Below, piece after piece: positions 1 to 64,000 of a DNA stretch of 64,000 bases. The position numbers and the translations under genes are program-made. The notes below the pieces were generated by a model. That model was not told the origin of the DNA and made no database searches. It was given only the letters and a program-made list of their open reading frames with translations. The DNA is taken from assembly GCF_004135365.1 (NCBI RefSeq), contig NZ_CP035492.1:1674001-1738000 (forward strand), in the 5' to 3' direction. This DNA comes from Paenibacillus protaetiae. Lineage in GTDB: Bacteria > Bacillota > Bacilli > Paenibacillales > Paenibacillaceae. How positions within the stretch are numbered: position 1 is the stretch's first letter; the number at the start of each line of letters is the position of its first letter.

Positions 1-711
1 TTGAAGGAGCTGGCGGGATACACGAATCAGCTTGTTGATCGTCTCAACCATATGAACCGGAATCCGGATCGTACGGGCCTGATCGGCAATTGCGCGTGTA
101 ATCGCCTGGCGAATCCACCAAGTTGCATAGGTGCTGAACTTGAACCCTTTGGATTGGTCGAATTTTTCCACCGCTTTAATAAGGCCCATGTTGCCTTCTT
201 GAATCAGATCCAGGAACAACATGCCGCGCCCGACGTAACGTTTCGCGATGCTGACAACGAGACGCAAGTTGGCTTCCGCCAATCTGCGTTTCGCCTCTTC
301 GTCGCCGTTCTCAATCCGTTTGGCGAGTTCAACTTCGTCATCTGCAGAAAGGAGCGGCACACGGCCGATTTCCTTCAAGTACATCCGGACGGGATCGTTG
401 ATTTTGATGCCGGGAGGCAATGATAAATCATCATCAAAATTAAAATCGTCCGAATCCCGCTCATGCTCGTCGCTGTCTTTTGCGCCCAGCGGATTTTCGT
501 CTTCGTTTTCGTTTACGACCTCTATGCCCAAATCGTCCAGCTGCTCAAAAAACTCGTCGATTTGCTCCGGATCTTGATCGAAAGGCGACAGTTTCTCCAT
601 TATCTCTTTATAAGTTAAGGAGGACCTTTTCTTACCATGCTCGATTAATTGATCTTTTACCTGATCCAGCTTTTGTTCGGTATCTAGTTCTGTACGCTGA
701 TCATTCGCCAT
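1..711 (-). CDS. rpoD: RNA polymerase primary sigma factor (partial, C-terminus off window)
   Basis: Housekeeping sigma factor (SigA/RpoD) that directs RNA polymerase core to vegetative promoters. The 237 visible codons run from the ATG at 711 to the window edge without a stop. They show an acidic N-terminal region 1.1 (about residues 10-85, many Glu/Asp), region 1.2 ([16 protein letters not shown]), then region 2 with [18 protein letters not shown] and the core-binding and -10-recognition segment [19 protein letters not shown]. Regions 3 and 4 lie outside the window. A purine-rich Shine-Dalgarno (GGAGGAGGGAG) precedes the start. Only 18 bases separate it from the dnaG stop, so it is co-transcribed in the classic dnaG-sigA operon. 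The assignment is very secure. Confidence 0.97.
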
Positions 712-729
712 ACTCCGACTCCCTCCTCC

Positions 730-2580
730 CTAGAACCGCTCATCGGGTCGACCCTTCAACTGTCTTTCTAGGGTTATAATCTCACTTGCAATTTGTGCTG
801 CCACAATGTTTTCTCCGGCACGTTCCGCCCGCACCATCTCTTCCTTCTTCTGTTCGATTTCCCTAAAACGGGGCACCTTCAATATATCTTCAATATCGGC
901 ATCCAGTATCTGTTCGTTAAACGGGAAATCTCCATCCATGAGAAGAATGGATGCGGCCGCTCGTTCCAGCCGTTCATCTTGCAGCGATGCAATAAATCGG
1001 CCCGCATCCGGATCAAAGCCTTGCGCGTAATAAGCATATAAATAAGCAGCAAGCGCTGCGTGATCCTCAATATTGAATGACTCCCCAAGACGCTCATGAA
1101 CAAGCTGCGCGACTTCGCGGTCATTCATCATCACATGAAGCAGTCGCCGTTCTACATTGGCATATGCGGGTAAAGGCACAGGAGCCCCTGATGCGCGGCG
1201 TTTTTCATTCCTACCATTATTCCACGAATTGTCGTTATTATCCCTTGAAGGGCGCTTTTTTTGCAGTTCCTCTCTTTTATGAAATGAATCCTGTTTCAAA
1301 GCGTGGAGATCAATTTCAAATTCGCGGGACAATTCCTTTAAATAAACTTCTCGTTCGATGGATGAATCAAGCTCCGCCACGATTCCGACCGCTTCCAGAA
1401 GATAGTTTTTTCTTCCTTCTTCTGTTAGCAGTATATGGTTTTTTCTTGAATATATAAGCTTAAATTTTGTGGCGGATACAGCCTGCCCGATCGCTTCGCG
1501 AACGAACGCTTCCGGACCGTATTCTTCAATGTATTCATCCGGGTCTTTGCCTTTGGGCAGCATGGACACCATGACTTTAAGCCCAGCCTTCTCCAGCATC
1601 GCAATTGACTTCAGCGCAGCGGCTTGTCCGGCATCATCGCCGTCATAACATACGATAATTTCTTCAGCTGAACGCTTCAACACCGCACAATGCTCTTCGG
1701 TCAGCGCCGTTCCCATTGTAGCGACGCCGTTATGAACTCCGGCATACCAGGCTTTAATAATATCCATGTAGCCTTCAAACAAAACAACCTGCTTGGACTT
1801 GCGTATGGACGCTTTTGCCTGATGCAGATTATATAACGTACGGCTTTTGGTGAACAGCGCGGTTTCCGGCGAATTTAAATACTTCGGCTGCCCTTCGCCA
1901 ATGACGCGTCCGGCGAAAGCCGTAACTTTGCCGTCCCGGTCCCATATCGGGAACATCAGCCTGCCTCGAAAACGGTCGACATGGCCGCTTCCGTCGTTTT
2001 TTGCCGATAAAAGCCCCGCACGTTCCAGCAATTGCGGATCAAATTTCCGCGCTGTTAAAAACCGGGCAAGCGTATCCCACTGCGGCGGCGCATAACCAAT
2101 CGAAAATTGATTAATCAGCTTGTCGCTGATACCTCTGTTCCGCAAATACTGCAGCGCCTCCGCGCCATGCGTCGTATTCAGCAGCAAATAATGGTACAGC
2201 TTGGCTGCAAGCTCATGCGCTTCCAGCATTTTACCGCGTTCCATATCTGCTTCGGAAGGCTTGTCGCGGTCCCGGTCGGCCCACGTAACAGGAATTCCCG
2301 CTTCTTCTGCAAGAAACTGAACGGCCTCCGGAAAAGAAAAACCTTCGATTTCCTCAATGAAGCGAATCACTGTCCCGCTTTTGCCACAACCGTAACAGTG
2401 GAAAATTTGAAGCTCCGGCGTTACTGTAAATGAAGGTGTTTTCTCCGAATGAAAAGGGCACAGACCCTTCATATACTTGCCGTTCTTCGTGAGATGAACG
2501 TACTTCCCGACTGTCTCGACGATGTCATGCTTGCGTCTTACCGCTTCTATGACTTCTTCCGGTATTCTGCCGTTTGTCAT
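730..2580 (-). CDS. dnaG: DNA primase
   Basis: Synthesises RNA primers for replication with the DnaB-type helicase. At 616 residues it has normal family length. The N-terminal CHC2 zinc finger is complete (Cys41, His44, Cys62, Cys65). It is followed by the catalytic core with the TOPRIM signature EGYMD near residue 270 and the metal-binding stretch CYDGDDAGQ, then a helicase-interacting C-terminal domain after a low-complexity basic/Asn linker (around 430-455). The ATG at 2580 is preceded by AGAAGGTGATG. The gene sits between yqxD and rpoD as in Bacillus, in the macromolecular synthesis operon. Confidence 0.97.
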   Translation of the reverse strand: MTNGRIPEEVIEAVRRKHDIVETVGKYVHLTKNGKYMKGLCPFHSEKTPSFTVTPELQIFHCYGCGKSGTVIRFIEEIEGFSFPEAVQFLAEEAGIPVTWADRDRDKPSEADMERGKMLEAHELAAKLYHYLLLNTTHGAEALQYLRNRGISDKLINQFSIGYAPPQWDTLARFLTARKFDPQLLERAGLLSAKNDGSGHVDRFRGRLMFPIWDRDGKVTAFAGRVIGEGQPKYLNSPETALFTKSRTLYNLHQAKASIRKSKQVVLFEGYMDIIKAWYAGVHNGVATMGTALTEEHCAVLKRSAEEIIVCYDGDDAGQAAALKSIAMLEKAGLKVMVSMLPKGKDPDEYIEEYGPEAFVREAIGQAVSATKFKLIYSRKNHILLTEEGRKNYLLEAVGIVAELDSSIEREVYLKELSREFEIDLHALKQDSFHKREELQKKRPSRDNNDNSWNNGRNEKRRASGAPVPLPAYANVERRLLHVMMNDREVAQLVHERLGESFNIEDHAALAAYLYAYYAQGFDPDAGRFIASLQDERLERAAASILLMDGDFPFNEQILDADIEDILKVPRFREIEQKKEEMVRAERAGENIVAAQIASEIITLERQLKGRPDERF

Positions 2581-2622
2581 CGTTCATCACCTTCTATACT
2601 TCCTAACACGTATAATTCGCTA

Positions 2623-3081
2623 CTATTCATGCTTCTCCTGCTGCAAACGTAAAAGTTTTGTCAGCTTTTGTTGGAATCGGTCCTTATCTTCTGAGCTTAA
2701 AGCTTTAGGACCTTTTGTTCGCCCGCCTGCCCGCCTGCGTTTGGCCAATTCATGGCGGCGTTCCATCAAATAGTCGATATTGTCGTTTGTATAACATTCG
2801 CCGCGCGGGGAAATGACATACGCGCCTTTGCCGATCGCCATACAAGCCAGACCGAAGTCCTGCGTCACGACAATATCTCCTTTGGAGACATGGTTCACGA
2901 TGTATAAATCAACCGCATCCCTGCCTGGATCGATCTGAACCACTTGGACGCCATCCAGCGCTTCAAGCCTATGGTCATAGGAAGATACCATAAGCACGGG
3001 AGTCGAATAAGCACGGCCGGCCAGCACAATTTCCTGCTTAACCGGGCATGCGTCCCCGTCAACTACAATCGTATGTTCCAT
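2623..3081 (-). CDS. yqxD: YaiI/YqxD family (DUF188) protein
   Basis: A 152-residue member of the YaiI/YqxD family, which has a PIN/NYN-like nuclease fold; no activity has been settled for the family as far as I know. The N-terminus carries the signature VVDGDACPVK, and the middle has DIVVTQDFGLACMAIGKGA with conserved acidic residues. The ATG at 3081 is chosen because family members begin a few residues before this motif. An in-frame TTG at 3153 would add 24 residues without homology. The C-terminus is strongly basic. It lies between ppsR and dnaG, in the same order as in Bacillus subtilis. Confidence 0.88.
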   Translation of the reverse strand: MEHTIVVDGDACPVKQEIVLAGRAYSTPVLMVSSYDHRLEALDGVQVVQIDPGRDAVDLYIVNHVSKGDIVVTQDFGLACMAIGKGAYVISPRGECYTNDNIDYLMERRHELAKRRRAGGRTKGPKALSSEDKDRFQQKLTKLLRLQQEKHE

Positions 3082-3159
3082 CGGCTTCTCACGCTCAATT
3101 CTTTCTTCGTGCAATATTATTATATACGCCGCACTTTGAAAAAATCCTTCCAATTCGCC

Positions 3160-3975
3160 TTAATTGGAGCGGATGCTGCTCATGACGAGACTTGCGGTTT
3201 CCTCCACTGCGCGATGGGATACATCAATGACAACGCAGCCCAGACGGTCCATAACATTTTGGGCATATCTCATTTCGTTCTCAATGCGCTGCTCCGTTGC
3301 ATAGGCCGCGTTGTCCGGCAGCCCAAGCGCCTTCAGCCGCTCCTTGCGGATGATGTTCAAATAATGGACGCCAATCGTCAGCCCGATAATTTTTTGTTTC
3401 GGAATGCGAAACAGCTCATCCGGCGGCTTAATTTCCGGAACTAGCGGCACATTCGCCACTTTATATTTTTTATGAGCCAAATACATCGACAATGGTGTCT
3501 TGGATGTCCGGGATACGCCAATTAACACGATATCCGCCTTCATGATGCCGGATGGGTCTTTCGCATCATCATAACGGACAGCAAATTCGACGGCTTCCAC
3601 TTTGCGAAAATAGTCCTCGTCCAGCACATGGTTCAGACCGGGCTCGTCACGCGACTTCCGCCCGGTCCGATGTTCCAGGCTTTCAATAAGCGGACCTAGC
3701 AAATCAATTGCCGCAATGCCGTGCGTATCCGCCAATGTTCGCATTATTTCTCTCAGCTCAGGGATAACAAGCGTGTAAAGCACGATACCTCTGTTCTCTT
3801 TCGCCAGAAGCACAACCCTTTCAAGAGCAGCCGCATCCGTAATGAACGGCATGCGGCGAATGCTAGCATGAACCGGATGAAACTGGGCGACGGCAGCTCT
3901 TACGACAAGCTCCCCCGTATCGCCCGCCGCGTCCGATGCCACGTAAATCGTAACCTCCGGTATGGACGGATACAT
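3160..3975 (-). CDS. ppsR: PEP synthase / pyruvate phosphate dikinase regulatory protein (DUF299)
   Basis: A bifunctional serine/threonine kinase and Pi-dependent pyrophosphorylase of the PpsR/PDRP family (YqfL in Bacillus), which inactivates and reactivates pyruvate phosphate dikinase or PEP synthase. The 271 residues are full length. The P-loop-like nucleotide site GVSRTSKT is at residues 153-160, and the N-terminus has the family pattern YVASDAAGDTGE. The ATG at 3975 has the Shine-Dalgarno TAGGGGGAT. In B. subtilis ccpN lies between glyS and yqfL. Here glyS is followed directly, after 68 bases, by ppsR, so ccpN is missing from this place. The target dikinase is not in the window. Confidence 0.93.
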   Translation of the reverse strand: MYPSIPEVTIYVASDAAGDTGELVVRAAVAQFHPVHASIRRMPFITDAAALERVVLLAKENRGIVLYTLVIPELREIMRTLADTHGIAAIDLLGPLIESLEHRTGRKSRDEPGLNHVLDEDYFRKVEAVEFAVRYDDAKDPSGIMKADIVLIGVSRTSKTPLSMYLAHKKYKVANVPLVPEIKPPDELFRIPKQKIIGLTIGVHYLNIIRKERLKALGLPDNAAYATEQRIENEMRYAQNVMDRLGCVVIDVSHRAVEETASLVMSSIRSN

Positions 3976-4043
3976 AGTTACATCCCCCTAATCCATTCTT
4001 CGTTCAAGAAGACTGTCTGAAGATGATCAACTAAATCGGCGTA

Positions 4044-6125
4044 TTACCAGACAAGCTTGGAGAAATCGGCGAGCGCTGCGATATCTTCGGCAATTGCAGC
4101 AAGCGTTGCAAGGCGGTTAGCCCGCACAGCTTCGTCATCCGCCATAACCATCACCGCATCGAAATAACGGTTGATCGGCTCTTTTAATCCCGAAAGTGCA
4201 GTCAGCGCTCCCGCAGCATCACCTTCGTCCAGTGATTTGCGGAATGCAGGGTGAACCGCCTGCCATGCTTCATAAAGCGTTTGTTCTGCCGCTTCCGCGA
4301 ACAGCGACGTATTGACTTCTTTGACAACAGCTTTCGCCGCCAAATTGCTGACACGGTTAAACGCATCCGCTGCAAGTTTCGATTCATGGCGGTCATCGCC
4401 CGATGTCCACTCCTGAATAACCGAAGCGCGGTCTACGGTAAGGAGCAGATTGTCGAAGCCGGCGGCCATAACGGCATCCACCACATCATAACGGCTTGCT
4501 TGCTCGGTCAACACATTTTTAACCCGCAGTGCAAAGAAATCATGCAAATCTTTACGCACTTCATCCGCCGTACGTTTCATGCCGCGCTGCTCATGGACAG
4601 CAATCGCTGCATCAAACAGCTGCTGCAGACTTGCTTGGAGGCCATGCGCCAGCACAATTTGCACGATGCCGGAAGCTTGGCGGCGCAGGGCGTAAGGATC
4701 CTGCGATCCGGTCGGAATAATGCCGATAGAGAAGCAGCCCACAATCGTATCCAGCTTATCCGCAAGGCTGACGACAGCGCCTGTCAAAGTGGCTGGAGCG
4801 CGGTCGCCGGCATGGCGAGGCTGGTAGTGCTCATTGATCGCTTTCGCTACCGCTTCCTGTTCTCCTGCTTTACGGGCATAATCTTCGCCCATAATGCCTT
4901 GCAGTTCCGGGAACTCGTATACCATTTGCGTAACGAGGTCGAATTTGCAAATATCAGCGGCGCGGCTCACTGCCGCTGCCGTCTCTTGGCCGGCTCCAAG
5001 CAGCGAAGAAAGCGAATCTGCAGTCGCGCGAATGCGGCGTACTTTATCCGCAACCGTACCGAGTTCTTCATGGTAGACGATATTCTCAAGCTTAGCAAGA
5101 GCATCCCCAATCTTCAGCTTTTGGTCTTCCGCATAGAAAAATTTCGCATCCGACAAGCGTGCGCGAAGCACTTTCTCGTTGCCTTTTGCCACAACATCAA
5201 TAGAGGTCCGGTCGCCGTTGCGCACCGTTACGAAATAAGGCTGAAGTTCGCCTTCCGCATTAAGGACAGGGAAATACCGCTGATGTTCACGCATGGAAGT
5301 GATCAGCACTTCTTGCGGGATTTGCAGGAACGATTCGTCGAATGTGCCGAACAGCACATTCGGGTATTCCACAAGGAACAGAACTTCCTCCAGCAAGTCT
5401 TCTTTCACGGCAATTTCCCAGCCATGCTCTTTCGCAAGTCCGTTAATTTGCGAAACGATCAGCTGTTCGCGTTCTTCCACGTCCACAATGACATGCTGCT
5501 CCCGCAAACGTTCTTTGTATTCGGACGGTTGGGCGATTACCGTCTCCGTTCCTAAAAAGCGGTGGCCGCGCGAAACGTTGCCGCTTGCGACTCCGGCAAG
5601 CTCCAGCGGAACAATGTCTGTGCCGAACAGCGAAACGAGCCAGCGGATCGGGCGCACAAAACGAAGATCATAGCTGCCCCAGCGCATATTTTTGGGGAAT
5701 GTCATCGAAGTAATAATATTCGTGAGTCCTTCAGCCAATACGTCCGCCGTATGGGTGCCGATGCTGCTTTTATTTGCATAAACGTATTCAACGCCGGCAA
5801 GCTCCTGGAAATAGAGCTGGTCCGCGCTTACACCTTGGCTTTTCGCGAAGCCAAGCGCCGCTTTGGTCCATTCGCCGCTGGCCTCTTGCGCGATTTTGCG
5901 GGAAGGGCCTTTCACCTGCTCGTTAACGTCGGCCTGCTTTTCTTCAACCGCTTCAACGATTACCGTCAAGCGGCGCGGCGTTGCATAAGCTTGCACCTGT
6001 CCATGTCCGATACGGGAATCAGCCAGCCATTTCGCCGTTTTGTCCTTCAGCTGGTTCATCGCAGCACGGACAAAACGGGCCGGCACCTCTTCCAATCCGA
6101 TTTCAAGCAAAAGGTCTTTAGCCAT
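4044..6125 (-). CDS. glyS: Glycine--tRNA ligase beta subunit
   Basis: Beta chain of the heterotetrameric bacterial glycyl-tRNA synthetase, responsible for tRNA recognition. The 693 residues match the family length. The N-terminus ([19 protein letters not shown]) and the central segment [26 protein letters not shown] are typical, and an anticodon-binding-like C-terminal domain follows. The ATG at 6125 lies inside the end of glyQ (8-base overlap), so the two chains are probably translationally coupled. Transcription comes from the glyQ T-box leader. Very secure. Confidence 0.97.
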
Positions 6126-7008
6126 TGTGCTCCACTCCTTTCTTCAGCAACGGGAATCCGAGGCGTTCCCGCTCCTCCAGGAACGTTGCCGCGCATTCTC
6201 TCGCCAGATTGCGAACCCGCATAATATAACCCGTTCTTTCAGTTACGCTGATTGCGCCGCGCGCATCAAGCAGGTTGAATGTATGCGAGCATTTCAGCAC
6301 ATAATCGTAAGCCGGGAATACCAGTTTATTGGCAAGCGTCTTTTTCGCTTCTTCCTCGTACATGTTAAACAAGGAGAACAACATGGACGCATCCGAAATT
6401 TCAAATGTATATTTGGAATGCTCATATTCCGGCTGAAGGAATACGTCGCCGTAAGTAACGCCGTCTACCCATTCGAGGTCATAGACGTTTTCTTTTTGCT
6501 GAATATAGGAAGCCAGACGCTCCATACCGTACGTAATTTCCACCGCAACCGGATTCGCGTCGATGCCGCCGACTTGCTGGAAATACGTAAATTGCGTAAT
6601 TTCCATGCCGTCCAGCCATACTTCCCAGCCGAGTCCCCAAGCGCCAAGCGTAGGCGATTCCCAGTTATCTTCAACAAAACGGATGTCATGATGGTTGGCG
6701 TCGATGCCAAGCCGCTTCAAGCTTTCCAGATAAAGCTCCTGGATATTGTCCGGCGACGGCTTCAAAATGACTTGGAACTGGTGATGCTGATACAGGCGGT
6801 TCGGATTCTCGCCGTAACGTCCGTCAGCCGGACGGCGGGATGGCTCCACATAAGCAACATTCCACGGCTCCGGCCCGATCGAGCGGAGGAAAGTCATCGG
6901 ATTCATTGTACCCGCGCCTTTTTCCACGTCGTAAGGCTGCACCAGAATGCAGTTTTGCTCCGCCCAAAATTGCTGCAGCGTTACAATCATACCTTGAAAA
7001 TTCAACAC
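6118..7008 (-). CDS. glyQ: Glycine--tRNA ligase alpha subunit
   Basis: Catalytic alpha chain of glycyl-tRNA synthetase, which activates glycine and charges tRNA-Gly together with GlyS. The 296 residues are full length, with the class II core ([20 protein letters not shown] near the N-terminus, and the motif with [20 protein letters not shown]). The start is read as GTG at 7008 (alternative TTG at 7005), with AAAAAAGGAG ten bases upstream. It is the first gene after a T-box leader, so expression should rise when uncharged tRNA-Gly accumulates. An MFS gene separates it from recO, its neighbour in Bacillus. Confidence 0.97.
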
Positions 7009-7084
7009 TTGGTTTTCGCTCCTTTTTTATATATTCCTCATGCGAGGACAACTGCGGCAGCTTGCGGGAATGATACGAACGGGC

Positions 7085-7361
7085 GCAAAAAAGCCCCCGT
7101 CTCTACGCCTGCTGCCAGACGTAGGGACGAGAGCTGAAGCTCCCGCGGTTCCACCCTACTTGGTTCACTTGGTATTTGCGAATAACGTCATCGGTATGTA
7201 TCCTGTAACGTTCGAACGCAATAAAGCAAACCCGCTTTGTTCAACACGACTCCGGAGCGCCATGTTCACGTTTGGCCGGCCGCCGGGCTTGCACCTTCCC
7301 CGGCTCGCTGCTTGACCTTTATCAAACGTTACTTTCTCCATCATTGTCCGATATTCACTAT
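7085..7361 (-). promoter_or_regulatory. T-box riboswitch (glycine) upstream of glyQS
   Basis: The 5' leader of glyQ has the T-box architecture. Read on the minus strand, the stem I distal part contains AGCGAGCCGG and GGTGCAAGCCCGG. The specifier region GTGAACATGGCGCTCCGGAG follows, where GGC (7261-7259) is the likely glycine specifier codon. Downstream lies the near-invariant T-box AGGGTGGAACCGCGGGA (about 7157-7141), whose bulge UGGA would pair with the UCCA end expected for tRNA-Gly. An intrinsic terminator (7129-7087) completes it. Uncharged tRNA-Gly would stabilise the antiterminator and allow read-through into glyQ. This is seen directly as sequence; the specifier assignment is inference. 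Confidence 0.93.
7087..7129 (-). terminator. T-box-controlled intrinsic terminator before glyQ
   Basis: Minus-strand hairpin with arms CGTCCCTACG and CGTAGAGACG (one mismatch, extendable by GU pairs outward) followed by six T. It competes with the T-box antiterminator. Confidence 0.88.
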
Positions 7362-7367
7362 TAGAAT

Positions 7368-7396
7368 ATTCTAATCACCGGAAATGGTTTTGTCAA
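7368..7396 (-). promoter_or_regulatory. SigA-type promoter for the glyQS operon
   Basis: Perfect -35 TTGACA (7396-7391), a 17-base spacer and -10 TAGAAT (7373-7368), placed just upstream of the T-box leader. The expected start of transcription is near 7361. Confidence 0.82.
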
Positions 7397-7415
7397 ACAC
7401 GGGTCAGCGGGCCTC

Positions 7416-8963
7416 TTAATGGCCGTGTGCTTCCAAGGAAGATTTCTCGTCTTTTGTCTTGGTTCCGATAATGTCTTTCATGCCTGCACCGCCCATCATC
7501 AGTACACAAGCGAGCGCCAGCACCGCTGGAATTACCGACCACATGAATGTAGTCGAAATAGAGCCGGATAAAGTGTCCACGATTTTATCCATCACATCGT
7601 GCGGAATTTGCTCCCGGGTTTCCGGCGAAAGCAATTGCCTCGCATCCTGGGACTGCGAAACCGGCGCCCCGCCGTTCGTACCGGCAAAAGCGTCCTTCAT
7701 CCCGCTTGCAAAGTTGTTGCGCTGAATGATGCCGAATATCGTAATCCCTACCGTCATGCCCAGCGAACGGACAAACGACATCGTCGAGCTTGCCGAACCG
7801 CGCTGAGTGGCGTTAAATCCATGAATCGACGACATGCCAAGAACCGAAAACGAGAAGCCGATGCCAAAACCGGTAATTGCCATATAAAGCCTCAGCGTCC
7901 ATTTGGTCGTGTCCGGCTCGATCGTTGCCAGCAGAGCAATGCCCGCGATAAAAATAATAGCGGAAATCGTCATAATGCTGCGATAAGACATTTTGGAGCT
8001 TAAAATGCCCCCGACTTGCGCGGCAATAACAGATGCCACCGTCATCGGAATAAGCATAAGCCCGGAGTTCGTTGCCGTTCCGCCGTATACGCCCTGCACA
8101 AAAATCGGAATGTAAAGCGCTGCCGTAATAAACGCAGATCCGTAAAATAAACCGGCTCCCGTGCTGGCAGCAAACAATCTGCGCTTGAACATCTCAAAAG
8201 AAATAATCGGATCGGATGCTTTCGTTTCCACAAAAAGGAAGGAAATGAACAGCACTACAAATCCTGCGAGCAGTGCGATAATCGGAGCCGAATTCCAAGC
8301 GTATTCATTGCCGCCAAGCTCCAGGCCAAACATTAAACACACAATTGCGCCTACGAGCGCTCCTGCTCCGAACCAGTCAATTCTTTGTTTCTCATGATGT
8401 AAAGACTCTTTGTAAAAAAAAATGATCAGCACAAGCGATACGATGGCGATTGGCGCATTGATGTAAAAAATCCAGCGCCAGTTAATTGCGTCCGTCAAGT
8501 AGGCGCCGGCCAGCGGGCCAAATAAACTGGATACGCCAAATACTGCACCAAATAAACCGCCCATCTTGCCTCTTTTTTCCGGAGGGAAAATATCAAAAAC
8601 AATCGTAAAGGCAATCGGCATAATTGCGCCGCCGCCGATCCCTTGAAGCGCGCGGTAAATGCTAAGCTGCGTAATGGATTGCGCTGTACCGCACAATAAA
8701 GAACCAATTAAAAATATAAGTACGCCAAATACAAAAAAACGTTTACGGCCGTACATGTCGGACAGCTTGCCGAATATCGGCATACCCGCCATCTCGGTCA
8801 CCAAATAAGCCGAGGTTACCCATACGAATTTATCCAAGCCGTTCAAATCGCTTATAATCGTAGCCATCGCGGTTGAAACAATGGTGTTATCAATTGCCGC
8901 AACGAGTATTCCAAGCAGCAATCCTGTCACGACAAGGCCCATTCTGCTTTGTGTTGCCGTCAT
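7416..8963 (-). CDS. MFS transporter, DHA2/EmrB-QacA type drug exporter
   Basis: A 515-residue proton-coupled exporter of the DHA2 family (14 membrane segments expected). The first helices carry the family motif C-like start LLLGILVAAIDNTIVSTAM. The loop after helix 2 has GKLSDMYGRKRFFVFG (motif A), and GALVGAIVCLMFGLELGG lies in the middle. Substrates in this family are drugs, biocides or peptides and cannot be deduced here. The ATG at 8963 has the Shine-Dalgarno GGGAAGGGAGAG. No TetR- or MarR-type regulator lies beside it. It interrupts the usual recO-glyQ adjacency and looks like an insertion; base use does not stand out by eye. Confidence 0.92.
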   Translation of the reverse strand: MTATQSRMGLVVTGLLLGILVAAIDNTIVSTAMATIISDLNGLDKFVWVTSAYLVTEMAGMPIFGKLSDMYGRKRFFVFGVLIFLIGSLLCGTAQSITQLSIYRALQGIGGGAIMPIAFTIVFDIFPPEKRGKMGGLFGAVFGVSSLFGPLAGAYLTDAINWRWIFYINAPIAIVSLVLIIFFYKESLHHEKQRIDWFGAGALVGAIVCLMFGLELGGNEYAWNSAPIIALLAGFVVLFISFLFVETKASDPIISFEMFKRRLFAASTGAGLFYGSAFITAALYIPIFVQGVYGGTATNSGLMLIPMTVASVIAAQVGGILSSKMSYRSIMTISAIIFIAGIALLATIEPDTTKWTLRLYMAITGFGIGFSFSVLGMSSIHGFNATQRGSASSTMSFVRSLGMTVGITIFGIIQRNNFASGMKDAFAGTNGGAPVSQSQDARQLLSPETREQIPHDVMDKIVDTLSGSISTTFMWSVIPAVLALACVLMMGGAGMKDIIGTKTKDEKSSLEAHGH

Positions 8964-9012
8964 GCTTAACGCTCTCCCTTCCCATTCTCGTTCTCATCCA
9001 TCTTTCGTACCC

Positions 9013-9040
9013 ATCATACCGTATCCGGGCTTGGTCTAAA
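9013..9040 (-). promoter_or_regulatory. Candidate promoter for the MFS gene
   Basis: Minus strand TTTAGA, 16 bases, TATGAT, about 50 bases before the start codon. The -35 matches consensus at four of six positions, so this is only a candidate. Confidence 0.4.
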
Positions 9041-9051
9041 ATGGCCGCTAG

Positions 9052-9091
9052 AACGAAACTCCCTCGGTCTGCAGACCGAGGGAGTTTCGTT
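9052..9091. terminator. 40-base perfect palindrome, probable terminator after recO
   Basis: AACGAAACTCCCTCGGTCTG (9052-9071) is followed at once by its exact reverse complement (9072-9091). It lies 18 bases past the recO stop. Folded as RNA it gives a very stable hairpin on either strand, but no long T tract follows on the recO strand. Termination or mRNA 3' protection is the simplest role. Confidence 0.65.
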
Positions 9092-9109
9092 TCCGTACCC
9101 TTACCGCAT

Positions 9110-9859
9110 TTATGTAAGCTTGTCCAGCTGGTCCAAAAAAGTTTGCGACTTCAGCTTTAACCCAAGCAGTTCGTCCATCATCCGCCTCATTGCCAGCTTC
9201 AGCTCCGCTTTCGTTTCCGGCTTAACCTGGATATCGCCGAGCCGCCGCAAATCCATTCGGCGGAACAGCCGCAGCAGCTTGTACGCGGTATCGCCCGGGC
9301 GAAGCGCGCCGGGATCGCTTGCCGAGCAGCGGATACATAAAGCGCCGCCCATATGAGGGCTAACCCGGAAAGGCCCTTCCTCCTGGCCGCAGTTTACGCA
9401 GAAATCAAGCTCCGGTGCGTAACCCGACGCCTCCAAAATGCGCATCTCGTATAAATGCGTAACAATTTGCGCGTCTTTGCCTGCTACATAACCGCTTAGG
9501 CATGCCTTCAGCTGCTCAAACAAAAAACCGCCCGCTTCTTCGTCCTGAAGCGCGCGGTCGGTCAATTCCGCAACATAAGAAGCATAAGCGGCCTGGTCCA
9601 AATGTTCGCGCAAAGTATGATACGAATCGTAAATCTCGCCTGCGTTTAAGTTGCCCAGCCCCCCGTTAGGTCCGCGAAAAAACACGAATTCCCCATAAGT
9701 GAAAGGCTGCGCCAGCGAGCCATACCGGCTTTTTACCTTTTTAGCTCCCTTTATTAAAACGCCCACCTTGCCGCTGTTATTGGTCAGCAAAGTTACGATT
9801 TTGTTGCCTTCCCCATAATCCATACTGCGGATTACGATTCCTTCCACACGATAAAGCAT
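9110..9859 (-). CDS. recO: DNA repair protein RecO
   Basis: Recombination mediator that helps load RecA at single-strand gaps together with RecR. From ATG 9859 the protein has 249 residues: an N-terminal OB fold (MLYRVEGIVIRSMDYGEGNK), a helical middle, and a zinc-binding site of four cysteines (CVNCGQEEG ... CIRCS). The start at 9859 is chosen because of the Shine-Dalgarno AAGGAGAG and the typical MLYRVEG start; an upstream in-frame start at 9895 would overlap yqzL. It is the last gene of the era cluster and ends before a strong palindrome. Confidence 0.94.
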   Translation of the reverse strand: MLYRVEGIVIRSMDYGEGNKIVTLLTNNSGKVGVLIKGAKKVKSRYGSLAQPFTYGEFVFFRGPNGGLGNLNAGEIYDSYHTLREHLDQAAYASYVAELTDRALQDEEAGGFLFEQLKACLSGYVAGKDAQIVTHLYEMRILEASGYAPELDFCVNCGQEEGPFRVSPHMGGALCIRCSASDPGALRPGDTAYKLLRLFRRMDLRRLGDIQVKPETKAELKLAMRRMMDELLGLKLKSQTFLDQLDKLT

Positions 9860-9891
9860 GCCGCTCTCCTTCTCCCTTGGCTGAGGAAGCG

Positions 9892-10059
9892 TCAAGAATC
9901 AAGCTCTACTGCCGTCTCCTCAAGTTCAGCTTCAAGACTGCCGTCCGCAGCAGCCGCGTCAGCTTCTTGCCCCGATCCTATCTTGTTTACTTCTTTGTAT
10001 AACAAAAAGGATTCCACATCCCCGGTCAACGTAAAATACTTCCACGAAAAGTTTCGCAA
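9892..10059 (-). CDS. yqzL: YqzL family small protein
   Basis: A 55-residue ORF between era and recO. It reads LRNFSWKYFTLTGDVESFLL near its N-terminus, which resembles YqzL of Bacillus in sequence pattern (aromatic-rich FxWKxFxxTG, then D/E-rich) and in location. It starts with TTG at 10059, preceded by GAAAGGATG, and stops with TGA at 9892, leaving 32 bases before recO. The C-terminal half is acidic and Ala-rich. No function is known to me. Confidence 0.8.
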   Translation of the reverse strand: MRNFSWKYFTLTGDVESFLLYKEVNKIGSGQEADAAAADGSLEAELEETAVELDS

Positions 10060-10159
10060 TCGTATTCATCCTTTCCCTCGGAAATGTTCCCTGACGAAAA
10101 TAGGATGCGATAAATCGGGATGTGTTATCCTTAGCAATTATTTCAGCCGCAGCGGCCGG

Positions 10160-11059
10160 TTAATCATGCCGGAAGCCGAAGTCTTTCAATATTCTTTCCT
10201 GATTCCGCCAATCCTTCTTGACCTTCACCCACAGCTCAAGGAATGTGCGGGAACCAAGCAGCGACTCAATATCGTTGCGCGCAAGCTTGCCCACTTCTTT
10301 CAGAAGCGAGCCTTTTTTGCCGATAATAATCCCTTTTTGCGAATCGCGTTCGACATAAATAACAGCTCCGATATAGACAACTCCATTATCCTGGACGCGC
10401 ATATCTTCAATCTGTACGGCAATCGAGTGCGGAATTTCTTCCCGCGTCAAATGTAAAATTTTTTCACGGATCAGCTCGGCGCATACGAATTGCTCCGGAT
10501 GGTCCGTTACCTGGTCAGCCGGGTAATATTGCGGCCCTTCCGGCAAATAACGGATTAATTGCGCAAGAAGCGTCTCTACATTATTGCCCTGCAATGCCGA
10601 GATCGGCACAATTTCCGCAAAATCGTATAAATCTTTATATTCGGTAATGATGGGAAGCAATTTTTCCGGCTCAATCTTATCGATCTTGTTCAAAACAAGA
10701 AATACAGGCGTCTTCACCTTTTTAAGCTGTTCGATAATAAACCGGTCGCCGCCGCCGATTCCTTCCGCTACGTCAACAAGAAATAACGCCGCTTCGACTT
10801 CTTTTAGCGCGCTTTCCGCTGTTTTGAACATGTAGTCGCCCAGCTTGGATTGCGGCTTATGGATACCCGGCGTGTCCAAAAATACGATTTGGGCCTCGTC
10901 GGTCGTATACACGCCATGGATTTTGTTGCGCGTTGTTTGCGGCTTATCCGACATAATGGCGATTTTCTGGCCGATCAGATGGTTCATCAAGGTTGATTTT
11001 CCGACGTTTGGCCGGCCGATAATGGCTACAAACCCGGAACGGAATTTAGAATTGCTCAT
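10160..11059 (-). CDS. era: GTPase Era
   Basis: Essential GTPase that binds the 3' end of 16S rRNA and assists 30S subunit maturation. The 299 residues show G1 GRPNVGKS (about 16-23), G3 [10 protein letters not shown]4 NKID, and a C-terminal KH domain with [15 protein letters not shown]. The ATG at 11059 follows cdd by 12 bases, in the ybeY-dgkA-cdd-era order of Bacillus. Very secure. Confidence 0.97.
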
Positions 11060-11071
11060 AAGTTTAACGAA

Positions 11072-11506
11072 TTACCCCTCTTTCTCCAAAGAAGAAGACG
11101 TAAACGCGCCTGGCAGCAGTTCTGCTACCGTTGTAACGCTCCACGCTCCTTTTAAATTGCCCATAACAACAGGCATATCATGTGCACACAGCTCGACAAG
11201 CACTTGGCGGCATACGCCGCATGGCGCAATGGGGCCTTCCGTATCGCCAATAACGGCAATCGCCTGAAACTCGCCCGGGCGCTTCCCGTCCGCAACCGCA
11301 CGGAACAAAGCTGTCCGTTCCGCACAATTGCTTGGGCCGTATGCCGCATTCTCAACGTTGCAGCCGTAATGGATCACGCCGTCACGTCCCAGCAATGCAG
11401 CGCCGACTTTAAAATGCGAATAAGGGACATATGCCCGCTCCATTGCTTCACGGGCCGCCTCCAGCAGCGAAACGTAATGTTGTTCGAGGCCAGTATATAC
11501 CGCCAT
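11072..11506 (-). CDS. cdd: Cytidine deaminase
   Basis: Homotetrameric zinc enzyme converting (deoxy)cytidine to (deoxy)uridine in pyrimidine salvage. From ATG 11506 it has 144 residues. The catalytic zinc ligands and proton shuttle are visible as Cys61-Ala-Glu63 and PCGVC (Cys96, Cys99). The longer ORF beginning at 11575 would add 23 non-homologous residues; the ATG at 11506 has a purine-rich GGGAGTGGGAG ahead. It lies between dgkA and era. Confidence 0.95.
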   Translation of the reverse strand: MAVYTGLEQHYVSLLEAAREAMERAYVPYSHFKVGAALLGRDGVIHYGCNVENAAYGPSNCAERTALFRAVADGKRPGEFQAIAVIGDTEGPIAPCGVCRQVLVELCAHDMPVVMGNLKGAWSVTTVAELLPGAFTSSSLEKEG

Positions 11507-11541
11507 TTCTCCCACTCCCTTGTTAGATGCAGAAACGACGT

Positions 11542-11565
11542 CACCGCTTCGCGGGAAGCGGTGAT
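11542..11565. other. Hairpin between dgkA and cdd
   Basis: TCACCGCTTC and GAAGCGGTGA form a perfect 10-base stem with a 4-base loop in the short gap between dgkA and cdd. There is no strong T tract, so it may be an RNA-processing or attenuation hairpin rather than a terminator. Confidence 0.45.
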
Positions 11566-11590
11566 GCCGTTTCAAAAGACGTTGTTTCCA

Positions 11591-11953
11591 TCATTGAAAT
11601 AATAATTCCCAGATAGGGGGCAGCAATACGATTACACCGATAACAACCGCAGCAGCCGATACGATCAACACAGCTCCTGCAGCGACATCTTTTGCACGTT
11701 TCGCTAAAGGATGAAGACTTGGGCTCGCAAGGTTAACTACCTGCTCCACAGCAGTGTTCATCATTTCCGCCGATATGACGGACCCGATGGTCAGCAGCAG
11801 AATAGCCCACCTTGTAACGGTCAGCCGCGCGATCAATCCAAGGAAAATAACGATAACGGCTGCTGCGGTATGAATACGCATGTGGCGCTGCGTACGCAAG
11901 GCATATTGAATGCCCGAGCACGCGTAGCCCAAGCTCCGGATAAATTTCCGCAT
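11591..11953 (-). CDS. dgkA: Undecaprenol kinase / diacylglycerol kinase family
   Basis: Small membrane kinase of the DgkA family. In Bacillus the homologue phosphorylates undecaprenol for cell-wall lipid carrier supply. The 120 residues contain three hydrophobic segments and the active-site block SAEMMNTAVEQVVNLAS. Its ATG at 11953 shares one base with the ybeY stop (TAATG), so translation is probably coupled. The lipid substrate is inferred from Gram-positive homologues. Confidence 0.9.
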   Translation of the reverse strand: MRKFIRSLGYACSGIQYALRTQRHMRIHTAAAVIVIFLGLIARLTVTRWAILLLTIGSVISAEMMNTAVEQVVNLASPSLHPLAKRAKDVAAGAVLIVSAAAVVIGVIVLLPPIWELLFQ

Positions 11954-12450
11954 TAGCGGGACAGACCAGCCTTTTGAAGAACCGCTTCCTGCTTCGCAAA
12001 CATTTCTTTTTCGCTTGCGTCATCCTGATGATCATATCCGATCAAATGAAGGAAACCGTGAACGAACAAAAAGCCGATTTCGCGTTCCAGCGAATGCCCG
12101 TACTCTTCGCTTTGCTCCGCTGCCCTTTCGACGGAAATAATAATATCGCCCAGCATGCCGGAAATCGGATCAAGCTCGTCTTCGCTTTCCACCTCAAAAA
12201 TAATGTCCAGCTCTTCGGTGCCTTCATCCTGCATCGCAAACGACAACACATCCGTCGGGCGGTCGATGCCGCGGTATTCTTTGTTCAGCTGGTGAATTTG
12301 CTCGTTGTCGGTAAACGTCAGCGTCACTTCTCCGTTCAGCACGTTCTCCGCTTCGCCGGCAAGCTGCAGCAGCTGCTCCAGCCGCGCGATCCAGCTTTCC
12401 GGAATGTCCATTTTATCCTGCTCATTGCTCCAATCCAATTGCAAACTCAT
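11953..12450 (-). CDS. ybeY: Endoribonuclease YbeY (rRNA maturation factor)
   Basis: Zinc-dependent RNase needed for 16S rRNA 3' processing and ribosome quality control. It has 165 residues with the metal motif HGFLHLIGYDH (His131, His135, His141) and the family block RPTDVLSFAM upstream. Its start overlaps the stop of pgpH by four bases (ATGA). It sits beside phoH (YbeZ-type) and era, the usual functional neighbours. Confidence 0.96.
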   Translation of the reverse strand: MSLQLDWSNEQDKMDIPESWIARLEQLLQLAGEAENVLNGEVTLTFTDNEQIHQLNKEYRGIDRPTDVLSFAMQDEGTEELDIIFEVESEDELDPISGMLGDIIISVERAAEQSEEYGHSLEREIGFLFVHGFLHLIGYDHQDDASEKEMFAKQEAVLQKAGLSR

Positions 12451-14696
12451 GCTAAACGCTCCTTTGATTTGTCTTCCTCCGGATATTCAATGCGGGAGTG
12501 GAAAATGCCGATGACGCTTTCCTTCAGCGACTGGGCGATTTGTTCCAGCTCCTTCATCGTCAAATCGCATTCATTCAGCTGGTTATCGTCCAGCCTGCTT
12601 TTAATGATTTTATGAATCAGCGAGTCAATCTGATCAACCGTAGGGTTGCGCAAGCTCCTTACCGCCGCTTCCACGCTGTCGGCGATTCCGACTATCGCCG
12701 CTTCTTTCGACTGCGCTTTCGGACCCGGGTAGCGGAAATCGTCGAGCGTAAATGCCGGTTCGATTCCTTGCTCTTCAGCCTGCTTGACTGCTTTATGGTA
12801 AAAATAATACAAGCTTGTTGTGCCGTGATGCTGCTCCGCAATATCGCGCAGCTGCTTCGGCATATTGTACGACTTCAGCATTTCCACGCCGTCCCGCGCG
12901 TGGGCGACAATGATTGACTTGCTCAGCTTCGGATCAATCGTATCATGCGGGTTTTCAATATTCGACTGGTTCTCAATGAAATAGTTTGGCCGTTTTGTTT
13001 TGCCGATATCATGATAAAAGGACCCGACCCGGCACAATAAACCGTCCGCTCCGATCGCCTCTGCCGCCGCCTCCGATAAATTGCCGACCATTACGCTATG
13101 ATGGTATGTACCGGGCGTTTCCGTAAGCAGCTTGCGCAGCAGCGGGTGATTCGGGTTGGACAGCTCCACAAGCTTAAGCGCAGACAAAATGCCGAAGGTC
13201 ACTTCAAAAAACGGCATAAGGCCGATAACCAGTATGGCCGTCAGCAGCCCGTTCACAAACGCAAATCCGATGCTGTAAATCATCGTTGCTTCCTGATCCA
13301 GCTTGCCGGTAAGCAGCGTAAGCGACAAAACGGACAAAGAGCCGAACAAGCTGGCCATAATGCCCGCTTTCAGAATGGTGGACCGCTGGCTTGCGCGGTG
13401 AATGGAAAAAATCGCCGCAAACGCCATTGCCATTATCACAAAGCCGTAGCCGTAGTTAAACAGCTGATTCTGGTTCGTATTAAGCACTATACTGCCAAAG
13501 GCGGCGAACAAAATCGAGCTTACAATCGCCAAATGCATGTCCAGCAGCAGCGTAATAAGCATAGAGCCAAGCGCCGCCGGAGCCAGATAGCCGATATAAA
13601 ACGCGGCGTCCGTTTGAATAATGGCGATAATCTGCATCGCCACCATCGTAATGAAATAAATTAGCCACAGCATAAGCAGCTGTGTGTTGTTATATTTATT
13701 TTGGCGGCTGGAGAAGACGCCCGTGTGATCCAGGTAGCTGAATACGCCTAATATAAGCAGCAGCGACATCATAAACAAGCCAAGCTGCGGCCAGTAATTT
13801 TTTTTGTCCTGCAGCAGCGAAGAATCGGACAATATCTCATATATTTCCGGGGTAATGATTTCCCCTTTTTTTACAATAATATCTCCATCCTTGTAAACAA
13901 CAGGCGGAGCATCTTTTTTGGCTTGCGCTTTTGCTTCATCCGTAGCGCTTTTATCCAAAAATTTATTTGGCATAATGGCAAAACGCGCGAGCTCCTGCAC
14001 GATCTCGCGGCTTGTCCGGCTGCTGATAGAGCTTGCGTTGACCAGCTCCGGCACTTTCATTCGGGCCGTCTCCGCTTCGCGCAGCGAGTCTCCCATCAGC
14101 TTGCGGACGACATCCTGCGCTACCGTGCGCATTTCTTCCAGCTCCGTAAGACTTAGATTCGGAATCTTATAGAACGTTTCTTCCGGAATCGTATATTGCT
14201 GCTCTTTTACAACTTTAACCATCTCTTCCATCAAGGTAGAGCTATAAGTACCATTGCCGGCATTCACTTTGGCGAAATTATCGACATATTGTGCGTATTT
14301 GCCGGGAATTTCATTGCGGTAAATATCAATTTTATTTTGAGTCGTAACCTGATCGTCCTGATTCAGCTGCTCGATCCGGTCGAATATTTGCCCAATCAAA
14401 TTATCGCTTCTTAAAGCTACGTTGGAATACACGGTTTCAACGCGGTCGGCTGCATCTTCCTGTGCTTTCAGCGTCCCTTTTACATCTTCGATCTGATGGG
14501 GAGCGACGATATTTTTCTCGCTGATATCGCCTTGCTTGATGTCGTATGTTTCCGGAAGCACGTGCGGAGCCAAGCTGAAATAGAACAGCAGCACAAACAG
14601 CAACAAGAGCAGCCACCTTACGGCGGCGCTCTGCTTCCACCCCGCCGATTTCGACGGTTTCAAGCTTCCTTGTTTACCGGATTGTTTGTAGCTCAT
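12447..14696 (-). CDS. pgpH: Cyclic-di-AMP phosphodiesterase PgpH (7TM-HD protein)
   Basis: Membrane HD-domain phosphodiesterase (YqfF/PgpH family), which degrades c-di-AMP in related Firmicutes. The 749 residues have one N-terminal membrane helix (about 28-46), a long extracytoplasmic 7TMR-HDED-type domain to about residue 300, seven membrane helices, then a cytoplasmic HD domain with His532/His533 and the His-Asp pair in FYHDIGKTKRPNYF (562-563). The ATG at 14696 is 17 bases after the phoH stop. The substrate is inferred from characterised family members. Confidence 0.93.
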   Translation of the reverse strand: MSYKQSGKQGSLKPSKSAGWKQSAAVRWLLLLLFVLLFYFSLAPHVLPETYDIKQGDISEKNIVAPHQIEDVKGTLKAQEDAADRVETVYSNVALRSDNLIGQIFDRIEQLNQDDQVTTQNKIDIYRNEIPGKYAQYVDNFAKVNAGNGTYSSTLMEEMVKVVKEQQYTIPEETFYKIPNLSLTELEEMRTVAQDVVRKLMGDSLREAETARMKVPELVNASSISSRTSREIVQELARFAIMPNKFLDKSATDEAKAQAKKDAPPVVYKDGDIIVKKGEIITPEIYEILSDSSLLQDKKNYWPQLGLFMMSLLLILGVFSYLDHTGVFSSRQNKYNNTQLLMLWLIYFITMVAMQIIAIIQTDAAFYIGYLAPAALGSMLITLLLDMHLAIVSSILFAAFGSIVLNTNQNQLFNYGYGFVIMAMAFAAIFSIHRASQRSTILKAGIMASLFGSLSVLSLTLLTGKLDQEATMIYSIGFAFVNGLLTAILVIGLMPFFEVTFGILSALKLVELSNPNHPLLRKLLTETPGTYHHSVMVGNLSEAAAEAIGADGLLCRVGSFYHDIGKTKRPNYFIENQSNIENPHDTIDPKLSKSIIVAHARDGVEMLKSYNMPKQLRDIAEQHHGTTSLYYFYHKAVKQAEEQGIEPAFTLDDFRYPGPKAQSKEAAIVGIADSVEAAVRSLRNPTVDQIDSLIHKIIKSRLDDNQLNECDLTMKELEQIAQSLKESVIGIFHSRIEYPEEDKSKERLA

Positions 14697-14713
14697 GCAG
14701 CGGACATTCCTCT

Positions 14714-15688
14714 CTAAGCTTTGTTTTCAGCGTCCACATTGTAGGCCATAACGATTTTCTGCACTAAAGAATGCCTAACGACATCCGATTCCGAAAAATA
14801 GATAAATCCAATTTCTTTAATATCTTTCAGGATGCGTTGTGCTTCTATTAAACCCGAGTTTTTGCCTCTGGGCAAATCGATTTGCGTCATGTCGCCTGTA
14901 ATGACCATTTTCGAGCCAAAACCAAGGCGCGTCAAAAACATTTTCATTTGCTCGGGGGTCGTGTTTTGCGCCTCGTCCAATATAATAAACGAATCGTCCA
15001 ATGTACGGCCGCGCATATAAGCAAGAGGCGCGATCTCAATTACGCCGCGCTCAAACAGCTTTCCGGTCTGATCCGGCCCCATCACATCGTGAAGGGCATC
15101 ATACAATGGGCGAAGATAAGGGTCAACCTTTTCCTGCAAATCTCCCGGCAAAAACCCGAGACTTTCACCCGCTTCCACTGCCGGGCGGGTAAGCATAATT
15201 TTTTTCACTTTGCCTTCTTTAAGCGCAGCGACCGCCAGCACCACCGCCAAATAGGTTTTGCCCGTGCCCGCAGGGCCGATGCCAAACACGATATCATGCT
15301 TGCGGATGGTTTTGACATAATGCCGCTGGCCAATCGTCTTGACGCGGATCGGCTTCCCTCGGTACGTTGTTGTAATCTCTGCTTTAAACAAATCAAGCAG
15401 CTCTTCGGCCTGCATGGCGCGCGCCAGCTCCAGCGCGTACATCATATCTCTCTCCGTAGGCGTATAGCCGCCTCTCACAAGCTGCAGCATCACATCATAA
15501 AGCTGCTCAAGCGAGTCTACTTCCGCTGGATCGCCCGTTATGACGATTTCCGCCTCGCGAGACGAGATCCGTGCTGTCATTTGCTCTTGCACCAAACGCA
15601 AGAACCGGTCCTGCGGCCCAAACACTGCGAGCCCTTCCGCCGCATTGCCCAGCGGGATTTTCACTGTTTTTGCTTCGATTTGCAACAA
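14714..15688 (-). CDS. phoH: PhoH family ATPase (YbeZ type)
   Basis: Cytoplasmic P-loop ATPase of the PhoH/YbeZ family, functionally linked to YbeY in RNA metabolism. The 324 residues have a KH-like N-terminal part, Walker A GPAGTGKT (138-145) and Walker B with FIILDEAQNT. Two TTG codons in tandem (15688, 15685) are the only plausible starts, and AAGGAG lies eight bases before the first. It begins only three bases after the yqfD stop. Confidence 0.94.
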   Translation of the reverse strand: MLQIEAKTVKIPLGNAAEGLAVFGPQDRFLRLVQEQMTARISSREAEIVITGDPAEVDSLEQLYDVMLQLVRGGYTPTERDMMYALELARAMQAEELLDLFKAEITTTYRGKPIRVKTIGQRHYVKTIRKHDIVFGIGPAGTGKTYLAVVLAVAALKEGKVKKIMLTRPAVEAGESLGFLPGDLQEKVDPYLRPLYDALHDVMGPDQTGKLFERGVIEIAPLAYMRGRTLDDSFIILDEAQNTTPEQMKMFLTRLGFGSKMVITGDMTQIDLPRGKNSGLIEAQRILKDIKEIGFIYFSESDVVRHSLVQKIVMAYNVDAENKA

Positions 15689-15691
15689 ACC

Positions 15692-16888
15692 TCAATCTCC
15701 TTGTTCATGGACTAAAGGCATCTCTTCTATGATTGACTGCTCCACTTCAAAAAGAACTTTCATATAAACTTTACCATTGTCCGTCTTTTCATGCAAAATA
15801 ATTTCATCCCGGACGACCGAGTCCGCTCCTGCTTTTGAAGCCAGCACTGCCTTTGCCTGCAGCAAACCCGCCTGCTTTGCTTCGTCCGCAGTCAATTGCC
15901 TTTGCTCCGTACGGACTTCCATCACCGTTTCTTTCATTCTTCCAATCGGCAGCTTCCAGTTGCGCCAGCCCGCCTGCTCTTCCTCCCGCACCGCTTCCGA
16001 CTGCTCGAAGGGCGTTTTCCCGAAGCCGCTTACCTGCAGCAGCCTGGAGCCAAGCACCGCATACCATTTTGTCTTTTTCTCTCCTGTATAGACTTTAACC
16101 GGCTGGACAAGCGGTGACGTGATGTTATATTCATACCAGACCAATCCTTTCACTACCCCTTTGGCCGGTACGGTCTGCGTATAAGCACCGTCGCCAATTG
16201 TGCCGGAAATAAGTGTCTGGCCTTTTTTCACCTTCGTATTTTTACTGACGACCGGACGGCCTTTTTCCACCAATATTTGCGTGACGACTGCATCATGAGA
16301 GGCAACCAAATGCCTAGGCGTGTTCAAGTCCGCTGTTTTCGGAACGGTATTCTCGACTACTTGAATAACAATGCGTGTCCCTTTTTTCTCCACGCCAACC
16401 CACGAGGCGTCCGGCAGCTTGCTTGTTAAACGTTTGGACAATAGATCGGCGTCAGCCAGTTTAAACGACCACTGAAAAGGAAAAATCCCTTCCTGCTTGG
16501 CTGCTTGTTCAATCTGCTCGTCCGACATGCGGGAGTTGCCCGTAATTTCAACCGTCCATACTAAAGAAGACAATAAATAAATAATGGCAAAAAACAAAAC
16601 GATGCCTAACGCAAAAAACTTTCTTTTTCCCATTTTGTCCAAAAGAAAAGGAAAACCTGCTCGTCCTGTCACATGGATACGGCAGCCGGTTTTTTTCAAA
16701 TAAGGGCGCAGACGAAAAAAATCGCTGACGGAAACTTCGAACTGGAGCTTGCCATCGCTTGTCCAGCGAATGGACGATAATGTTAAACCTCCTGCAAGCG
16801 CGCGGTTCACAAGCTCTTCAGGCTGTCCGCCGCGCACTTGCACGGTTACAATACCTCTCACCCAATGCAGCCATAACACGCTAATCAT
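15692..16888 (-). CDS. yqfD: Sporulation protein YqfD
   Basis: Membrane protein of the YqfD family, made in the mother cell during sporulation in Bacillus. About 398 residues: an N-terminal cytoplasmic part, one strong membrane helix (FFALGIVLFFAIIYLLSSLV, about residues 91-110 from this start) and a large extracytoplasmic domain. The start is uncertain. The ATG at 16888 follows AAGGGA too closely, while the GTG at 16879 has ideal spacing; an upstream GTG at 16936 has no ribosome site. It pairs with yqfC upstream, as in Bacillus. Confidence 0.9.
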   Translation of the reverse strand: MISVLWLHWVRGIVTVQVRGGQPEELVNRALAGGLTLSSIRWTSDGKLQFEVSVSDFFRLRPYLKKTGCRIHVTGRAGFPFLLDKMGKRKFFALGIVLFFAIIYLLSSLVWTVEITGNSRMSDEQIEQAAKQEGIFPFQWSFKLADADLLSKRLTSKLPDASWVGVEKKGTRIVIQVVENTVPKTADLNTPRHLVASHDAVVTQILVEKGRPVVSKNTKVKKGQTLISGTIGDGAYTQTVPAKGVVKGLVWYEYNITSPLVQPVKVYTGEKKTKWYAVLGSRLLQVSGFGKTPFEQSEAVREEEQAGWRNWKLPIGRMKETVMEVRTEQRQLTADEAKQAGLLQAKAVLASKAGADSVVRDEIILHEKTDNGKVYMKVLFEVEQSIIEEMPLVHEQGD

Positions 16889-16962
16889 TCCCTTCAATCC
16901 GCATATAGTCCGCCCCTTAGCCGGCGGCTTGTACACCAGCGCCCGATAGCGCCGTTATCCGG

Positions 16963-17238
16963 CTATTTGAGCGCGATTTGCTTGATTAAGCCTTCGATAA
17001 ACACTTCTTCCGTCCAAATTGTGCGGATGACCAAATCTGAGCCGATAACCTCCAGCTCTCCTTTGCTCAATGCAAGCGTCAGCTTCTCGCTGGAGAACTG
17101 AATGACGCCGCGGTGATTCTCGATATAAAGTTGTCTATCCCCGATCATGGTAAGCCTCGGAAGATCGTACATGACGTCCTGCGGCATATCCAGCATGTCG
17201 GCGGTCCATTTTCGTATTTTTCGGTTGATGCGGCCCAT
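16963..17238 (-). CDS. yqfC: Sporulation protein YqfC
   Basis: Small protein (91 residues) of the YqfC family, encoded with YqfD in endospore formers. The core DVMYDLPRLTMIGDRQLYIE and GVIQFSSEKLTLALSKGELEV are characteristic. The ATG at 17238 follows GGAGAG closely; the ORF could extend to 17277 but without homology. It begins a new transcription unit, because a strong terminator separates it from the upstream flotillin operon. Confidence 0.9.
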   Translation of the reverse strand: MGRINRKIRKWTADMLDMPQDVMYDLPRLTMIGDRQLYIENHRGVIQFSSEKLTLALSKGELEVIGSDLVIRTIWTEEVFIEGLIKQIALK

Positions 17239-17312
17239 ATGCTCTCCGGTCCCCCCGCCTTGCGTATGCGATGGCATAAGCCTGTTAAAATAACAAAACG
17301 GTTCTTCATTCC

Positions 17313-17341
17313 AAATTATGCTCGGAGCGGCTCATTTATGA
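17313..17341 (-). promoter_or_regulatory. Candidate SigE-type promoter for yqfC-yqfD
   Basis: Minus strand TCATAAA, 14 bases, CATAATTT. This partly matches the mother-cell SigE consensus (KMATATT / CATACAMT), about 75 bases before yqfC. Known SigE control of this gene pair in Bacillus supports it; the sequence match is moderate. Confidence 0.4.
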
Positions 17342-17423
17342 AGATCGCAAAAGATAACATACACCGCGTCGCAAGGAAGGGCTACGGCTGCGAATAATAA
17401 CGGCTGATCCTGCCTGGACAGCA

Positions 17424-17472
17424 AAAAAAAGCAAGCTTCCGGATTGTAACAATCCAGAAAGCTTGCTTTTTA
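17424..17472 (-). terminator. Terminator of the nfeD-floA operon
   Basis: Minus-strand hairpin AAGCAAGCTTTCTGGATTG / CAATCCGGAAGCTTGCTT with a short loop, followed by eight T. It overlaps the TAA stop of the gene ending at 17470. Confidence 0.92.
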
Positions 17473-18018
17473 TTTACGGAACGGTTTTTTGGCGCGCGGC
17501 GGGCCTAAAATTTCCGACCATACGACAGCTCGCCGCAAGTCTTCTTCGCTGGCGCGCAGCACCGGCGATTTGGCCGGCTGCGCCTTGGGCTGGCGGGCAG
17601 CGCCCTGCGCGTTCTGACGCACTCCCAAGCCCGTATGGCCGTGTCTGGCGGGAGGAGCCGGCTGCGAGGCCGCCTGGCTGCGGCTCTGTGCCGGATACGC
17701 CCCTGAGAACGGGCTTACGCCGGGAGGCTGCACAGCGGAACGGGGAGGCTCCTCTGCCTGCTTAGGAGCCGGCTCATAAGGAGCTTCTCGCCAATTCTCC
17801 TCATCGCGGCTGTTTTCGTTCCTTTCGTGCTCCTCCTGCGGATGCGGATAACGCCGCTCGCGTTCTCCCGGCCAGGAGCGGTCAGCGCCGCCGCCAAAGG
17901 TCGGCATACCGCCTCTCGGGCGCTGCTTGCGCGAGCCGCCCACGATTTTGGCGATAATCCCGATAATGACCACAATAAAAAAGATGTTGCTTGATAAAAA
18001 AGCGATCAGCTTCTCCAA
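17470..18018 (-). CDS. Unknown membrane-anchored Pro/Arg-rich protein in the flotillin operon
   Basis: 182 residues, no family recognised. An N-terminal hydrophobic segment (FFIVVIIGIIAKIVGG, about residues 13-28) is followed by about 120 residues of low complexity rich in Pro, Gln, Arg and Ala, then a compact C-terminal stretch LRRAVVWSEILGPPRAKKPF that looks like a conserved tail. The start is TTG at 18018 after GGGGGTGAT. It lies 34 bases after floA and is the last gene before the terminator, so it is co-transcribed with nfeD and floA. The position corresponds to yqfB of Bacillus, but it is much longer and I see no convincing resemblance. Confidence 0.75.
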   Translation of the reverse strand: MEKLIAFLSSNIFFIVVIIGIIAKIVGGSRKQRPRGGMPTFGGGADRSWPGERERRYPHPQEEHERNENSRDEENWREAPYEPAPKQAEEPPRSAVQPPGVSPFSGAYPAQSRSQAASQPAPPARHGHTGLGVRQNAQGAARQPKAQPAKSPVLRASEEDLRRAVVWSEILGPPRAKKPFRK

Positions 18019-18052
18019 TCTATCACCCCCGGCAAATTAATGGAATCGCCGG

Positions 18053-19054
18053 TCAGGCGTTTGAGTTGCCGCCATTGTGGTCGGAATCCGCCGAATCCGG
18101 CTTGCCGATCGTATTGCGCATTTGCGTATCCGCTTCAATATTTTTCAAGTTCATATAATCCATGACGCCGATTTTGCCCGACTTCAGCGCTTCTGCCATT
18201 GCAAGCGGCACCTGTGATTCCGATTCGACAACCAGCGCTCTCATTTCTACGACACGCGCCTTCATTTCCTGCTCTTGGGCAACCGCCATCGCGCGGCGTT
18301 CTTCCGCTTTAGCCTGAGCGATCCGCTTGTCGGCTTCCGCTTGCTCGGTTTGCAGATTGGCGCCGATATTTTTGCCTACGTCCACATCGGCGATATCAAT
18401 GGACAAAATTTCGAATGCAGTTCCGGCATCCAGCCCTTTCCCTAACACAGTGCGCGAAATCAGGTCCGGATTTTCAAGCACGTCTTTATGCGAACCGGAG
18501 GAACCAACCGTCGTTACGATCCCTTCGCCGACCCGGGCGATAATCGTTTCTTCGCCGGCGCCGCCGACGAGCCGTTCGATATTGGCGCGAACCGTAACTC
18601 TTGCTTTTACTTTCACTTCGATGCCGTCTTTCGCTACCGCCGCTACAATCGGCGTTTCAATAACGCGGGGATTAACGCTCATTTGTACCGCCTGAAGCAC
18701 ATCGCGGCCAGCCAAATCAATCGCGGCCGCCCGTTCAAAAATAAGCGGAATGTTGGCGCGTTGGGCCGCAATCAGCGCATTAACTACCCGGTCGACGTTG
18801 CCGCCCGCCAAGTAATGGCTTTCCAGCTGGTTGATCGACAACCCTAATCCCGCTTTCGTCGCTTTGATCATCGGGTTCACGATCCGGCTTGGCGTAACAC
18901 GGCGCAATCGCATCGCTACAAGCGTTATGATGCCGATGCGCACGCCCGATGCAATGGCGGAAACCCACAGCATAACCGGGAAGAAACTAAGAAATACAGA
19001 GATGACGATAATCGCCAGCACAACAATAATGACTGCAGTTACTAATGGATCCAA
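18053..19054 (-). CDS. floA: Flotillin-like protein FloA
   Basis: Membrane-associated SPFH-like scaffold of functional membrane microdomains (YqfA/FloA). The 333 residues begin with a hydrophobic hairpin (about 4-35). The flotillin body follows with [22 protein letters not shown], then Ala/Glu-rich helices ([20 protein letters not shown]). The TTG at 19054 is the only usable start downstream of AAAGGAG; an in-frame stop lies just before it. It is 24 bases after nfeD, its standard partner. Confidence 0.95.
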
Positions 19055-19078
19055 ATGAAATCACGACTCCTTTCAAGT

Positions 19079-20464
19079 TTAAACCGTTTCTTTTTTTTCT
19101 TTCACAAAAACCCAGGTGCCTTCCGCTTTCGTAACAACGACCGCCGCTCCCTGTTTAATAAATTCGCCGGAGGTGACGACGTCGACCCGTTCCTCGCCGA
19201 TTTGCACCGTCCCCGCCGGACGGAGCGGCGTAACGGCTACACCTTCGCGCCCGACTAGCGGAACTTTCGTTTCAGCCGGCACGAAACCTTTATCCGCAGT
19301 AAGCTTCTCCCGCAAAATAAACTTGTTCCAAATGCCGCGGTGGCCGAATTTTTTGATGGAGATCCCTATTACGATAGCAGCCAGAACAATTGCCACAGCT
19401 AATGACAGCAATGCGGACAGCGGATCGGAAGCGGCCATCATCACGCCCGCGATCAAGGATATGCTGCCTACAATTCCGAGCGCCCCGAAACTAGGCACAA
19501 ACAGCTCCAGTATAAGCAGAATTAATCCAAGCACAAACAGCGCAATAGATTCTTTTCCTGCGAAACCGGCTACATAATGCCCGAAAAAATAAAGCCCAAA
19601 CGATATCGCTCCGATAAGCGCCGGAAATCCTAATCCGGTAACAATCAGTTCCAGGGCAATGCCGGCTACGCCAATAATGAGCAGCAGCGTCCGGATGTAC
19701 GGATCAACCAAATACCTTGCCAGTTGCTCGGCAGGCGACGGCTTCACATCAATCCGGTCCCGGCTATCGAGACCTAGCCATGCAATCGTTTCCTCAACAG
19801 AACCTGCGATGTGATCCGCGTATCCGGCCTTTTGCGCTTCATCGGCCGATAAAGTCAATATTTGCCCCTTGTCCTTGCTAATGCCGGAATCCGGCAAAGA
19901 AAGGGTAACATCTTTATTGACCATCGCAGCAGCAATGTCCGGGTTTCGGCCGTGAAGCGCCGCCGCCTCCATCATCATTTTGGTCCAGAATGACACGGTT
20001 TTCGGATTGTCAATCAAATCGCCCGAACCGTTGACGACTGCAGCAGCTCCAATCGTGCTGCCCGGCTCCATCACAATCTGTTCGGCGTTTAAAGCGATGT
20101 AAGTGCCTGCCGATACCGCTTTTCCTTCCACAAACACCGTTGTCGGCACCGGGCTTTTGCGGATCAGCTCGCCGATTTGCTCGGCACTGGTTACTGCTCC
20201 GCCAAAGGTGTTAATGGTCAAAATGACTCGTTCCGCCCGTGCCTCCTCCGCTTCCTTGTAAGCCCGGCGCAAAAAAGCCTCCAGACCCGACTCAATCGTC
20301 TGCTCGGCCGGAATCACAACAACGGCCGGCCCGGCGGCCGACGCTTGCTGTGCAGCCTGCCCCTCCGCCGCTGCGTGAACAGCCGACGCGCCAACCGCAA
20401 AACTTAACCATGCGGCAAGCATGCAGCCAAGCAAAACCAGCTTGGGCCATCTAAGCAGTTGCAT
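19079..20464 (-). CDS. NfeD family membrane serine protease (YqeZ type)
   Basis: Long-form NfeD protein of about 461 residues: a signal sequence (about 1-30), a ClpP-like protease domain with FGGAVTSAEQIGELIRKSPVP, the nucleophile context GKAVSAGTYIAL and a Lys region further on, then four to five membrane helices and a C-terminal OB fold (VGREGVAVTPLRPAGTVQIG). Partners in the family are flotillins, encoded next. The ATG at 20464 is chosen for its strong AAAAAGGAGG. The longer ORF to 20554 runs through the promoter and is not used. Confidence 0.92.
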   Translation of the reverse strand: MQLLRWPKLVLLGCMLAAWLSFAVGASAVHAAAEGQAAQQASAAGPAVVVIPAEQTIESGLEAFLRRAYKEAEEARAERVILTINTFGGAVTSAEQIGELIRKSPVPTTVFVEGKAVSAGTYIALNAEQIVMEPGSTIGAAAVVNGSGDLIDNPKTVSFWTKMMMEAAALHGRNPDIAAAMVNKDVTLSLPDSGISKDKGQILTLSADEAQKAGYADHIAGSVEETIAWLGLDSRDRIDVKPSPAEQLARYLVDPYIRTLLLIIGVAGIALELIVTGLGFPALIGAISFGLYFFGHYVAGFAGKESIALFVLGLILLILELFVPSFGALGIVGSISLIAGVMMAASDPLSALLSLAVAIVLAAIVIGISIKKFGHRGIWNKFILREKLTADKGFVPAETKVPLVGREGVAVTPLRPAGTVQIGEERVDVVTSGEFIKQGAAVVVTKAEGTWVFVKEKKETV

Positions 20465-20499
20465 GTGAGCTGCCTCCTTTTTACGGCATGATCTACCTT

Positions 20500-20526
20500 T
20501 ACGGGTTAAACGCACCAAACGTTTCA
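20500..20526 (-). promoter_or_regulatory. Candidate SigW-type promoter for nfeD-floA
   Basis: Minus strand TGAAAC (20526-20521), 17 bases, CGTA (20503-20500), 36 bases before the nfeD start. The homologous yqeZ-yqfA operon of B. subtilis is SigW-controlled, with TGAAAC and CGTA boxes about 16 bases apart, so motif and context agree. Confidence 0.6.
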
Positions 20527-20594
20527 TATATATGTAAATGATAACATAAGCCAAGCCCTATTTTGGGATTTATTCCAATACAATGCCAATAAAA

Positions 20595-20641
20595 AAAGTC
20601 CACTTCAGCTTTCTCGGCATTCGTGGACTTTATTCACAGGT
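20595..20641 (-). terminator. Second terminator-like hairpin downstream of yqeY
   Basis: AAAGTCCAC and GTGGACTTT form a 9-base stem around a 29-base loop; on the minus strand a run of T follows. It lies about 60 bases beyond the closer yqeY terminator. Confidence 0.6.
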
Positions 20642-20701
20642 TCCCGGCTTATCACATAGAAATAACTTATGAAAAAGCCGCAAATAAGCGTACATAGTAA
20701 A

Positions 20702-20725
20702 AAACACCCCAATTAAGGGGTGTTT
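20702..20725 (-). terminator. Terminator of rpsU-yqeY
   Basis: Minus-strand AAACACCCC, TTAATT loop, GGGGTGTTT followed by TTT; 15 bases after the yqeY stop. Confidence 0.88.
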
Positions 20726-20740
20726 ATGTCCGATCCTTGT

Positions 20741-21184
20741 TTATTGCAGAAATTGTTGCACCAATTGGTTTACTAGTTTACCGTCTGCGCGTCCTTTTAC
20801 TTTTGGCAAAAGAGCGCCCATCACTTTCCCCATCTCGGCTTTGGAAGAAGCACCGAGTTCCTGGATCGTCTGCGTCACTATCGCTTTAATCTCTTCTTCG
20901 GTCAGCTGTGCGGGAAGGTATTGACTAATAATATCAATTTCTGCTCTAAGAGCTGTTGCCAGATCCTCACGGCCGGCTTTCTCAAATTCTTGGAGGGAAT
21001 CTTTACGTTGTTTGATCTCGCGACTTACGATATCAAGCACTTCATTATCGTCCAAAGGACGCTTCAAATCAATTTCCAAGTTTTTAATGGACGCACGAAC
21101 CATGCGGATTGTGGTCAATTTGAACTTGTCCTGATTTTTCATAGCTTGCTTCATATCGTCGTTCAATCGTTCGCTAAGGTTCAT
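20741..21184 (-). CDS. yqeY: GatB/YqeY domain protein
   Basis: A 147-residue YqeY family protein, related to the tRNA-binding tail domain of GatB; its role is not established, possibly tRNA-linked. The sequence is typical: MNLSERLNDDMKQAMKNQDK at the start and MGKVMGALLPKVKGRADGK near the end. It follows rpsU by 15 bases and is the second gene of the conserved rpsU-yqeY pair. Confidence 0.95.
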   Translation of the reverse strand: MNLSERLNDDMKQAMKNQDKFKLTTIRMVRASIKNLEIDLKRPLDDNEVLDIVSREIKQRKDSLQEFEKAGREDLATALRAEIDIISQYLPAQLTEEEIKAIVTQTIQELGASSKAEMGKVMGALLPKVKGRADGKLVNQLVQQFLQ

Positions 21185-21199
21185 TATGGAAGGATCCTC

Positions 21200-21373
21200 C
21201 TAAAACTTTCTCTTACGCGCAGCCTCGGACTTTTTCTTGCGCTTAACACTTGGCTTTTCATAATGCTTGCGTTTCTTCACTTCCGCCAGGACGCCATCTT
21301 TAGCGATGGAACGTTTAAAGCGGCGAAGCGCTGCATCAATAGTCTCGTTTTTGCGAACTTTCGTTTCAGACAC
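21200..21373 (-). CDS. rpsU: 30S ribosomal protein S21
   Basis: A 57-residue S21 protein of the small ribosomal subunit, very basic, with the family start [20 protein letters not shown]. The GTG at 21373 is the start: GGAGGG lies seven bases upstream and homologues begin here. The ORF extending to 21427 would read through the leader. Transcribed with yqeY from a strong promoter. Confidence 0.97.
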
Positions 21374-21432
21374 CAGTTTTCCCTCCCTCCGAAACAGACC
21401 GTCCAGAGCATAAACACGGTTTATCAAACTTC

Positions 21433-21462
21433 ATTATATGTCAAAATGAATAACAGTGTCAA
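21433..21462 (-). promoter_or_regulatory. SigA-type promoter for rpsU-yqeY
   Basis: Minus strand TTGACA (21462-21457), 18 bases, TATAAT (21438-21433): both hexamers perfect. About 60 bases before the rpsU start. Confidence 0.85.
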
Positions 21463-21535
21463 CTTTGCTTGGAAGCATGCCCGCTCTGCGGCATATTCGT
21501 AACTATTATAACGGATTATGCGCTGCGAGTCCAAT

Positions 21536-21571
21536 GAAAAAGCGCCTGGCCAATGTCTGGCCAAGCGCTTC
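21536..21571 (-). terminator. Terminator downstream of the addBA cluster
   Basis: Minus-strand AGCGCTTGGCCA / TGGCCAGGCGCT with a 5-base loop and one mismatched base, followed by TTTTT. It lies just after the gene ending at 21585. Confidence 0.87.
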
Positions 21572-21584
21572 GGACGAACCGTCC

Positions 21585-21965
21585 TTAGAAGAAAAACGGC
21601 AAAAGGGATAAACCAAGCAATCCGCCCAGCGGGAATACTTGACGGTAAAAACGGCGGCGAGGGAAAAACGGGTACGGATAGAAGCCAGGGCCAAAAAACG
21701 CCCGGTCGTCATGCGGCCATGCCGGGACAGCCAAACAGACGACGTGATCGTCGATATGCTCGATAAAGCCGTCGATGCAGTAGCCGCTGTGCGTACGCAG
21801 CAGCACATAACGGAATTTGTGATGTTCGCACCATTTTTTATGATGGTCCGGATGCGCAACATAAGGCATATTAGCATAAGATTCATTGGCTTCTTTTGCA
21901 GCCGGGATAATCGGATTCGGCATATTGGATACGCCGGCGGAGCTGTGAGCTTTTTTATTTTCCAA
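21585..21965 (-). CDS. Unknown small protein downstream of addA
   Basis: 126 residues, no family recognised. The middle (HHKFRYVLLRTHSGYCIDGFIEHIDDHVVCL) looks like a folded strand-rich core. The C-terminus is Phe/Pro/Gly-rich (FFGPGFYPYPFFPRRRFYRQ) and ends with a hydrophobic patch. Such Tyr/Phe/Pro-rich tails occur in small spore- or envelope-associated proteins, but that is only a resemblance. The start is TTG at 21965 with GGGGAGG seven bases upstream. It is followed by a terminator and may be the last gene of the addB-addA unit. An overlapping frame (21506-22000) lacks comparable signals. Confidence 0.6.
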   Translation of the reverse strand: MENKKAHSSAGVSNMPNPIIPAAKEANESYANMPYVAHPDHHKKWCEHHKFRYVLLRTHSGYCIDGFIEHIDDHVVCLAVPAWPHDDRAFFGPGFYPYPFFPRRRFYRQVFPLGGLLGLSLLPFFF

Positions 21966-22039
21966 ACGAAAGCCTCCCCTTTCATACGCTTTGCTTTCAT
22001 CGTATTCAGGAATAGGCGAATGGCTACTTCCGTTTGAAA

Positions 22040-22666
22040 TTATTTTAGGCTGCTGCCGTGAACGAGAATGGCTTTCTCCAAATCGTCCGCGATATCAAGC
22101 CAGCCGTATCCGCCGCCCAGCCGGATGGAGGAGCTGCGGATGCCGATCGTGTCAAAATTGAAGCGCAAAATAATTTCCCGCTCCTGCGCATAGGCATCAC
22201 GCAAGGCGGTCAAATAATTCCTGTCCGCATCGGACAGGCTGCCGTTCTCCATCGCGATCAGCCTGAGCTTCTGTTCGTTATCGCTAAATATTTGAAATAC
22301 AGCGTCAACCTTGTCGTCTTTGCCTTCCAGCTTATGCGCCGCCGTTATGAAATCAAGGACTCCTTGCACATGATTCCCGAAACTTTGACCCAAATTAAAT
22401 TTGTCGATCATCATTTGCCCGGTGCCGGAACCGTCGTTCTGGAGCAGGGAATCCAAGCTTTGCAAAGCACTGTTATAAAACGATGCAGTCTGCTCCGCGT
22501 TCATGCCTACAACCTGCCCGGCTTCGTATTTGCGGTCTTGGCTGTTCTGAATCGATTGGGCATACAAAAACACGTTGCCGATCAAGCTGAAAACGAGCAG
22601 CGCCAAAGTAATAGGAAGGGCGGCGGACCGCTTCCCCTGCTTGTCGTATTGCTTATCGTGTTCCAT
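22040..22666 (-). CDS. Unknown single-pass membrane protein downstream of addA
   Basis: 208 residues, no family recognised. A basic N-terminus and one helix (LPITLALLVFSLIGNVFLYA, about residues 17-36) suggest a protein anchored in the membrane, with a mainly helical, soluble domain of about 165 residues outside. The ATG at 22666 has TAGGAGG upstream. It starts 53 bases after the addA stop in the same direction, so it may be part of the same transcript, but nothing links it to DNA repair. Confidence 0.72.
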   Translation of the reverse strand: MEHDKQYDKQGKRSAALPITLALLVFSLIGNVFLYAQSIQNSQDRKYEAGQVVGMNAEQTASFYNSALQSLDSLLQNDGSGTGQMMIDKFNLGQSFGNHVQGVLDFITAAHKLEGKDDKVDAVFQIFSDNEQKLRLIAMENGSLSDADRNYLTALRDAYAQEREIILRFNFDTIGIRSSSIRLGGGYGWLDIADDLEKAILVHGSSLK

Positions 22667-22719
22667 TCATGAGCCTCCTATAATTGCGATCGCAACGCAT
22701 CTCGGGCTTGCGCCTCCGG

Positions 22720-25700
22720 TTAGCGCAGCCGGACCGATTGCCCTCCGTCAAAAAAGAATACGTGGCATTCGTCAACCGGCTTTCCACGTATTTGGCCAAT
22801 CGCTTCCGCATACAGTTCCAGCTGGAATCGGTGCTTCTCGGCGGCCTGTTCCCACTGCTTCATATAAATCCGGTCGGTTTTGTAGTCCAGCAGAACGACA
22901 CCGTCCTTATCCTCAAACAAGCAGTCGATGACGCCTTGAATGAGAATCGGCTCATCCGCCGAAGGAGCCGGCGCGCCGGGATAAACGCGCGATGCCGGGA
23001 ACATACAGCTGAAAGGCACCTCCCGCTGCACACGGTCCGCCTGCAGCAGCCGCCTTCCAAGCGGACTATCGAAAAAGGCGGCGATAGCCGGCAAATCCAG
23101 CGCTTCAGCCTGCCGCTCCGTCAGCAGCCTCCGTTCAATCATACCGGCAAGCCTCTCTTGCAGCTTCCCGGCATTGATCTCGCCCTCCAGCGGAATATGC
23201 TGCATCATCAAGTGGCTGACAGTCCCTTTCTCCGCTGCGGTCAAGCTGTTTTCCTCCATAAACTGCGGACGGCGCAGCCGAAACGTATAACTTCCGCCTA
23301 GAGCAGGCTTACGCTGCTTGGCAGCGTTTTGGTCCGTCTGGCTTTCGTCAGAAGGCGGCGATTCAGCCGGCATGTCCGCAGATTCGGCGGCTTCCGCAAA
23401 CCCGGCGAGCTGCTCGTACGGCATCCCGCCTGTATGTTCCTCCGCCTCCAAAAATTCGGCGTGCAGCCGTTTCATTTCCGTCACGGACGACTTGGCCGCC
23501 ATGCCGGAGGCGTGCTGATAGCCGTAGCTCCAGTCGAGCCGCGCCCGAAGCAGATCTGCCGGCTGTGTGTCGTCTAGAATTGCCAGCGATGTGACTGCCT
23601 GCAGTCGTTCCTCACGCGTTATATCTGCATCTCCCCCGGCGCTTCCGCGGAGGCGGCAGCTTCGGAGCCAAACAAGGAAGCGGCCACTATGCCGGCTTTC
23701 ATCTCCAGCGTTTCCGGGCGGACAGAGGCCGGACGGCTGTTTTCCGCAGCGGCGGATTCCGGTTCCGCTTCCGTATCCGCGATATCGAAAGCGGAAGCGG
23801 CCAGCGGGCCAATCCAGTCAAAAAACGATGTAGCGGAAGCGATCTGATAATCGGGGAGCTGCCCGGCGGCAGCTGCCGCTTTCCAGCGCTGCAGCTTCTT
23901 GTCTGCATCGCTGACCGTTCCGACCAATATCATTTTTTCTTTCGGGCGGGTTAACGCCACGTACAATATCCGCATTTCCTCTGCCAGCATCTCCATCTTC
24001 ATCCGCCTGCGGATGGCGAGAAACGGAAGCGTCGGATAGCTGATCCGCCGCTCCGGGTCGACATAACGAGGGCCAAAGCCAAGCTGCTTATGCTTCAGAA
24101 ATGCGCTCCGTGTATCCTGCTGGTTAAATGATTTGCCAAGTCCGGCAATAAAAACGACAGGAAATTCCAGCCCCTTGCTTTTGTGAATCGACATGATCCG
24201 CACGACGTCCTGCTGCTCTCCGGCCGCGCGCGCCGTGCCGAGATCGCCGCCGCTGTCGCGCATCCGTTCGATAAACCGGAGAAAGCGGAACAAACCGCGG
24301 AACGATGTTGCCTCATAGCTGCGTGCACGGTCATGCAAAGCGCGTAAATTGGCCTGCCGCTGCACGCCGCCGGCCAGCCCGCCTACAAACTCGTAATAGC
24401 CAGTTTCCCTGTAAATGTGCCACAACAGCTCGGACAAAGCTCCTTGTCTTGCCTCCTCGCGCCAATGGTCGAGCTGGTTCAGAAACCGCGACAGTTTGCT
24501 GCGAAGCTCGTCCGGCAGCAAAAGGCTGCCAGCGGCATGCAGCACGGCGTCGTAATAACCGGAACGTTTCGCATGAATCCGAATAAGCGCCAGCTCCTCC
24601 GCACTCAAACCAACAAGCGGGGAACGCAGCACGCCGGCCAGCGGAATATCCTGATACGGATTGTCGATAATTTGAAGCAGCGACAGCATCGTTTCCACTT
24701 CAGTCGCGTCAAAATACCCGGTGCTCAGCTCGGCATAAGCCGGAATGCCGTTAGCTTGCAGTTCTTCGATAATAACGGGCGCCCACTGCTGCGTGGCGCG
24801 CAGCAAGATGACGGCATCCCGCCACATCATCGGGCGGGTAACACCCCGTTTGCCGTCGTACACCGGAAAACGTTCGTCCATCATTTGTTTCAGCCGCATC
24901 GCCATCCATCTGGCTTCCAGCTGTACGGTTTGCAGCTCTTCAGGCGTAGGTGCGGCTGCCCCGCTTTCGCGGTCAACTGCCGCGCCGGAGCCCTCCTCCT
25001 CCGCATCGTCATCCTCTTCCGGCACAGCCGCCCCGCCGGATTTGCTGATCACGGCCAGTTCTACCTGAAAGGCGCCTCGCTGCTCCGGCTCCGGATAATA
25101 AGCGCCGCTTACAAGCTCTGCCCGGCTGTCATAATCCATCTCCGCAACCGATTCGCGCATAATCGGCCGGAACACGTTGTTAACCGCATCCACCACCTCG
25201 GTGCGGCTCCGGAAGTTGCGCGCCAGATCGATGCGAAGGCCGGCCTCGCCGGCTGCTGCGCTTCCTTCCGTCTCGCGGACACCGCCGGACTTGTCGTCCC
25301 CTCTGCCTCAAGAACACCGCCGCTGCCGACGTAACGCTTATACTTGTCCAAGAACAAGCCCGGCTCCGCCAAGCGGAACCGGTAGATGCTCTGCTTGACG
25401 TCACCGACCATAAACCGGTTGCCCGGGCCTGATTTCGAGATCAAACGGACAATAGCCTCCTGGACCATATTCGTATCCTGATATTCGTCCAGCAGTATTT
25501 CGTCGAACTGCTGCTGATACTCCAGCGCAGCGCTGGAAGGAACGGCCAGCGCCGGCGTCGATTCGGGCGCCCGCAGGATGCGGAGGCAATAATGCTCCAA
25601 ATCGCCAAAATCAAGCAGTCCTTTTTCTCTCTTCGCCGCTTCATACCGCGCACCAAACTCGGCAACAAGCCCCGACAATGCTTCCATCAGCGGCGCAAGC

Positions 25701-26722
25701 TCCTCCAGTTCGGCCGCAAATGTTTCAGGGGAACGCCCGAACAGCTCCGAAGCAAGCGTGCTGACGAGCTTCTTGGCGCCTTCACGCAGTTCCTTGCTTT
25801 GCTCCTGCAGCTCCTTGTCATACTCATCGCCGCGCATTGCCTTCAGCTTGCCGAACTGGACTGCGGCAAACGGTTCGAACCACTGCTCCCATGGCGCTGC
25901 CTGCACCTGGTATTGAAGTCCGCGCACCAGCTGCAGATCCTGCTCAAACGTCTCTGCATAAGGAGCCGGGCCGGCAGGCAAACGGGTCAAAGCAAGCGCC
26001 TGCTCCAGCAGCCCTTCAGCCCCGGCCAGCGATTGCAGCACATCATCCCGAATGCTCTCTATCCAGCTGCTGCGGCCAAGCGAAGCGGCATCTTGCACAC
26101 GAAAAGCGGCAGCGGTTTCCCGCAGCCAATGTTCCGGCCAAGGATGGCTTTGCGCAAAATCATACAGCTGCTGCACGAGCCGGTACAGCGGGTCATCGCC
26201 TTTCTCCCCGCCAAACCGGTCGGCAAGCCGGAGAAACGCGCCGCCGTCGGAGGCGTTGTCATATTTTTCCTCAAATAACTGATCCAACACGTCAATACGC
26301 ATAAGTTCGCTTTCCGTTTCGTTCGCGATGCGGAAGCCGGGATCAAGCCCGATCAGCGGATAATAACGGCGAATGACATCCAGGCAAAAAGAATGGAGCG
26401 TCGTAATGGAAGCGCGGTTCAGCAAAGCAAGCTGCCTTTGCAAATGCTCGGAATCCGGCATCTTCTCCAGCTCTTTTTCCAGCGCAAGCCCAATCCGTTC
26501 TTTCATTTCCGCTGCGGCCGCTTTCGTAAATGTGGCCACCAGCAGCCGGTCCACATCGGTAGAAGCGCATATTTTGCGTATAATCCGCTCGACAAGCACG
26601 GCAGTTTTGCCTGAACCCGCCGCTGCCGCTACCAGGACGTTGGAGCCTTCGGCCGTAATGGCGTGCCACTGGTCATCCGTCCAGCTGCTGCCTGCCGGCT
26701 TAGGCGTTATGTTCGAGTCCAT
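22720..26722 (-). CDS. addA: ATP-dependent helicase/nuclease subunit A (interrupted by two frameshifts)
   Basis: Helicase-nuclease chain of AddAB, which resects double-strand breaks for RecA. The N-terminal part from ATG 26722 has Walker A VAAAAGSGKTAVLVE and the UvrD-type motif FMVGDVKQSIYRFRLAEPG. The middle (25196-23619 frame) continues with LARNFRSR and the helicase motifs SIHKSKGLEFPVVF and LYVALTRPKEK. The C-terminal frame holds the RecB-type nuclease with VLLDYKTD. The frames are joined by adding one G at 25298-25301 and one at 23633-23637 (C runs on the plus strand), giving about 1334 residues. The start overlaps the addB end by 23 bases. A functional gene with sequencing errors is more likely than a pseudogene. 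Confidence 0.88.
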
Positions 26723-29700
26723 CTTCCTCTGCTCCTTCCTGCAGCGTTTCCCACAGCTGTTCCTTTGGCGGCTTGCGCCATTTGCGGTAGTTGTTCCCTT
26801 CAAACAGCGGATCAAACTGGCATACCGCTTTGTAATCGCAATATTGGCAAGGCGATTTGCCGCCAAGACGGTAAGGGGCAATGTCGATTTTGCCTTGCGT
26901 AATGTCGGCGCCGATGCTGCCGATGGTCCTTCTGACCGAGTTCCGGAGCACGTCCCATTGCTCGCCGGTTACGACGGAAGAGCTGCTGTAAAAGGTGCCG
27001 TCCCGCTTCAAGGCGACAGGCAGCAAATCGGAGTAGCCGGTGTCCAGCTCGCCGTCCATCAGGCGAGCCGTCTCCGCGTCGGCGGATATAAGCCCGCGCG
27101 TCTTGAACTTCTTTAGGACAAGCCCGTTTGCTTCCGCTTCGGTCATGCTGTTCGAGACGGCAAGCAGCGGGTTATGCACGTGAAAATAAAGGACGCCCGC
27201 CGGCGATGCCGGCTTTCCGATCCACTGTTCCGCATGCGTCACAAGCACATCCAGGTAAGTGAGCATTTGCAGCGACAAGCCGAAAGCAACCTCCTCCAGC
27301 TTCAGCTGGGTCGGGCTTGATTTGTAATCGAGCACCCGGAGCAGCATGCCGTCTTCTGTTTCCGCGCCGTCCACCCGGTCGATGCGTCCGATAATTTCCA
27401 TCGTGCCGCCGCCTGGCATCGGCACGACAAGCGGCGGCAGATCGCCGTCCGGCCCAAACGCCACTTCCAGCCCGATCGGCTCAAACTGGGCGCGGCGGGC
27501 ATGTTCGCCTAAGATGACGGCCGCCTGGCCAATAATTTCTTTCAGCTTGCGGGCAATATATTGGAATCTTGCGCTGCTGAGCAAAATTTGCGACTGCAGC
27601 TTGGGCGCAAGCTCGTCCACTGTTCCCGCCGCCTCCTGGCGGATTTGCGGCACGGACATGGAGCCGAGACGCGGCCCAAGCTTCTGGGCCAGCTTGCTTA
27701 ATGCGGCGTGGAACAACTGCCCGACATCCGGCGCTTCCAGCCGGTAAAGCTGCCGTTCCCGAAGTTTCAGCCCATGAATGGCAAAATGCTGGAACGGGCA
27801 GGAAACAAACCGTTCCATCCGCGACACGCTTGCTTTCAGCTGCTCGCCGTAAAGTTCCCGCGCGGTTTCCGGCGACAATGACGCCTCGAAGTTAGTATAC
27901 GTTAACGATCCCGTTAACAGCTGCAGCTTGGGCTGCCATGCCGGACGGATCGCAAACCAGTTGTACAAATCCCACCAGAATGGCGCAATATCCGCCCCCT
28001 GCCGCCAAGCGCGGAGCTGGGCAATAAGGTAACCCAGCGTCTGCTGCGGATTTCCGATGTAAGCATATTGTTCTTCTTCGGGCATATCCGGTGCCGGTTC
28101 TCCTGCCAGTGAACGGACAGGAATACCTGGAAACAGCTGCTTGACATGGCGGACTACTTCGGAAGGCAGCATCGCCTTCCCTTCCTCGTCAGCCTGCGTC
28201 CAACTGATCCATAGATGGGACTCCGGCGTTGTCAACGCGTTATATATCAGAAAACGCTCGTCCAGCAGCCGGCGGCGTACGCCCGGCGCCATCGCGATTC
28301 CCGCTTCGGCCAACCGCTCACGTTCCTCTTCCGTCAAAATACCGTCTTCTTTGACCCGCATCGGCATAACGCCGTCATTGGCGCCGAGCACATAGCTGAC
28401 CTGGATACGTCCGGGACGCGTCCGGTCCATGCTGCCGACGAGCACTTGATCAACGGCCGGCGGCACTGCCGCCAGCTTCAAGCTTTCCAGCCCCGTCTCC
28501 AGCATGCCGGCGAACAGCTCCGGCGATACGGACTCTTCGCCCGCCATCTCCACAAGCTGATCCAGCAGCTGCATGACGCCGTCCCAAAGCTGGCGATGCG
28601 CCCTTGCGCGCCTCATATCACCTTCAGCTTGATGCAGCCGGCTCCATCTTTCCAGACGGTCCGCCGCATCGGCGTGATCCAGCAGCCGGTACACCGCTCC
28701 GCACATTTCGCGGATATTTGCCGCTTTATGAAGCGTTTGTCCTAACCGGCGCAGCGGCGGTACAATGTATTCCCTGGCGGCGAGTACCGCGTCCAGCTCC
28801 AGCAGCGCTCTTTGGCTCGGTTCGGCAAGACCGCTTCCATCCTCTTCCAGCGACTGCTTCATTAGCGGGCGCCATTGTTTTCTTTCCAGCCATTTCCACC
28901 CGTCAATGCCGGCTGCAAGCACATAGTTTTCCAACAGGTCAAACGCTTCCCGCGTCTGCGATCCGTCTATCGGAAACAACAATTCGGTCTTGATGCAGCG
29001 GAACACCGCTTCATACCGCCAGCCATGCAGCACCGTTTCCAGTGCGGAGCGAATAAATTCAACCAGCGGATGATGGACAGCCGTTTTTTTCTGGTCCAAA
29101 AAATATGGTATACCGTAATCGCTGAATACCGATTCAATATATTCATTGTAGTCACCCGCGTTACGCACCATAATGGCCATATCCCGCCATCTGAGTCCTT
29201 CATCGCGCGCTCTGCGCAGCATATCCCGGGCTGCCGCTTCCACTTCCGCCCTGCGGCTGTCCGCCGCATGGAGCGAGATGCCGCAGCCGGGCTGTTCCGG
29301 CTCCAGCTGCCGGATATCCGGCACCAGCATCGGGACGCGTTTCGTGTAATGGCGTTCCAAATGCGCCAGCATCGGGCTCGCCTTAAACCGCTGCGGCGGC
29401 CGGCTGTCCAGCTGAATCGGCTCCAGCACATCCACGCCGGCTGCAAGCGCAAGCTCCAGCAGCTGGCAGTAAGTTGATGCTGTCGGATGAAATAAATCGA
29501 GCTCATGCGGCTGTTCGCCGGAAGCATACGGACGGTTCAGCGTCAATGTTATCGTTACATCCGCAGATGACCCGATCAGCACCGCTAATGCTTCATATTC
29601 TTTTGGCGTAAAACCATGGAAACCGTCAATCCAAAGCGCTGCTCCCTGCATGGAAGGAGCTGCGGCGAAGCCGGAAGCAAGCCGCGTCAAATAATCTTCC

Positions 29701-30242
29701 GAATCGATATATAGTCCGTCCAGTTCTTTCTCCAGCATGCCGTATACAAGCTGCAGATCATGCAGCTTGCGCTCAAGCAGGGGCGAACCCCCGGAGAGAG
29801 CGCGAATATCATGCTCATCAATTAAAGCGGAAGCATCCATGCCGTAGCGTTTCCATTCCGTCAACAGCTCGGAAAGCCTTTCGATAAAGCCCGGCTGCTC
29901 CGCTCCGCCTTGAAAAAGCCGCAGCTCGTCCTGAAGGCGGTGCACGATTTTAAAGAGCAGCATCTGCTTGCCGTTGTCGTTAATCGGAACAAGCGCTGTC
30001 CCGCCCGTCTCCTGCATCACCCGGTAAGCAAGCCTGCGGAAGCTCAGCGCCTGAGCGCGGATAGAGCCGCCCGCTCCGCCTTCGCGGAACAATGCGTATT
30101 CGGTCTGAAACGTCGCCTGCTCCGGAACAAGCATAATAAGGGGCGGACCTTCCGGATGCTCTGCGAGCCTGTCCCTCACCTCATTTAAACAAAACGTAGT
30201 TTTGCCTGCGCCGGAGACGCCCAGCACGAAACGAAGCGCCAC
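26700..30242 (-). CDS. addB: ATP-dependent helicase/nuclease subunit B
   Basis: Partner subunit of AddAB; an inactivated helicase fold plus a second nuclease domain held by an iron-sulfur cluster. About 1180 residues. The P-loop LGVSGAGKTTF lies at the N-terminus. The cluster cysteines are visible near the C-terminus (FVSCPFQHF, and CQYCDYKAVCQFD), with the nuclease motif LRVLDYKSS between. A GTG at 30242 is preferred because AAAGGA lies eight bases upstream; an ATG at 30251 is too close to it. First gene of addB-addA. Intact, unlike addA. Confidence 0.95.
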   Translation of the reverse strand: MALRFVLGVSGAGKTTFCLNEVRDRLAEHPEGPPLIMLVPEQATFQTEYALFREGGAGGSIRAQALSFRRLAYRVMQETGGTALVPINDNGKQMLLFKIVHRLQDELRLFQGGAEQPGFIERLSELLTEWKRYGMDASALIDEHDIRALSGGSPLLERKLHDLQLVYGMLEKELDGLYIDSEDYLTRLASGFAAAPSMQGAALWIDGFHGFTPKEYEALAVLIGSSADVTITLTLNRPYASGEQPHELDLFHPTASTYCQLLELALAAGVDVLEPIQLDSRPPQRFKASPMLAHLERHYTKRVPMLVPDIRQLEPEQPGCGISLHAADSRRAEVEAAARDMLRRARDEGLRWRDMAIMVRNAGDYNEYIESVFSDYGIPYFLDQKKTAVHHPLVEFIRSALETVLHGWRYEAVFRCIKTELLFPIDGSQTREAFDLLENYVLAAGIDGWKWLERKQWRPLMKQSLEEDGSGLAEPSQRALLELDAVLAAREYIVPPLRRLGQTLHKAANIREMCGAVYRLLDHADAADRLERWSRLHQAEGDMRRARAHRQLWDGVMQLLDQLVEMAGEESVSPELFAGMLETGLESLKLAAVPPAVDQVLVGSMDRTRPGRIQVSYVLGANDGVMPMRVKEDGILTEEERERLAEAGIAMAPGVRRRLLDERFLIYNALTTPESHLWISWTQADEEGKAMLPSEVVRHVKQLFPGIPVRSLAGEPAPDMPEEEQYAYIGNPQQTLGYLIAQLRAWRQGADIAPFWWDLYNWFAIRPAWQPKLQLLTGSLTYTNFEASLSPETARELYGEQLKASVSRMERFVSCPFQHFAIHGLKLRERQLYRLEAPDVGQLFHAALSKLAQKLGPRLGSMSVPQIRQEAAGTVDELAPKLQSQILLSSARFQYIARKLKEIIGQAAVILGEHARRAQFEPIGLEVAFGPDGDLPPLVVPMPGGGTMEIIGRIDRVDGAETEDGMLLRVLDYKSSPTQLKLEEVAFGLSLQMLTYLDVLVTHAEQWIGKPASPAGVLYFHVHNPLLAVSNSMTEAEANGLVLKKFKTRGLISADAETARLMDGELDTGYSDLLPVALKRDGTFYSSSSVVTGEQWDVLRNSVRRTIGSIGADITQGKIDIAPYRLGGKSPCQYCDYKAVCQFDPLFEGNNYRKWRKPPKEQLWETLQEGAEEDGLEHNA

Positions 30243-30354
30243 GCTTATCATCCTTTCTGTACATACCCTGTCTATTCTTAATCTACTATTCTACCATACT
30301 TGATGCAAATAGGAGAAAGGAGGCGGCTGTCGATAAAAATTGGCAGCGTAAAAC

Positions 30355-30395
30355 GCAAAAAAAGCCCGGGGCCGGTTATACCGCCTCCCCAAGCT
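30355..30395 (-). terminator. Terminator after clpP
   Basis: Imperfect GC-rich minus-strand hairpin (arms around GGGGAGGCGG and CCGGCCCC with loop TATAA) followed by seven T, about 30 bases after the clpP stop. Confidence 0.75.
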
Positions 30396-30422
30396 TTGTA
30401 TGCCCGCTTATTCGCCTGCCGC

Positions 30423-31031
30423 TTACTGCCCGCCGCTTCCGCTTGCAGGCGGCTGTCCATGAATAATGCCGTCAATCAAGCCGTAATCTTGCGCTTCCTC
30501 CGCCGACATGAACCAATCCCGGTCCGTGTCCTGATGGATCCGCTCCACCGGCTGTCCCGTCCGTTCGGAAAGAAGTTTATTAATATGCCCGCGCGTACGG
30601 ATGATACGCTCCGCTCGGATGCGGATATCCGAAGCTTGCCCTTGCGCTCCGCCTAACGGCTGATGAAGCATAATCTCGCTGTTGGGAAGCGCGAAACGTT
30701 TCCCTTTTGCCCCGCCCGCTAAAAGAACTGCGCCGAAGCTGGCCGCGCTGCCCAAACATATGGTCGATACGTCCGGCTTAATGTACTGCATCGTATCATA
30801 AATGCCAAAGCCTGCTGTAATGGACCCGCCTGGGCTGTTAATAAACATTTGGATATCCTTGTCGGGATCATCCGCAGCCAGAAACAAAAGCTGGGCTACA
30901 ATCGCATTCGACAGTTCGTCGGTTATTTCCGAGCCTACCATCACAATCCGGTCTTTAAGCAGCCGGGAAAATACGTCGTAGCTGCGTTCGCCGCCTTTGG
31001 ACTGTTCGATGACATAAGGAATTAAAGTCAT
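30423..31031 (-). CDS. clpP: ATP-dependent Clp protease proteolytic subunit
   Basis: Serine protease subunit that forms a barrel with Clp ATPases. From ATG 31031 (TAAGGAGGGG seven bases upstream) it has 202 residues. The catalytic triad is complete: Ser98 in GSAASFGA, His123 in MLHQPLGG, Asp172 in DTDRDWFM. The oligomer handle and the N-terminal [20 protein letters not shown] are typical. GSAASFGA rather than the common GMAASMGA hints at a second ClpP paralogue. It follows an ECF sigma gene by 72 bases. Confidence 0.95.
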
Positions 31032-31103
31032 TTGAGTACCCCTCCTTAAAATGATTTGCCGCCGCCGCTCTGCTTGCAGCACAACGGCAACCCTGCCAGC
31101 CGC

Positions 31104-31841
31104 TTACGCCGCCATGCGCAGCTTCGCCGTTGTGCCCGGCGAGCCGGATCCCCGCGACCGGATGCTCCGCTGCTGCGACTGCTGGCGGATGTGGACAGCC
31201 GCGGACTGCCGGCTTTCTTCATCCTGCTGCTGCATCAGCATCGCAATAGCTTGCGCATCACCGTCGTGCAATGCCGCCACATATGCAAGCATCACAGCGT
31301 GCTCCTTTTCGCCAAGCGCTCCTGCCTGGCAGGCTTCAAGCAGCGGCAAGGCGGCTCCCCGCTCCGTACGAAGCTTGCTAATAACGATGCGCGCGCGGTG
31401 CAAAGCCGCTTTAACAGCGCCTTCCGAAATTTGCAGCATAGCCGCCGTTTCTTTGGCCGGCAAAGCCACAGCCTCCCGCAGCAAATAAACGGTCCGCTGC
31501 AGCGGCGTCAAATGATGGATCAGCATAAGCAGCGCCTGCTCCACATCGTCCTGCTCGATGCCGGATTGTTCCTCTGCTTCGGGCAGGCCGCCCGCCTCCC
31601 GTTCCAATGCAGCGCCCTTGCTGCTTCTGCGCAGCTGGTCGATCCACCGGTTTTTGGCCATTCTGAACAAATAAGCGGAAGGATTGGCAAGCTCGCGGAC
31701 CGAAGCCATAAAAGGCAAAGCTTTCATATACGTTTCCTGCGCCAAATCTTCCGCATCCCATTGCGAGCCGGTTAAGCTGCGGCAATAACGGACAAGCGCC
31801 GAGCGGATTTGCTCCGCTTCCCAAATCGGCTGCTGCTCCAT
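31104..31841 (-). CDS. ECF-type RNA polymerase sigma factor with C-terminal extension
   Basis: Sigma-70 family member with region 2 (about residues 10-75, AEDLAQETYMKALPF and NPSAYLFRMAKNRWIDQLRR) and region 4 (about 100-155, HHLTPLQRTVYLLREAVALPAKETAAMLQIS). At 245 residues it is longer than most ECF factors. The last 75 residues start with a helix reminiscent of a SnoaL-like domain (MLAYVAALHDGDAQAIAML) and then turn into a Gln/Ser/Arg-rich tail with no recognisable fold. No anti-sigma gene is adjacent. The ATG at 31841 has AAAGGAGATGA ahead. The trigger and targets are unknown. Confidence 0.87.
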   Translation of the reverse strand: MEQQPIWEAEQIRSALVRYCRSLTGSQWDAEDLAQETYMKALPFMASVRELANPSAYLFRMAKNRWIDQLRRSSKGAALEREAGGLPEAEEQSGIEQDDVEQALLMLIHHLTPLQRTVYLLREAVALPAKETAAMLQISEGAVKAALHRARIVISKLRTERGAALPLLEACQAGALGEKEHAVMLAYVAALHDGDAQAIAMLMQQQDEESRQSAAVHIRQQSQQRSIRSRGSGSPGTTAKLRMAA

Positions 31842-31870
31842 CTGATCATCTCCTTTCGGTCGGTTGACTG

Positions 31871-32596
31871 TTATTCCAGCAAATAAGCCAGATTTTCCGA
31901 ATTCGTGCTTTGCAGGCTGCCCGGAAGACCTTCACGGCTTGACGCCAGGCTGAAGTACCTTGTGTCTTCTTTGTCATCATACAAATGATAGCGCAACAGA
32001 CGGCTGCCGCCTGTTATCTGTTGAACGAGCCGTTCATGAAACTGCCCGTGCGTCATCTCATCCACCGAACCAAGATGAAAGATGCCTCGTAAATTCTGTT
32101 TAAGGATATAGCGCAATTGCCGGGCCAGCTGCACATCCAGTAAATGGCTGCATACGAGATTGCTGTACACGTCAATCTCTTTGTTATTTTTTATGCTTTC
32201 CTTGACCTGATCCCACCGCGGTGAAGGTTTGCCCCAAATGGCCGGAATCCGGATAATGACCAATCGTTCGCCCATAATTCGCTTCAGCATATTTTCACAG
32301 CTGATTTTGAACTTTCCATAATCGGACACGGCAATGGGATTGTCTGCTTCGGTATGCGGTTTGGAAACATCACCGTCAAATACGTTTGTGGTCGATAAAT
32401 AATACAGGCGGCTGTTCCCCTCCGCCAATGCCGCAGCCAGCTGCATATGGAATTCGAGCTGCCGGCCATAATCCCCTCTCAGGCAGGATATTACGATATC
32501 GGGGTTCATTTCCTTTAATTGTTCCTGCAGCTTGTCGTACTGCTCCATGTCTAATTGGAATTGCTTTGTTATTAACATAACGAAAGCCGGCTCCAA
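31871..32596 (-). pseudogene. NAD-dependent sugar epimerase/dTDP-rhamnose reductase-like, 5'-truncated
   Basis: The visible 241 residues match the middle and end of an RmlD-like short-chain dehydrogenase: NPDIVISCLRGD, the catalytic region YYLSTTNVFDGD, DYGKFKISCENML (Tyr-x-x-x-Lys), and FHLGSVDEMTHGQFHERLV. The first 40-45 residues, which should carry the glycine-rich NAD(P)-binding Rossmann motif, are absent: the reading frame begins (TTG 32596) only 18 bases after the T run of the terminator of the upstream gene, with no ribosome site. A deletion remnant is the best reading. It overlaps no other gene and is followed 29 bases later by the ECF sigma gene. Confidence 0.6.
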
Positions 32597-32613
32597 AAAG
32601 ATACGGCTGCCGC

Positions 32614-32648
32614 AAAAAAAATTCCGGCGGGATAGTCCCCGCCGGAAT
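32614..32648 (-). terminator. Terminator of the rRNA methyltransferase-like gene
   Basis: Minus strand ATTCCGGCGGG, 6-base loop, CCCGCCGGAAT followed by a run of T; 28 bases after the stop at 32677. Confidence 0.93.
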
Positions 32649-32676
32649 GATCATGGATGGTAGTTGTTCCGGACCT

Positions 32677-34077
32677 TTATTTGCTCCGGACTTCAAAAAT
32701 GGCGAATTTCAAGTAATGCCCCTCGCTGACGCCCAGCAGCTGCGGATGGTCTTTGCCCGCAGCCCGCCATTCAACCAGGCGGAGCAGCTTGCCGGCATCG
32801 GCTGCCGCGTCCTGGATCGTCTCCAGGAACAAATCCGGACGCATATGGTACGAGCAGCTGGCGGTCACTAAATATCCGCCTTCATTTACGAGCTTCATGC
32901 CTTGCAGATTAATATCTTTGTATCCCCGGCAGGCGCCGGCAACGGCGCTTTTCGTTTTGGCGAATGCGGGCGGGTCCAGAATGACCACATCCCATGTACG
33001 GCCGGCCGAACCAAGCGGCTTGGACGTATCCGCGACGCCGCGGGCACGGTCTTCGCGTTCTTCGCGGCCTTTGACCTGCGTGCGCAAATAATCAAAGGCG
33101 TCTGCAACAACGAATTCAACACGGTCGCTGAAGCCGTTCCGCTGCACATTGCGGCGCGCCGTGTCAATCGCATGCTCGGACACATCGAGGCAGGTGACTT
33201 TTTTAGCGCCGTATTGGCAGGCGTGCAGCGTAAAGCTTCCCGTATGGGCAAAGCATTCCAGCACGGTTGCGCCGTCCCAATAAGGGAATGTTACGATTTT
33301 GCCGTTGGCGTTTACCGGAACCGCAACTTGACCGTCCTTCGCCGGTTTGGCCGCAAGCTTTGCTTCCTCCGGCACTTCCCCGGCCGGCTTTGTTTCCAGA
33401 TGAATGCCGCTGCGCGCGCCCCAGCCGGTCATAAGCGGAGCTATGGAAGCGCGGTTTTCCCGCTGGTCAAAAAAGTAGCCGGTTTTCTGCCCTTGCTCGA
33501 TATCCACTTCCATAAGCAAACCGTTTTCCGTTATTTCCACAATCCGCGGACAGTCGCCGTACAAGACGCCGGTGCGCTCTTCCAGCCCTTCCAGGCGCCG
33601 TACGCCAACGTCGCTGCGTTCATAGATACCCTGCGGCTTAAAAACTTCCGCCAGCGCCGCTGTAATCGCGTCTCTGCGAATATCCATGCCAAGCGTCAAA
33701 ATCTGTACGACAAGCACGCCTCCAAACCGGTCGACGACCAGCCCCGGAAGGAAATCCGCTTCGCCGTATACAAGCCGGCAGTCCGCATCCGGAACAAACC
33801 GCCCGCGGTAATCCGCGCAGCTTTGGAACCGCTCTTTAAAAAAAGCAACATCCATCTCATCCAACGGCTGGTAGGAGACGACCCTGACCGTAATTTGCGA
33901 CTGCGGATTCCAATAGCCGGTCGCCAAATATTTGCCGTTATGGCTAACCACGTCCACCAATGCACCCGGCTCTGCTTCGCCTTCCATTTTGTCGATTTCG
34001 TTGCCGTAAATCCAAGGGTGGCCTTGTTCGAGACGTTTTTTCCGTCCGCGCTGCAGCCAAATTTTCGCTTTGCTCAC
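32677..34077 (-). CDS. Class I rRNA methyltransferase, RlmI-like (PUA plus Rossmann)
   Basis: SAM-dependent RNA m5C-type methyltransferase family (COG1092; RlmI in E. coli acts on 23S rRNA). The N-terminal PUA domain (about 1-75, RGRKKRLEQGHPWIYGNEID) is followed by the catalytic domain with VLECFAHTGSFTLHA (SAM site), VVILDPPAFAKTKSAV and the catalytic Cys in VTASCSYHM. At 466 residues it is about 60-70 longer than usual: an Ala/Lys/Pro-rich insert at about 221-266 lies between EQGQKTGYFFDQRENR and the SAM motif, and a smaller one precedes WDVVILDPPAF. The start is GTG 34077. Target nucleotide unproven. Confidence 0.88.
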   Translation of the reverse strand: MSKAKIWLQRGRKKRLEQGHPWIYGNEIDKMEGEAEPGALVDVVSHNGKYLATGYWNPQSQITVRVVSYQPLDEMDVAFFKERFQSCADYRGRFVPDADCRLVYGEADFLPGLVVDRFGGVLVVQILTLGMDIRRDAITAALAEVFKPQGIYERSDVGVRRLEGLEERTGVLYGDCPRIVEITENGLLMEVDIEQGQKTGYFFDQRENRASIAPLMTGWGARSGIHLETKPAGEVPEEAKLAAKPAKDGQVAVPVNANGKIVTFPYWDGATVLECFAHTGSFTLHACQYGAKKVTCLDVSEHAIDTARRNVQRNGFSDRVEFVVADAFDYLRTQVKGREEREDRARGVADTSKPLGSAGRTWDVVILDPPAFAKTKSAVAGACRGYKDINLQGMKLVNEGGYLVTASCSYHMRPDLFLETIQDAAADAGKLLRLVEWRAAGKDHPQLLGVSEGHYLKFAIFEVRSK

Positions 34078-34213
34078 TTCGATTATTCCGTCCTCTCTTG
34101 TTCCTGTCCGGCATTGTTGCCGCAGCCTTAGGCAAGGAACTCGTCATGCTTGTCCTCAGTATCGCATATGTATAAATCAATCCAATACGGCCATTTCGAT
34201 AAAGGAGGGCCAT

Positions 34214-35182
34214 ATGTTTATTGCCATTCTTTTGCCCATGGCGTTTGGCTTCTCCATCTTTATGAGCGGGATGAAGCTGATGGAGCTGGCGCTGCACCGG
34301 CTCGCCGGATCCCATTTGCAGCGGGCGCTCCATACCTTTACGTCAACCCCCTTACACGGGCTTGTTACCGGCATAGCCGCCTCGGCTTTTTTGCAAAGCA
34401 GCACGGCCGTTACCGTCATAACGATCGGGTTAGTTAACGCCGGGCTGCTTAGTTTCCCGCGTACGCTTGGCATTGTGCTCGGCACCAATATCGGCACCTG
34501 CCTGACCACCGAACTGATAGGCCTTCATTTAACGAAGCTGGCGATGCCCATATTATATGTTTCTCTTGCAATGTGGCTCATTACCGCCGTATTCGATGAA
34601 ATGAATCTTCTGCCGGGTTTGCAGAAACGCGGCTGGCTGCCGAAACTTCGGGCTTCGGCGCTGGCTGCCGGCGGTTTCGGCCTGCTGCTGGCCGGGCTTG
34701 CCGTTATGCAGTCTATTGGCCCGGCCATTCAGCAAAGCCCGCTGTTTCGCTGGTTTCTCGCCCATGCGTCGGACAACCTGTGGTGGGGGCTGCTTGCCGG
34801 CGCCGTTCTGACGGCTGCCGTCCACAGCAGCACCGCTGTAATCGGCCTTGTGATGGGTTTCGCCATGCTTGGCTCGATGTCAATCGATATTGGCACCGCT
34901 ATCGTCCTTGGCGCCAATATCGGGACATGCGTCACGGCACTGCTCGCTTCCATCGGCGGTTCAAAAGCAGGGCGTTTTGTCGCCTTGTCGCATATTGTTT
35001 TAAATGCCGGCGGGGCGCTTATGTTCATGCCGCTCGTCAGCCTGCTTGCAAGCGCAGCCGGAATTGCAGCCAGTTCGCCGGCCAGCCAAATCGCTCATGC
35101 CCAAACGCTGTTTAATATCGTATGTTCCTTGCTCGCATTGCCTTTATGTTATGTTCCATATATGAAAAAGCTGGGCCGTTGA
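34214..35182 (+). CDS. Na/Pi cotransporter family protein
   Basis: Integral membrane protein of 322 residues with two inverted-topology repeats, each carrying the QSS/SSTAV signature (FLQSSTAVTVITIGLVNAG and VHSSTAVIGLVMGFAM). This is the NptA/YjbB-like family, which moves phosphate with sodium. It is short and lacks the PhoU-like C-terminal domain of longer members. The ATG at 34214 follows AAAGGAGGG. Plus-strand singleton, divergent from the methyltransferase gene. Phosphate as substrate is inference. Confidence 0.9.
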   Translation: MFIAILLPMAFGFSIFMSGMKLMELALHRLAGSHLQRALHTFTSTPLHGLVTGIAASAFLQSSTAVTVITIGLVNAGLLSFPRTLGIVLGTNIGTCLTTELIGLHLTKLAMPILYVSLAMWLITAVFDEMNLLPGLQKRGWLPKLRASALAAGGFGLLLAGLAVMQSIGPAIQQSPLFRWFLAHASDNLWWGLLAGAVLTAAVHSSTAVIGLVMGFAMLGSMSIDIGTAIVLGANIGTCVTALLASIGGSKAGRFVALSHIVLNAGGALMFMPLVSLLASAAGIAASSPASQIAHAQTLFNIVCSLLALPLCYVPYMKKLGR

Positions 35183-35228
35183 AGGCAAGCCGTTACATGC
35201 ATAAGCTTGCCGGCCGGCGCCAGGCCCG

Positions 35229-35660
35229 TTAATTCACTTGGATGCCAAGCAGTTGCAGGGCGCCTTGCAGAATGCGGTTATTGTTGTCATAACCGGATTG
35301 TTTTTGCCTGCGCCACGCTTCGAGCGGTTCAAACCAGTCTACGCCGCGGATTTCTTCGACTTGCGCATGAAGCGTTCCGCCAACGGCTTCCACTAAATAG
35401 TAGTGCACTTCTTTATCAACCGCACCTTTGGTATGGTGGATATATTGGTATTTAATTTGGTCGATCGGCTTTTTGATTATGCCGTCCAGTCCAGTTTCTT
35501 CTTTGATTTCCCGCAAAGCCGTCTGCTCAACGGTTTCTCCTTCTTCCATTTTGCCCTTCGGAAGCGAAACTTTGCCGTATCGGTCCTGGATTAATTGAAT
35601 TTGCAGGGCGCCACCGTCCAAATACCGATAAACGACGCCACCAGCCGATATTTCCTTCAT
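35229..35660 (-). CDS. NUDIX hydrolase
   Basis: A 143-residue NUDIX protein that hydrolyses a nucleoside diphosphate linked to another group. The NUDIX box is complete (GKMEEGETVEQTALREIKEE then TGL, about residues 36-58). The ATG at 35660 has AAAGGGGAGA upstream. It runs convergently with the transporter at 34214 and is followed by no obvious T-rich terminator. The fold resembles diadenosine polyphosphate hydrolases (SLPKGKMEEGET), but the substrate is not determined. Confidence 0.9.
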   Translation of the reverse strand: MKEISAGGVVYRYLDGGALQIQLIQDRYGKVSLPKGKMEEGETVEQTALREIKEETGLDGIIKKPIDQIKYQYIHHTKGAVDKEVHYYLVEAVGGTLHAQVEEIRGVDWFEPLEAWRRQKQSGYDNNNRILQGALQLLGIQVN

Positions 35661-35703
35661 GTGGATCTCCCCTTTGCACTCGAACTGTGTACCGATATAG
35701 AAA

Positions 35704-35748
35704 CGAGGATTCCGCCATCCCTGCCAGACGGGAAAACCGGAATCCTCG
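35704..35748 (-). terminator. Terminator after mtaB
   Basis: CGAGGATTCCG (35704-35714) and CGGAATCCTCG (35738-35748) pair over 11 bases; on the minus strand TTTCT follows. An inner CCCGTC/GACGGG-like pair shortens the loop. Confidence 0.72.
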
Positions 35749-35772
35749 ATTTTGGACTACCCGATTCGGGAA

Positions 35773-37119
35773 TTAAGCCCCGCGAAGCGAAGCGGTGTTG
35801 CTGTCCAGCACGCGAACCAGCTGGCCGCGGCATTCATTAACTCCCGCTTCCGTAACTTTCACACGGCAAAGCTGTCCGATCAGCGACTCGTCGCCTTCAA
35901 ACAGCACTTGCAGGTAATTGTCCGCGCGGCCCATCAGAAGACCTTGTGCAGCAGCTTTTTGGTCCCGTTCCGGAATTACTTCCAGCACTTCGCCTACGTA
36001 ATTTTGCGCGTAAGCCAGCTGCATCTCTTCGGACAAATCGATCAGCCTGTGGACACGTTCGTTTTTCACTTCTTCATCCACCTGATCTTCCATGCGCGCC
36101 GCAGGCGTTCCCGTACGTTTCGAATAAGGGAAAATATGCATCTCGGAGAAACCAAGCTCCTTCATAAAGCGGTAGCCTTCTTCAAACATCTCGTCCGTTT
36201 CGCCGGGGAACCCGACAATGATGTCCGTCGTAATCGCAACACCCGGCATCGCTTCGCGAATCCGTTTAATTTTGGCGCCAAATTCGGCTGTTGTATATTT
36301 GCGGCGCATCCGCTTCAGCACCGTATCTTCGCCGGCTTGCAGCGGAATGTGCAAATGGCGGCACATTTTGCTCGAGCGGTTCAGCACGTCGATCATCGCA
36401 TCGTCGATTTGGCTTGCTTCAATGGAGCTGATGCGAATGCGCTCCAGCCCTTCGATTTTGTCCAAATCCCACAGCAGGTTGACCAGCTTGTAGTTCTCGA
36501 GATCGTCGCCGTACCCGCCGGTATGGATGCCGGTCAATACGATTTCTTTGTAGCCCGCTGCAACAAGCTGTTTCGCTTGTTCCAGAACGCTTTGCGGATC
36601 GCGGCTGCGGGAGAGGCCGCGCGACCAAGGGATAATACAGAAGGTGCAGAAGTTGTTGCAGCCTTCTTGAATTTTCAGGAATGCGCGCGTACGGTCGGAG
36701 AAGTCCGGTACATCCAGCTCCTCGAATTCGCGTGTTTTCATAATGTTGCGCACCGCATTAACAGGCTTGCGGTCCGCCTGGATTTGCGCAACAAAGTCCA
36801 TCAGCTTGTCACGGTCCTGTGTCCCGATCACGAGATCCACGCCCGGAATAGCTAATATTTCAGCCGGGGACGTCTGAGCGTAACATCCCGTTACCGCCAC
36901 AACGGCATCCGGGTTGCGGCGGATCGCACGGCGGATAATTTGCCGGCTTTTCCGGTCTCCTGTATTCGTGACATGGCATGTATTAATTAAGTAAACATCA
37001 GCTGTTGTTGTTTCAAAGTCGACTTGTTCATACCCTTCTTTTTTAAACAGCTGCCAAATCGCTTCCGTATCGTAGAAGTTAACTTTGCAGCCCAAGGTGT
37101 AAAATGCGACTGATGGCAT
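35773..37119 (-). CDS. mtaB: tRNA (N6-threonylcarbamoyladenosine-37) methylthiotransferase MtaB
   Basis: Radical SAM methylthiotransferase (YqeV) that converts t6A37 to ms2t6A in tRNA. It has 448 residues. The N-terminal cluster cysteines Cys11, Cys48 and Cys79 and the radical SAM CNNFCTFC (Cys154, Cys158, Cys161) are all present, with a TRAM domain at the C-terminus (LMGRADNYLQVLFEG). It starts two bases after the rsmE stop and belongs to the prmA-M50-rsmE-mtaB unit. Confidence 0.95.
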   Translation of the reverse strand: MPSVAFYTLGCKVNFYDTEAIWQLFKKEGYEQVDFETTTADVYLINTCHVTNTGDRKSRQIIRRAIRRNPDAVVAVTGCYAQTSPAEILAIPGVDLVIGTQDRDKLMDFVAQIQADRKPVNAVRNIMKTREFEELDVPDFSDRTRAFLKIQEGCNNFCTFCIIPWSRGLSRSRDPQSVLEQAKQLVAAGYKEIVLTGIHTGGYGDDLENYKLVNLLWDLDKIEGLERIRISSIEASQIDDAMIDVLNRSSKMCRHLHIPLQAGEDTVLKRMRRKYTTAEFGAKIKRIREAMPGVAITTDIIVGFPGETDEMFEEGYRFMKELGFSEMHIFPYSKRTGTPAARMEDQVDEEVKNERVHRLIDLSEEMQLAYAQNYVGEVLEVIPERDQKAAAQGLLMGRADNYLQVLFEGDESLIGQLCRVKVTEAGVNECRGQLVRVLDSNTASLRGA

Positions 37120-37121
37120 CG

Positions 37122-37907
37122 TTATGCTCCTCCCATTTCTCCAGATTCATATAACAGGCAGGTTAATCCGACGATTCCCGCCGTCTCTGTTCGTAGTATA
37201 CGCTTGCCCAGACCTACAATAACCGCTCCCGCAGCTTCCGCTTCATTCGCTTCCGCTTCGGTAAAGCCGCCTTCCGGTCCAACCATAAGTATAATATGAG
37301 GCTGCGCGTCTTGTGCAGGCGCTTGTTCCGAACGCCACTTCCTTACCGCGTCCGCAATGCCCGTTCCTGCTGCCGCATCCCCTTCACGTTCATAACAAAA
37401 TAACGCAAGGTCAAAATCCGGCACTGCCGCCATCAGCTCACGCCATGTTTTGACCGCCTCTACAGCAGGCACGCGGTTCCGGTGCGACTGCTCGGCGGCT
37501 TCTTTCGCAATTTTGCTCCACCGCTCCAGCCGTTTCGCTTCCTTCTTATGATCATATTGCACAATCATCCGCTCGGATTGAAAAGGGGCAAACGCGTACG
37601 CGCCGATCTCGGTTCCTTTTTGGATAACGAGCTCCATCTTGTCGCCCTTTGGCAAACTTTGCGCAATCGTTACGGCCCATGCCGGTTCGCTGTCAGAAGC
37701 AAGAAGCTCTACGATATCAGCTTTCACTTCCGACGAATCCGCTTCCGTTATAGAAGCTATCGCTGTAACCCGGCTTCCGTCGCTGACGATGAATGGATCG
37801 CCGGGCTTCATCCGCATAACACGAACGGCATGAAAAGCATCTTCGCCGGTCAAGCGAACTTTACTTGTGCCATCAAATTGCTCCGGCGCCACAAAATACC
37901 GCTGCAT
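37122..37907 (-). CDS. rsmE: 16S rRNA (uracil(1498)-N3)-methyltransferase
   Basis: SPOUT-class methyltransferase RsmE (YqeU), modifying U1498 in the decoding region. The 261 residues comprise an N-terminal PUA-like domain (MQRYFVAPEQ) and a knotted C-terminal domain with MVGPEGGFTEAEANEAEAAG and LGKRILRTETA, the standard SAM-binding motifs. It lies between the M50 protease and mtaB, in the order known from Bacillus except for the inserted protease. Confidence 0.95.
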   Translation of the reverse strand: MQRYFVAPEQFDGTSKVRLTGEDAFHAVRVMRMKPGDPFIVSDGSRVTAIASITEADSSEVKADIVELLASDSEPAWAVTIAQSLPKGDKMELVIQKGTEIGAYAFAPFQSERMIVQYDHKKEAKRLERWSKIAKEAAEQSHRNRVPAVEAVKTWRELMAAVPDFDLALFCYEREGDAAAGTGIADAVRKWRSEQAPAQDAQPHIILMVGPEGGFTEAEANEAEAAGAVIVGLGKRILRTETAGIVGLTCLLYESGEMGGA

Positions 37908-38008
37908 CGAATTGTCAAACCACCCTTATCTAAATTCCAAACCACATCATAGCATGATTTTATCGTTAAAATCTATGAAAAACCTATTCCAGCAAGGCAA
38001 CCTAAAAA

Positions 38009-38680
38009 TTATAAAATAGAGCGGTATAAAGAGTCCAGCCATAAAAAGATATCGCCGGATAAATTCAATATGGGATCAAGTGTTACTCTCCGCAAAGCAG
38101 GGACAAAAACAAGGATTAAAAAGATAAGCGAGCCCCATTGCGCATTTTGATCCAATTTGTACCGGAGGCGAAGCGGCAGCAAATCCGCAATAATCCGGTA
38201 GCCGTCAAGCGGCGGCAGCGGAATCAGATTGAACACAAATAAAAGCAGGTTAATCGAAATGAGGTATCCAAAAAAAGTATGGACCGCCATAATGACACCC
38301 CTGGAGCCGTCCATCAGCACACCGTTTCGCAAAAGCACATAATAAATAAACATGCCGACGGCTCCGATCAGCAAATTGCTGATCGGACCGGCCGCGGATA
38401 CTACAATCCCCATCAGCCGGGGATACTTGAACCGGCTTGGATTAACCGGCACCGGCTTTGCCCAGCCGAAGCCGGCAATCAGAATGAGAATCGTGCCTAA
38501 TATGTCGAGATGCACTCTTGGATTCAGCGTTACCCGCCCGGCATCATACGCTGTCCGGTCGCCGAACTTATATGCAAAATATGCATGGCTGAATTCGTGA
38601 ACCGTAAAAGCGATCAATATCGTTAAAACGACAAAAGGCAGCTCATCAACCGGATACCGGAAAAAACCGTCTAAATTCAT
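38009..38680 (-). CDS. Site-2 protease family (M50) membrane metalloprotease
   Basis: Membrane zinc protease of the M50B type, 223 residues. The HEXXH zinc site is visible as HEFSHAYFA and the third ligand region as NLIPLPPLDGYRI. About six hydrophobic segments are predictable and no PDZ domain is seen. The ATG at 38680 overlaps the prmA stop (ATGA) and is preceded by CAGGTGAG, so translation is coupled. A substrate is unknown; close relatives lie in housekeeping clusters of Firmicutes and are not obviously sporulation-specific. Confidence 0.9.
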   Translation of the reverse strand: MNLDGFFRYPVDELPFVVLTILIAFTVHEFSHAYFAYKFGDRTAYDAGRVTLNPRVHLDILGTILILIAGFGWAKPVPVNPSRFKYPRLMGIVVSAAGPISNLLIGAVGMFIYYVLLRNGVLMDGSRGVIMAVHTFFGYLISINLLLFVFNLIPLPPLDGYRIIADLLPLRLRYKLDQNAQWGSLIFLILVFVPALRRVTLDPILNLSGDIFLWLDSLYRSIL

Positions 38681-39657
38681 CCGCTCACCTGCGGCTTTCT
38701 CGCAATAATCGCGCACCAGTCTTCCTCGCGGCGTTTCTCTTCAATGGTAAAGCCGGCTTGCAGCAGCCCTTGCTCGACAACCTGCTCCTTGTCCTTGTAA
38801 ATTCCTGATGCAATGTACAAGCCGCCCGGCTTCAGCGCCTCGTATACATCGTCGATAAACAGCATAATAATTTCCGCCAGTATATTGGCTACTACAAGAT
38901 CAACCGGTACGGTAACGCCTACGGCGCTGTCCGCCCCATCCTGGCGCAGCACGCCCAGCAGATCGCTCAGCCGGATATCAATGTCCTCTTCCAGGCCGTT
39001 CAGCTTCACATTGTCCGTTGCGCTGCTCACCGCTACCGGGTCCAAATCAAGCGCAAGCACCCGTTTGGCGCCCAGTTTTATCGCCCCGATGGCAAGTATG
39101 CCGGAGCCGGTGCCAACATCAATCACTTCTTCACCGCCGCGGACTACCGATTCCAGTGTTTGCAGGCAAAGATAAGTGGTTGGATGCGTTCCTGTTCCGA
39201 AAGCCATACCCGGGTCAAGCTCGATAATTTTTTCTTCCGGAGAAGGCTCATACGCTTCCCAAGTCGGCTTAATGGTTAACGTCTCCGACACGCGGATCGG
39301 CTTAAAATATTGCTTCCAGTTATTCGCCCAGTCCTCTTCGTCCACCAGCTTGTGCGAAATCGTATAATTACCCGGATCAATGCCGAACTCTCTCAGTTCG
39401 TCAATCCGCGGTTTAACCGCTTCGGTAATTTCCTCCAGATCCGTGCCTTCCGGGAAATACCCTTGAATAATGGCCTGGCCTTCCGGTATATCGTTAAGAG
39501 GCGTTTCATACCATTGGCCAAACGAAGTATCCCGCTCCTTGTTCAAAGTGCCTGATTCCTCAATAGTTACGCCGCCGGCGCCCATTTCATGCAAAAAATT
39601 CGAAATCATCTCGATGGATTGCTCCGTCGTATGGATTGTCAGCTCATACCATTTCAT
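38677..39657 (-). CDS. prmA: Ribosomal protein L11 methyltransferase
   Basis: SAM-dependent trimethylation of ribosomal protein L11. The 326 residues have an N-terminal L11-binding domain and the catalytic domain with LDPGMAFGTGTHPTT, VIDVGTGSGILAIGA and the DLVVANILAEII motif. Strong Shine-Dalgarno GGAGGAG. In Bacillus prmA directly follows dnaJ; here about 9 kb of other genes lie between them and prmA has its own promoter. Confidence 0.96.
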   Translation of the reverse strand: MKWYELTIHTTEQSIEMISNFLHEMGAGGVTIEESGTLNKERDTSFGQWYETPLNDIPEGQAIIQGYFPEGTDLEEITEAVKPRIDELREFGIDPGNYTISHKLVDEEDWANNWKQYFKPIRVSETLTIKPTWEAYEPSPEEKIIELDPGMAFGTGTHPTTYLCLQTLESVVRGGEEVIDVGTGSGILAIGAIKLGAKRVLALDLDPVAVSSATDNVKLNGLEEDIDIRLSDLLGVLRQDGADSAVGVTVPVDLVVANILAEIIMLFIDDVYEALKPGGLYIASGIYKDKEQVVEQGLLQAGFTIEEKRREEDWCAIIARKPQVSG

Positions 39658-39691
39658 TCAAGTGCTCCTCCAGTGCTAAAAACTAACAACT

Positions 39692-39720
39692 ATTGTACAC
39701 TAGAAAGCCGGGAAGCACAA
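39692..39720 (-). promoter_or_regulatory. Promoter of prmA-M50-rsmE-mtaB
   Basis: Minus strand TTGTGC (39720-39715), 17 bases, TACAAT (39697-39692), about 35 bases before prmA. Confidence 0.68.
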
Positions 39721-39797
39721 AACAGCACGCTCAAAAGCCAGCCCCCATTCCGGCTGCATTATCAACGGGCTGAACAGCCTGCCTGTTCCATAAAACA

Positions 39798-39843
39798 GCA
39801 GCCCCCTTTTTATCCCGGTACGGCGGAATCAAAAGGGGGCTGC
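39798..39843 (-). terminator. Terminator of the ABC-ROK-oxidase operon
   Basis: GCAGCCCCCTTTT and AAAAGGGGGCTGC form a 13-base perfect stem around a 20-base loop; T-rich on the minus-strand exit (TGTTTTATGG). It separates this operon from prmA. Confidence 0.8.
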
Positions 39844-39894
39844 GATCCAGTAGTTATGATGATGCTTCTCCTAAATCATCTTCCGGCGGATTAA

Positions 39895-41043
39895 TCACAC
39901 TTCCGCTTCCGTTACACTGTTGAACCGGGATAAATGAAAAGGCGCAAGATCAAAGGCGGACTGGTTTCGGATAACCAAATCGCTAATGATTTCGCCGACA
40001 ACGCTGGAAAACTTGAAGCCATGCCCGGAAAATCCTCCTGCAACCAGGACATTCCGATGCTCCGGATGGGTATCGATAATAAAATCTTCGTCCGGCGTCA
40101 TCTCATATTTGCATATCCCGCCGCGGAGCAGCTTGCCTGCAGCCCGGGGCATATAAGCTTCAAGAGCACGGCGGAGATCCCGCTCGTCGTCTTCATAGGC
40201 GCCAAATGGCTCGAACGGCTCTCCTGGCCGCCAGCTTCTGCCCGCATCATGGCGGCCGATTTTCACTCCCGATCCGTCCCGGCTCGGAAAACCGTAATAA
40301 CCTCCCGAAGCATCGCCGAATGTAAAGCCTGGAAAATGGGCCGTATCAAACAGAAGATTATCACTCTGGAACCAGCCGACAACTTTACGGACCGGACGGA
40401 CCGGCATATCAATAAACGAACGGATAGATCCAAACCATGCCCCCAGACTCAACACCAGCTTATCCGCCGTATAAAGACCATGACGGGTCCGAACGCCGAA
40501 TCCTTCACCGGCCGCTTCAATGCCCTCCACCGGCGTATTCACCAGCATTTCTGCGCCATACGATTCCGCTTGCCGCCGGTACGTTCGCACACATACATCA
40601 CAAAGCAAATAACCCGCCTGCTGTTCATACAACCCCTGGAAGCCGTCCGGAAACTGAAATCCGCTCCAGCGTGTCCGGATCTCATCCGCATCCAGCAGCT
40701 CAACCGGAACATGGTATTGTGCAGAACGGTTTATTTTAGATGACAAAACCGACGCAGCCGGCGCCGCATTCAGCACGCCCGACCGGACAAGCAGCGTCTC
40801 GCCGGACTCCTGCTCCAGTTCCGTCCATAACCGGTCCGCCCTAAGCGCCATCTCCGTATAAACCGGGCTGCCGCTGTATACATGCCGCATTAAACGGGTA
40901 TCCCCATGATGGCTTCCGAATAGATGGGGAGGATCAAACGCATCAATAAGCAGCACGCGAACCCCTTGCCTTGCCAAATAATAACCGGCGCTCATGCCCA
41001 TAGATCCTGCTCCGACTACAATCACATCATAAGATGTATGCAT
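39895..41043 (-). CDS. FAD-dependent amine oxidase, MSOX/SolA (sarcosine/N-methyltryptophan oxidase) type
   Basis: Cytosolic flavoenzyme of 382 residues that oxidises secondary amines to an amine, an aldehyde and H2O2. The Rossmann start VIVVGAGSMGMSAGYYLARQG binds FAD. Cys311 in GGICKYEMTPDEDFIID corresponds to the cysteine that holds FAD covalently in this family, and GGFSGHGFKFSS is the C-terminal FAD contact. The start is ATG 41043 (AAGGAGG ahead), overlapping the ROK gene by 17 bases. Operon position after a sugar importer suggests a sugar-linked amine (for example a fructosyl-amino acid); simple N-methyl amino acids remain possible. Confidence 0.88.
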   Translation of the reverse strand: MHTSYDVIVVGAGSMGMSAGYYLARQGVRVLLIDAFDPPHLFGSHHGDTRLMRHVYSGSPVYTEMALRADRLWTELEQESGETLLVRSGVLNAAPAASVLSSKINRSAQYHVPVELLDADEIRTRWSGFQFPDGFQGLYEQQAGYLLCDVCVRTYRRQAESYGAEMLVNTPVEGIEAAGEGFGVRTRHGLYTADKLVLSLGAWFGSIRSFIDMPVRPVRKVVGWFQSDNLLFDTAHFPGFTFGDASGGYYGFPSRDGSGVKIGRHDAGRSWRPGEPFEPFGAYEDDERDLRRALEAYMPRAAGKLLRGGICKYEMTPDEDFIIDTHPEHRNVLVAGGFSGHGFKFSSVVGEIISDLVIRNQSAFDLAPFHLSRFNSVTEAEV

Positions 41044-42154
41044 ACTTCCCTCCTTGACTCCTGTAATTTTCGATAACAGCTCTTCCTGCACCAAATAATG
41101 AAGCATCGTCGCCTAGCGACGTCATATGCATTTTAGGCGTCACGCTGACAAGCACCGCCAAAGCGTTCGATAATCTGCCCAAAAAGTTGTCGATACCGTA
41201 AGCCATTCTGCCGCCAAAAACAAGCGTGTCCGGGTCCAGCAGCACGATAATGTTAACCATTGCATAGGCGATATGCTGAATGATCCGGTCTTCGAGCCGA
41301 ATATTTCTTTCCTGCGATTGAAACGTCTTATATCCGAACTGCGCTTCAAAATAGCCAAACCGGCCGGTCGATTGGTACGGATCTGCCTGGATCTGTCCAA
41401 CCGTAGCCGGATCGACAATCAGGCTGCCGATTTCTCCGGCTGCAAAATGCGCTCCTTTATACAGCTTGCCGTCCAGCAATATCCCAGCCCCTATTCCCCG
41501 GTCCAAGTGGATATAAACGGACATGCCCGCCCATGCCTTTCGTTTCCAGGAGTCGCCAATAGCCGCTAAGTTGACGTCATTCTCTACAACAACCGGACAG
41601 CTTAAGCATGCCGTATAATAGTGCAGAATAGGCTCCTGATGCCAATGGAGCTCCGGCGCATTGGACACAATGCCTTCATCGTTCACAACGCCGGGCACAA
41701 CCACGCACACACCTAGCCATAACTCGGGCTGAAGCTGCTGGGCTTGCATCAAGCCTGTCAGGCGGCTGACCGATTCTCTGCACTGCTCTTCGACGCTGCG
41801 GCCAGAAGGCTTGAATTGTTCCTCCGCATATACCTGTCCCGCCAAATTAGAGAGGCGGATGCGAAATTTATCCGCATTCATCTGAACCGCGCCAATAAAG
41901 CGCGCATCCGGGTTCAGCTTAATGAGCTGGGGCGGTTTGCCGCCATGCGATACACCGCCGCCTGCATTATGAATCCATCCTTCCTCCATCAGCTCCTTCA
42001 CGATCGAAGAAACAGTCGGAGGACTTATCCCCGACACAGCGCTTAACTCGGCCCGGCTTGTAATCCCCGCCTGTTCCAAAAAAGTAAGAATGGCATTCCG
42101 GTTGACCAGCCGCAGCATATTGGGCGTACCCGGCCTATTCTTTTTGTTGTCCAT
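41027..42154 (-). CDS. ROK family transcriptional regulator
   Basis: A 375-residue repressor-type ROK protein: an N-terminal winged helix (RNAILTFLEQAGITSRAELS, then SGISPPTVSSIVKELM) and a sugar-kinase-like C-terminal domain with DRGIGAGILLDGKLYKGAHF and GEIGSLIVD. Family members respond to a sugar or sugar phosphate. The zinc-binding CxCGxxGC cluster of classical ROK proteins is replaced by a cysteine-free stretch after GEIGSLIVD. It lies inside the importer operon, upstream of the oxidase, and is its likely regulator. ATG 42154 with GGAG eight bases ahead. Confidence 0.9.
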   Translation of the reverse strand: MDNKKNRPGTPNMLRLVNRNAILTFLEQAGITSRAELSAVSGISPPTVSSIVKELMEEGWIHNAGGGVSHGGKPPQLIKLNPDARFIGAVQMNADKFRIRLSNLAGQVYAEEQFKPSGRSVEEQCRESVSRLTGLMQAQQLQPELWLGVCVVVPGVVNDEGIVSNAPELHWHQEPILHYYTACLSCPVVVENDVNLAAIGDSWKRKAWAGMSVYIHLDRGIGAGILLDGKLYKGAHFAAGEIGSLIVDPATVGQIQADPYQSTGRFGYFEAQFGYKTFQSQERNIRLEDRIIQHIAYAMVNIIVLLDPDTLVFGGRMAYGIDNFLGRLSNALAVLVSVTPKMHMTSLGDDASLFGAGRAVIENYRSQGGKYAYIL

Positions 42155-42205
42155 GGCTTCAGCTCCGTATCCTTTGAAGGGAAATCGAACGAATGGCTGT
42201 AACGG

Positions 42206-43033
42206 CTAACCTTTCATTCCAGTAAGCGAAATACCTTCTACGATTCTTTTTTGAAAAATGAAGTAGACGATGACGATCGGGATTACGGCAAGTGTGCTCA
42301 TCGCCATAATGAGATTCCATTGCAGGCCTCCGGCATCCGCCGTTGAGAAAAGCGACATCCCGACAGGCAGCGTACGCATATTCTCATCGGAAATGACGAT
42401 AACCGGCCACAAATAAGCGTTCCAATTCCCGAGAAACGACAATATCCCCAGCGCCGCAAGGGCTTGCTTCACCTGAGGCAGCGCGATTTTAATAAAAATG
42501 CTGAAATCGCCCATTCCGTCAATCCGGGCAGCCTCCAACAGATCGTCGGGCACGGCATACATAAACTGCCGCATTAAAAATACGCCAAAGGCGCTCATAA
42601 TGCCCGGAAACATAATGCCCCAGTACGTATCCACCCAGCCCAAGTCTGCGCTCAACACATACCAAGGGATGACAAGCAGTTCGATTGGAATCATCATCGT
42701 GCTCAAAATAAGATAAAATACGATCTTGTTTCCCCGGAATCTGTATTTCGCCAGCGTATATCCGACCAGTGAAGCAAAAAACACCTCACTTACCGTTACC
42801 GCAATTCCCACGATAAAGCTGTTGCCGTACCAGCGGACATATTCCGTCTCCGAAAAAATAAATCGATACGCCTCAGTGGTCCAATGTTTCGGAAGAAAAT
42901 GAAAAGAATAAAACTCAGGAAGCGATTTAAAAGAAGATACAACCATCCAAACAAACGGGAGGGCTACGCCAAGCAGTCCGGCAAGCAGCACGATATGGGC
43001 GGCTATCGCCCCTGCATCCGTTTTTTTCCGCAT
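42206..43033 (-). CDS. Carbohydrate ABC transporter permease (CUT1, MalG-like)
   Basis: Inner-membrane permease of 275 residues with six helices and the EAA loop signature EAARIDGMGDFSIFIKIALPQVKQAL. The start is ATG 43033 after TTAAAGGAGGTGAGG. It pairs with the permease and lipoprotein encoded upstream. No ATP-binding subunit is encoded in the operon, as usual for CUT1 systems that share an MsmX-type ATPase. Confidence 0.95.
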   Translation of the reverse strand: MRKKTDAGAIAAHIVLLAGLLGVALPFVWMVVSSFKSLPEFYSFHFLPKHWTTEAYRFIFSETEYVRWYGNSFIVGIAVTVSEVFFASLVGYTLAKYRFRGNKIVFYLILSTMMIPIELLVIPWYVLSADLGWVDTYWGIMFPGIMSAFGVFLMRQFMYAVPDDLLEAARIDGMGDFSIFIKIALPQVKQALAALGILSFLGNWNAYLWPVIVISDENMRTLPVGMSLFSTADAGGLQWNLIMAMSTLAVIPIVIVYFIFQKRIVEGISLTGMKG

Positions 43034-43046
43034 CTCCTCACCTCCT

Positions 43047-43981
43047 TTAATAATCGGCCGACCGATTCAACAGCTTCATTTGAACCCCGGTAACCAGCAT
43101 CATTAATAGAAACAGAACGACGGTAACCGCGGAAGCAAACGGCATATTAAAATCGTTGAAGCCTTGATTGTATACATATACCACGATGCTGAGCGTGCTG
43201 TTGAGCGGGCCGCCGGCTTCTCCCCCGCTGCCCCGGTCATATTGGCGATTTGAGTAAATGTTTGCAGGGCGCCGATCACGCCGGTTACAGACAAGAACAC
43301 AATCGTAGGATTCAGAAGCGGCCACGTAATCGCCCAGAACAGATTCCAGCGGCTGGCGCCGTCGATTCGGGCAGCTTCGTAATAAGATTTGGAAATCGAC
43401 TCCAGCCCCGCCATAAAAATGAGCATAGAAAACCCGGACGCTTGCCAAATGATGACAATGCTTACGGAAATCAGCGCAAGCTGCGGATCATGCAGCCATT
43501 TTTGGGCAGGCAGATGCAGCCCTTTCAAGAAGATGTTGATGATGCCGTTATCCTGGTCATACATAAGCCGCCACACCCAGCTGATCGCTACGGCAGAAGT
43601 AATGTAGGGAAGGAAATAAAAGGTGCGGTAAAAACCTTTAAACCGGTTTACCCTTCCGATCAGCAGCGCCAGCACAAGGCCGATCCCCAGCTGGAAGGGC
43701 ACCGTGATTACTACGTAAAGCAGCGTATTGGCGATCGCGCGCCAAAATACTTGCGAAGTGAACATTTCCTCGTAATTGCTCAGCGTGTATCCCGGCCCTG
43801 ACTGCTTAAAAAAAGACATGGCGAATGCATAAAGCGTAGGGGCTATCCGGATTCCCAAAAAAAACAGCAGCGGCAGCGCCAAAAAAGTATAGGCTGTACG
43901 TGTTTTTTTGTTTTCCAAAGTCAGCCGGCTATACGCAGGCGCCGGCGATCCGGTACCGGCTTCGTACATTTTGCGTGCCAT
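43047..43981 (-). CDS. Carbohydrate ABC transporter permease (CUT1, MalF-like), frameshifted
   Basis: The partner permease, about 311 residues once corrected. The first frame (from ATG 43981) has the membrane helices and the EAA loop YYEAARIDGASRWNLFWAI. The second frame completes the protein with GGEAGGPLNSTLSIVVYVYN and the last helix to 43047. Adding one G in the G4 at 43231-43234 (plus-strand C run), or in the adjacent five-base run at 43222-43226, restores the frame. A sequencing artefact is suspected. Fourteen bases separate it from the next permease. Confidence 0.85.
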
Positions 43982-44067
43982 AAGCTTCACCGCCTTTTGC
44001 TCATCCTAACGGGCATTGGAGATACGCAGGTTTACACCCGCGTATCCCGCCCGCTGTACAGCATGGA

Positions 44068-45353
44068 TTAATTGTTATGCTGCTTAAAATATTCGTCCCG
44101 AATCGCCTGCTGCTTCCCGACCAGATCGTTAAACACTTTATCGACGGGAGCATGGTTCAGGAAAATTTCGTTCGTTTGGTCAATAATGAGCTGGCGTTCG
44201 TCTTTTTCGTTTACAAAATAAGTAGCGTGCGCCGCATTCAAGCCTTTGACGAAAGGTCCGTAGATCGGGTCGCCGATAATAGACTGATCGTCCGCAAATG
44301 ATGCGGCAGCCGGCAGCTCGCCGACGGCGGACAGCCAATATTTCTGCGTTTCTTCGGAGGTTAAAAACTTCAAAAACTTTTCGGATGCCTCCAGCTTTTT
44401 GCCCGTAACGCCTTTGGCAATGCCGTGGACCCAATAAGAACCAAAGTTCGATTCCAATCCGCCTTCTTCTTTGGTTGGTATCGTTGCAACCCCCCAATCG
44501 GCATTCGTCGATTTCTTGGTTGTTTCGATCGCAAACGATCCGTCGATGATCATGCCCGCTTTGCCAGCCTGGAAGGCAGTCTCATACCCCTGATTGAAGT
44601 TCTGATCACCAATTTTGAACGTGTCAAACATATCGATCCAATATTTAAAAGCTTCCAGACCGGCAGGCGCAGCATTCCACTGTACTTTCCTGTTATCCTC
44701 GCTGTAAGGGGTAACCCCCATTGGCGCAGTAAAATTTCTTCAAAAACGTGGAAGCCCTGTCCGCTTACATCCGGCGCAAAACCTTCCTGCGTTAATGTGC
44801 CGTTATCGTAGACCGTCATTTTCTGCGCATCTTTGATCAGTTCATCCCATGTCTTTGGCGGGGCTTCCGGATCAAGGCCGGCTTTTCGGAACAAGTCCTT
44901 GTTGTAAAATAGGGCAAGCGAACGGACGGCCGTCGGAATAGCATAATATTGCCCGTCCAGCTTCGAATCCCGCACCATCGGAATATAGTAATTATCGATA
45001 TCCTTCGTGCTCATCAAATCTTGCGGAATCGGCTGCAAGTAACCCTGCTGCACATATTGAGGAATCCAGCCGTAATACAAATTCAAGATTTCAGGCCCTT
45101 TTTTCGCATTGACCGCAGCGGCTACCTTCTGGTTGTATTGGTCGTAAGGAAAGTCCTGGGCGACCACTTTAATATTCGGGTTCTGTGCCTCGAAGTCTTC
45201 AATCAGCTTCTTGATCGCCGTTATCTTGGAAGGGTAGCTGTACTGCCAGTAGGTGATCGTCACCTTGTCTCCATCTCCTCCGCTAGAGCCGCAGCCTGCA
45301 AGGAGCACAACCGTCAAAGCAAATACGAGAATCCATTTTAAATTTCTAAGCAT
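44068..45353 (-). CDS. Sugar ABC transporter substrate-binding lipoprotein, frameshifted
   Basis: Extracellular CUT1 solute-binding protein, about 428 residues when one G is added at 44715-44719 (plus-strand C5 run). Lipobox LAGC with Cys21 after a 20-residue signal sequence; then the family start VTITYWQYS and PNIKVVAQDFPYDQYNQKV. The second frame continues PYSEDNRKVQWNAAPAG to the end KQQAIRDEYFKQHNN. It begins the operon behind a strong promoter. The ligand cannot be read from sequence. Confidence 0.86.
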
Positions 45354-45413
45354 TGCGTTTCCCTCCCCAAATTAGAACCTTACTTAACTTTCCGAACAAA
45401 GGTTGTGAGACCG

Positions 45414-45443
45414 ATTATAAATTAGGTTATAATTTCCAGTCAA
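45414..45443 (-). promoter_or_regulatory. SigA-type promoter of the ABC-ROK-oxidase operon
   Basis: Minus strand TTGACT (45443-45438), 18 bases, TATAAT (45419-45414). An inverted repeat AACCTT-N17-AAGGTT (45376-45404) lies just downstream and could be an operator. Confidence 0.75.
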
Positions 45444-45565
45444 TCCTTAATTCCTAGATTGACAAATGGAATACTCGGGATTAAGATGACGGTATATTTA
45501 GAGCTTATTTACAAAATATGGTCATCGTATCGTCGATACGGCTCCACCTTTGTTAACCTTCTTAA

Positions 45566-45594
45566 TTAACTTTTTTCTTTAGTGCCTTTATTTT
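45566..45594 (+). promoter_or_regulatory. Candidate promoter for the ArgH-like/yojF/bshB2 unit
   Basis: Plus strand TTAACT, 17 bases, TATTTT, about 30 bases before the start codon at 45623. The match is weak. A perfect 7-base inverted repeat CGTATCG-T-CGATACG lies upstream at 45526-45540. Confidence 0.35.
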
Positions 45595-45622
45595 GTGTGT
45601 ACAGACCTGAGGAGGTAGACAA

Positions 45623-47125
45623 ATGGGAATAAAACAAGCGATATTCGAACGTGAAGGCAGCTCCTTCCCGGGAGCCACCTATTCAGAGGTCGTGCTTGCT
45701 CCGGCTTATGAACAAGCCAAATCCGTCCTGCTTCACCCCATGCTGGCGATTCATAAAGCGCATCTGATTATGCTGGTAGAGCAGTCGCTGCTCTCGCGCG
45801 AACAGGCTGCAGCCATTGTACAGGCCATTCGCAGCTTAAATCCGGCAGCCATTACCCAGACGACGTACGACGGCCATTATGAGGATCTGTTTTTCCTGGT
45901 CGAAAGCCAAATTATGCAGCGCGCCGGAGAAATCGGCGGCAGCCTGCATCTCGCCCGCAGCCGAAACGATATGGGAGTCGCCATGTACAGGCTGACGCTT
46001 CGCGACAAGCTGCTCGTAACAATCACTTCCGCGGTTTCCTTCCTGCATACGCTGCTGGATACGGCGGACAACCATACGAATACGGTTATGCTGGGCTACA
46101 CGCATACCCAGCAGGCGCAGCCCATGACATTCGCCCATTATATAACGGCAGTATTCGACTCCGTCAGCCGGGATGTCAAACGGTTAACAGCTGCTTACGA
46201 TACGAATAATGCAAGCCCGCTTGGAGCTGCAGCCTTAACAACCTCCGGATTTCCGATAAGCCGACAGCGTGTGGCCGATCTGCTTGCTTTTGACAGGCTG
46301 GTGGAAAACTCCTACGATGCGATTGGCGGCGCCGATTATTTAGGAGAAACTGCCTCCGCGCTTAAATTGTCGTTTATCGGCATCGGGCGTTTCGTCCAGG
46401 ATCTTCTGCTCTGGTCTACCCAGGAATTTGCCGCCATTCGCGTCGCTGACCCTTATGTACAAATCAGCTCCATCATGCCGCAAAAACGCAACCCTGTTTC
46501 CCTGGAGCATATCCGCTCGCTTAGTTCCAGCGGCGTGGGCAGCGCATCCACTGTTCTTCAGATGCTCCACAATACCCCATTTGGCGACATCGTGGATACA
46601 GAAGACGATCTCCAGCCGCATCTGTGGCAATCCCTGCATTTGTCCGATCAGCTGTTCCGTTTATTCGCGGCCGTCATCGGCACGCTTGAAGTAAACAAAG
46701 AAGTGCTGCTTGAACGGGCAAAGCGAAGCTTCGCTTCGATTACCGAGCTTGCCGATTCACTGGTCCGGGAGAAGCAAATCCCTTTCCGGAGCGCGCACTC
46801 CATTGCCAGCGGCGTCGTGAAGCTGGCGTTGTCGCGCGGCCTTGACGCGACGCAAGTGACAAGCACTCTGATTGATGAAGTAGCGGAGCCAATTATTGGC
46901 GCCCCGCTCTATTTGCCGGCGGAGATTGTGTCACGCGCCATGGACCCTGTCCATTTCGTAGAAATTCGCAAGCTGACGGGCGGGCCGTCGCCTGCGGAAG
47001 TATCCAGAGCATTAGCCGCACGACGCCTTAAGCTGCAGGAAATCCAAAGCTGGCTGGATACGCAGAAAACACAAATATCCCGGGCCTATGCCGAACTGGA
47101 CGAAATTACAGATGCATGGCTGTAG
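45623..47125 (+). CDS. Argininosuccinate lyase-like protein (ArgH paralogue)
   Basis: A 500-residue member of the fumarase/aspartase superfamily, closest to ArgH. Motifs: LHLARSRND (about 109-116), LGYTHTQQAQP (157-167) and the flexible signature SSIMPQKRNP (282-291) with Ser and Lys. Two positions usual in ArgH are changed: Met instead of Gln after SRND, and Val instead of Asp after KRNP, and Gly is lost before SSIMP. The substrate is therefore probably not argininosuccinate. The reaction class expected is C-N bond cleavage releasing fumarate, or its reverse. ATG 45623 follows GAGGAGGTAG. It is the first gene of a unit with yojF and bshB2; no arginine gene is near. Confidence 0.85.
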   Translation: MGIKQAIFEREGSSFPGATYSEVVLAPAYEQAKSVLLHPMLAIHKAHLIMLVEQSLLSREQAAAIVQAIRSLNPAAITQTTYDGHYEDLFFLVESQIMQRAGEIGGSLHLARSRNDMGVAMYRLTLRDKLLVTITSAVSFLHTLLDTADNHTNTVMLGYTHTQQAQPMTFAHYITAVFDSVSRDVKRLTAAYDTNNASPLGAAALTTSGFPISRQRVADLLAFDRLVENSYDAIGGADYLGETASALKLSFIGIGRFVQDLLLWSTQEFAAIRVADPYVQISSIMPQKRNPVSLEHIRSLSSSGVGSASTVLQMLHNTPFGDIVDTEDDLQPHLWQSLHLSDQLFRLFAAVIGTLEVNKEVLLERAKRSFASITELADSLVREKQIPFRSAHSIASGVVKLALSRGLDATQVTSTLIDEVAEPIIGAPLYLPAEIVSRAMDPVHFVEIRKLTGGPSPAEVSRALAARRLKLQEIQSWLDTQKTQISRAYAELDEITDAWL

Positions 47126-47169
47126 CCTTGGAGATAGCAAATAACGGAACGATAAGGAGCTGATTCGGT

Positions 47170-47513
47170 ATGCAGCCTATTCATAAACAGCAAGTCCAGG
47201 AAAAACTCGATTCGTTTTTGAACCAGGACGTCTTTCTCCATCTGGAAACGACAACCGGATCCTACGCTTCCCTGAAAGGGGAGAAAGCGGTATCTGTCTG
47301 CGCTTTTATCCGAAATGGCAAAATTCATTATGAACGCGGACAAATTACAGGCAGCGGGCCGTTCCGCGTCGGATTGAAGATGGGGAAGGCTGGGTTTATG
47401 CAGAAGGTCTTACCGACTTTGAGGTGATGGAGGACCATAAGCTGCTCCTTGCCGGCCACGATGAAGAGGGGCAACTGGGCATCGCTCTGCAGCTTAGCCC
47501 AAAACCGTTTTGA
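47170..47513 (+). CDS. yojF: YojF family protein (DUF1806), frameshifted
   Basis: About 114 residues when one G is added at 47382-47385. The first frame has DVFLHLETTTGSYASLKGEK and AFIRNGKIHYERGQITG, typical of YojF. The second frame continues EGWVYAEGLTDFEV and LLLAGHDEEGQLGIALQLS to a TGA at 47511-47513. In Bacillus yojF is next to yojG/bshB2, exactly as here; its role is unknown. A ribosome site (GATAAGGAG) precedes ATG 47170, 44 bases after the lyase stop. Confidence 0.85.
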
Positions 47514-47533
47514 CGATAGAGAGGAGAATGAAG

Positions 47534-48226
47534 ATGAGCCGCCCCGTATTAGCGGTCTTCCCGCATCCTGACGACGAATCCTTTGGCAAAGCAGGCGCTC
47601 TCGCGCTGCATGCAAAGGAAGGTTCACCAATTACTTTAATTTGCGCCACCTCCGGACAAATGGGACGACGGATGGGCAACCCTTTTTTCGCTAATCGCGA
47701 AACATTGCCTCATATCCGGGAAAAAGAGCTGCAAGACGCCTGCCTGGCAATCGGCATTACGGATTTGCGGATGTGGGGACTCTTGGATAAAACACTTCAG
47801 TTCGAGGATCCGGAGCAATTAGCAGACCGGATTTACGAAACCATTCTAGAAATCCGCCCTTTCCGGATTTATTCGTATTATCCCGAACACGGCGTACATC
47901 CCGACCATGACGCCCTTGCGGATGCCACCATCCGTGCAGTTGCCCGGCTGCCGCTTGAAGAAAGACCCGAAATTTACGCTTCTGCCTTCTCCAAAAACTG
48001 TCTGGAAGCGCTTGGCGCTCCCGATGTTGTGCTGAATGTTTCAAGCGTGCTGCACGAGAAAATGGCGGCTATCCGCGCGCACCGCTCCCAATCGGAAGTC
48101 ATCACCCGCAAGCTGGATGAACAGCTGGCGTCCGGCAGCGCACTCGAAGAGGAGCTGCTGGCGCCGCAAAAACGCGAGCAGTTCTGGATATACCGCTGGA
48201 CAGACACGCTTGCGCAGCATCCATAA
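47534..48226 (+). CDS. bshB2: Bacillithiol biosynthesis deacetylase BshB2
   Basis: Zinc-dependent LmbE-like deacetylase of 230 residues. In Bacillus it removes acetyl from GlcNAc-malate in bacillithiol synthesis, or acts on bacillithiol conjugates. Metal-binding HPDDES is at residues 11-16, with GVHPDHDALADATI later. The ATG at 47534 is preferred: GAGAGGAG lies seven bases upstream, whereas the earlier ATG at 47528 is too close. It follows yojF by 20 bases and ends before a bidirectional terminator. bshA and bshC are not in the window. Confidence 0.9.
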   Translation: MSRPVLAVFPHPDDESFGKAGALALHAKEGSPITLICATSGQMGRRMGNPFFANRETLPHIREKELQDACLAIGITDLRMWGLLDKTLQFEDPEQLADRIYETILEIRPFRIYSYYPEHGVHPDHDALADATIRAVARLPLEERPEIYASAFSKNCLEALGAPDVVLNVSSVLHEKMAAIRAHRSQSEVITRKLDEQLASGSALEEELLAPQKREQFWIYRWTDTLAQHP

Positions 48227-48259
48227 CCGGCTTGCAGGCGCCATCCGGCGCAAAAAAAT

Positions 48260-48300
48260 AAGCGGAGATGGAAAGCTGCTACAGCCATCCATCTCCGCTT
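48260..48300. terminator. Bidirectional terminator between bshB2 and the dnaJ-side genes
   Basis: AAGCGGAGATGG (48260-48271) and CCATCTCCGCTT (48289-48300) form a 12-base stem. The minus strand exits into seven T (near 48252-48258), the plus strand into GATCCTTTT. It serves convergent units. Confidence 0.85.
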
Positions 48301-48338
48301 GATCCTTTTCAAGCCCCTGTTCAAAAGCAGGGCAGCGG

Positions 48339-48542
48339 TTAGAATATCGTCTGCAAATCGCCGCCGATTTGCTGAATTAATCGGGAAGCACGGTCAGCAA
48401 TATCCCTGTCCACCACAACGGTCAACATGCCGTTCTCCGGCAGCCCCGCCACATCAAGCGCCCGTAAAGCCTGCAATTTATGAATCGCTTCCTGCGCTGC
48501 TTCAGGACCGCCAAACAAAGCCCGAATTTCTACCGAATCCAT
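48339..48542 (-). CDS. Unknown small protein (67 aa)
   Basis: Not recognised. The 67 residues form an alpha/beta-like pattern: a helix (GGPEAAQEAIHKLQALRALDV), a strand (GMLTVVVDRD), a second helix (IADRASRLIQQIGG). The ATG at 48542 is preceded by GAGGCGCGGAGC, a weak site. It follows the YfhD-like gene by 14 bases and lies before the terminator, at the end of the dnaK-dnaJ side of the chromosome. Conserved small genes often lie here in Paenibacillus-like genomes, but I assign no function. Confidence 0.6.
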   Translation of the reverse strand: MDSVEIRALFGGPEAAQEAIHKLQALRALDVAGLPENGMLTVVVDRDIADRASRLIQQIGGDLQTIF

Positions 48543-48556
48543 CTGCTCCGCGCCTC

Positions 48557-48724
48557 TTACAGATCACGGCGCTGTTTTGCCCGCTCATCAGCGGAAGCGG
48601 CGCGTTCCTGTGCTTCCCAATCATCTTCATCAGCAAGCGCTTCTGAAAACTCCACGTCCTCGTTTAAGCCAACCGGCAAATCGCCAAAATTCACTTTTAT
48701 ATCTTTTTTATTTTTATTTGCCAC
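48557..48724 (-). CDS. YfhD-like small protein
   Basis: A 55-residue acidic, hydrophilic protein starting at GTG 48724 (AAAAGGAGC ten bases ahead), with DVEFSEALADEDDWEAQERA and SADERAKQRRDL, the pattern of YfhD proteins of Bacillaceae, which are made during sporulation in some species. The longer ORF to 48862 adds 46 residues of unrelated sequence and is not used. It is 14 bases from the next small gene. Confidence 0.65.
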   Translation of the reverse strand: MANKNKKDIKVNFGDLPVGLNEDVEFSEALADEDDWEAQERAASADERAKQRRDL

Positions 48725-48877
48725 TGTCAAACAGCTCCTTTTCCGGCAATGCGGATTTGTAATCAGAACGGACTGATAAGTAGCATGTGCAGCATGACTG
48801 TTTTTATTCGCTTGCCTAACGGCCGGGAAGTTTACAATAGCTATTCGAACGCCAATCATCAAAAAAAACGTCCCGGG

Positions 48878-50013
48878 CTACTCGCCGCGGAACGCTTTTT
48901 TCATTCTTTCGAATATGGACTCATGATGTTCGTCTTGATCGTCCGGCGTCATACCGCCGTCCCCCCGCCAAATTGACGAAGAAGCTCCTTCTGCTCTTCC
49001 GTCAGCTTGGTTGGCGTAACAACCGTCACTTTTACATGCTGGTCGCCTTGGCCATAGCCGCGCAGCTTCGGAACGCCTTTGCCTTTGAGACGGAAGTAGG
49101 TGCCCGTTTGTGTGCCTGCGGGCACTTTCAGCTTCACCTTTTCCGTTAAGGTCGGCACTTCGATTTCGTCGCCGAGCGCCGCCTGCACAAACGAAAGCGG
49201 AACTTCGCAATAAATATCGTCGCCTTCGCGTTCGAAAAACTCATGCGATTTGACGCGGATGACAATGTACAAATCGCCGGACGGACCGCCGTTATGCCCC
49301 GCTTCGCCTTCGCCGGACAAACGGATTTGCGCGCCGTCATCGACGCCCGCCGGGATGCGGACATTAATTTTACGCTGTTTTTTCACTTTGCCTGCACCAT
49401 GGCAGGTAGAGCATTTTTCTTTGATGACACGCCCTGTGCCGCTGCAGTTCGAGCAGGCACGGCGGTTGACCATACGGCCAAACGGCGTGTTTTGCACGAC
49501 CTCTTGCTGGCCTGTGCCGCGGCATACCGAACAAGTTTCCGGTCTGGTGCCTGCCTTGGCACCTGAACCGTGGCAAGTATCACACGATTCCGTACGCGGG
49601 ATCGTAATTTCCGTTTCCTTGCCGAACACCGCTTCTTTGAACTCAACCGTCATTGTATATTGCAGATCGTTGCCGCGCTGCGGCGCATTAGGATCTCTGC
49701 GGCCGCCGCCGCCAAAGAACATATCGAATATATCGCCAAAGCCGCCGAAGTCCTGGCCGCCGCCAAAACCGCCGCCGCCCATGCCCTGGTTCGGATCGAC
49801 ATGGCCAAACCGGTCATACGTGCTGCGTTTGCTCTCATCGCTCAGCACATCGTACGCTTCTTTCACTTCTTTGAACTTTTCCTCAGCGTTCGCTTCCTTG
49901 TTTACGTCCGGATGGTATTTGCGCGCAAGCTGACGATACGCTTTTTTAATCTCATCCGCCGACGCGCTTTTCCCTACTCCAAGCACCTCATAATAATCAC
50001 GCTTTTCCGCCAA
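48878..50013 (-). CDS. dnaJ: Chaperone protein DnaJ, frameshifted near the C-terminus
   Basis: Hsp40 co-chaperone that delivers substrates to DnaK and stimulates its ATPase. The J domain with HPD is intact ([11 protein letters not shown]), followed by the Gly/Phe linker ([15 protein letters not shown]), four zinc-binding CxxCxGxG repeats and the C-terminal dimer domain. The uncorrected frame stops at 48949 after RQFGGGTAV. Adding one G in the C6 run 48961-48966 gives the expected tail [14 protein letters not shown] and a stop at 48878 (about 378 residues). The start is TTG 50013 after GGGGGTGA. Fourth gene of the heat-shock operon. Confidence 0.94.
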
Positions 50014-50116
50014 CAGTTCTCACCCCCGCCCGAATAGCACCACTTTTACAGCAAGAAGGCCAAAGCCGGGAAGCCCCCTGACTTTGACCCCTCACCTCAT
50101 TTACCTCGTTTGAGGT

Positions 50117-51979
<1,863 letters not shown>

Positions 51980-52014
51980 TCATTTCATTTAACATCCTAT
52001 TCATTTATCAAACA

Positions 52015-52581
52015 TTAGCCGCTGACTTTAACCATAGCCGGGCGCAGTACACGATCCTTCAGCATATAGCCTTTTTGCACTTCTTCAACGACAACGCCTT
52101 CTTCATGCTCTTCGGATTCCACTTGCATAATGGCTTGATGAAATTCCGGATTAAACGGCTCGCCAACCGATTGAATCGGCTTCAGGCCTTCCTGCTCGAG
52201 CGTCTGGGCCAATTGGCGGAAAATCATATCCACGCCTTTGGTGAACGACTCATAATCGCCGCCTTGGGCAGCGGCAGCAGTCGCGCGCTCAAAATTGTCC
52301 ACAATCGGAAGCAGCTGAGTAATCAGCTTCATCGAAGCGTAAGCGGAGAGCTCTTCGCGTTCTTTCATCGTTCGGCGGCGATAGTTATCAAAATCCGCCT
52401 GCGCGCGTAAGTAGCGCTGTTGGTTTTCCTCAGCCAGCTTCTCCAGCTCGGCAAGGCGGGAATCTTCCTGCACCGTCTCGTTTGGCTCCTCTGCAGCCTG
52501 CTCAGCCGCATCCGCAGATTCAACAGCTTCTGTCGCTTCATTATGTTCCTGCTCTTCATATTGTTGCTCTTTCGTACTCAC
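52015..52581 (-). CDS. grpE: Nucleotide exchange factor GrpE
   Basis: Releases ADP from DnaK. From GTG 52581 (AAGGAGG eight bases upstream) it has 188 residues: an acidic N-terminal part, a long coiled coil with ENQQRYLRAQADFDNYRRRT, and the beta domain PFNPEFHQAIMQVESEEHEEG and the end VRPAMVKVSG-like tail. The reading frame could extend to 52623 but without homology. Confidence 0.96.
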   Translation of the reverse strand: MSTKEQQYEEQEHNEATEAVESADAAEQAAEEPNETVQEDSRLAELEKLAEENQQRYLRAQADFDNYRRRTMKEREELSAYASMKLITQLLPIVDNFERATAAAAQGGDYESFTKGVDMIFRQLAQTLEQEGLKPIQSVGEPFNPEFHQAIMQVESEEHEEGVVVEEVQKGYMLKDRVLRPAMVKVSG

Positions 52582-52610
52582 ACTTGTCACCTCCTTAAAA
52601 TCGGTGTCGT

Positions 52611-53636
52611 TTATTTGTACCATTTGCCAAGCAGAACGTTCATTTTTTTGGACAACGCATCCAGCAAGCTGATCACTTTGCCATATTCCATTCGGGTCGG
52701 GCCCAAAATGCCAATCGTGCCAAGCGGATGACCATCCGATTCATAAGTTGCGGTAATCAAGCTGCAGTTCGAGATCGCTTCATGATCATTTTCCGTACCG
52801 ATGCGGACTTGTATCCCTGATGGCAGCGAGGAAAACATACGCATTATGGTAGGCGTTTCCTCCAGCAAATCCAATATCGTTTTCACTTTGTCGACGTCCT
52901 TGAATTCCGGCTGCGTCAGCATGTTGGTTGCTCCGCTCATAAAGACGCGATGCTCATCGCCGCTTTGCAGCACGCCGTCAAGCGCCTTCATCAGTTCTTC
53001 GCAATGGTCGACGTAACGTTCGAGTTCCTGCCCGACTTCCGAATACAACCTCGATTTCAGGCGTGTAAGCGGAACACCGGTCAATTTATGATTCAAAATA
53101 TTTACAACCTTCTCCAGGTCGCCCATATCCAAATCCGGCGGGATGGTGATCGTTTTATTCTCAACATGCCCCGTATTCGTTACAATAATCGCCACAGCGG
53201 ACGTCTGGTCAAGCGGGATCAGGCCAAAATGCTTTAAAGACGTATTGAACATTTCCGGACCAAGCACAATCGACGTGTAATTGGTCAGATTGGACATAAT
53301 CATGGCCGTATGCTGTACAACCTGCTCCATTTGCGTCATTTGCTCGGTAAAAAACGACCGCAGCGACTGCAAATCATGCTCTTCAATTGCATTCAGTTTT
53401 ACCAGATGGTCGACATAATAACGGTAACCTTTTGTAGAAGGCACGCGCCCTGCCGAAGTATGCGGCTGCTCCAAAAAGCCAAGCTCCTCCAAATCCGCCA
53501 TCTCATTGCGGATCGTTGCCGGGCTGAACGCGACATCGCCGCGTTTGGAAATGCTTCGGGAACCAACCGGTTCAGCCGAGCGGATATAGTCGTCAATAAT
53601 TGCATTCAAAATCATTCGTTGGCGATCCGTCAACAT
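52611..53636 (-). CDS. hrcA: Heat-inducible transcription repressor HrcA
   Basis: Repressor that binds CIRCE. From ATG 53636 (AAAAGGGGG seven bases upstream) it has 341 residues: winged-helix N-terminus (LTDRQRMILNAIIDDYI, SPATIRNEMADLEELG) and the C-terminal dimer domain. It controls its own operon through the perfect CIRCE at 53683-53709; GroEL is the usual co-factor for its folding. Confidence 0.97.
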   Translation of the reverse strand: MLTDRQRMILNAIIDDYIRSAEPVGSRSISKRGDVAFSPATIRNEMADLEELGFLEQPHTSAGRVPSTKGYRYYVDHLVKLNAIEEHDLQSLRSFFTEQMTQMEQVVQHTAMIMSNLTNYTSIVLGPEMFNTSLKHFGLIPLDQTSAVAIIVTNTGHVENKTITIPPDLDMGDLEKVVNILNHKLTGVPLTRLKSRLYSEVGQELERYVDHCEELMKALDGVLQSGDEHRVFMSGATNMLTQPEFKDVDKVKTILDLLEETPTIMRMFSSLPSGIQVRIGTENDHEAISNCSLITATYESDGHPLGTIGILGPTRMEYGKVISLLDALSKKMNVLLGKWYK

Positions 53637-53682
53637 TTCATAACCCCCTTTTGGCTTGGAACAGCAGCTCATCTGTCACTCG

Positions 53683-53709
53683 TTAGCACTCATTAGACTC
53701 GAGTGCTAA
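53683..53709 (-). promoter_or_regulatory. CIRCE operator (HrcA binding site)
   Basis: Perfect inverted repeat TTAGCACTC-N9-GAGTGCTAA, between the promoter and hrcA. Defining operator of class I heat-shock genes in Firmicutes. Confidence 0.98.
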
Positions 53710-53720
53710 TCATTAATACA

Positions 53721-53750
53721 AAAATACCAAACCCACTCGTTTGTTGTCAA
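53721..53750 (-). promoter_or_regulatory. SigA-type promoter of hrcA-grpE-dnaK-dnaJ
   Basis: Minus strand TTGACA (53750-53745), 18 bases, TATTTT (53726-53721), immediately upstream of the CIRCE. Confidence 0.75.
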
Positions 53751-53786
53751 GTCGGTTTGGCATTTTCGGCTGGATCTGTCCAACAG

Positions 53787-54266
53787 CTAATCGATCATCC
53801 GAAGAACAGCAATTTCGTCACAAGCATGCTGCTTCGGGCAATTGACGCAATCGGTCCAAACTTTTTCCGGAAAAATCTCTTTTTGCACAATATGGAATCC
53901 GTTTTTCTCAAAAAAGGAAACGGCATAAGTTAACGCCATAATTTTAGGAATCTTCTGCTCTTTGGCCATTGCAATCAAGCTGTCCACCAGCTTGCTGCCA
54001 ACGCCAAGGCCTTTATAGCCTTCGGTCATGCCCAGCGAGCGAATTTCAACCAGGTCGGCGCCTAGACGAGTTAGCGATCCGCAGCCAACGACAATGCCTT
54101 CTACCTCGGCAACTACAAAGCTGTCAATTTGCCGTTTCAGCACTTCCTTCGATCGGGGCAGCATAATCCCTTTCTGTGCGTAACCTTGAATCAATTCAAA
54201 TAAAGTGTCGACATCATGATCATTTGCCCGTCTGCAAACGGCTTCCAGCTTGCTTGTCGTCTTCAT
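53787..54266 (-). CDS. GNAT family N-acetyltransferase (ArgA-like)
   Basis: A 159-residue GNAT enzyme. The acetyl-CoA site is visible as EGYKGLGVGSKLVDSLIAMA. The tail with WTDCVNCPKQHACDEIAV (three cysteines) is typical of the N-acetylglutamate-synthase-like group of Firmicutes. Amino acid acetylation is a plausible but unproven reaction. It sits between hemW and hrcA, with its own candidate promoter. The ATG at 54266 follows ACGGAGGCG. Confidence 0.85.
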   Translation of the reverse strand: MKTTSKLEAVCRRANDHDVDTLFELIQGYAQKGIMLPRSKEVLKRQIDSFVVAEVEGIVVGCGSLTRLGADLVEIRSLGMTEGYKGLGVGSKLVDSLIAMAKEQKIPKIMALTYAVSFFEKNGFHIVQKEIFPEKVWTDCVNCPKQHACDEIAVLRMID

Positions 54267-54316
54267 GTCCGCTTTTCGCCTCCGTCCTGTGTATATTCAC
54301 GCCATCAATATGAATA

Positions 54317-54345
54317 AATATACATCAAGACATAGGCGTATACAA
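54317..54345 (-). promoter_or_regulatory. Candidate promoter for the GNAT gene
   Basis: Minus strand TTGTAT (54345-54340), 17 bases, TATATT (54322-54317), about 50 bases before the start. Confidence 0.5.
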
Positions 54346-54460
54346 GAGGCTTCCATAAATAATTTTTTCCGGTTCTAAGCGGGTTCAATCGGAGCTTTAT
54401 CCATTTTCTACTATAATAGAAGCACCATAATCGGCGCCATAAGCCTACTAAACAAAAAAA

Positions 54461-54501
54461 GCGATGCTGCATTAGCCGGACCCCGGCTCCAACAGCATCG
54501 C
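54461..54501 (-). terminator. Terminator downstream of lepA-hemW
   Basis: Minus strand GCGATGCTG / CAGCATCGC stem containing an inner AGCCGG/CCGGCT pair; followed by seven T. Confidence 0.87.
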
Positions 54502-54702
54502 CATTATTGTAAATCCTATTACCGGAAACAGGTTGTTTCCGTTTCGCCGAATTGCTGCACAGCGACGGCGCCAGCCTTCCCATTACAGCAAAGCATCCAT
54601 GTGGGCTAATTATCTATGCCCCCAAAAGCCATTTGGCGATAAGCGGCAGACGTTATCCATTCCAAAAGGGGATTCCGAAGCGTTTAACCGCTTCAAGGGC
54701 CA

Positions 54703-55863
54703 TTAAACCTCAATAAAAGCGGCAAATACTTCGTTGCCGAATAAAACGCCTTTATCCGTCAGGCGATATACCGTATCGCCGACGTTATCGATTTGCTGGA
54801 GCAGACCGTCCTGCTTCAGCTTATTGATAATCGGCCCGAAATGCCGCTCCAGGCTTTCACCCGGGAACTGGCGGGCAAAATCCGACGCCCGTACGCCTTC
54901 AAGCAGCCTTAACCCCACCATCATAAAATCTTCCATCGCTTCCGCTTCGGAAACGCGGTTTTCCTCCAGACGGGGGTAACCGGCTTTGCTTTTCTCAATG
55001 TAAGGCTGGACGCCCTTCACATTGATATGGCGCAGCCGTTCCGCATAACCATGCGCTCCCGCGCCAAGTCCGTAATACGGCTCATTGCGCCAATAAACGG
55101 AGTTATGGCGGCTTTCGAAGCCGGGGCGCGCAAAATTGCTGATTTCATAATGCCCGTAACCGGCTTGCTTCAAGCGGTCCATCAACAGCAAATACATTTG
55201 CAGCTCTTCATCCTCTTCCGGCAATGGAAGCTCGTTGCGCTCATACATCGTATGGAACAGCGTATTTTCTTCTACCTTCAAGCTGTACAGCGAGTAATGC
55301 GGCAGATCCAGCTCAAGCGCTTTATCTACGCTATGCGACAGCAGCTCCACCGTCTGCCCGGGCAGGCCAAACATCAAATCGATCGACAGATTCGTAAAAC
55401 CGGCCGCCCGCGCGTTCTCCAGGCTTCTGTACACATCATCCGTGTTATGGATACGGCCGATACGCTCCAGCAGCCCGTTATCAAACGACTGAACGCCAAA
55501 GCTGATCCGGTTCACGCCGCCCTGCTTCATCGCAGCCAGCTTATCCGGGTCAACCGTGCCCGGATTCGCTTCCATCGTAAATTCCACTTCGTTTGCGAGC
55601 GGGAAATAACGGCCAACAGACTGCAAGAAACGCTCCATCTGCGGAGGCGTCAGTACGGTAGGCGTGCCGCCGCCTACAAAGACGGTATCAATCTGCGCAG
55701 GAGGCATCAGCTTCACCGTATGCGCCATTTCGCGCTCCAGCGCATCCAGATAATCATCCACCGGCTGGCCTTTCAGCACATAGGAATTAAAGTCGCAATA
55801 AAAACATTTGTTCGTACAAAACGGAATATGAATATAAAGCGCACGTGGCGCATTCGTTGCCAT
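54703..55863 (-). CDS. hemW: HemW, radical SAM heme chaperone (HemN-like)
   Basis: A 386-residue radical SAM protein. The cluster motif CTNKCFYC (Cys16, Cys20, Cys23) is present. The HemW-type features GGGTPTVLTP and FGVQSFDNGLLERIGRIHN follow. The name HemN was used earlier, but this short form is thought to bind and transfer heme; the sequence alone cannot exclude other roles. It lies 13 bases after lepA, as in Bacillus. Confidence 0.93.
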   Translation of the reverse strand: MATNAPRALYIHIPFCTNKCFYCDFNSYVLKGQPVDDYLDALEREMAHTVKLMPPAQIDTVFVGGGTPTVLTPPQMERFLQSVGRYFPLANEVEFTMEANPGTVDPDKLAAMKQGGVNRISFGVQSFDNGLLERIGRIHNTDDVYRSLENARAAGFTNLSIDLMFGLPGQTVELLSHSVDKALELDLPHYSLYSLKVEENTLFHTMYERNELPLPEEDEELQMYLLLMDRLKQAGYGHYEISNFARPGFESRHNSVYWRNEPYYGLGAGAHGYAERLRHINVKGVQPYIEKSKAGYPRLEENRVSEAEAMEDFMMVGLRLLEGVRASDFARQFPGESLERHFGPIINKLKQDGLLQQIDNVGDTVYRLTDKGVLFGNEVFAAFIEV

Positions 55864-55876
55864 AATGGTAAAACTC

Positions 55877-57694
<1,818 letters not shown>

Positions 57695-57736
57695 GCCAAT
57701 CCCCCAACATTTCCAATATTGCTAACCATTCCGTCT

Positions 57737-57765
57737 ATTATAGCAATAACTAAGGGAGCCAGCAA
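57737..57765 (-). promoter_or_regulatory. SigA-type promoter of lepA-hemW
   Basis: Minus strand TTGCTG (57765-57760), 17 bases, perfect TATAAT (57742-57737). Confidence 0.75.
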
Positions 57766-57800
57766 TGCAAGAACATGAGGGACAAGCAACCCGCCGCCAA

Positions 57801-58205
57801 TTAGCTCGTCACAGAGTCAAATAACGAAACGACCCATTTGATGCCGCTTGTTGTAACCGTCTGCAGCAAGCCTGCCGTACCGTCCGCCAGCTTGTTGACA
57901 GCGGCGTTATCGCTTTGATCAATTGGCCTGCCGTTTTCTTTGGCCTGCTCTTCAGCCAGCCTGCGAACCTCCTGCAATTCCTTCTCCAGCTTGGCAATGC
58001 GCTGCTCGGTTAACCGGTCTCCTGTTGTTTCCGCCGCCGGCTTGCCGGAAGATACAGACGGTTCCGCTGCGATGGAAGAAGGCTGTCCGCCTTCGATCGG
58101 CCCGTAAATGCGCTCGATCCCAGAAGTGGATACCTCCATGCCATAGATCACCATAATGACAATCGCTCCGCCCAGCAGCACCCACTTCAACGCGTTCCAT
58201 CTCAT
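57801..58205 (-). CDS. YqxA-like membrane-anchored protein (DUF3679-like)
   Basis: 134 residues: one N-terminal helix (WVLLGGAIVIMVIYGMEVST), a linker, a coiled-coil-like charged stretch (EQRIAKLEKELQEVRRLAEE) and an amphipathic C-terminus. It lies between spoIIP and lepA, where Bacillus has yqxA. The membrane start and C-terminal pattern resemble YqxA only weakly, so the identity rests mainly on position. ATG 58205 has AAGGAG nine bases ahead. Confidence 0.62.
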   Translation of the reverse strand: MRWNALKWVLLGGAIVIMVIYGMEVSTSGIERIYGPIEGGQPSSIAAEPSVSSGKPAAETTGDRLTEQRIAKLEKELQEVRRLAEEQAKENGRPIDQSDNAAVNKLADGTAGLLQTVTTSGIKWVVSLFDSVTS

Positions 58206-58267
58206 GCACATTCACTCCTTCTCTTTGTTTTCATTCCGTTTCCCGCCCGCCGCCGCTTCCATGCCGG

Positions 58268-59530
58268 TTAGCTGGCCGGGCCGGTTACTTTTTTCGCATC
58301 CGTATCTTCGTGATAAATATCGGCAATGACTTCGGCAAGCGCGTCAGCCGTCCGGTAGCATTCCTCCGGCGTATTGTCTACGCCGCCGATTTCAATCAGA
58401 ACGCTGCCCGGCGATAGCGACTGGTTATATTCGCCGTTTCCTTCCGATTTGGCCCAAATGCCGCGGGACAAGCCTTTATAGTCTTTTTCCAGCTCGGTTT
58501 GAAGACGGGCTGCAAAAGCTTCATTTTCTTCCCAGTTCTCATTTTTGTGCCCGATAATGAAAAATACTTGGGCGTAACTTTTGCCATTGATTGTCGTGGT
58601 AGTTAAAGAACGGCCTTGCGAGTCCCGGTGAATATCAAAAATATATTTGAGCTGCTTGTCTTGCGCCATGGCATCCTGAACCGTTTTTTTAGAATATTTG
58701 TAGGAGTACGCGTAGTTATAGTCTTTAATGGTAGCGGCATAGTTTTGGTCGGAGTGCATCGTAGGTACTCCCATTTTATCCAATTGTTCCGCCATTCTTT
58801 CACCTACCAGCGTTACATTCGTTTTAGGAGAATCGGCAGATTTGGCATCCTTCCCGACGACAGGGTACCAAGATTCCTGATTATGCGTGTGATAAATAAA
58901 TACTACGGCGTCCTTGCCGTCCTCTTGTCCGCTGCCAGCAGGCGGCGCGGAAGGCGTTGCGGATGTTCCAGGCGTTGGCGCCGGTGTAGCAGGCGGAGGT
59001 TCGGGCGTTTGCTGAGGCGGCTCGCCCGATGGCGTGGACGGCTCGTCCGATGGTTGTTCCGACGGCGCGGGAGGCAGCAGATCATCATCGTCTTCCGGCC
59101 CGACCGATACGTCGGTTCCTTCCCCTCTGCGGATCAGGAAGGATGTATTTTTTTTCATGCCGGGCATTTCTACGGCCAGCATGCTTTTAGGATCGTATGG
59201 ATTTATGTCCGTGAGCAGCCTCATGACGAGACCGCTAACTTGCTTCCCGGACAAACCTTCATTTTGCTGTGCGGTTTGAAAAGCAGGCAGCTCCATCTCC
59301 AGCATACGGCCAAAAAAACCGCTGGATAATGATGCCGCAAATCCTTTCATCGAAGATACCGGCTCAGCCGATGCCTGTCGCTGCGCAATACCTGCGGCTC
59401 CGATCAGGATGAAAAAAAACATCGAACAAAACGATAAAACAGCAAACGTTCTGCCTGTTGCAAGCAGCTGGCGAAGTTTATTGCTTTGCTTGGCCAAATC
59501 CAGCGTAATGATTGTCCTTTTTTTCATCAC
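58268..59530 (-). CDS. spoIIP: Stage II sporulation protein P
   Basis: Peptidoglycan amidase/endopeptidase of the DMP engulfment complex with SpoIID and SpoIIM, anchored in the forespore-facing membrane. 420 residues: an N-terminal membrane helix (about 30-50), a Pro/Ser/Thr-rich linker (about 145-200, unusually long), and the SpoIIP domain with IYHTHNQESW, FDIHRDSQ and LIEIGGVDNTPEECYR. The start is GTG 59530 (GGAGGG eight bases ahead) or the ATG next to it. It lies downstream of gpr, as in Bacillus. Confidence 0.93.
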   Translation of the reverse strand: MMKKRTIITLDLAKQSNKLRQLLATGRTFAVLSFCSMFFFILIGAAGIAQRQASAEPVSSMKGFAASLSSGFFGRMLEMELPAFQTAQQNEGLSGKQVSGLVMRLLTDINPYDPKSMLAVEMPGMKKNTSFLIRRGEGTDVSVGPEDDDDLLPPAPSEQPSDEPSTPSGEPPQQTPEPPPATPAPTPGTSATPSAPPAGSGQEDGKDAVVFIYHTHNQESWYPVVGKDAKSADSPKTNVTLVGERMAEQLDKMGVPTMHSDQNYAATIKDYNYAYSYKYSKKTVQDAMAQDKQLKYIFDIHRDSQGRSLTTTTINGKSYAQVFFIIGHKNENWEENEAFAARLQTELEKDYKGLSRGIWAKSEGNGEYNQSLSPGSVLIEIGGVDNTPEECYRTADALAEVIADIYHEDTDAKKVTGPAS

Positions 59531-59644
59531 GTTACATTCCCTCCCTCGTCTGTACTATTAATCTATGAGAGAGACGCAGCTCATAGAACTGCAATCGGAA
59601 TGATAGAGTAGCAGCATCCGGAGCGCGCGAAATTACCCGTCATC

Positions 59645-59677
59645 AAAAAAAAGCGCCTTCCCTAAAGGGAAAACGCT
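59645..59677 (-). terminator. Terminator after gpr
   Basis: Minus-strand AGCG...TTCCCT/AGGGAA...CGCT hairpin followed by eight T, 25 bases after the gpr stop; it separates gpr from spoIIP. Confidence 0.8.
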
Positions 59678-59700
59678 CGCCAACGATCCTTCAAAATCTT

Positions 59701-60705
59701 CTAATGCGTATATGCCGCCACATTGGTCGTATCTACTGCCTCGTGCAAAGAAGCGTTCAAGCCGCTGGCAATAATGTTGCCGATATCTTCAATAAACTGG
59801 TCGATTTCTTTAGGCGTCACAAGCAAATCATGGCCAATCGGGTTTAACACCTCTTTTACCAGCTGGAGTCGCTCGTTCTCATTCATCTGGTTAATCAGAC
59901 CAAGAATTTGGTTCGTATCGCCTTTGATTTGCTCAAAATGATTTTTCATCAGCTCAATGGTGTTCGTAACGATGGTCGAAGCATAAACAACCGTGGGAAC
60001 GCCGATTGCAATGACGGGTATGCCCAATATTTCCTTGGTCAGCCCGCGGCGTTTATTACCGATGCCGGAGCCCGGGTGAATGCCCGTGTCGGCAATCTGG
60101 ATCGTCGTGTTTACGCGGTCCAGCGAACGGGATGCCAGCGCATCAATGGCAATTATGACATCAGGTTTCGTCCGTTCCACAATGCCTTGTACGATTTCGC
60201 TGGACTCAATGCCCGTTATGCCCAAAACCCCGGGAGCAACTGCACTGACCGCACGATAACCAGGCGCAACCTGATCCGGCATCAATTCAAAAAAATGGCG
60301 GGTCACCATGACGTTTTCAACAACAATTGGCCCTAATGCATCGGGAGTGACATTCCAGTTCCCTAAGCCGACGATCAGCACTTTAGCAGTTCTGCCTATA
60401 CCGATCCGCTCCAGGAAAGTCTCGAAATATTTGGCGAACTTGGTAGCCACCTTATCTTGAAGGTCGGTATCCTGACTGCGCAGCCCCGGTACTTCAAGCG
60501 TGACGTAATGGCCTTTCATTTTGCCAAGCGCACGCGAGCCTTCTTCTGTCATGACTTGCAGCTGCGTTACTTTTATGCCGTCTTCTTCCGATACATGGGA
60601 AGTGACGCCGGGGATTGGCATACCGGAGCCGGATTCCACCAGCTCCTTTGCCTCCAGCGCCAAGTCGATCTGTGTATCAAACGGCTGCATGTCCAGATCT
60701 GCCAT
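59701..60705 (-). CDS. gpr: Germination protease GPR
   Basis: Aspartate-type endopeptidase that degrades small acid-soluble spore proteins at germination; made in the forespore as a self-processing zymogen. The 334 residues show the propeptide-like start, the catalytic region LGNWNVTPDALGP and IAIDALASRSLDRV, plus DTGIHPGSGIGNKR. ATG 60705 with CAAGGAGCG. It is divergent from rpsT. Confidence 0.95.
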   Translation of the reverse strand: MADLDMQPFDTQIDLALEAKELVESGSGMPIPGVTSHVSEEDGIKVTQLQVMTEEGSRALGKMKGHYVTLEVPGLRSQDTDLQDKVATKFAKYFETFLERIGIGRTAKVLIVGLGNWNVTPDALGPIVVENVMVTRHFFELMPDQVAPGYRAVSAVAPGVLGITGIESSEIVQGIVERTKPDVIIAIDALASRSLDRVNTTIQIADTGIHPGSGIGNKRRGLTKEILGIPVIAIGVPTVVYASTIVTNTIELMKNHFEQIKGDTNQILGLINQMNENERLQLVKEVLNPIGHDLLVTPKEIDQFIEDIGNIIASGLNASLHEAVDTTNVAAYTH

Positions 60706-60781
60706 CTATTATCGCTCCTTGCTGTCCGATTTCTGCCGTTAGGATTCGCAAAATCTGGCTGTTTCATACGAAGGCGCGCTA

Positions 60782-60810
60782 TTGCATTTTACAGGTGTGC
60801 ATGATAAGAT
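60782..60810 (+). promoter_or_regulatory. SigA-type promoter of rpsT
   Basis: Plus strand TTGCAT (60782-60787), 17 bases, TAAGAT (60805-60810), 44 bases before the start. Confidence 0.72.
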
Positions 60811-60854
60811 ATTTTAAGTTGTGTTGTCTAGCTATGTTTAGGAGGTGAATGTAA

Positions 60855-61127
60855 ATGCCAAACATCAAATCCGCTGTTAAACGCGTCAAAACGAGCGAAA
60901 AACGCCGCGCTTTGAACGCTTCCCAAAAATCTGCTCTTCGTACGGCCGTTAAAACTGCTGACCAAGCAATCGCGGCAACTGACGTTGAGGCTGCTAAAGC
61001 AGCTCTTGTTGTTGCAACGAAAAAATTGGACAAAGCCGTTACTAAAGGCCTGATCCATAAAAATGCGGCTGCCCGCAAAAAATCCCGTCTGGCTAAAAAG
61101 CTGAACGCTCTGTCGGCTCAAGCTTAA
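60855..61127 (+). CDS. rpsT: 30S ribosomal protein S20
   Basis: A 90-residue, Lys/Ala-rich S20 protein that binds 16S r[23 protein letters not shown] at the start and [20 protein letters not shown] near the end. ATG 60855 with GGAGGTGA. Plus-strand, divergent from gpr, followed by a strong terminator. In Bacillus the order is holA, rpsT, gpr too. Confidence 0.97.
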
Positions 61128-61146
61128 GCTCATTGGGACTTTCCAA

Positions 61147-61188
61147 ACAACCCTATCCCCTTTTCGGGCGATAGGGTTGTTTTTTTAT
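61147..61188 (+). terminator. Terminator of rpsT
   Basis: AACAACCCTATC / GATAGGGTTGTT stem with an inner CCCTTTTCGGG-like pair, followed by T7. Confidence 0.93.
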
Positions 61189-61230
61189 GAGCATTATGGT
61201 TATCGCTCGCTGCCGCTGCTGCCTGTATGC

Positions 61231-61268
61231 CAAACCGCGCACAAGCCCAAGGGCAAGTGCGCGGTTTG
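61231..61268. terminator. Hairpin at the end of holA
   Basis: CAAACCGCGCAC / GTGCGCGGTTTG, a perfect 12-base stem with an inner GCCC/GGGC, 11 bases past the holA stop. T tract weak on the minus strand, so terminator role is likely but not certain. Confidence 0.6.
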
Positions 61269-61279
61269 AGCCCGTAATT

Positions 61280-62326
61280 TTATCGGGCAGCGGTCTCGCG
61301 GGATACGCCAAGCGACAATAAAAACAGCTCAAGCCCCAGCGTTTTGTCAATCGCTCCGGTCTTCATCTTGTAATCCAGCTCCGCCAAATCGGATAATAAC
61401 ACTGCCAGACGCTGGACCGAAAACCTTCTGCTTTTCTCCACCGCGAGCTTGACCGCATAGGGATGGAGGCCAAGCTGCCCGGCCATTTGCTGCGGAGAAT
61501 AGCCTTGCGGCTCCAGTTCTTTAATTTGCAGCATAATCCGGATTTGCCTTGCAATTAACGCCGCAATCCGGATCGGCTCCTCTTTGCGGGTTAACAGCTC
61601 CTTGTACAGCTGCAGCGAGCGTGCCACCTGCAATCCCGCCATTGCATCTACAAGCGCAAATACGTCCTCTTCTACCGTCGAGGCGATAAGCATCGCCGTC
61701 TGCTCTTCATCTATCGTGCCGCCCGGACCGGCATGAAGGCATAACTTGTCGACCTCCAGCGCAAGCTGCTGCATGTGCGCGCCTGTACGGGATAGCAACA
61801 GCTCGGCTGCCGCTTCCGTCATCGTCCTTTTTTGATCGGACGCGCGTTTTATAGCCCACTGCTTCAGCTGAGAGGCGTCCAGCTCCTGGAACGCAACAAA
61901 AGCGTTGCGGTCTTTTAATGCTTTGACCAGCTTGCGGCGCTCATCCAGCTTGTCTGCCTGCACCGTAAATACGATAACCGCAAAATCGGAAGGATTATCG
62001 AGGTACGCCAGCAGCGTTTCCGGCTTATGCTCGATTTTGGCATTTTCCTTGCCTGCAGAAGCAGCCAGCACAGAGCTGTCACGAACCCATATCAGTTTGC
62101 GTTCCATAAAAAACGGCGGCGTCTCCGCCTCCAGCACGACTTCGTCAATGGCTGTTTCAGCCGTATCAAATTTTACAACGCCCAGTTCTTTTTCGTCAGG
62201 CTTAAACAATGTATCCGAAAGCTTGTCCACAAACTGATTTATCCGGTACCGGTCACTGCCAAACAGCACATATACGGGGCGGATTTTCCCGTTTTTCAGC
62301 TCTTTCAGCGCTTCTGTTATTTCCAT
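61280..62326 (-). CDS. holA: DNA polymerase III subunit delta
   Basis: Clamp-loader delta subunit (YqeN type), 348 residues. The N-terminal region MEITEALKELKNGKIRPVYVLFGSDRYRINQF is typical; it contacts the beta clamp. The C-terminal helical domain has VEEDVFALVDAMAG. ATG 62326 after TAGGTGA. A promoter (TCGACG, 17, TATAAT) lies upstream. Confidence 0.96.
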   Translation of the reverse strand: MEITEALKELKNGKIRPVYVLFGSDRYRINQFVDKLSDTLFKPDEKELGVVKFDTAETAIDEVVLEAETPPFFMERKLIWVRDSSVLAASAGKENAKIEHKPETLLAYLDNPSDFAVIVFTVQADKLDERRKLVKALKDRNAFVAFQELDASQLKQWAIKRASDQKRTMTEAAAELLLSRTGAHMQQLALEVDKLCLHAGPGGTIDEEQTAMLIASTVEEDVFALVDAMAGLQVARSLQLYKELLTRKEEPIRIAALIARQIRIMLQIKELEPQGYSPQQMAGQLGLHPYAVKLAVEKSRRFSVQRLAVLLSDLAELDYKMKTGAIDKTLGLELFLLSLGVSRETAAR

Positions 62327-62360
62327 TCGATTTCACCTATTTTCTGTGCTTACTCGGTCT

Positions 62361-62389
62361 ATTATACCAAGCGGGCGATCATTCGTCGA
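62361..62389 (-). promoter_or_regulatory. Promoter of holA
   Basis: Minus strand TCGACG (62389-62384), 17 bases, perfect TATAAT (62366-62361). Confidence 0.65.
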
Positions 62390-62401
62390 AACTATTAAAC
62401 A

Positions 62402-62441
62402 ACGAAGGGATGGCCGCCTTATGCAGGTGCCATCCCTTCGT
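62402..62441 (-). terminator. Terminator downstream of the sigma/anti-sigma pair
   Basis: ACGAAGGGATGG and CCATCCCTTCGT, a 12-base perfect stem; T-rich exit TTGTTTAATAG on the minus strand. About 150 bases past the anti-sigma stop. Confidence 0.75.
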
Positions 62442-62592
62442 CCCTGAACATCTATATAAACATCCGCATACTGGCCCATGGTACCGTCCTGCGAATGGTC
62501 ATAATCGTGTTAAGGCGCTTTTTCGGTCTATCTCTTATGTTTCAGTATACGCAGCCGCGTAAAAAAGTGTGCGGAACCTTTGCATAAAAATG

Positions 62593-63777
62593 TTATTCTG
62601 CAGGCGATTTTTCATCCGTTTTGGCCGTCAGATCAATCTGGTATTTCTCTTTGCCGCCTTGGTCCAGCTCCACGACATAGGTCAGGACGGTATCGGAATC
62701 ATCCCATTTTAAGTCCGTAATTTTGCCGTTTTTACGATCGGTTTCGAACACGAGCCCGCCGTCGTTCATAAATACTTTAATGGTATACCCTACAGCTACC
62801 GCCGAATAACGGCCATCGGCCGACTGCGCCTGAATAGGGCCAGGTATCGCAACCAAAGGCTGCTGGTCGCCGGAAACGCCGCTTTTCGCATCCGGTTTGG
62901 AGCCATTCTCTTGATCCGATTGCTGAATGCTCATGTTAGGCTGATTTGTGCTCGAAACGCTGCCGCTTCCAACGTTGCCAGACGAGCCAAAGCTGCCGGC
63001 CGGAAATTGATCATCTTGCTGCACTGCGTTCAAGCTGCCGCCATCCACAAATAATGAACTGACATTATCCTGTTCCGGATCTGAAGTGCCGCCAGGCCCG
63101 GCTGCAGCAGCAGGGGTTTGCTCGGGGCTGCCGCCCTGATCTGCAGAACCGGCAGAATCCGATGAGCGGTTGGCGCTGTAAGGCTCAACCGACTGCGCCT
63201 CCACATCCTGAACATCCGTCCCCTTCGCCTCTTTCCGAAGCTGCGGCGCTGTTGAACCTGTGCTTGCGCTTAACGATTTGTTGGCTTGGCTTGGGCTGAC
63301 AGATTCAGCGGCATCGTTCCAAGCCGATAATCCCGCAAATGGATGCTGCCCTTGTAGGTTATATAATGCAATGAATACAGCGGCGACGACTGCAGCTGAA
63401 GCTAGGCCAGCCGTAAACCGCCTTCTCCAGAAACGTCCACCCGTCCGCGGTTTGTTCGCTGCCGCAGCTCCAGTTACGGTCTCGCCTTCCGCTGCCGCAG
63501 CCCCTTGGTGCTCCGCGTCGCCTTCAAGGCGGCTCACAGCTGTATTCCTCTCCTCGTCAAGCTGCGCCAGGCGCGGCAATATCGCATCAACCAAGCTGTA
63601 GCGGGGCGTCACCTTCGGCAAGCTTTCCAGCTCGCGTGACAGCCTGGTCAGACGTTCGTACATGTCTGAACAGTCGGGGCAGTTCCGAATATGGCTCATC
63701 ATGAGCTCATGCTCCAGAGCATTCAAATCATCGTCTAGACTGCGCTGCATATATTCCAATATTTCTTGACAGTTCAT
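62593..63777 (-). CDS. Anti-sigma factor with zf-HC2 domain
   Basis: 394 residues. The zinc-binding anti-sigma domain is at the N-terminus (HIRNCPDC: His29, Cys33, Cys36, with Cys3). A membrane helix follows (FTAGLASAAVVAAVFIALYN). Outside the cell there is a very Ser/Gly/Gln-rich linker of about 170 residues and a C-terminal beta-rich domain (about residues 310-385, SADGRYSAVAVGYTIKVFMN). The start overlaps the sigma stop (ATGA). It sequesters the sigma factor encoded upstream until a signal arrives. Confidence 0.9.
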   Translation of the reverse strand: MNCQEILEYMQRSLDDDLNALEHELMMSHIRNCPDCSDMYERLTRLSRELESLPKVTPRYSLVDAILPRLAQLDEERNTAVSRLEGDAEHQGAAAAEGETVTGAAAANKPRTGGRFWRRRFTAGLASAAVVAAVFIALYNLQGQHPFAGLSAWNDAAESVSPSQANKSLSASTGSTAPQLRKEAKGTDVQDVEAQSVEPYSANRSSDSAGSADQGGSPEQTPAAAAGPGGTSDPEQDNVSSLFVDGGSLNAVQQDDQFPAGSFGSSGNVGSGSVSSTNQPNMSIQQSDQENGSKPDAKSGVSGDQQPLVAIPGPIQAQSADGRYSAVAVGYTIKVFMNDGGLVFETDRKNGKITDLKWDDSDTVLTYVVELDQGGKEKYQIDLTAKTDEKSPAE

Positions 63778-64000
63778 CCCCGGACACCACCTTTCTGATA
63801 ATCATGCAGTAATGTTTGCAGCTGTTGCCTCGCGCGGAATAAATACGACTTGACTGTGTTCAAGGGCAAATCAAGCGATTCTGCTATTTCGTTATAAGAA
63901 AAATCCTGCAAATACCGGAGCACGACAACGGCCTTATGATGCTCCGGCAGCTTGTCGATCGCTTCCCGGATGTCTTGTGCGGCGTACGATGCAAGCACTT
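63774..64000 (-). CDS. ECF sigma factor (partial, N-terminus off window)
   Basis: Only the C-terminal 74-75 residues are visible, a sigma region 4 helix-turn-helix: KLPEHHKAVVVLRYLQDFSY, EIAESLDLPLNTVKSYLFRAR. It is the cognate factor of the adjacent anti-sigma gene, whose start overlaps its stop by four bases. Confidence 0.9.
   Translation of the reverse strand, partial: VLASYAAQDIREAIDKLPEHHKAVVVLRYLQDFSYNEIAESLDLPLNTVKSYLFRARQQLQTLLHDYQKGGVRG

Follow-up and report, generated by a model that had tools for sequence, protein, structure and literature searches.

A possible bacillithiol-scavenging role for an ArgH-like lyase family of Bacilli and alphaproteobacteria

A lyase gene of Paenibacillus protaetiae that automatic annotation would assign to arginine synthesis looks instead like a likely part of a pathway for the uptake and breakdown of the sugar-malate portion of bacillithiol (BSH). 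It lies in a stretch of 64,000 nucleotides of contig NZ_CP035492.1, hereafter the window. We lean slightly towards the view that the lyase catalyzes the committed step in the catabolism of the bacillithiol glucosaminyl-malate core. Chances seem about even for the broader proposal that ArgH-like β-elimination of a sugar-malate glycoside forms a dedicated bacillithiol (GlcN-malate) scavenging pathway in Bacilli, some of them without BshC, and in alphaproteobacteria, hidden in databases as argH. BSH (Cys-GlcN-malate) is a main thiol of many Gram-positive bacteria and its synthesis is known; in the open-access literature we found no described breakdown route for its sugar-malate core. If true, the proposal would add a reaction to those known for the argininosuccinate lyase fold, imply the use of other cells' antioxidant as a nutrient and call for the correction of a set of 'argH' annotations. 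The features of the locus are:

39895–41106, minus strand: FAD-dependent amine oxidase (SolA/monomeric sarcosine oxidase-like), accessory; NF008425, 425.8 bits against a cut-off of 257
41027–42154, minus strand: ROK-family regulator; best NCBIfam match a NagC model, below cut-off
42206–43033, minus strand: ABC permease (MalG-like), intact; 75% identity to the L006 orthologue
43047–43990, minus strand: ABC permease (MalF-like), frameshift near 43169–43232 (G-run); tblastn, two frames
44068–45353, minus strand: sugar-type ABC solute-binding protein gene, frameshift near 44712 (G-run); tblastn with L006/L022 orthologues, two frames
45354–45622, no strand: divergent control region containing two AT-rich elements that resemble each other, at about 45378–45402 and 45550–45575; shared short words
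45623–47125, plus strand: ArgH-like lyase, proposed glucosaminyl-malate lyase (fumarate-forming); PF00206 and PF14698, clade, family signature, fold
47170–47513, plus strand: yojF (DUF1806), interrupted once by a frameshift (G-run, near 47385); PF08830 in two frames
47534–48226, plus strand: bshB2-type PIG-L deacetylase/amidase, second copy in the genome; TIGR04000

The original prediction had read the gene at 45623–47125 as a divergent member of the ArgH family, and the domain matches of its 500-amino-acid product confirm this (PF00206 Lyase_1, 142.3 against a cut-off of 27; PF14698 ASL_C2, 47.5 against 27.3). The top NCBIfam model by score is PRK06705 (NF005218, 'argininosuccinate lyase'), matched over nearly the full protein at 466.4 bits, far under its cut-off of 883. 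The predicted structure (pLDDT 90) has EDDS lyase and ArgH as its top fold matches; the EDDS lyase of Chelativorans (6g3d, 6rx8) is the best PDB match by sequence and heads the fold search when hits are ranked by E-value. That the gene is not an arginine gene by context also held: an adjacent argG-argH pair occupies a different locus of this genome (L003), which excludes the window lyase being the sole candidate for argH. Besides argGH, the genome separately carries fumC, aspA and purB.

Relatives of the lyase form one clade with the ArgH rows outside it (SH-aLRT 98, in a quick tree with SH-aLRT as its sole support measure and some long branches). A signature combining SSIMPQKRNPV..EH.R with HNTP..D..D.E occurs in all 162 family loci and in none of 13 outside lyases, five of them ArgH rows; its second part was loosened after the alignment had been viewed, a stricter form having matched 0/13 alphaproteobacterial loci. 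The window lyase sits in this alignment and carries the signature. In contrast, the ArgH substrate motif YN.D[LM]QEDK was found in 0/162 family loci versus 3/13 outside loci. The family thus shares with ArgH (TIGR00838) its fold, both domains and residues T160-H161, S282/S283, K288, N290 and E295, but it forms its own clade, lacks an arginine context and has HNTPxxDxxDxE in place of YNxDxQEDK. The individual changes named at the outset are also correct for the window lyase: the Gln after SRND is Met (SRNDQ to SRNDM, M117), the Asp after KNP has become Val (V292) and SSIMPQK has lost its preceding Gly.

We compared the substrate pocket with that of EDDS lyase by alignment, using the substrate-proximal residues listed in PMC12363623 (R112, N113, Q159, N288, D290 and Y320). 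R112, N113 and N288 are kept in the window lyase as R114, N115 and N290, whereas Q159, D290 and Y320 correspond to H161, V292 and D322 (by MAFFT; phmmer sets Y320 one column later). By alignment, the catalytic and fumarate-side residues are kept, and the ArgH motif and the residues on the leaving-group side are replaced.

As originally described, yojF and bshB2 follow the lyase on the plus strand with no plus-strand terminator-like site in either gap (44 nt between lyase and yojF, about 20 nt between yojF and bshB2); two such matches lie within the lyase gene and within bshB2. The product of 47534–48226 scores 285.7 bits against TIGR04000 (cut-off 195.25). BSH-conjugate amidase activity is reported for BshB2 (PMC5815605), and an N-acylglucosamine core is the target of those PIG-L/LmbE enzymes that were known by 2014 (PMC4101496). 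The window pair keeps the YojF partner of BshB2/Bca and differs in lying beside a lyase and an importer, as a paralogue that is distinct from the genome's canonical copy. That second yojF-bshB2 pair is intact and lies at another locus. Also away from the window locus are bshC, additional PIG-L genes, and bshA, whose PIG-L neighbour we read as bshB1. The lyase-linked pair is therefore extra, and we rejected a role for the window cluster in BSH synthesis.

The linked yojF was an additional copy in 6/6 distinct genomes; that YojF and BshB2 travel together even as a duplicate pair suggests that they work as partners. Among the genomes covered, the linkage occurs in these six only (5 of 21 clade-A loci plus the window); elsewhere it occurred at 0/29 other family loci and at 1/40 class loci, where the species was that of L022. 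BshB2 copies from the six linkages cluster in the tree (86/90; in 84% of bootstrap trees), and the clusters are not independent since they may have spread as one unit.

The original grouping of lyase, yojF and bshB2 is real, but the conserved unit is larger than three genes and its setting catabolic. Both in Bacilli and on plasmids of alphaproteobacteria, many relatives adjoin an ABC importer, a ROK regulator, an amide hydrolase (PIG-L or other) and a sugar kinase, and a few adjoin a GlcN-6-P deaminase or a class I fumarase. Intact clusters are those of Pullulanibacillus camelliae (L019) and Loktanella salsilacus (L241). We counted neighbours by phmmer labels in the sequence fetched around each lyase, about 8 kb to either side. 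In the class sample (40 loci fetched of 71 matches), importers were labelled at 32 loci, PIG-L at 22, kinase at 19, ROK at 19, NagB at one and none of these at two; the family sample (29 loci) gave importers at 27, some amide hydrolase at 24, kinase at nine and none at two. Twelve annotated loci on alphaproteobacterial plasmids all had a sugar ABC system, with a ROK regulator at nine, a sugar kinase at eight, PIG-L at seven and NagB at three. NagB immediately adjoins the lyase at L023 and L035, the alpha and beta subunits of class I fumarase lie directly upstream of it at L071, and genes of matching lengths lie upstream at L031 and L069. None of the seeded partners was found at 10 of the 21 clade-A loci, which are near relatives. 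Judged by eye, PIG-L seems to carry a signal peptide at the majority of 14 Bacillota loci.

BshC was present in 69/71 lyase-positive and 99/132 lyase-negative genomes of the class samples, relatedness being ignored. Because two lyase-positive genomes (G256 and G290) and, to our knowledge, the alphaproteobacteria are without BshC, the lyase would be linked to BSH by chemistry and not by strict co-occurrence.

In the pathway we propose, a binding-protein ABC importer under ROK control would take up BSH, GlcNAc-malate or GlcN-malate, and a PIG-L amide hydrolase would remove the N-acyl group; at the window locus this would be the extra BshB2 with YojF, and at other loci a secreted or cytosolic PIG-L protein or perhaps a creatininase-like or Amidohydro_2 protein. 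The lyase would then β-eliminate the glycosidic oxygen from malate, yielding fumarate, which would enter the TCA cycle, and glucosamine, which a sugar kinase would convert to GlcN-6-P and NagB to fructose-6-P. We found no kinase or NagB gene near the window locus, and this strain would need genes elsewhere for these two steps. The original suggestion of a malate- or fumarate-linked compound tied to bacillithiol fits this wider neighbourhood, but it considered three genes only and named no reaction; we infer the substrate, the C–O cleavage and the order of steps. Counting against the pathway are the few genomes with yojF-bshB2 linkage, the clade-A loci with none of the seeded partners, the small number of NagB and fumarase neighbours and the presence of FAD oxidase, creatininase and Amidohydro_2 partners without a clear step. 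Fumarate formation would be measurable at 240 nm (assay from PMC2779060).

The proposed scheme works like the MurNAc-6-P etherase pathway, in which MurQ acts with MurK/NagB and a hydroxy-acid is likewise stripped from an amino sugar, alongside a kinase and NagB; the enzymes are unrelated, and MurQ acts on a lactyl ether whereas the bond here would be a malyl glycoside. We know of no other compound of the glucosaminyl-malate kind than the bacillithiol core, and of no glycoside C–O elimination in this superfamily, whose ArgH-type members mostly cleave C–N bonds; a literature search for a C–O eliminating relative found none. XcbC of coenzyme M synthesis (NF052535), ArgH-like as is the window lyase, eliminates phosphate, so an ArgH-like fold should be capable of C–O elimination. 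L254, which lies beside phosphosulfolactate synthase and which we take to be an XcbC homologue, differs in lacking equivalents of N115 and H161 and falls outside the clade, its place being unsure because of a very long branch.

The main rival, in our view unlikely, is that the enzyme is a C–N lyase that releases fumarate and an amino sugar from an aspartate adduct of a sugar or amino sugar (either an N-(dicarboxyethyl)amino sugar or a compound of the Amadori type, for instance fructosyl-aspartate). Both ArgH and EDDS lyase cleave C–N bonds, a sugar kinase and NagB would still be compatible, and a secondary amine would suit the FAD amine oxidase at the window locus. Distant relatives (33–34%) on Agrobacterium and Cereibacter plasmids lie with asparaginase, MmgE/PrpD and a SIS protein, and in Agrobacterium also with a PfkB kinase, a gene set that suggests sugar-asparagine use; a SIS protein also occurs at one alphaproteobacterial family locus, L246. 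However, these distant lyases branch outside the clade and do not carry its signature, a C–N lyase would leave no role for the PIG-L hydrolases, BshB2 above all, and no abundant natural N-succinyl amino sugar is known to us.

Less probable still is that the same reaction serves internal recycling, with the lyase degrading GlcN-malate left by BSH-S-conjugate amidase during detoxification and uptake being secondary. The reported cleavage of BSH conjugates by BshB2 (PMC5815605) would leave GlcN-malate, and BshC is present in 69/71 lyase-positive class genomes, but the importer labels (32/40 class and 27/29 family loci), the apparent signal peptides on PIG-L and the operon's occurrence on alphaproteobacterial plasmids and in two Bacilli without BshC argue against it. 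We hold it quite improbable that the enzyme is an EDDS-type lyase for an aminopolycarboxylate or metallophore: EDDS lyase is its closest solved relative by sequence and fold search, and the importer binding protein at many loci most closely resembles 2-aminoethylphosphonate-type models (with a score below cut-off in the one tested), but the positions of D290 and Y320 are V and D in 44/44 aligned family rows, and the GlcN-type kinase, NagB and PIG-L neighbours would be left unexplained. A second argininosuccinate lyase, very improbable although TIGR00838 is passed (339.8 against 279.5), was rejected given the separate clade, the absence of the ArgH motif throughout the family and the argH beside argG.

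Under the scavenging pathway, the minus-strand importer and ROK genes of the window locus would supply import and control. The ROK regulator holds the same relative position at L006, L021 and L022, the L022 orthologue of the solute-binding protein is SBP_bac_1, and homologues of the FAD oxidase occur nearby, within the fetched stretch, at 6/29 family and 1/40 class loci. The control region at 45354–45622 has promoter-like sites on both strands and short words in common with the upstream regions of L021 and L022. A palindrome search for ROK operators returned just weak shared AT-rich words, and the two AT-rich elements are possible, weak operator candidates. Three genes of the locus (yojF, the solute-binding protein and the MalF-like permease) are frameshifted at G-runs. 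The break in yojF, overlooked in the original prediction, is a single frameshift, since the two halves of DUF1806 match in different frames (positions 1–72 at 47176–47394 and 70–112 at 47382–47510). These frameshifts count against the proposed pathway, as does the split lyase ORF at L021.

The lyase is followed on the same strand by yojF and bshB2, with an importer gene set divergent from it:

45623-47125, +, lyase, 500 aa
47170-47513, +, yojF, frameshifted
47534-48226, +, bshB2
45353 down to 39895, −, ABC solute-binding protein, two permeases, ROK regulator and FAD amine oxidase (SolA type), divergent from the lyase

The residues named in the original prediction were read correctly: the lyase carries SRNDM and SSIMPQKRNPV, and the Gly preceding the signature is missing. 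No kinase or NagB of the relatives' type was seen in the neighbourhood of the window lyase. The binding protein, one permease (both within 43047-45353) and yojF (47170-47513) each contain one frame change at a G-run; the lyase, bshB2, the ROK gene and the second permease are intact. Both homopolymer sequencing or assembly error and early decay of the locus are possible causes, and our functional arguments rest on relatives. By eye, other window ORFs look full-length, unlike the three frameshifted genes. The lyase gene of Gordonibacillus kamchatkensis consists of two overlapping ORFs on a draft contig (L021:6001-7505).

The 4.23-Mb genome encodes five Lyase_1 proteins, named by reading their translations: fumC, aspA, argH (adjoining argG), purB (adjoining purK) and the window lyase. 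bshC lies at 0.589 Mb and bshA at 1.517 Mb, next to a PIG-L gene that we read as bshB1 from its position and sequence. A second, intact yojF adjoins a BshB2 gene at 2.869 Mb (274.4 bits; cut-off 195.25), so the window yojF-bshB2 pair is an extra copy. Besides the window genome, lyase-linked pairs of this kind were seen in Gordonibacillus, an Alicyclobacillus MAG, two Neobacillus species and Pullulanibacillus. All six distinct genomes with lyase-linked yojF (that of the window plus the L008, L015, L019, L021 and L022 genomes; G452 and G610 are one genome) have an additional yojF elsewhere. Their six lyase-linked BshB2 proteins form one group (86/90; 84% of bootstrap trees) separate from the canonical copies. 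Judged qualitatively, this repeated linkage is hard to attribute to chance, although the lyase-yojF-bshB2 cluster may have spread as one unit. Within the family of P. protaetiae, yojF occurs in 202 of 245 genomes and the lyase in 30 (E≤1e-90).

In a quick maximum-likelihood tree (several long branches, no bootstrap), 44 rows from Bacilli and alphaproteobacteria formed one clade (SH-aLRT 98), with ArgH, EDDS lyase, XcbC and asparaginase-linked lyases outside it. T160, H161, S282, S283, K288, N290 and E295 are kept in all 44 rows, which also share residues found in none of five ArgH rows (e.g. F90, F91, T207, Q280, R289, V292, H296, H316, T318, D322 and E327). The motif SSIMPQKRNPV..EH.R occurs at 162/162 family loci versus 0/13 others, as does HNTP..D..D.E (149/149 Bacilli-set and 13/13 alphaproteobacterial loci versus 0/13), some loci being one species; the latter is a loosened form of a stricter version that missed all 13 alphaproteobacterial loci. 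The ArgH motif was found at 0/162 family loci and 3/13 others. In a fold search with the AlphaFold model (pLDDT 90, pTM 0.89), EDDS lyase ranked top (TM 0.84-0.86, whole-chain rmsd ~9), followed by ArgH (TM ~0.8, rmsd ~3). PMC12363623 names six substrate-near residues of EDDS lyase picked for mutagenesis; R112, N113 and N288 are kept in the window lyase, whereas Q159, D290 and Y320 are changed.

We read the neighbourhoods of 80 relatives (kept from 106, nearly all titled Bacilli or Bacillota, one Chryseobacterium), 29 family loci and 40 loci picked to spread across families from the 71 of 398 class genomes with the lyase (E≤1e-120); a few species are common to more than one set. Four arrangements are seen repeatedly: (I) sugar-type importer, ROK, lyase, kinase (not always), yojF and bshB2; (II) ROK, aminoethylphosphonate-like importer, secreted PIG-L, sometimes a creatininase-like gene, lyase, kinase and PIG-L; (III) lyase, Amidohydro_2 and sugar-type importer, with an FAD oxidase in some; and (IV) PIG-L, ROK, importer and lyase, with kinase or NagB in some.

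Neighbour counts by locus set (phmmer labels inside the fetched stretch, without one-by-one checking)
Class sample, n=40: importer 32, PIG-L 22, kinase 19, ROK 19, creatininase 4, NagB 1, yojF 1; no labelled partner 2
Family sample, n=29: importer 27, any amide hydrolase 24 (Amidohydro_2 15, PIG-L 9, creatininase 8), kinase 9, FAD oxidase 6, ROK 1, yojF 0; no labelled partner 2
Clade A (near relatives), n=21: importer 10, PIG-L 7, kinase 6, ROK 6, yojF 5; no seeded partner nearby 10 (L009-L014, L016, L018 and L024 among them)

The partnerless clade-A lyases may either have their pathway genes elsewhere or serve a different role. Two kinases tested each had a single NCBIfam match, NagK, below cut-off, and one is BcrAD_BadFG by Pfam. 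NagB directly adjoins the lyase at two loci, scoring above the TIGR00502 cut-off in L035 and below cut-off in L023. In the latter, from Alicyclobacillus ferrooxydans (L023:1696-5979), two BcrAD-like kinases, a family 4 glycosidase and the NagB-like protein precede the lyase. Amidohydro_2 lies between lyase and importer at 15/29 family loci (L139-L157), in the place of PIG-L at other loci, and may be an amide hydrolase of unrelated origin that takes over this step. PIG-L proteins of ~840 aa, mostly apparently secreted, accompany the lyase at loci within L129-L137, L193-L207 and L213-L226, though not at all of them; both of those tested also carry an NPCBM_assoc domain. A SolA/monomeric sarcosine oxidase-like FAD enzyme lies near the lyase in the window (39895-41106) and in L145, L149, L152, L153, L155 and L156.

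In Fictibacillus (L071), the lyase is preceded by genes for fumarate reductase/succinate dehydrogenase flavoprotein and iron-sulfur subunits, a second FAD_binding_2 protein and class I fumarase alpha and beta (Pfam). Upstream of the lyase in both L031 and L069 are genes of matching lengths, consistent with gene clusters that have members at three loci.

Lyases of this superfamily target a succinyl-type unit and release fumarate or a similar product, and to our knowledge the bacillithiol core is the sole natural glucosamine-malate compound. The kinase and NagB point to glucosamine, and the fumarase to fumarate. The PIG-L/LmbE enzymes described up to 2014 have substrates with an N-acetyl- or N-acyl-glucosamine core (PMC4101496), and BshB2 reportedly cleaves bacillithiol conjugates (PMC5815605). 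These activities, the lyase chemistry, the gene context and the bacillithiol core together lead us to propose a glucosaminyl-malate pathway, whose gene context is directly observed. The substrate would be taken up and deacylated; the lyase, whose substrate and bond broken we infer, would then release fumarate and glucosamine by beta-elimination, and the glucosamine would be phosphorylated and passed to NagB. In a library of open-access papers, we found no pathway for breakdown of the bacillithiol sugar-malate unit (titles and abstract openings), no paper matching bacillithiol together with YojF, and none combining PIG-L, argininosuccinate lyase and ROK family.

BshC was present in 69/71 lyase-positive class genomes and in 99/132 lyase-negative genomes from a class sample of 151 (116/151 with BshC, minus 19 lyase-positive genomes, 17 of these with BshC; Fisher p 2.4e-5, relatedness ignored), an association that is weak because many of the 71 genomes belong to one family. 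The two lyase-positive genomes lacking BshC, G256 (type II cluster, L193) and G290 (L220), fit scavenging better than synthesis.

A similar layout occurs on alphaproteobacterial plasmids (27 records, E≤1e-80), most of which list the lyase as argH. We compared 13 of these loci; all 12 annotated ones have a binding protein, two sugar permeases and an ATPase right after the lyase, with a ROK regulator in nine, sugar kinase in eight, PIG-L in seven and NagB in three (two of one species). By eye, no signal peptide was seen in the alphaproteobacterial PIG-L proteins, in contrast to most Bacillota PIG-L proteins displayed. More distant lyase relatives occur in other settings, one of which looks like a coenzyme M cluster. 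On Agrobacterium and Cereibacter plasmids (L234, L235), a 33-34%-identical lyase has as neighbours asparaginase, an ABC importer for amino acids, MmgE/PrpD and a SIS protein; this set might serve to use fructosyl-asparagine through a lyase.
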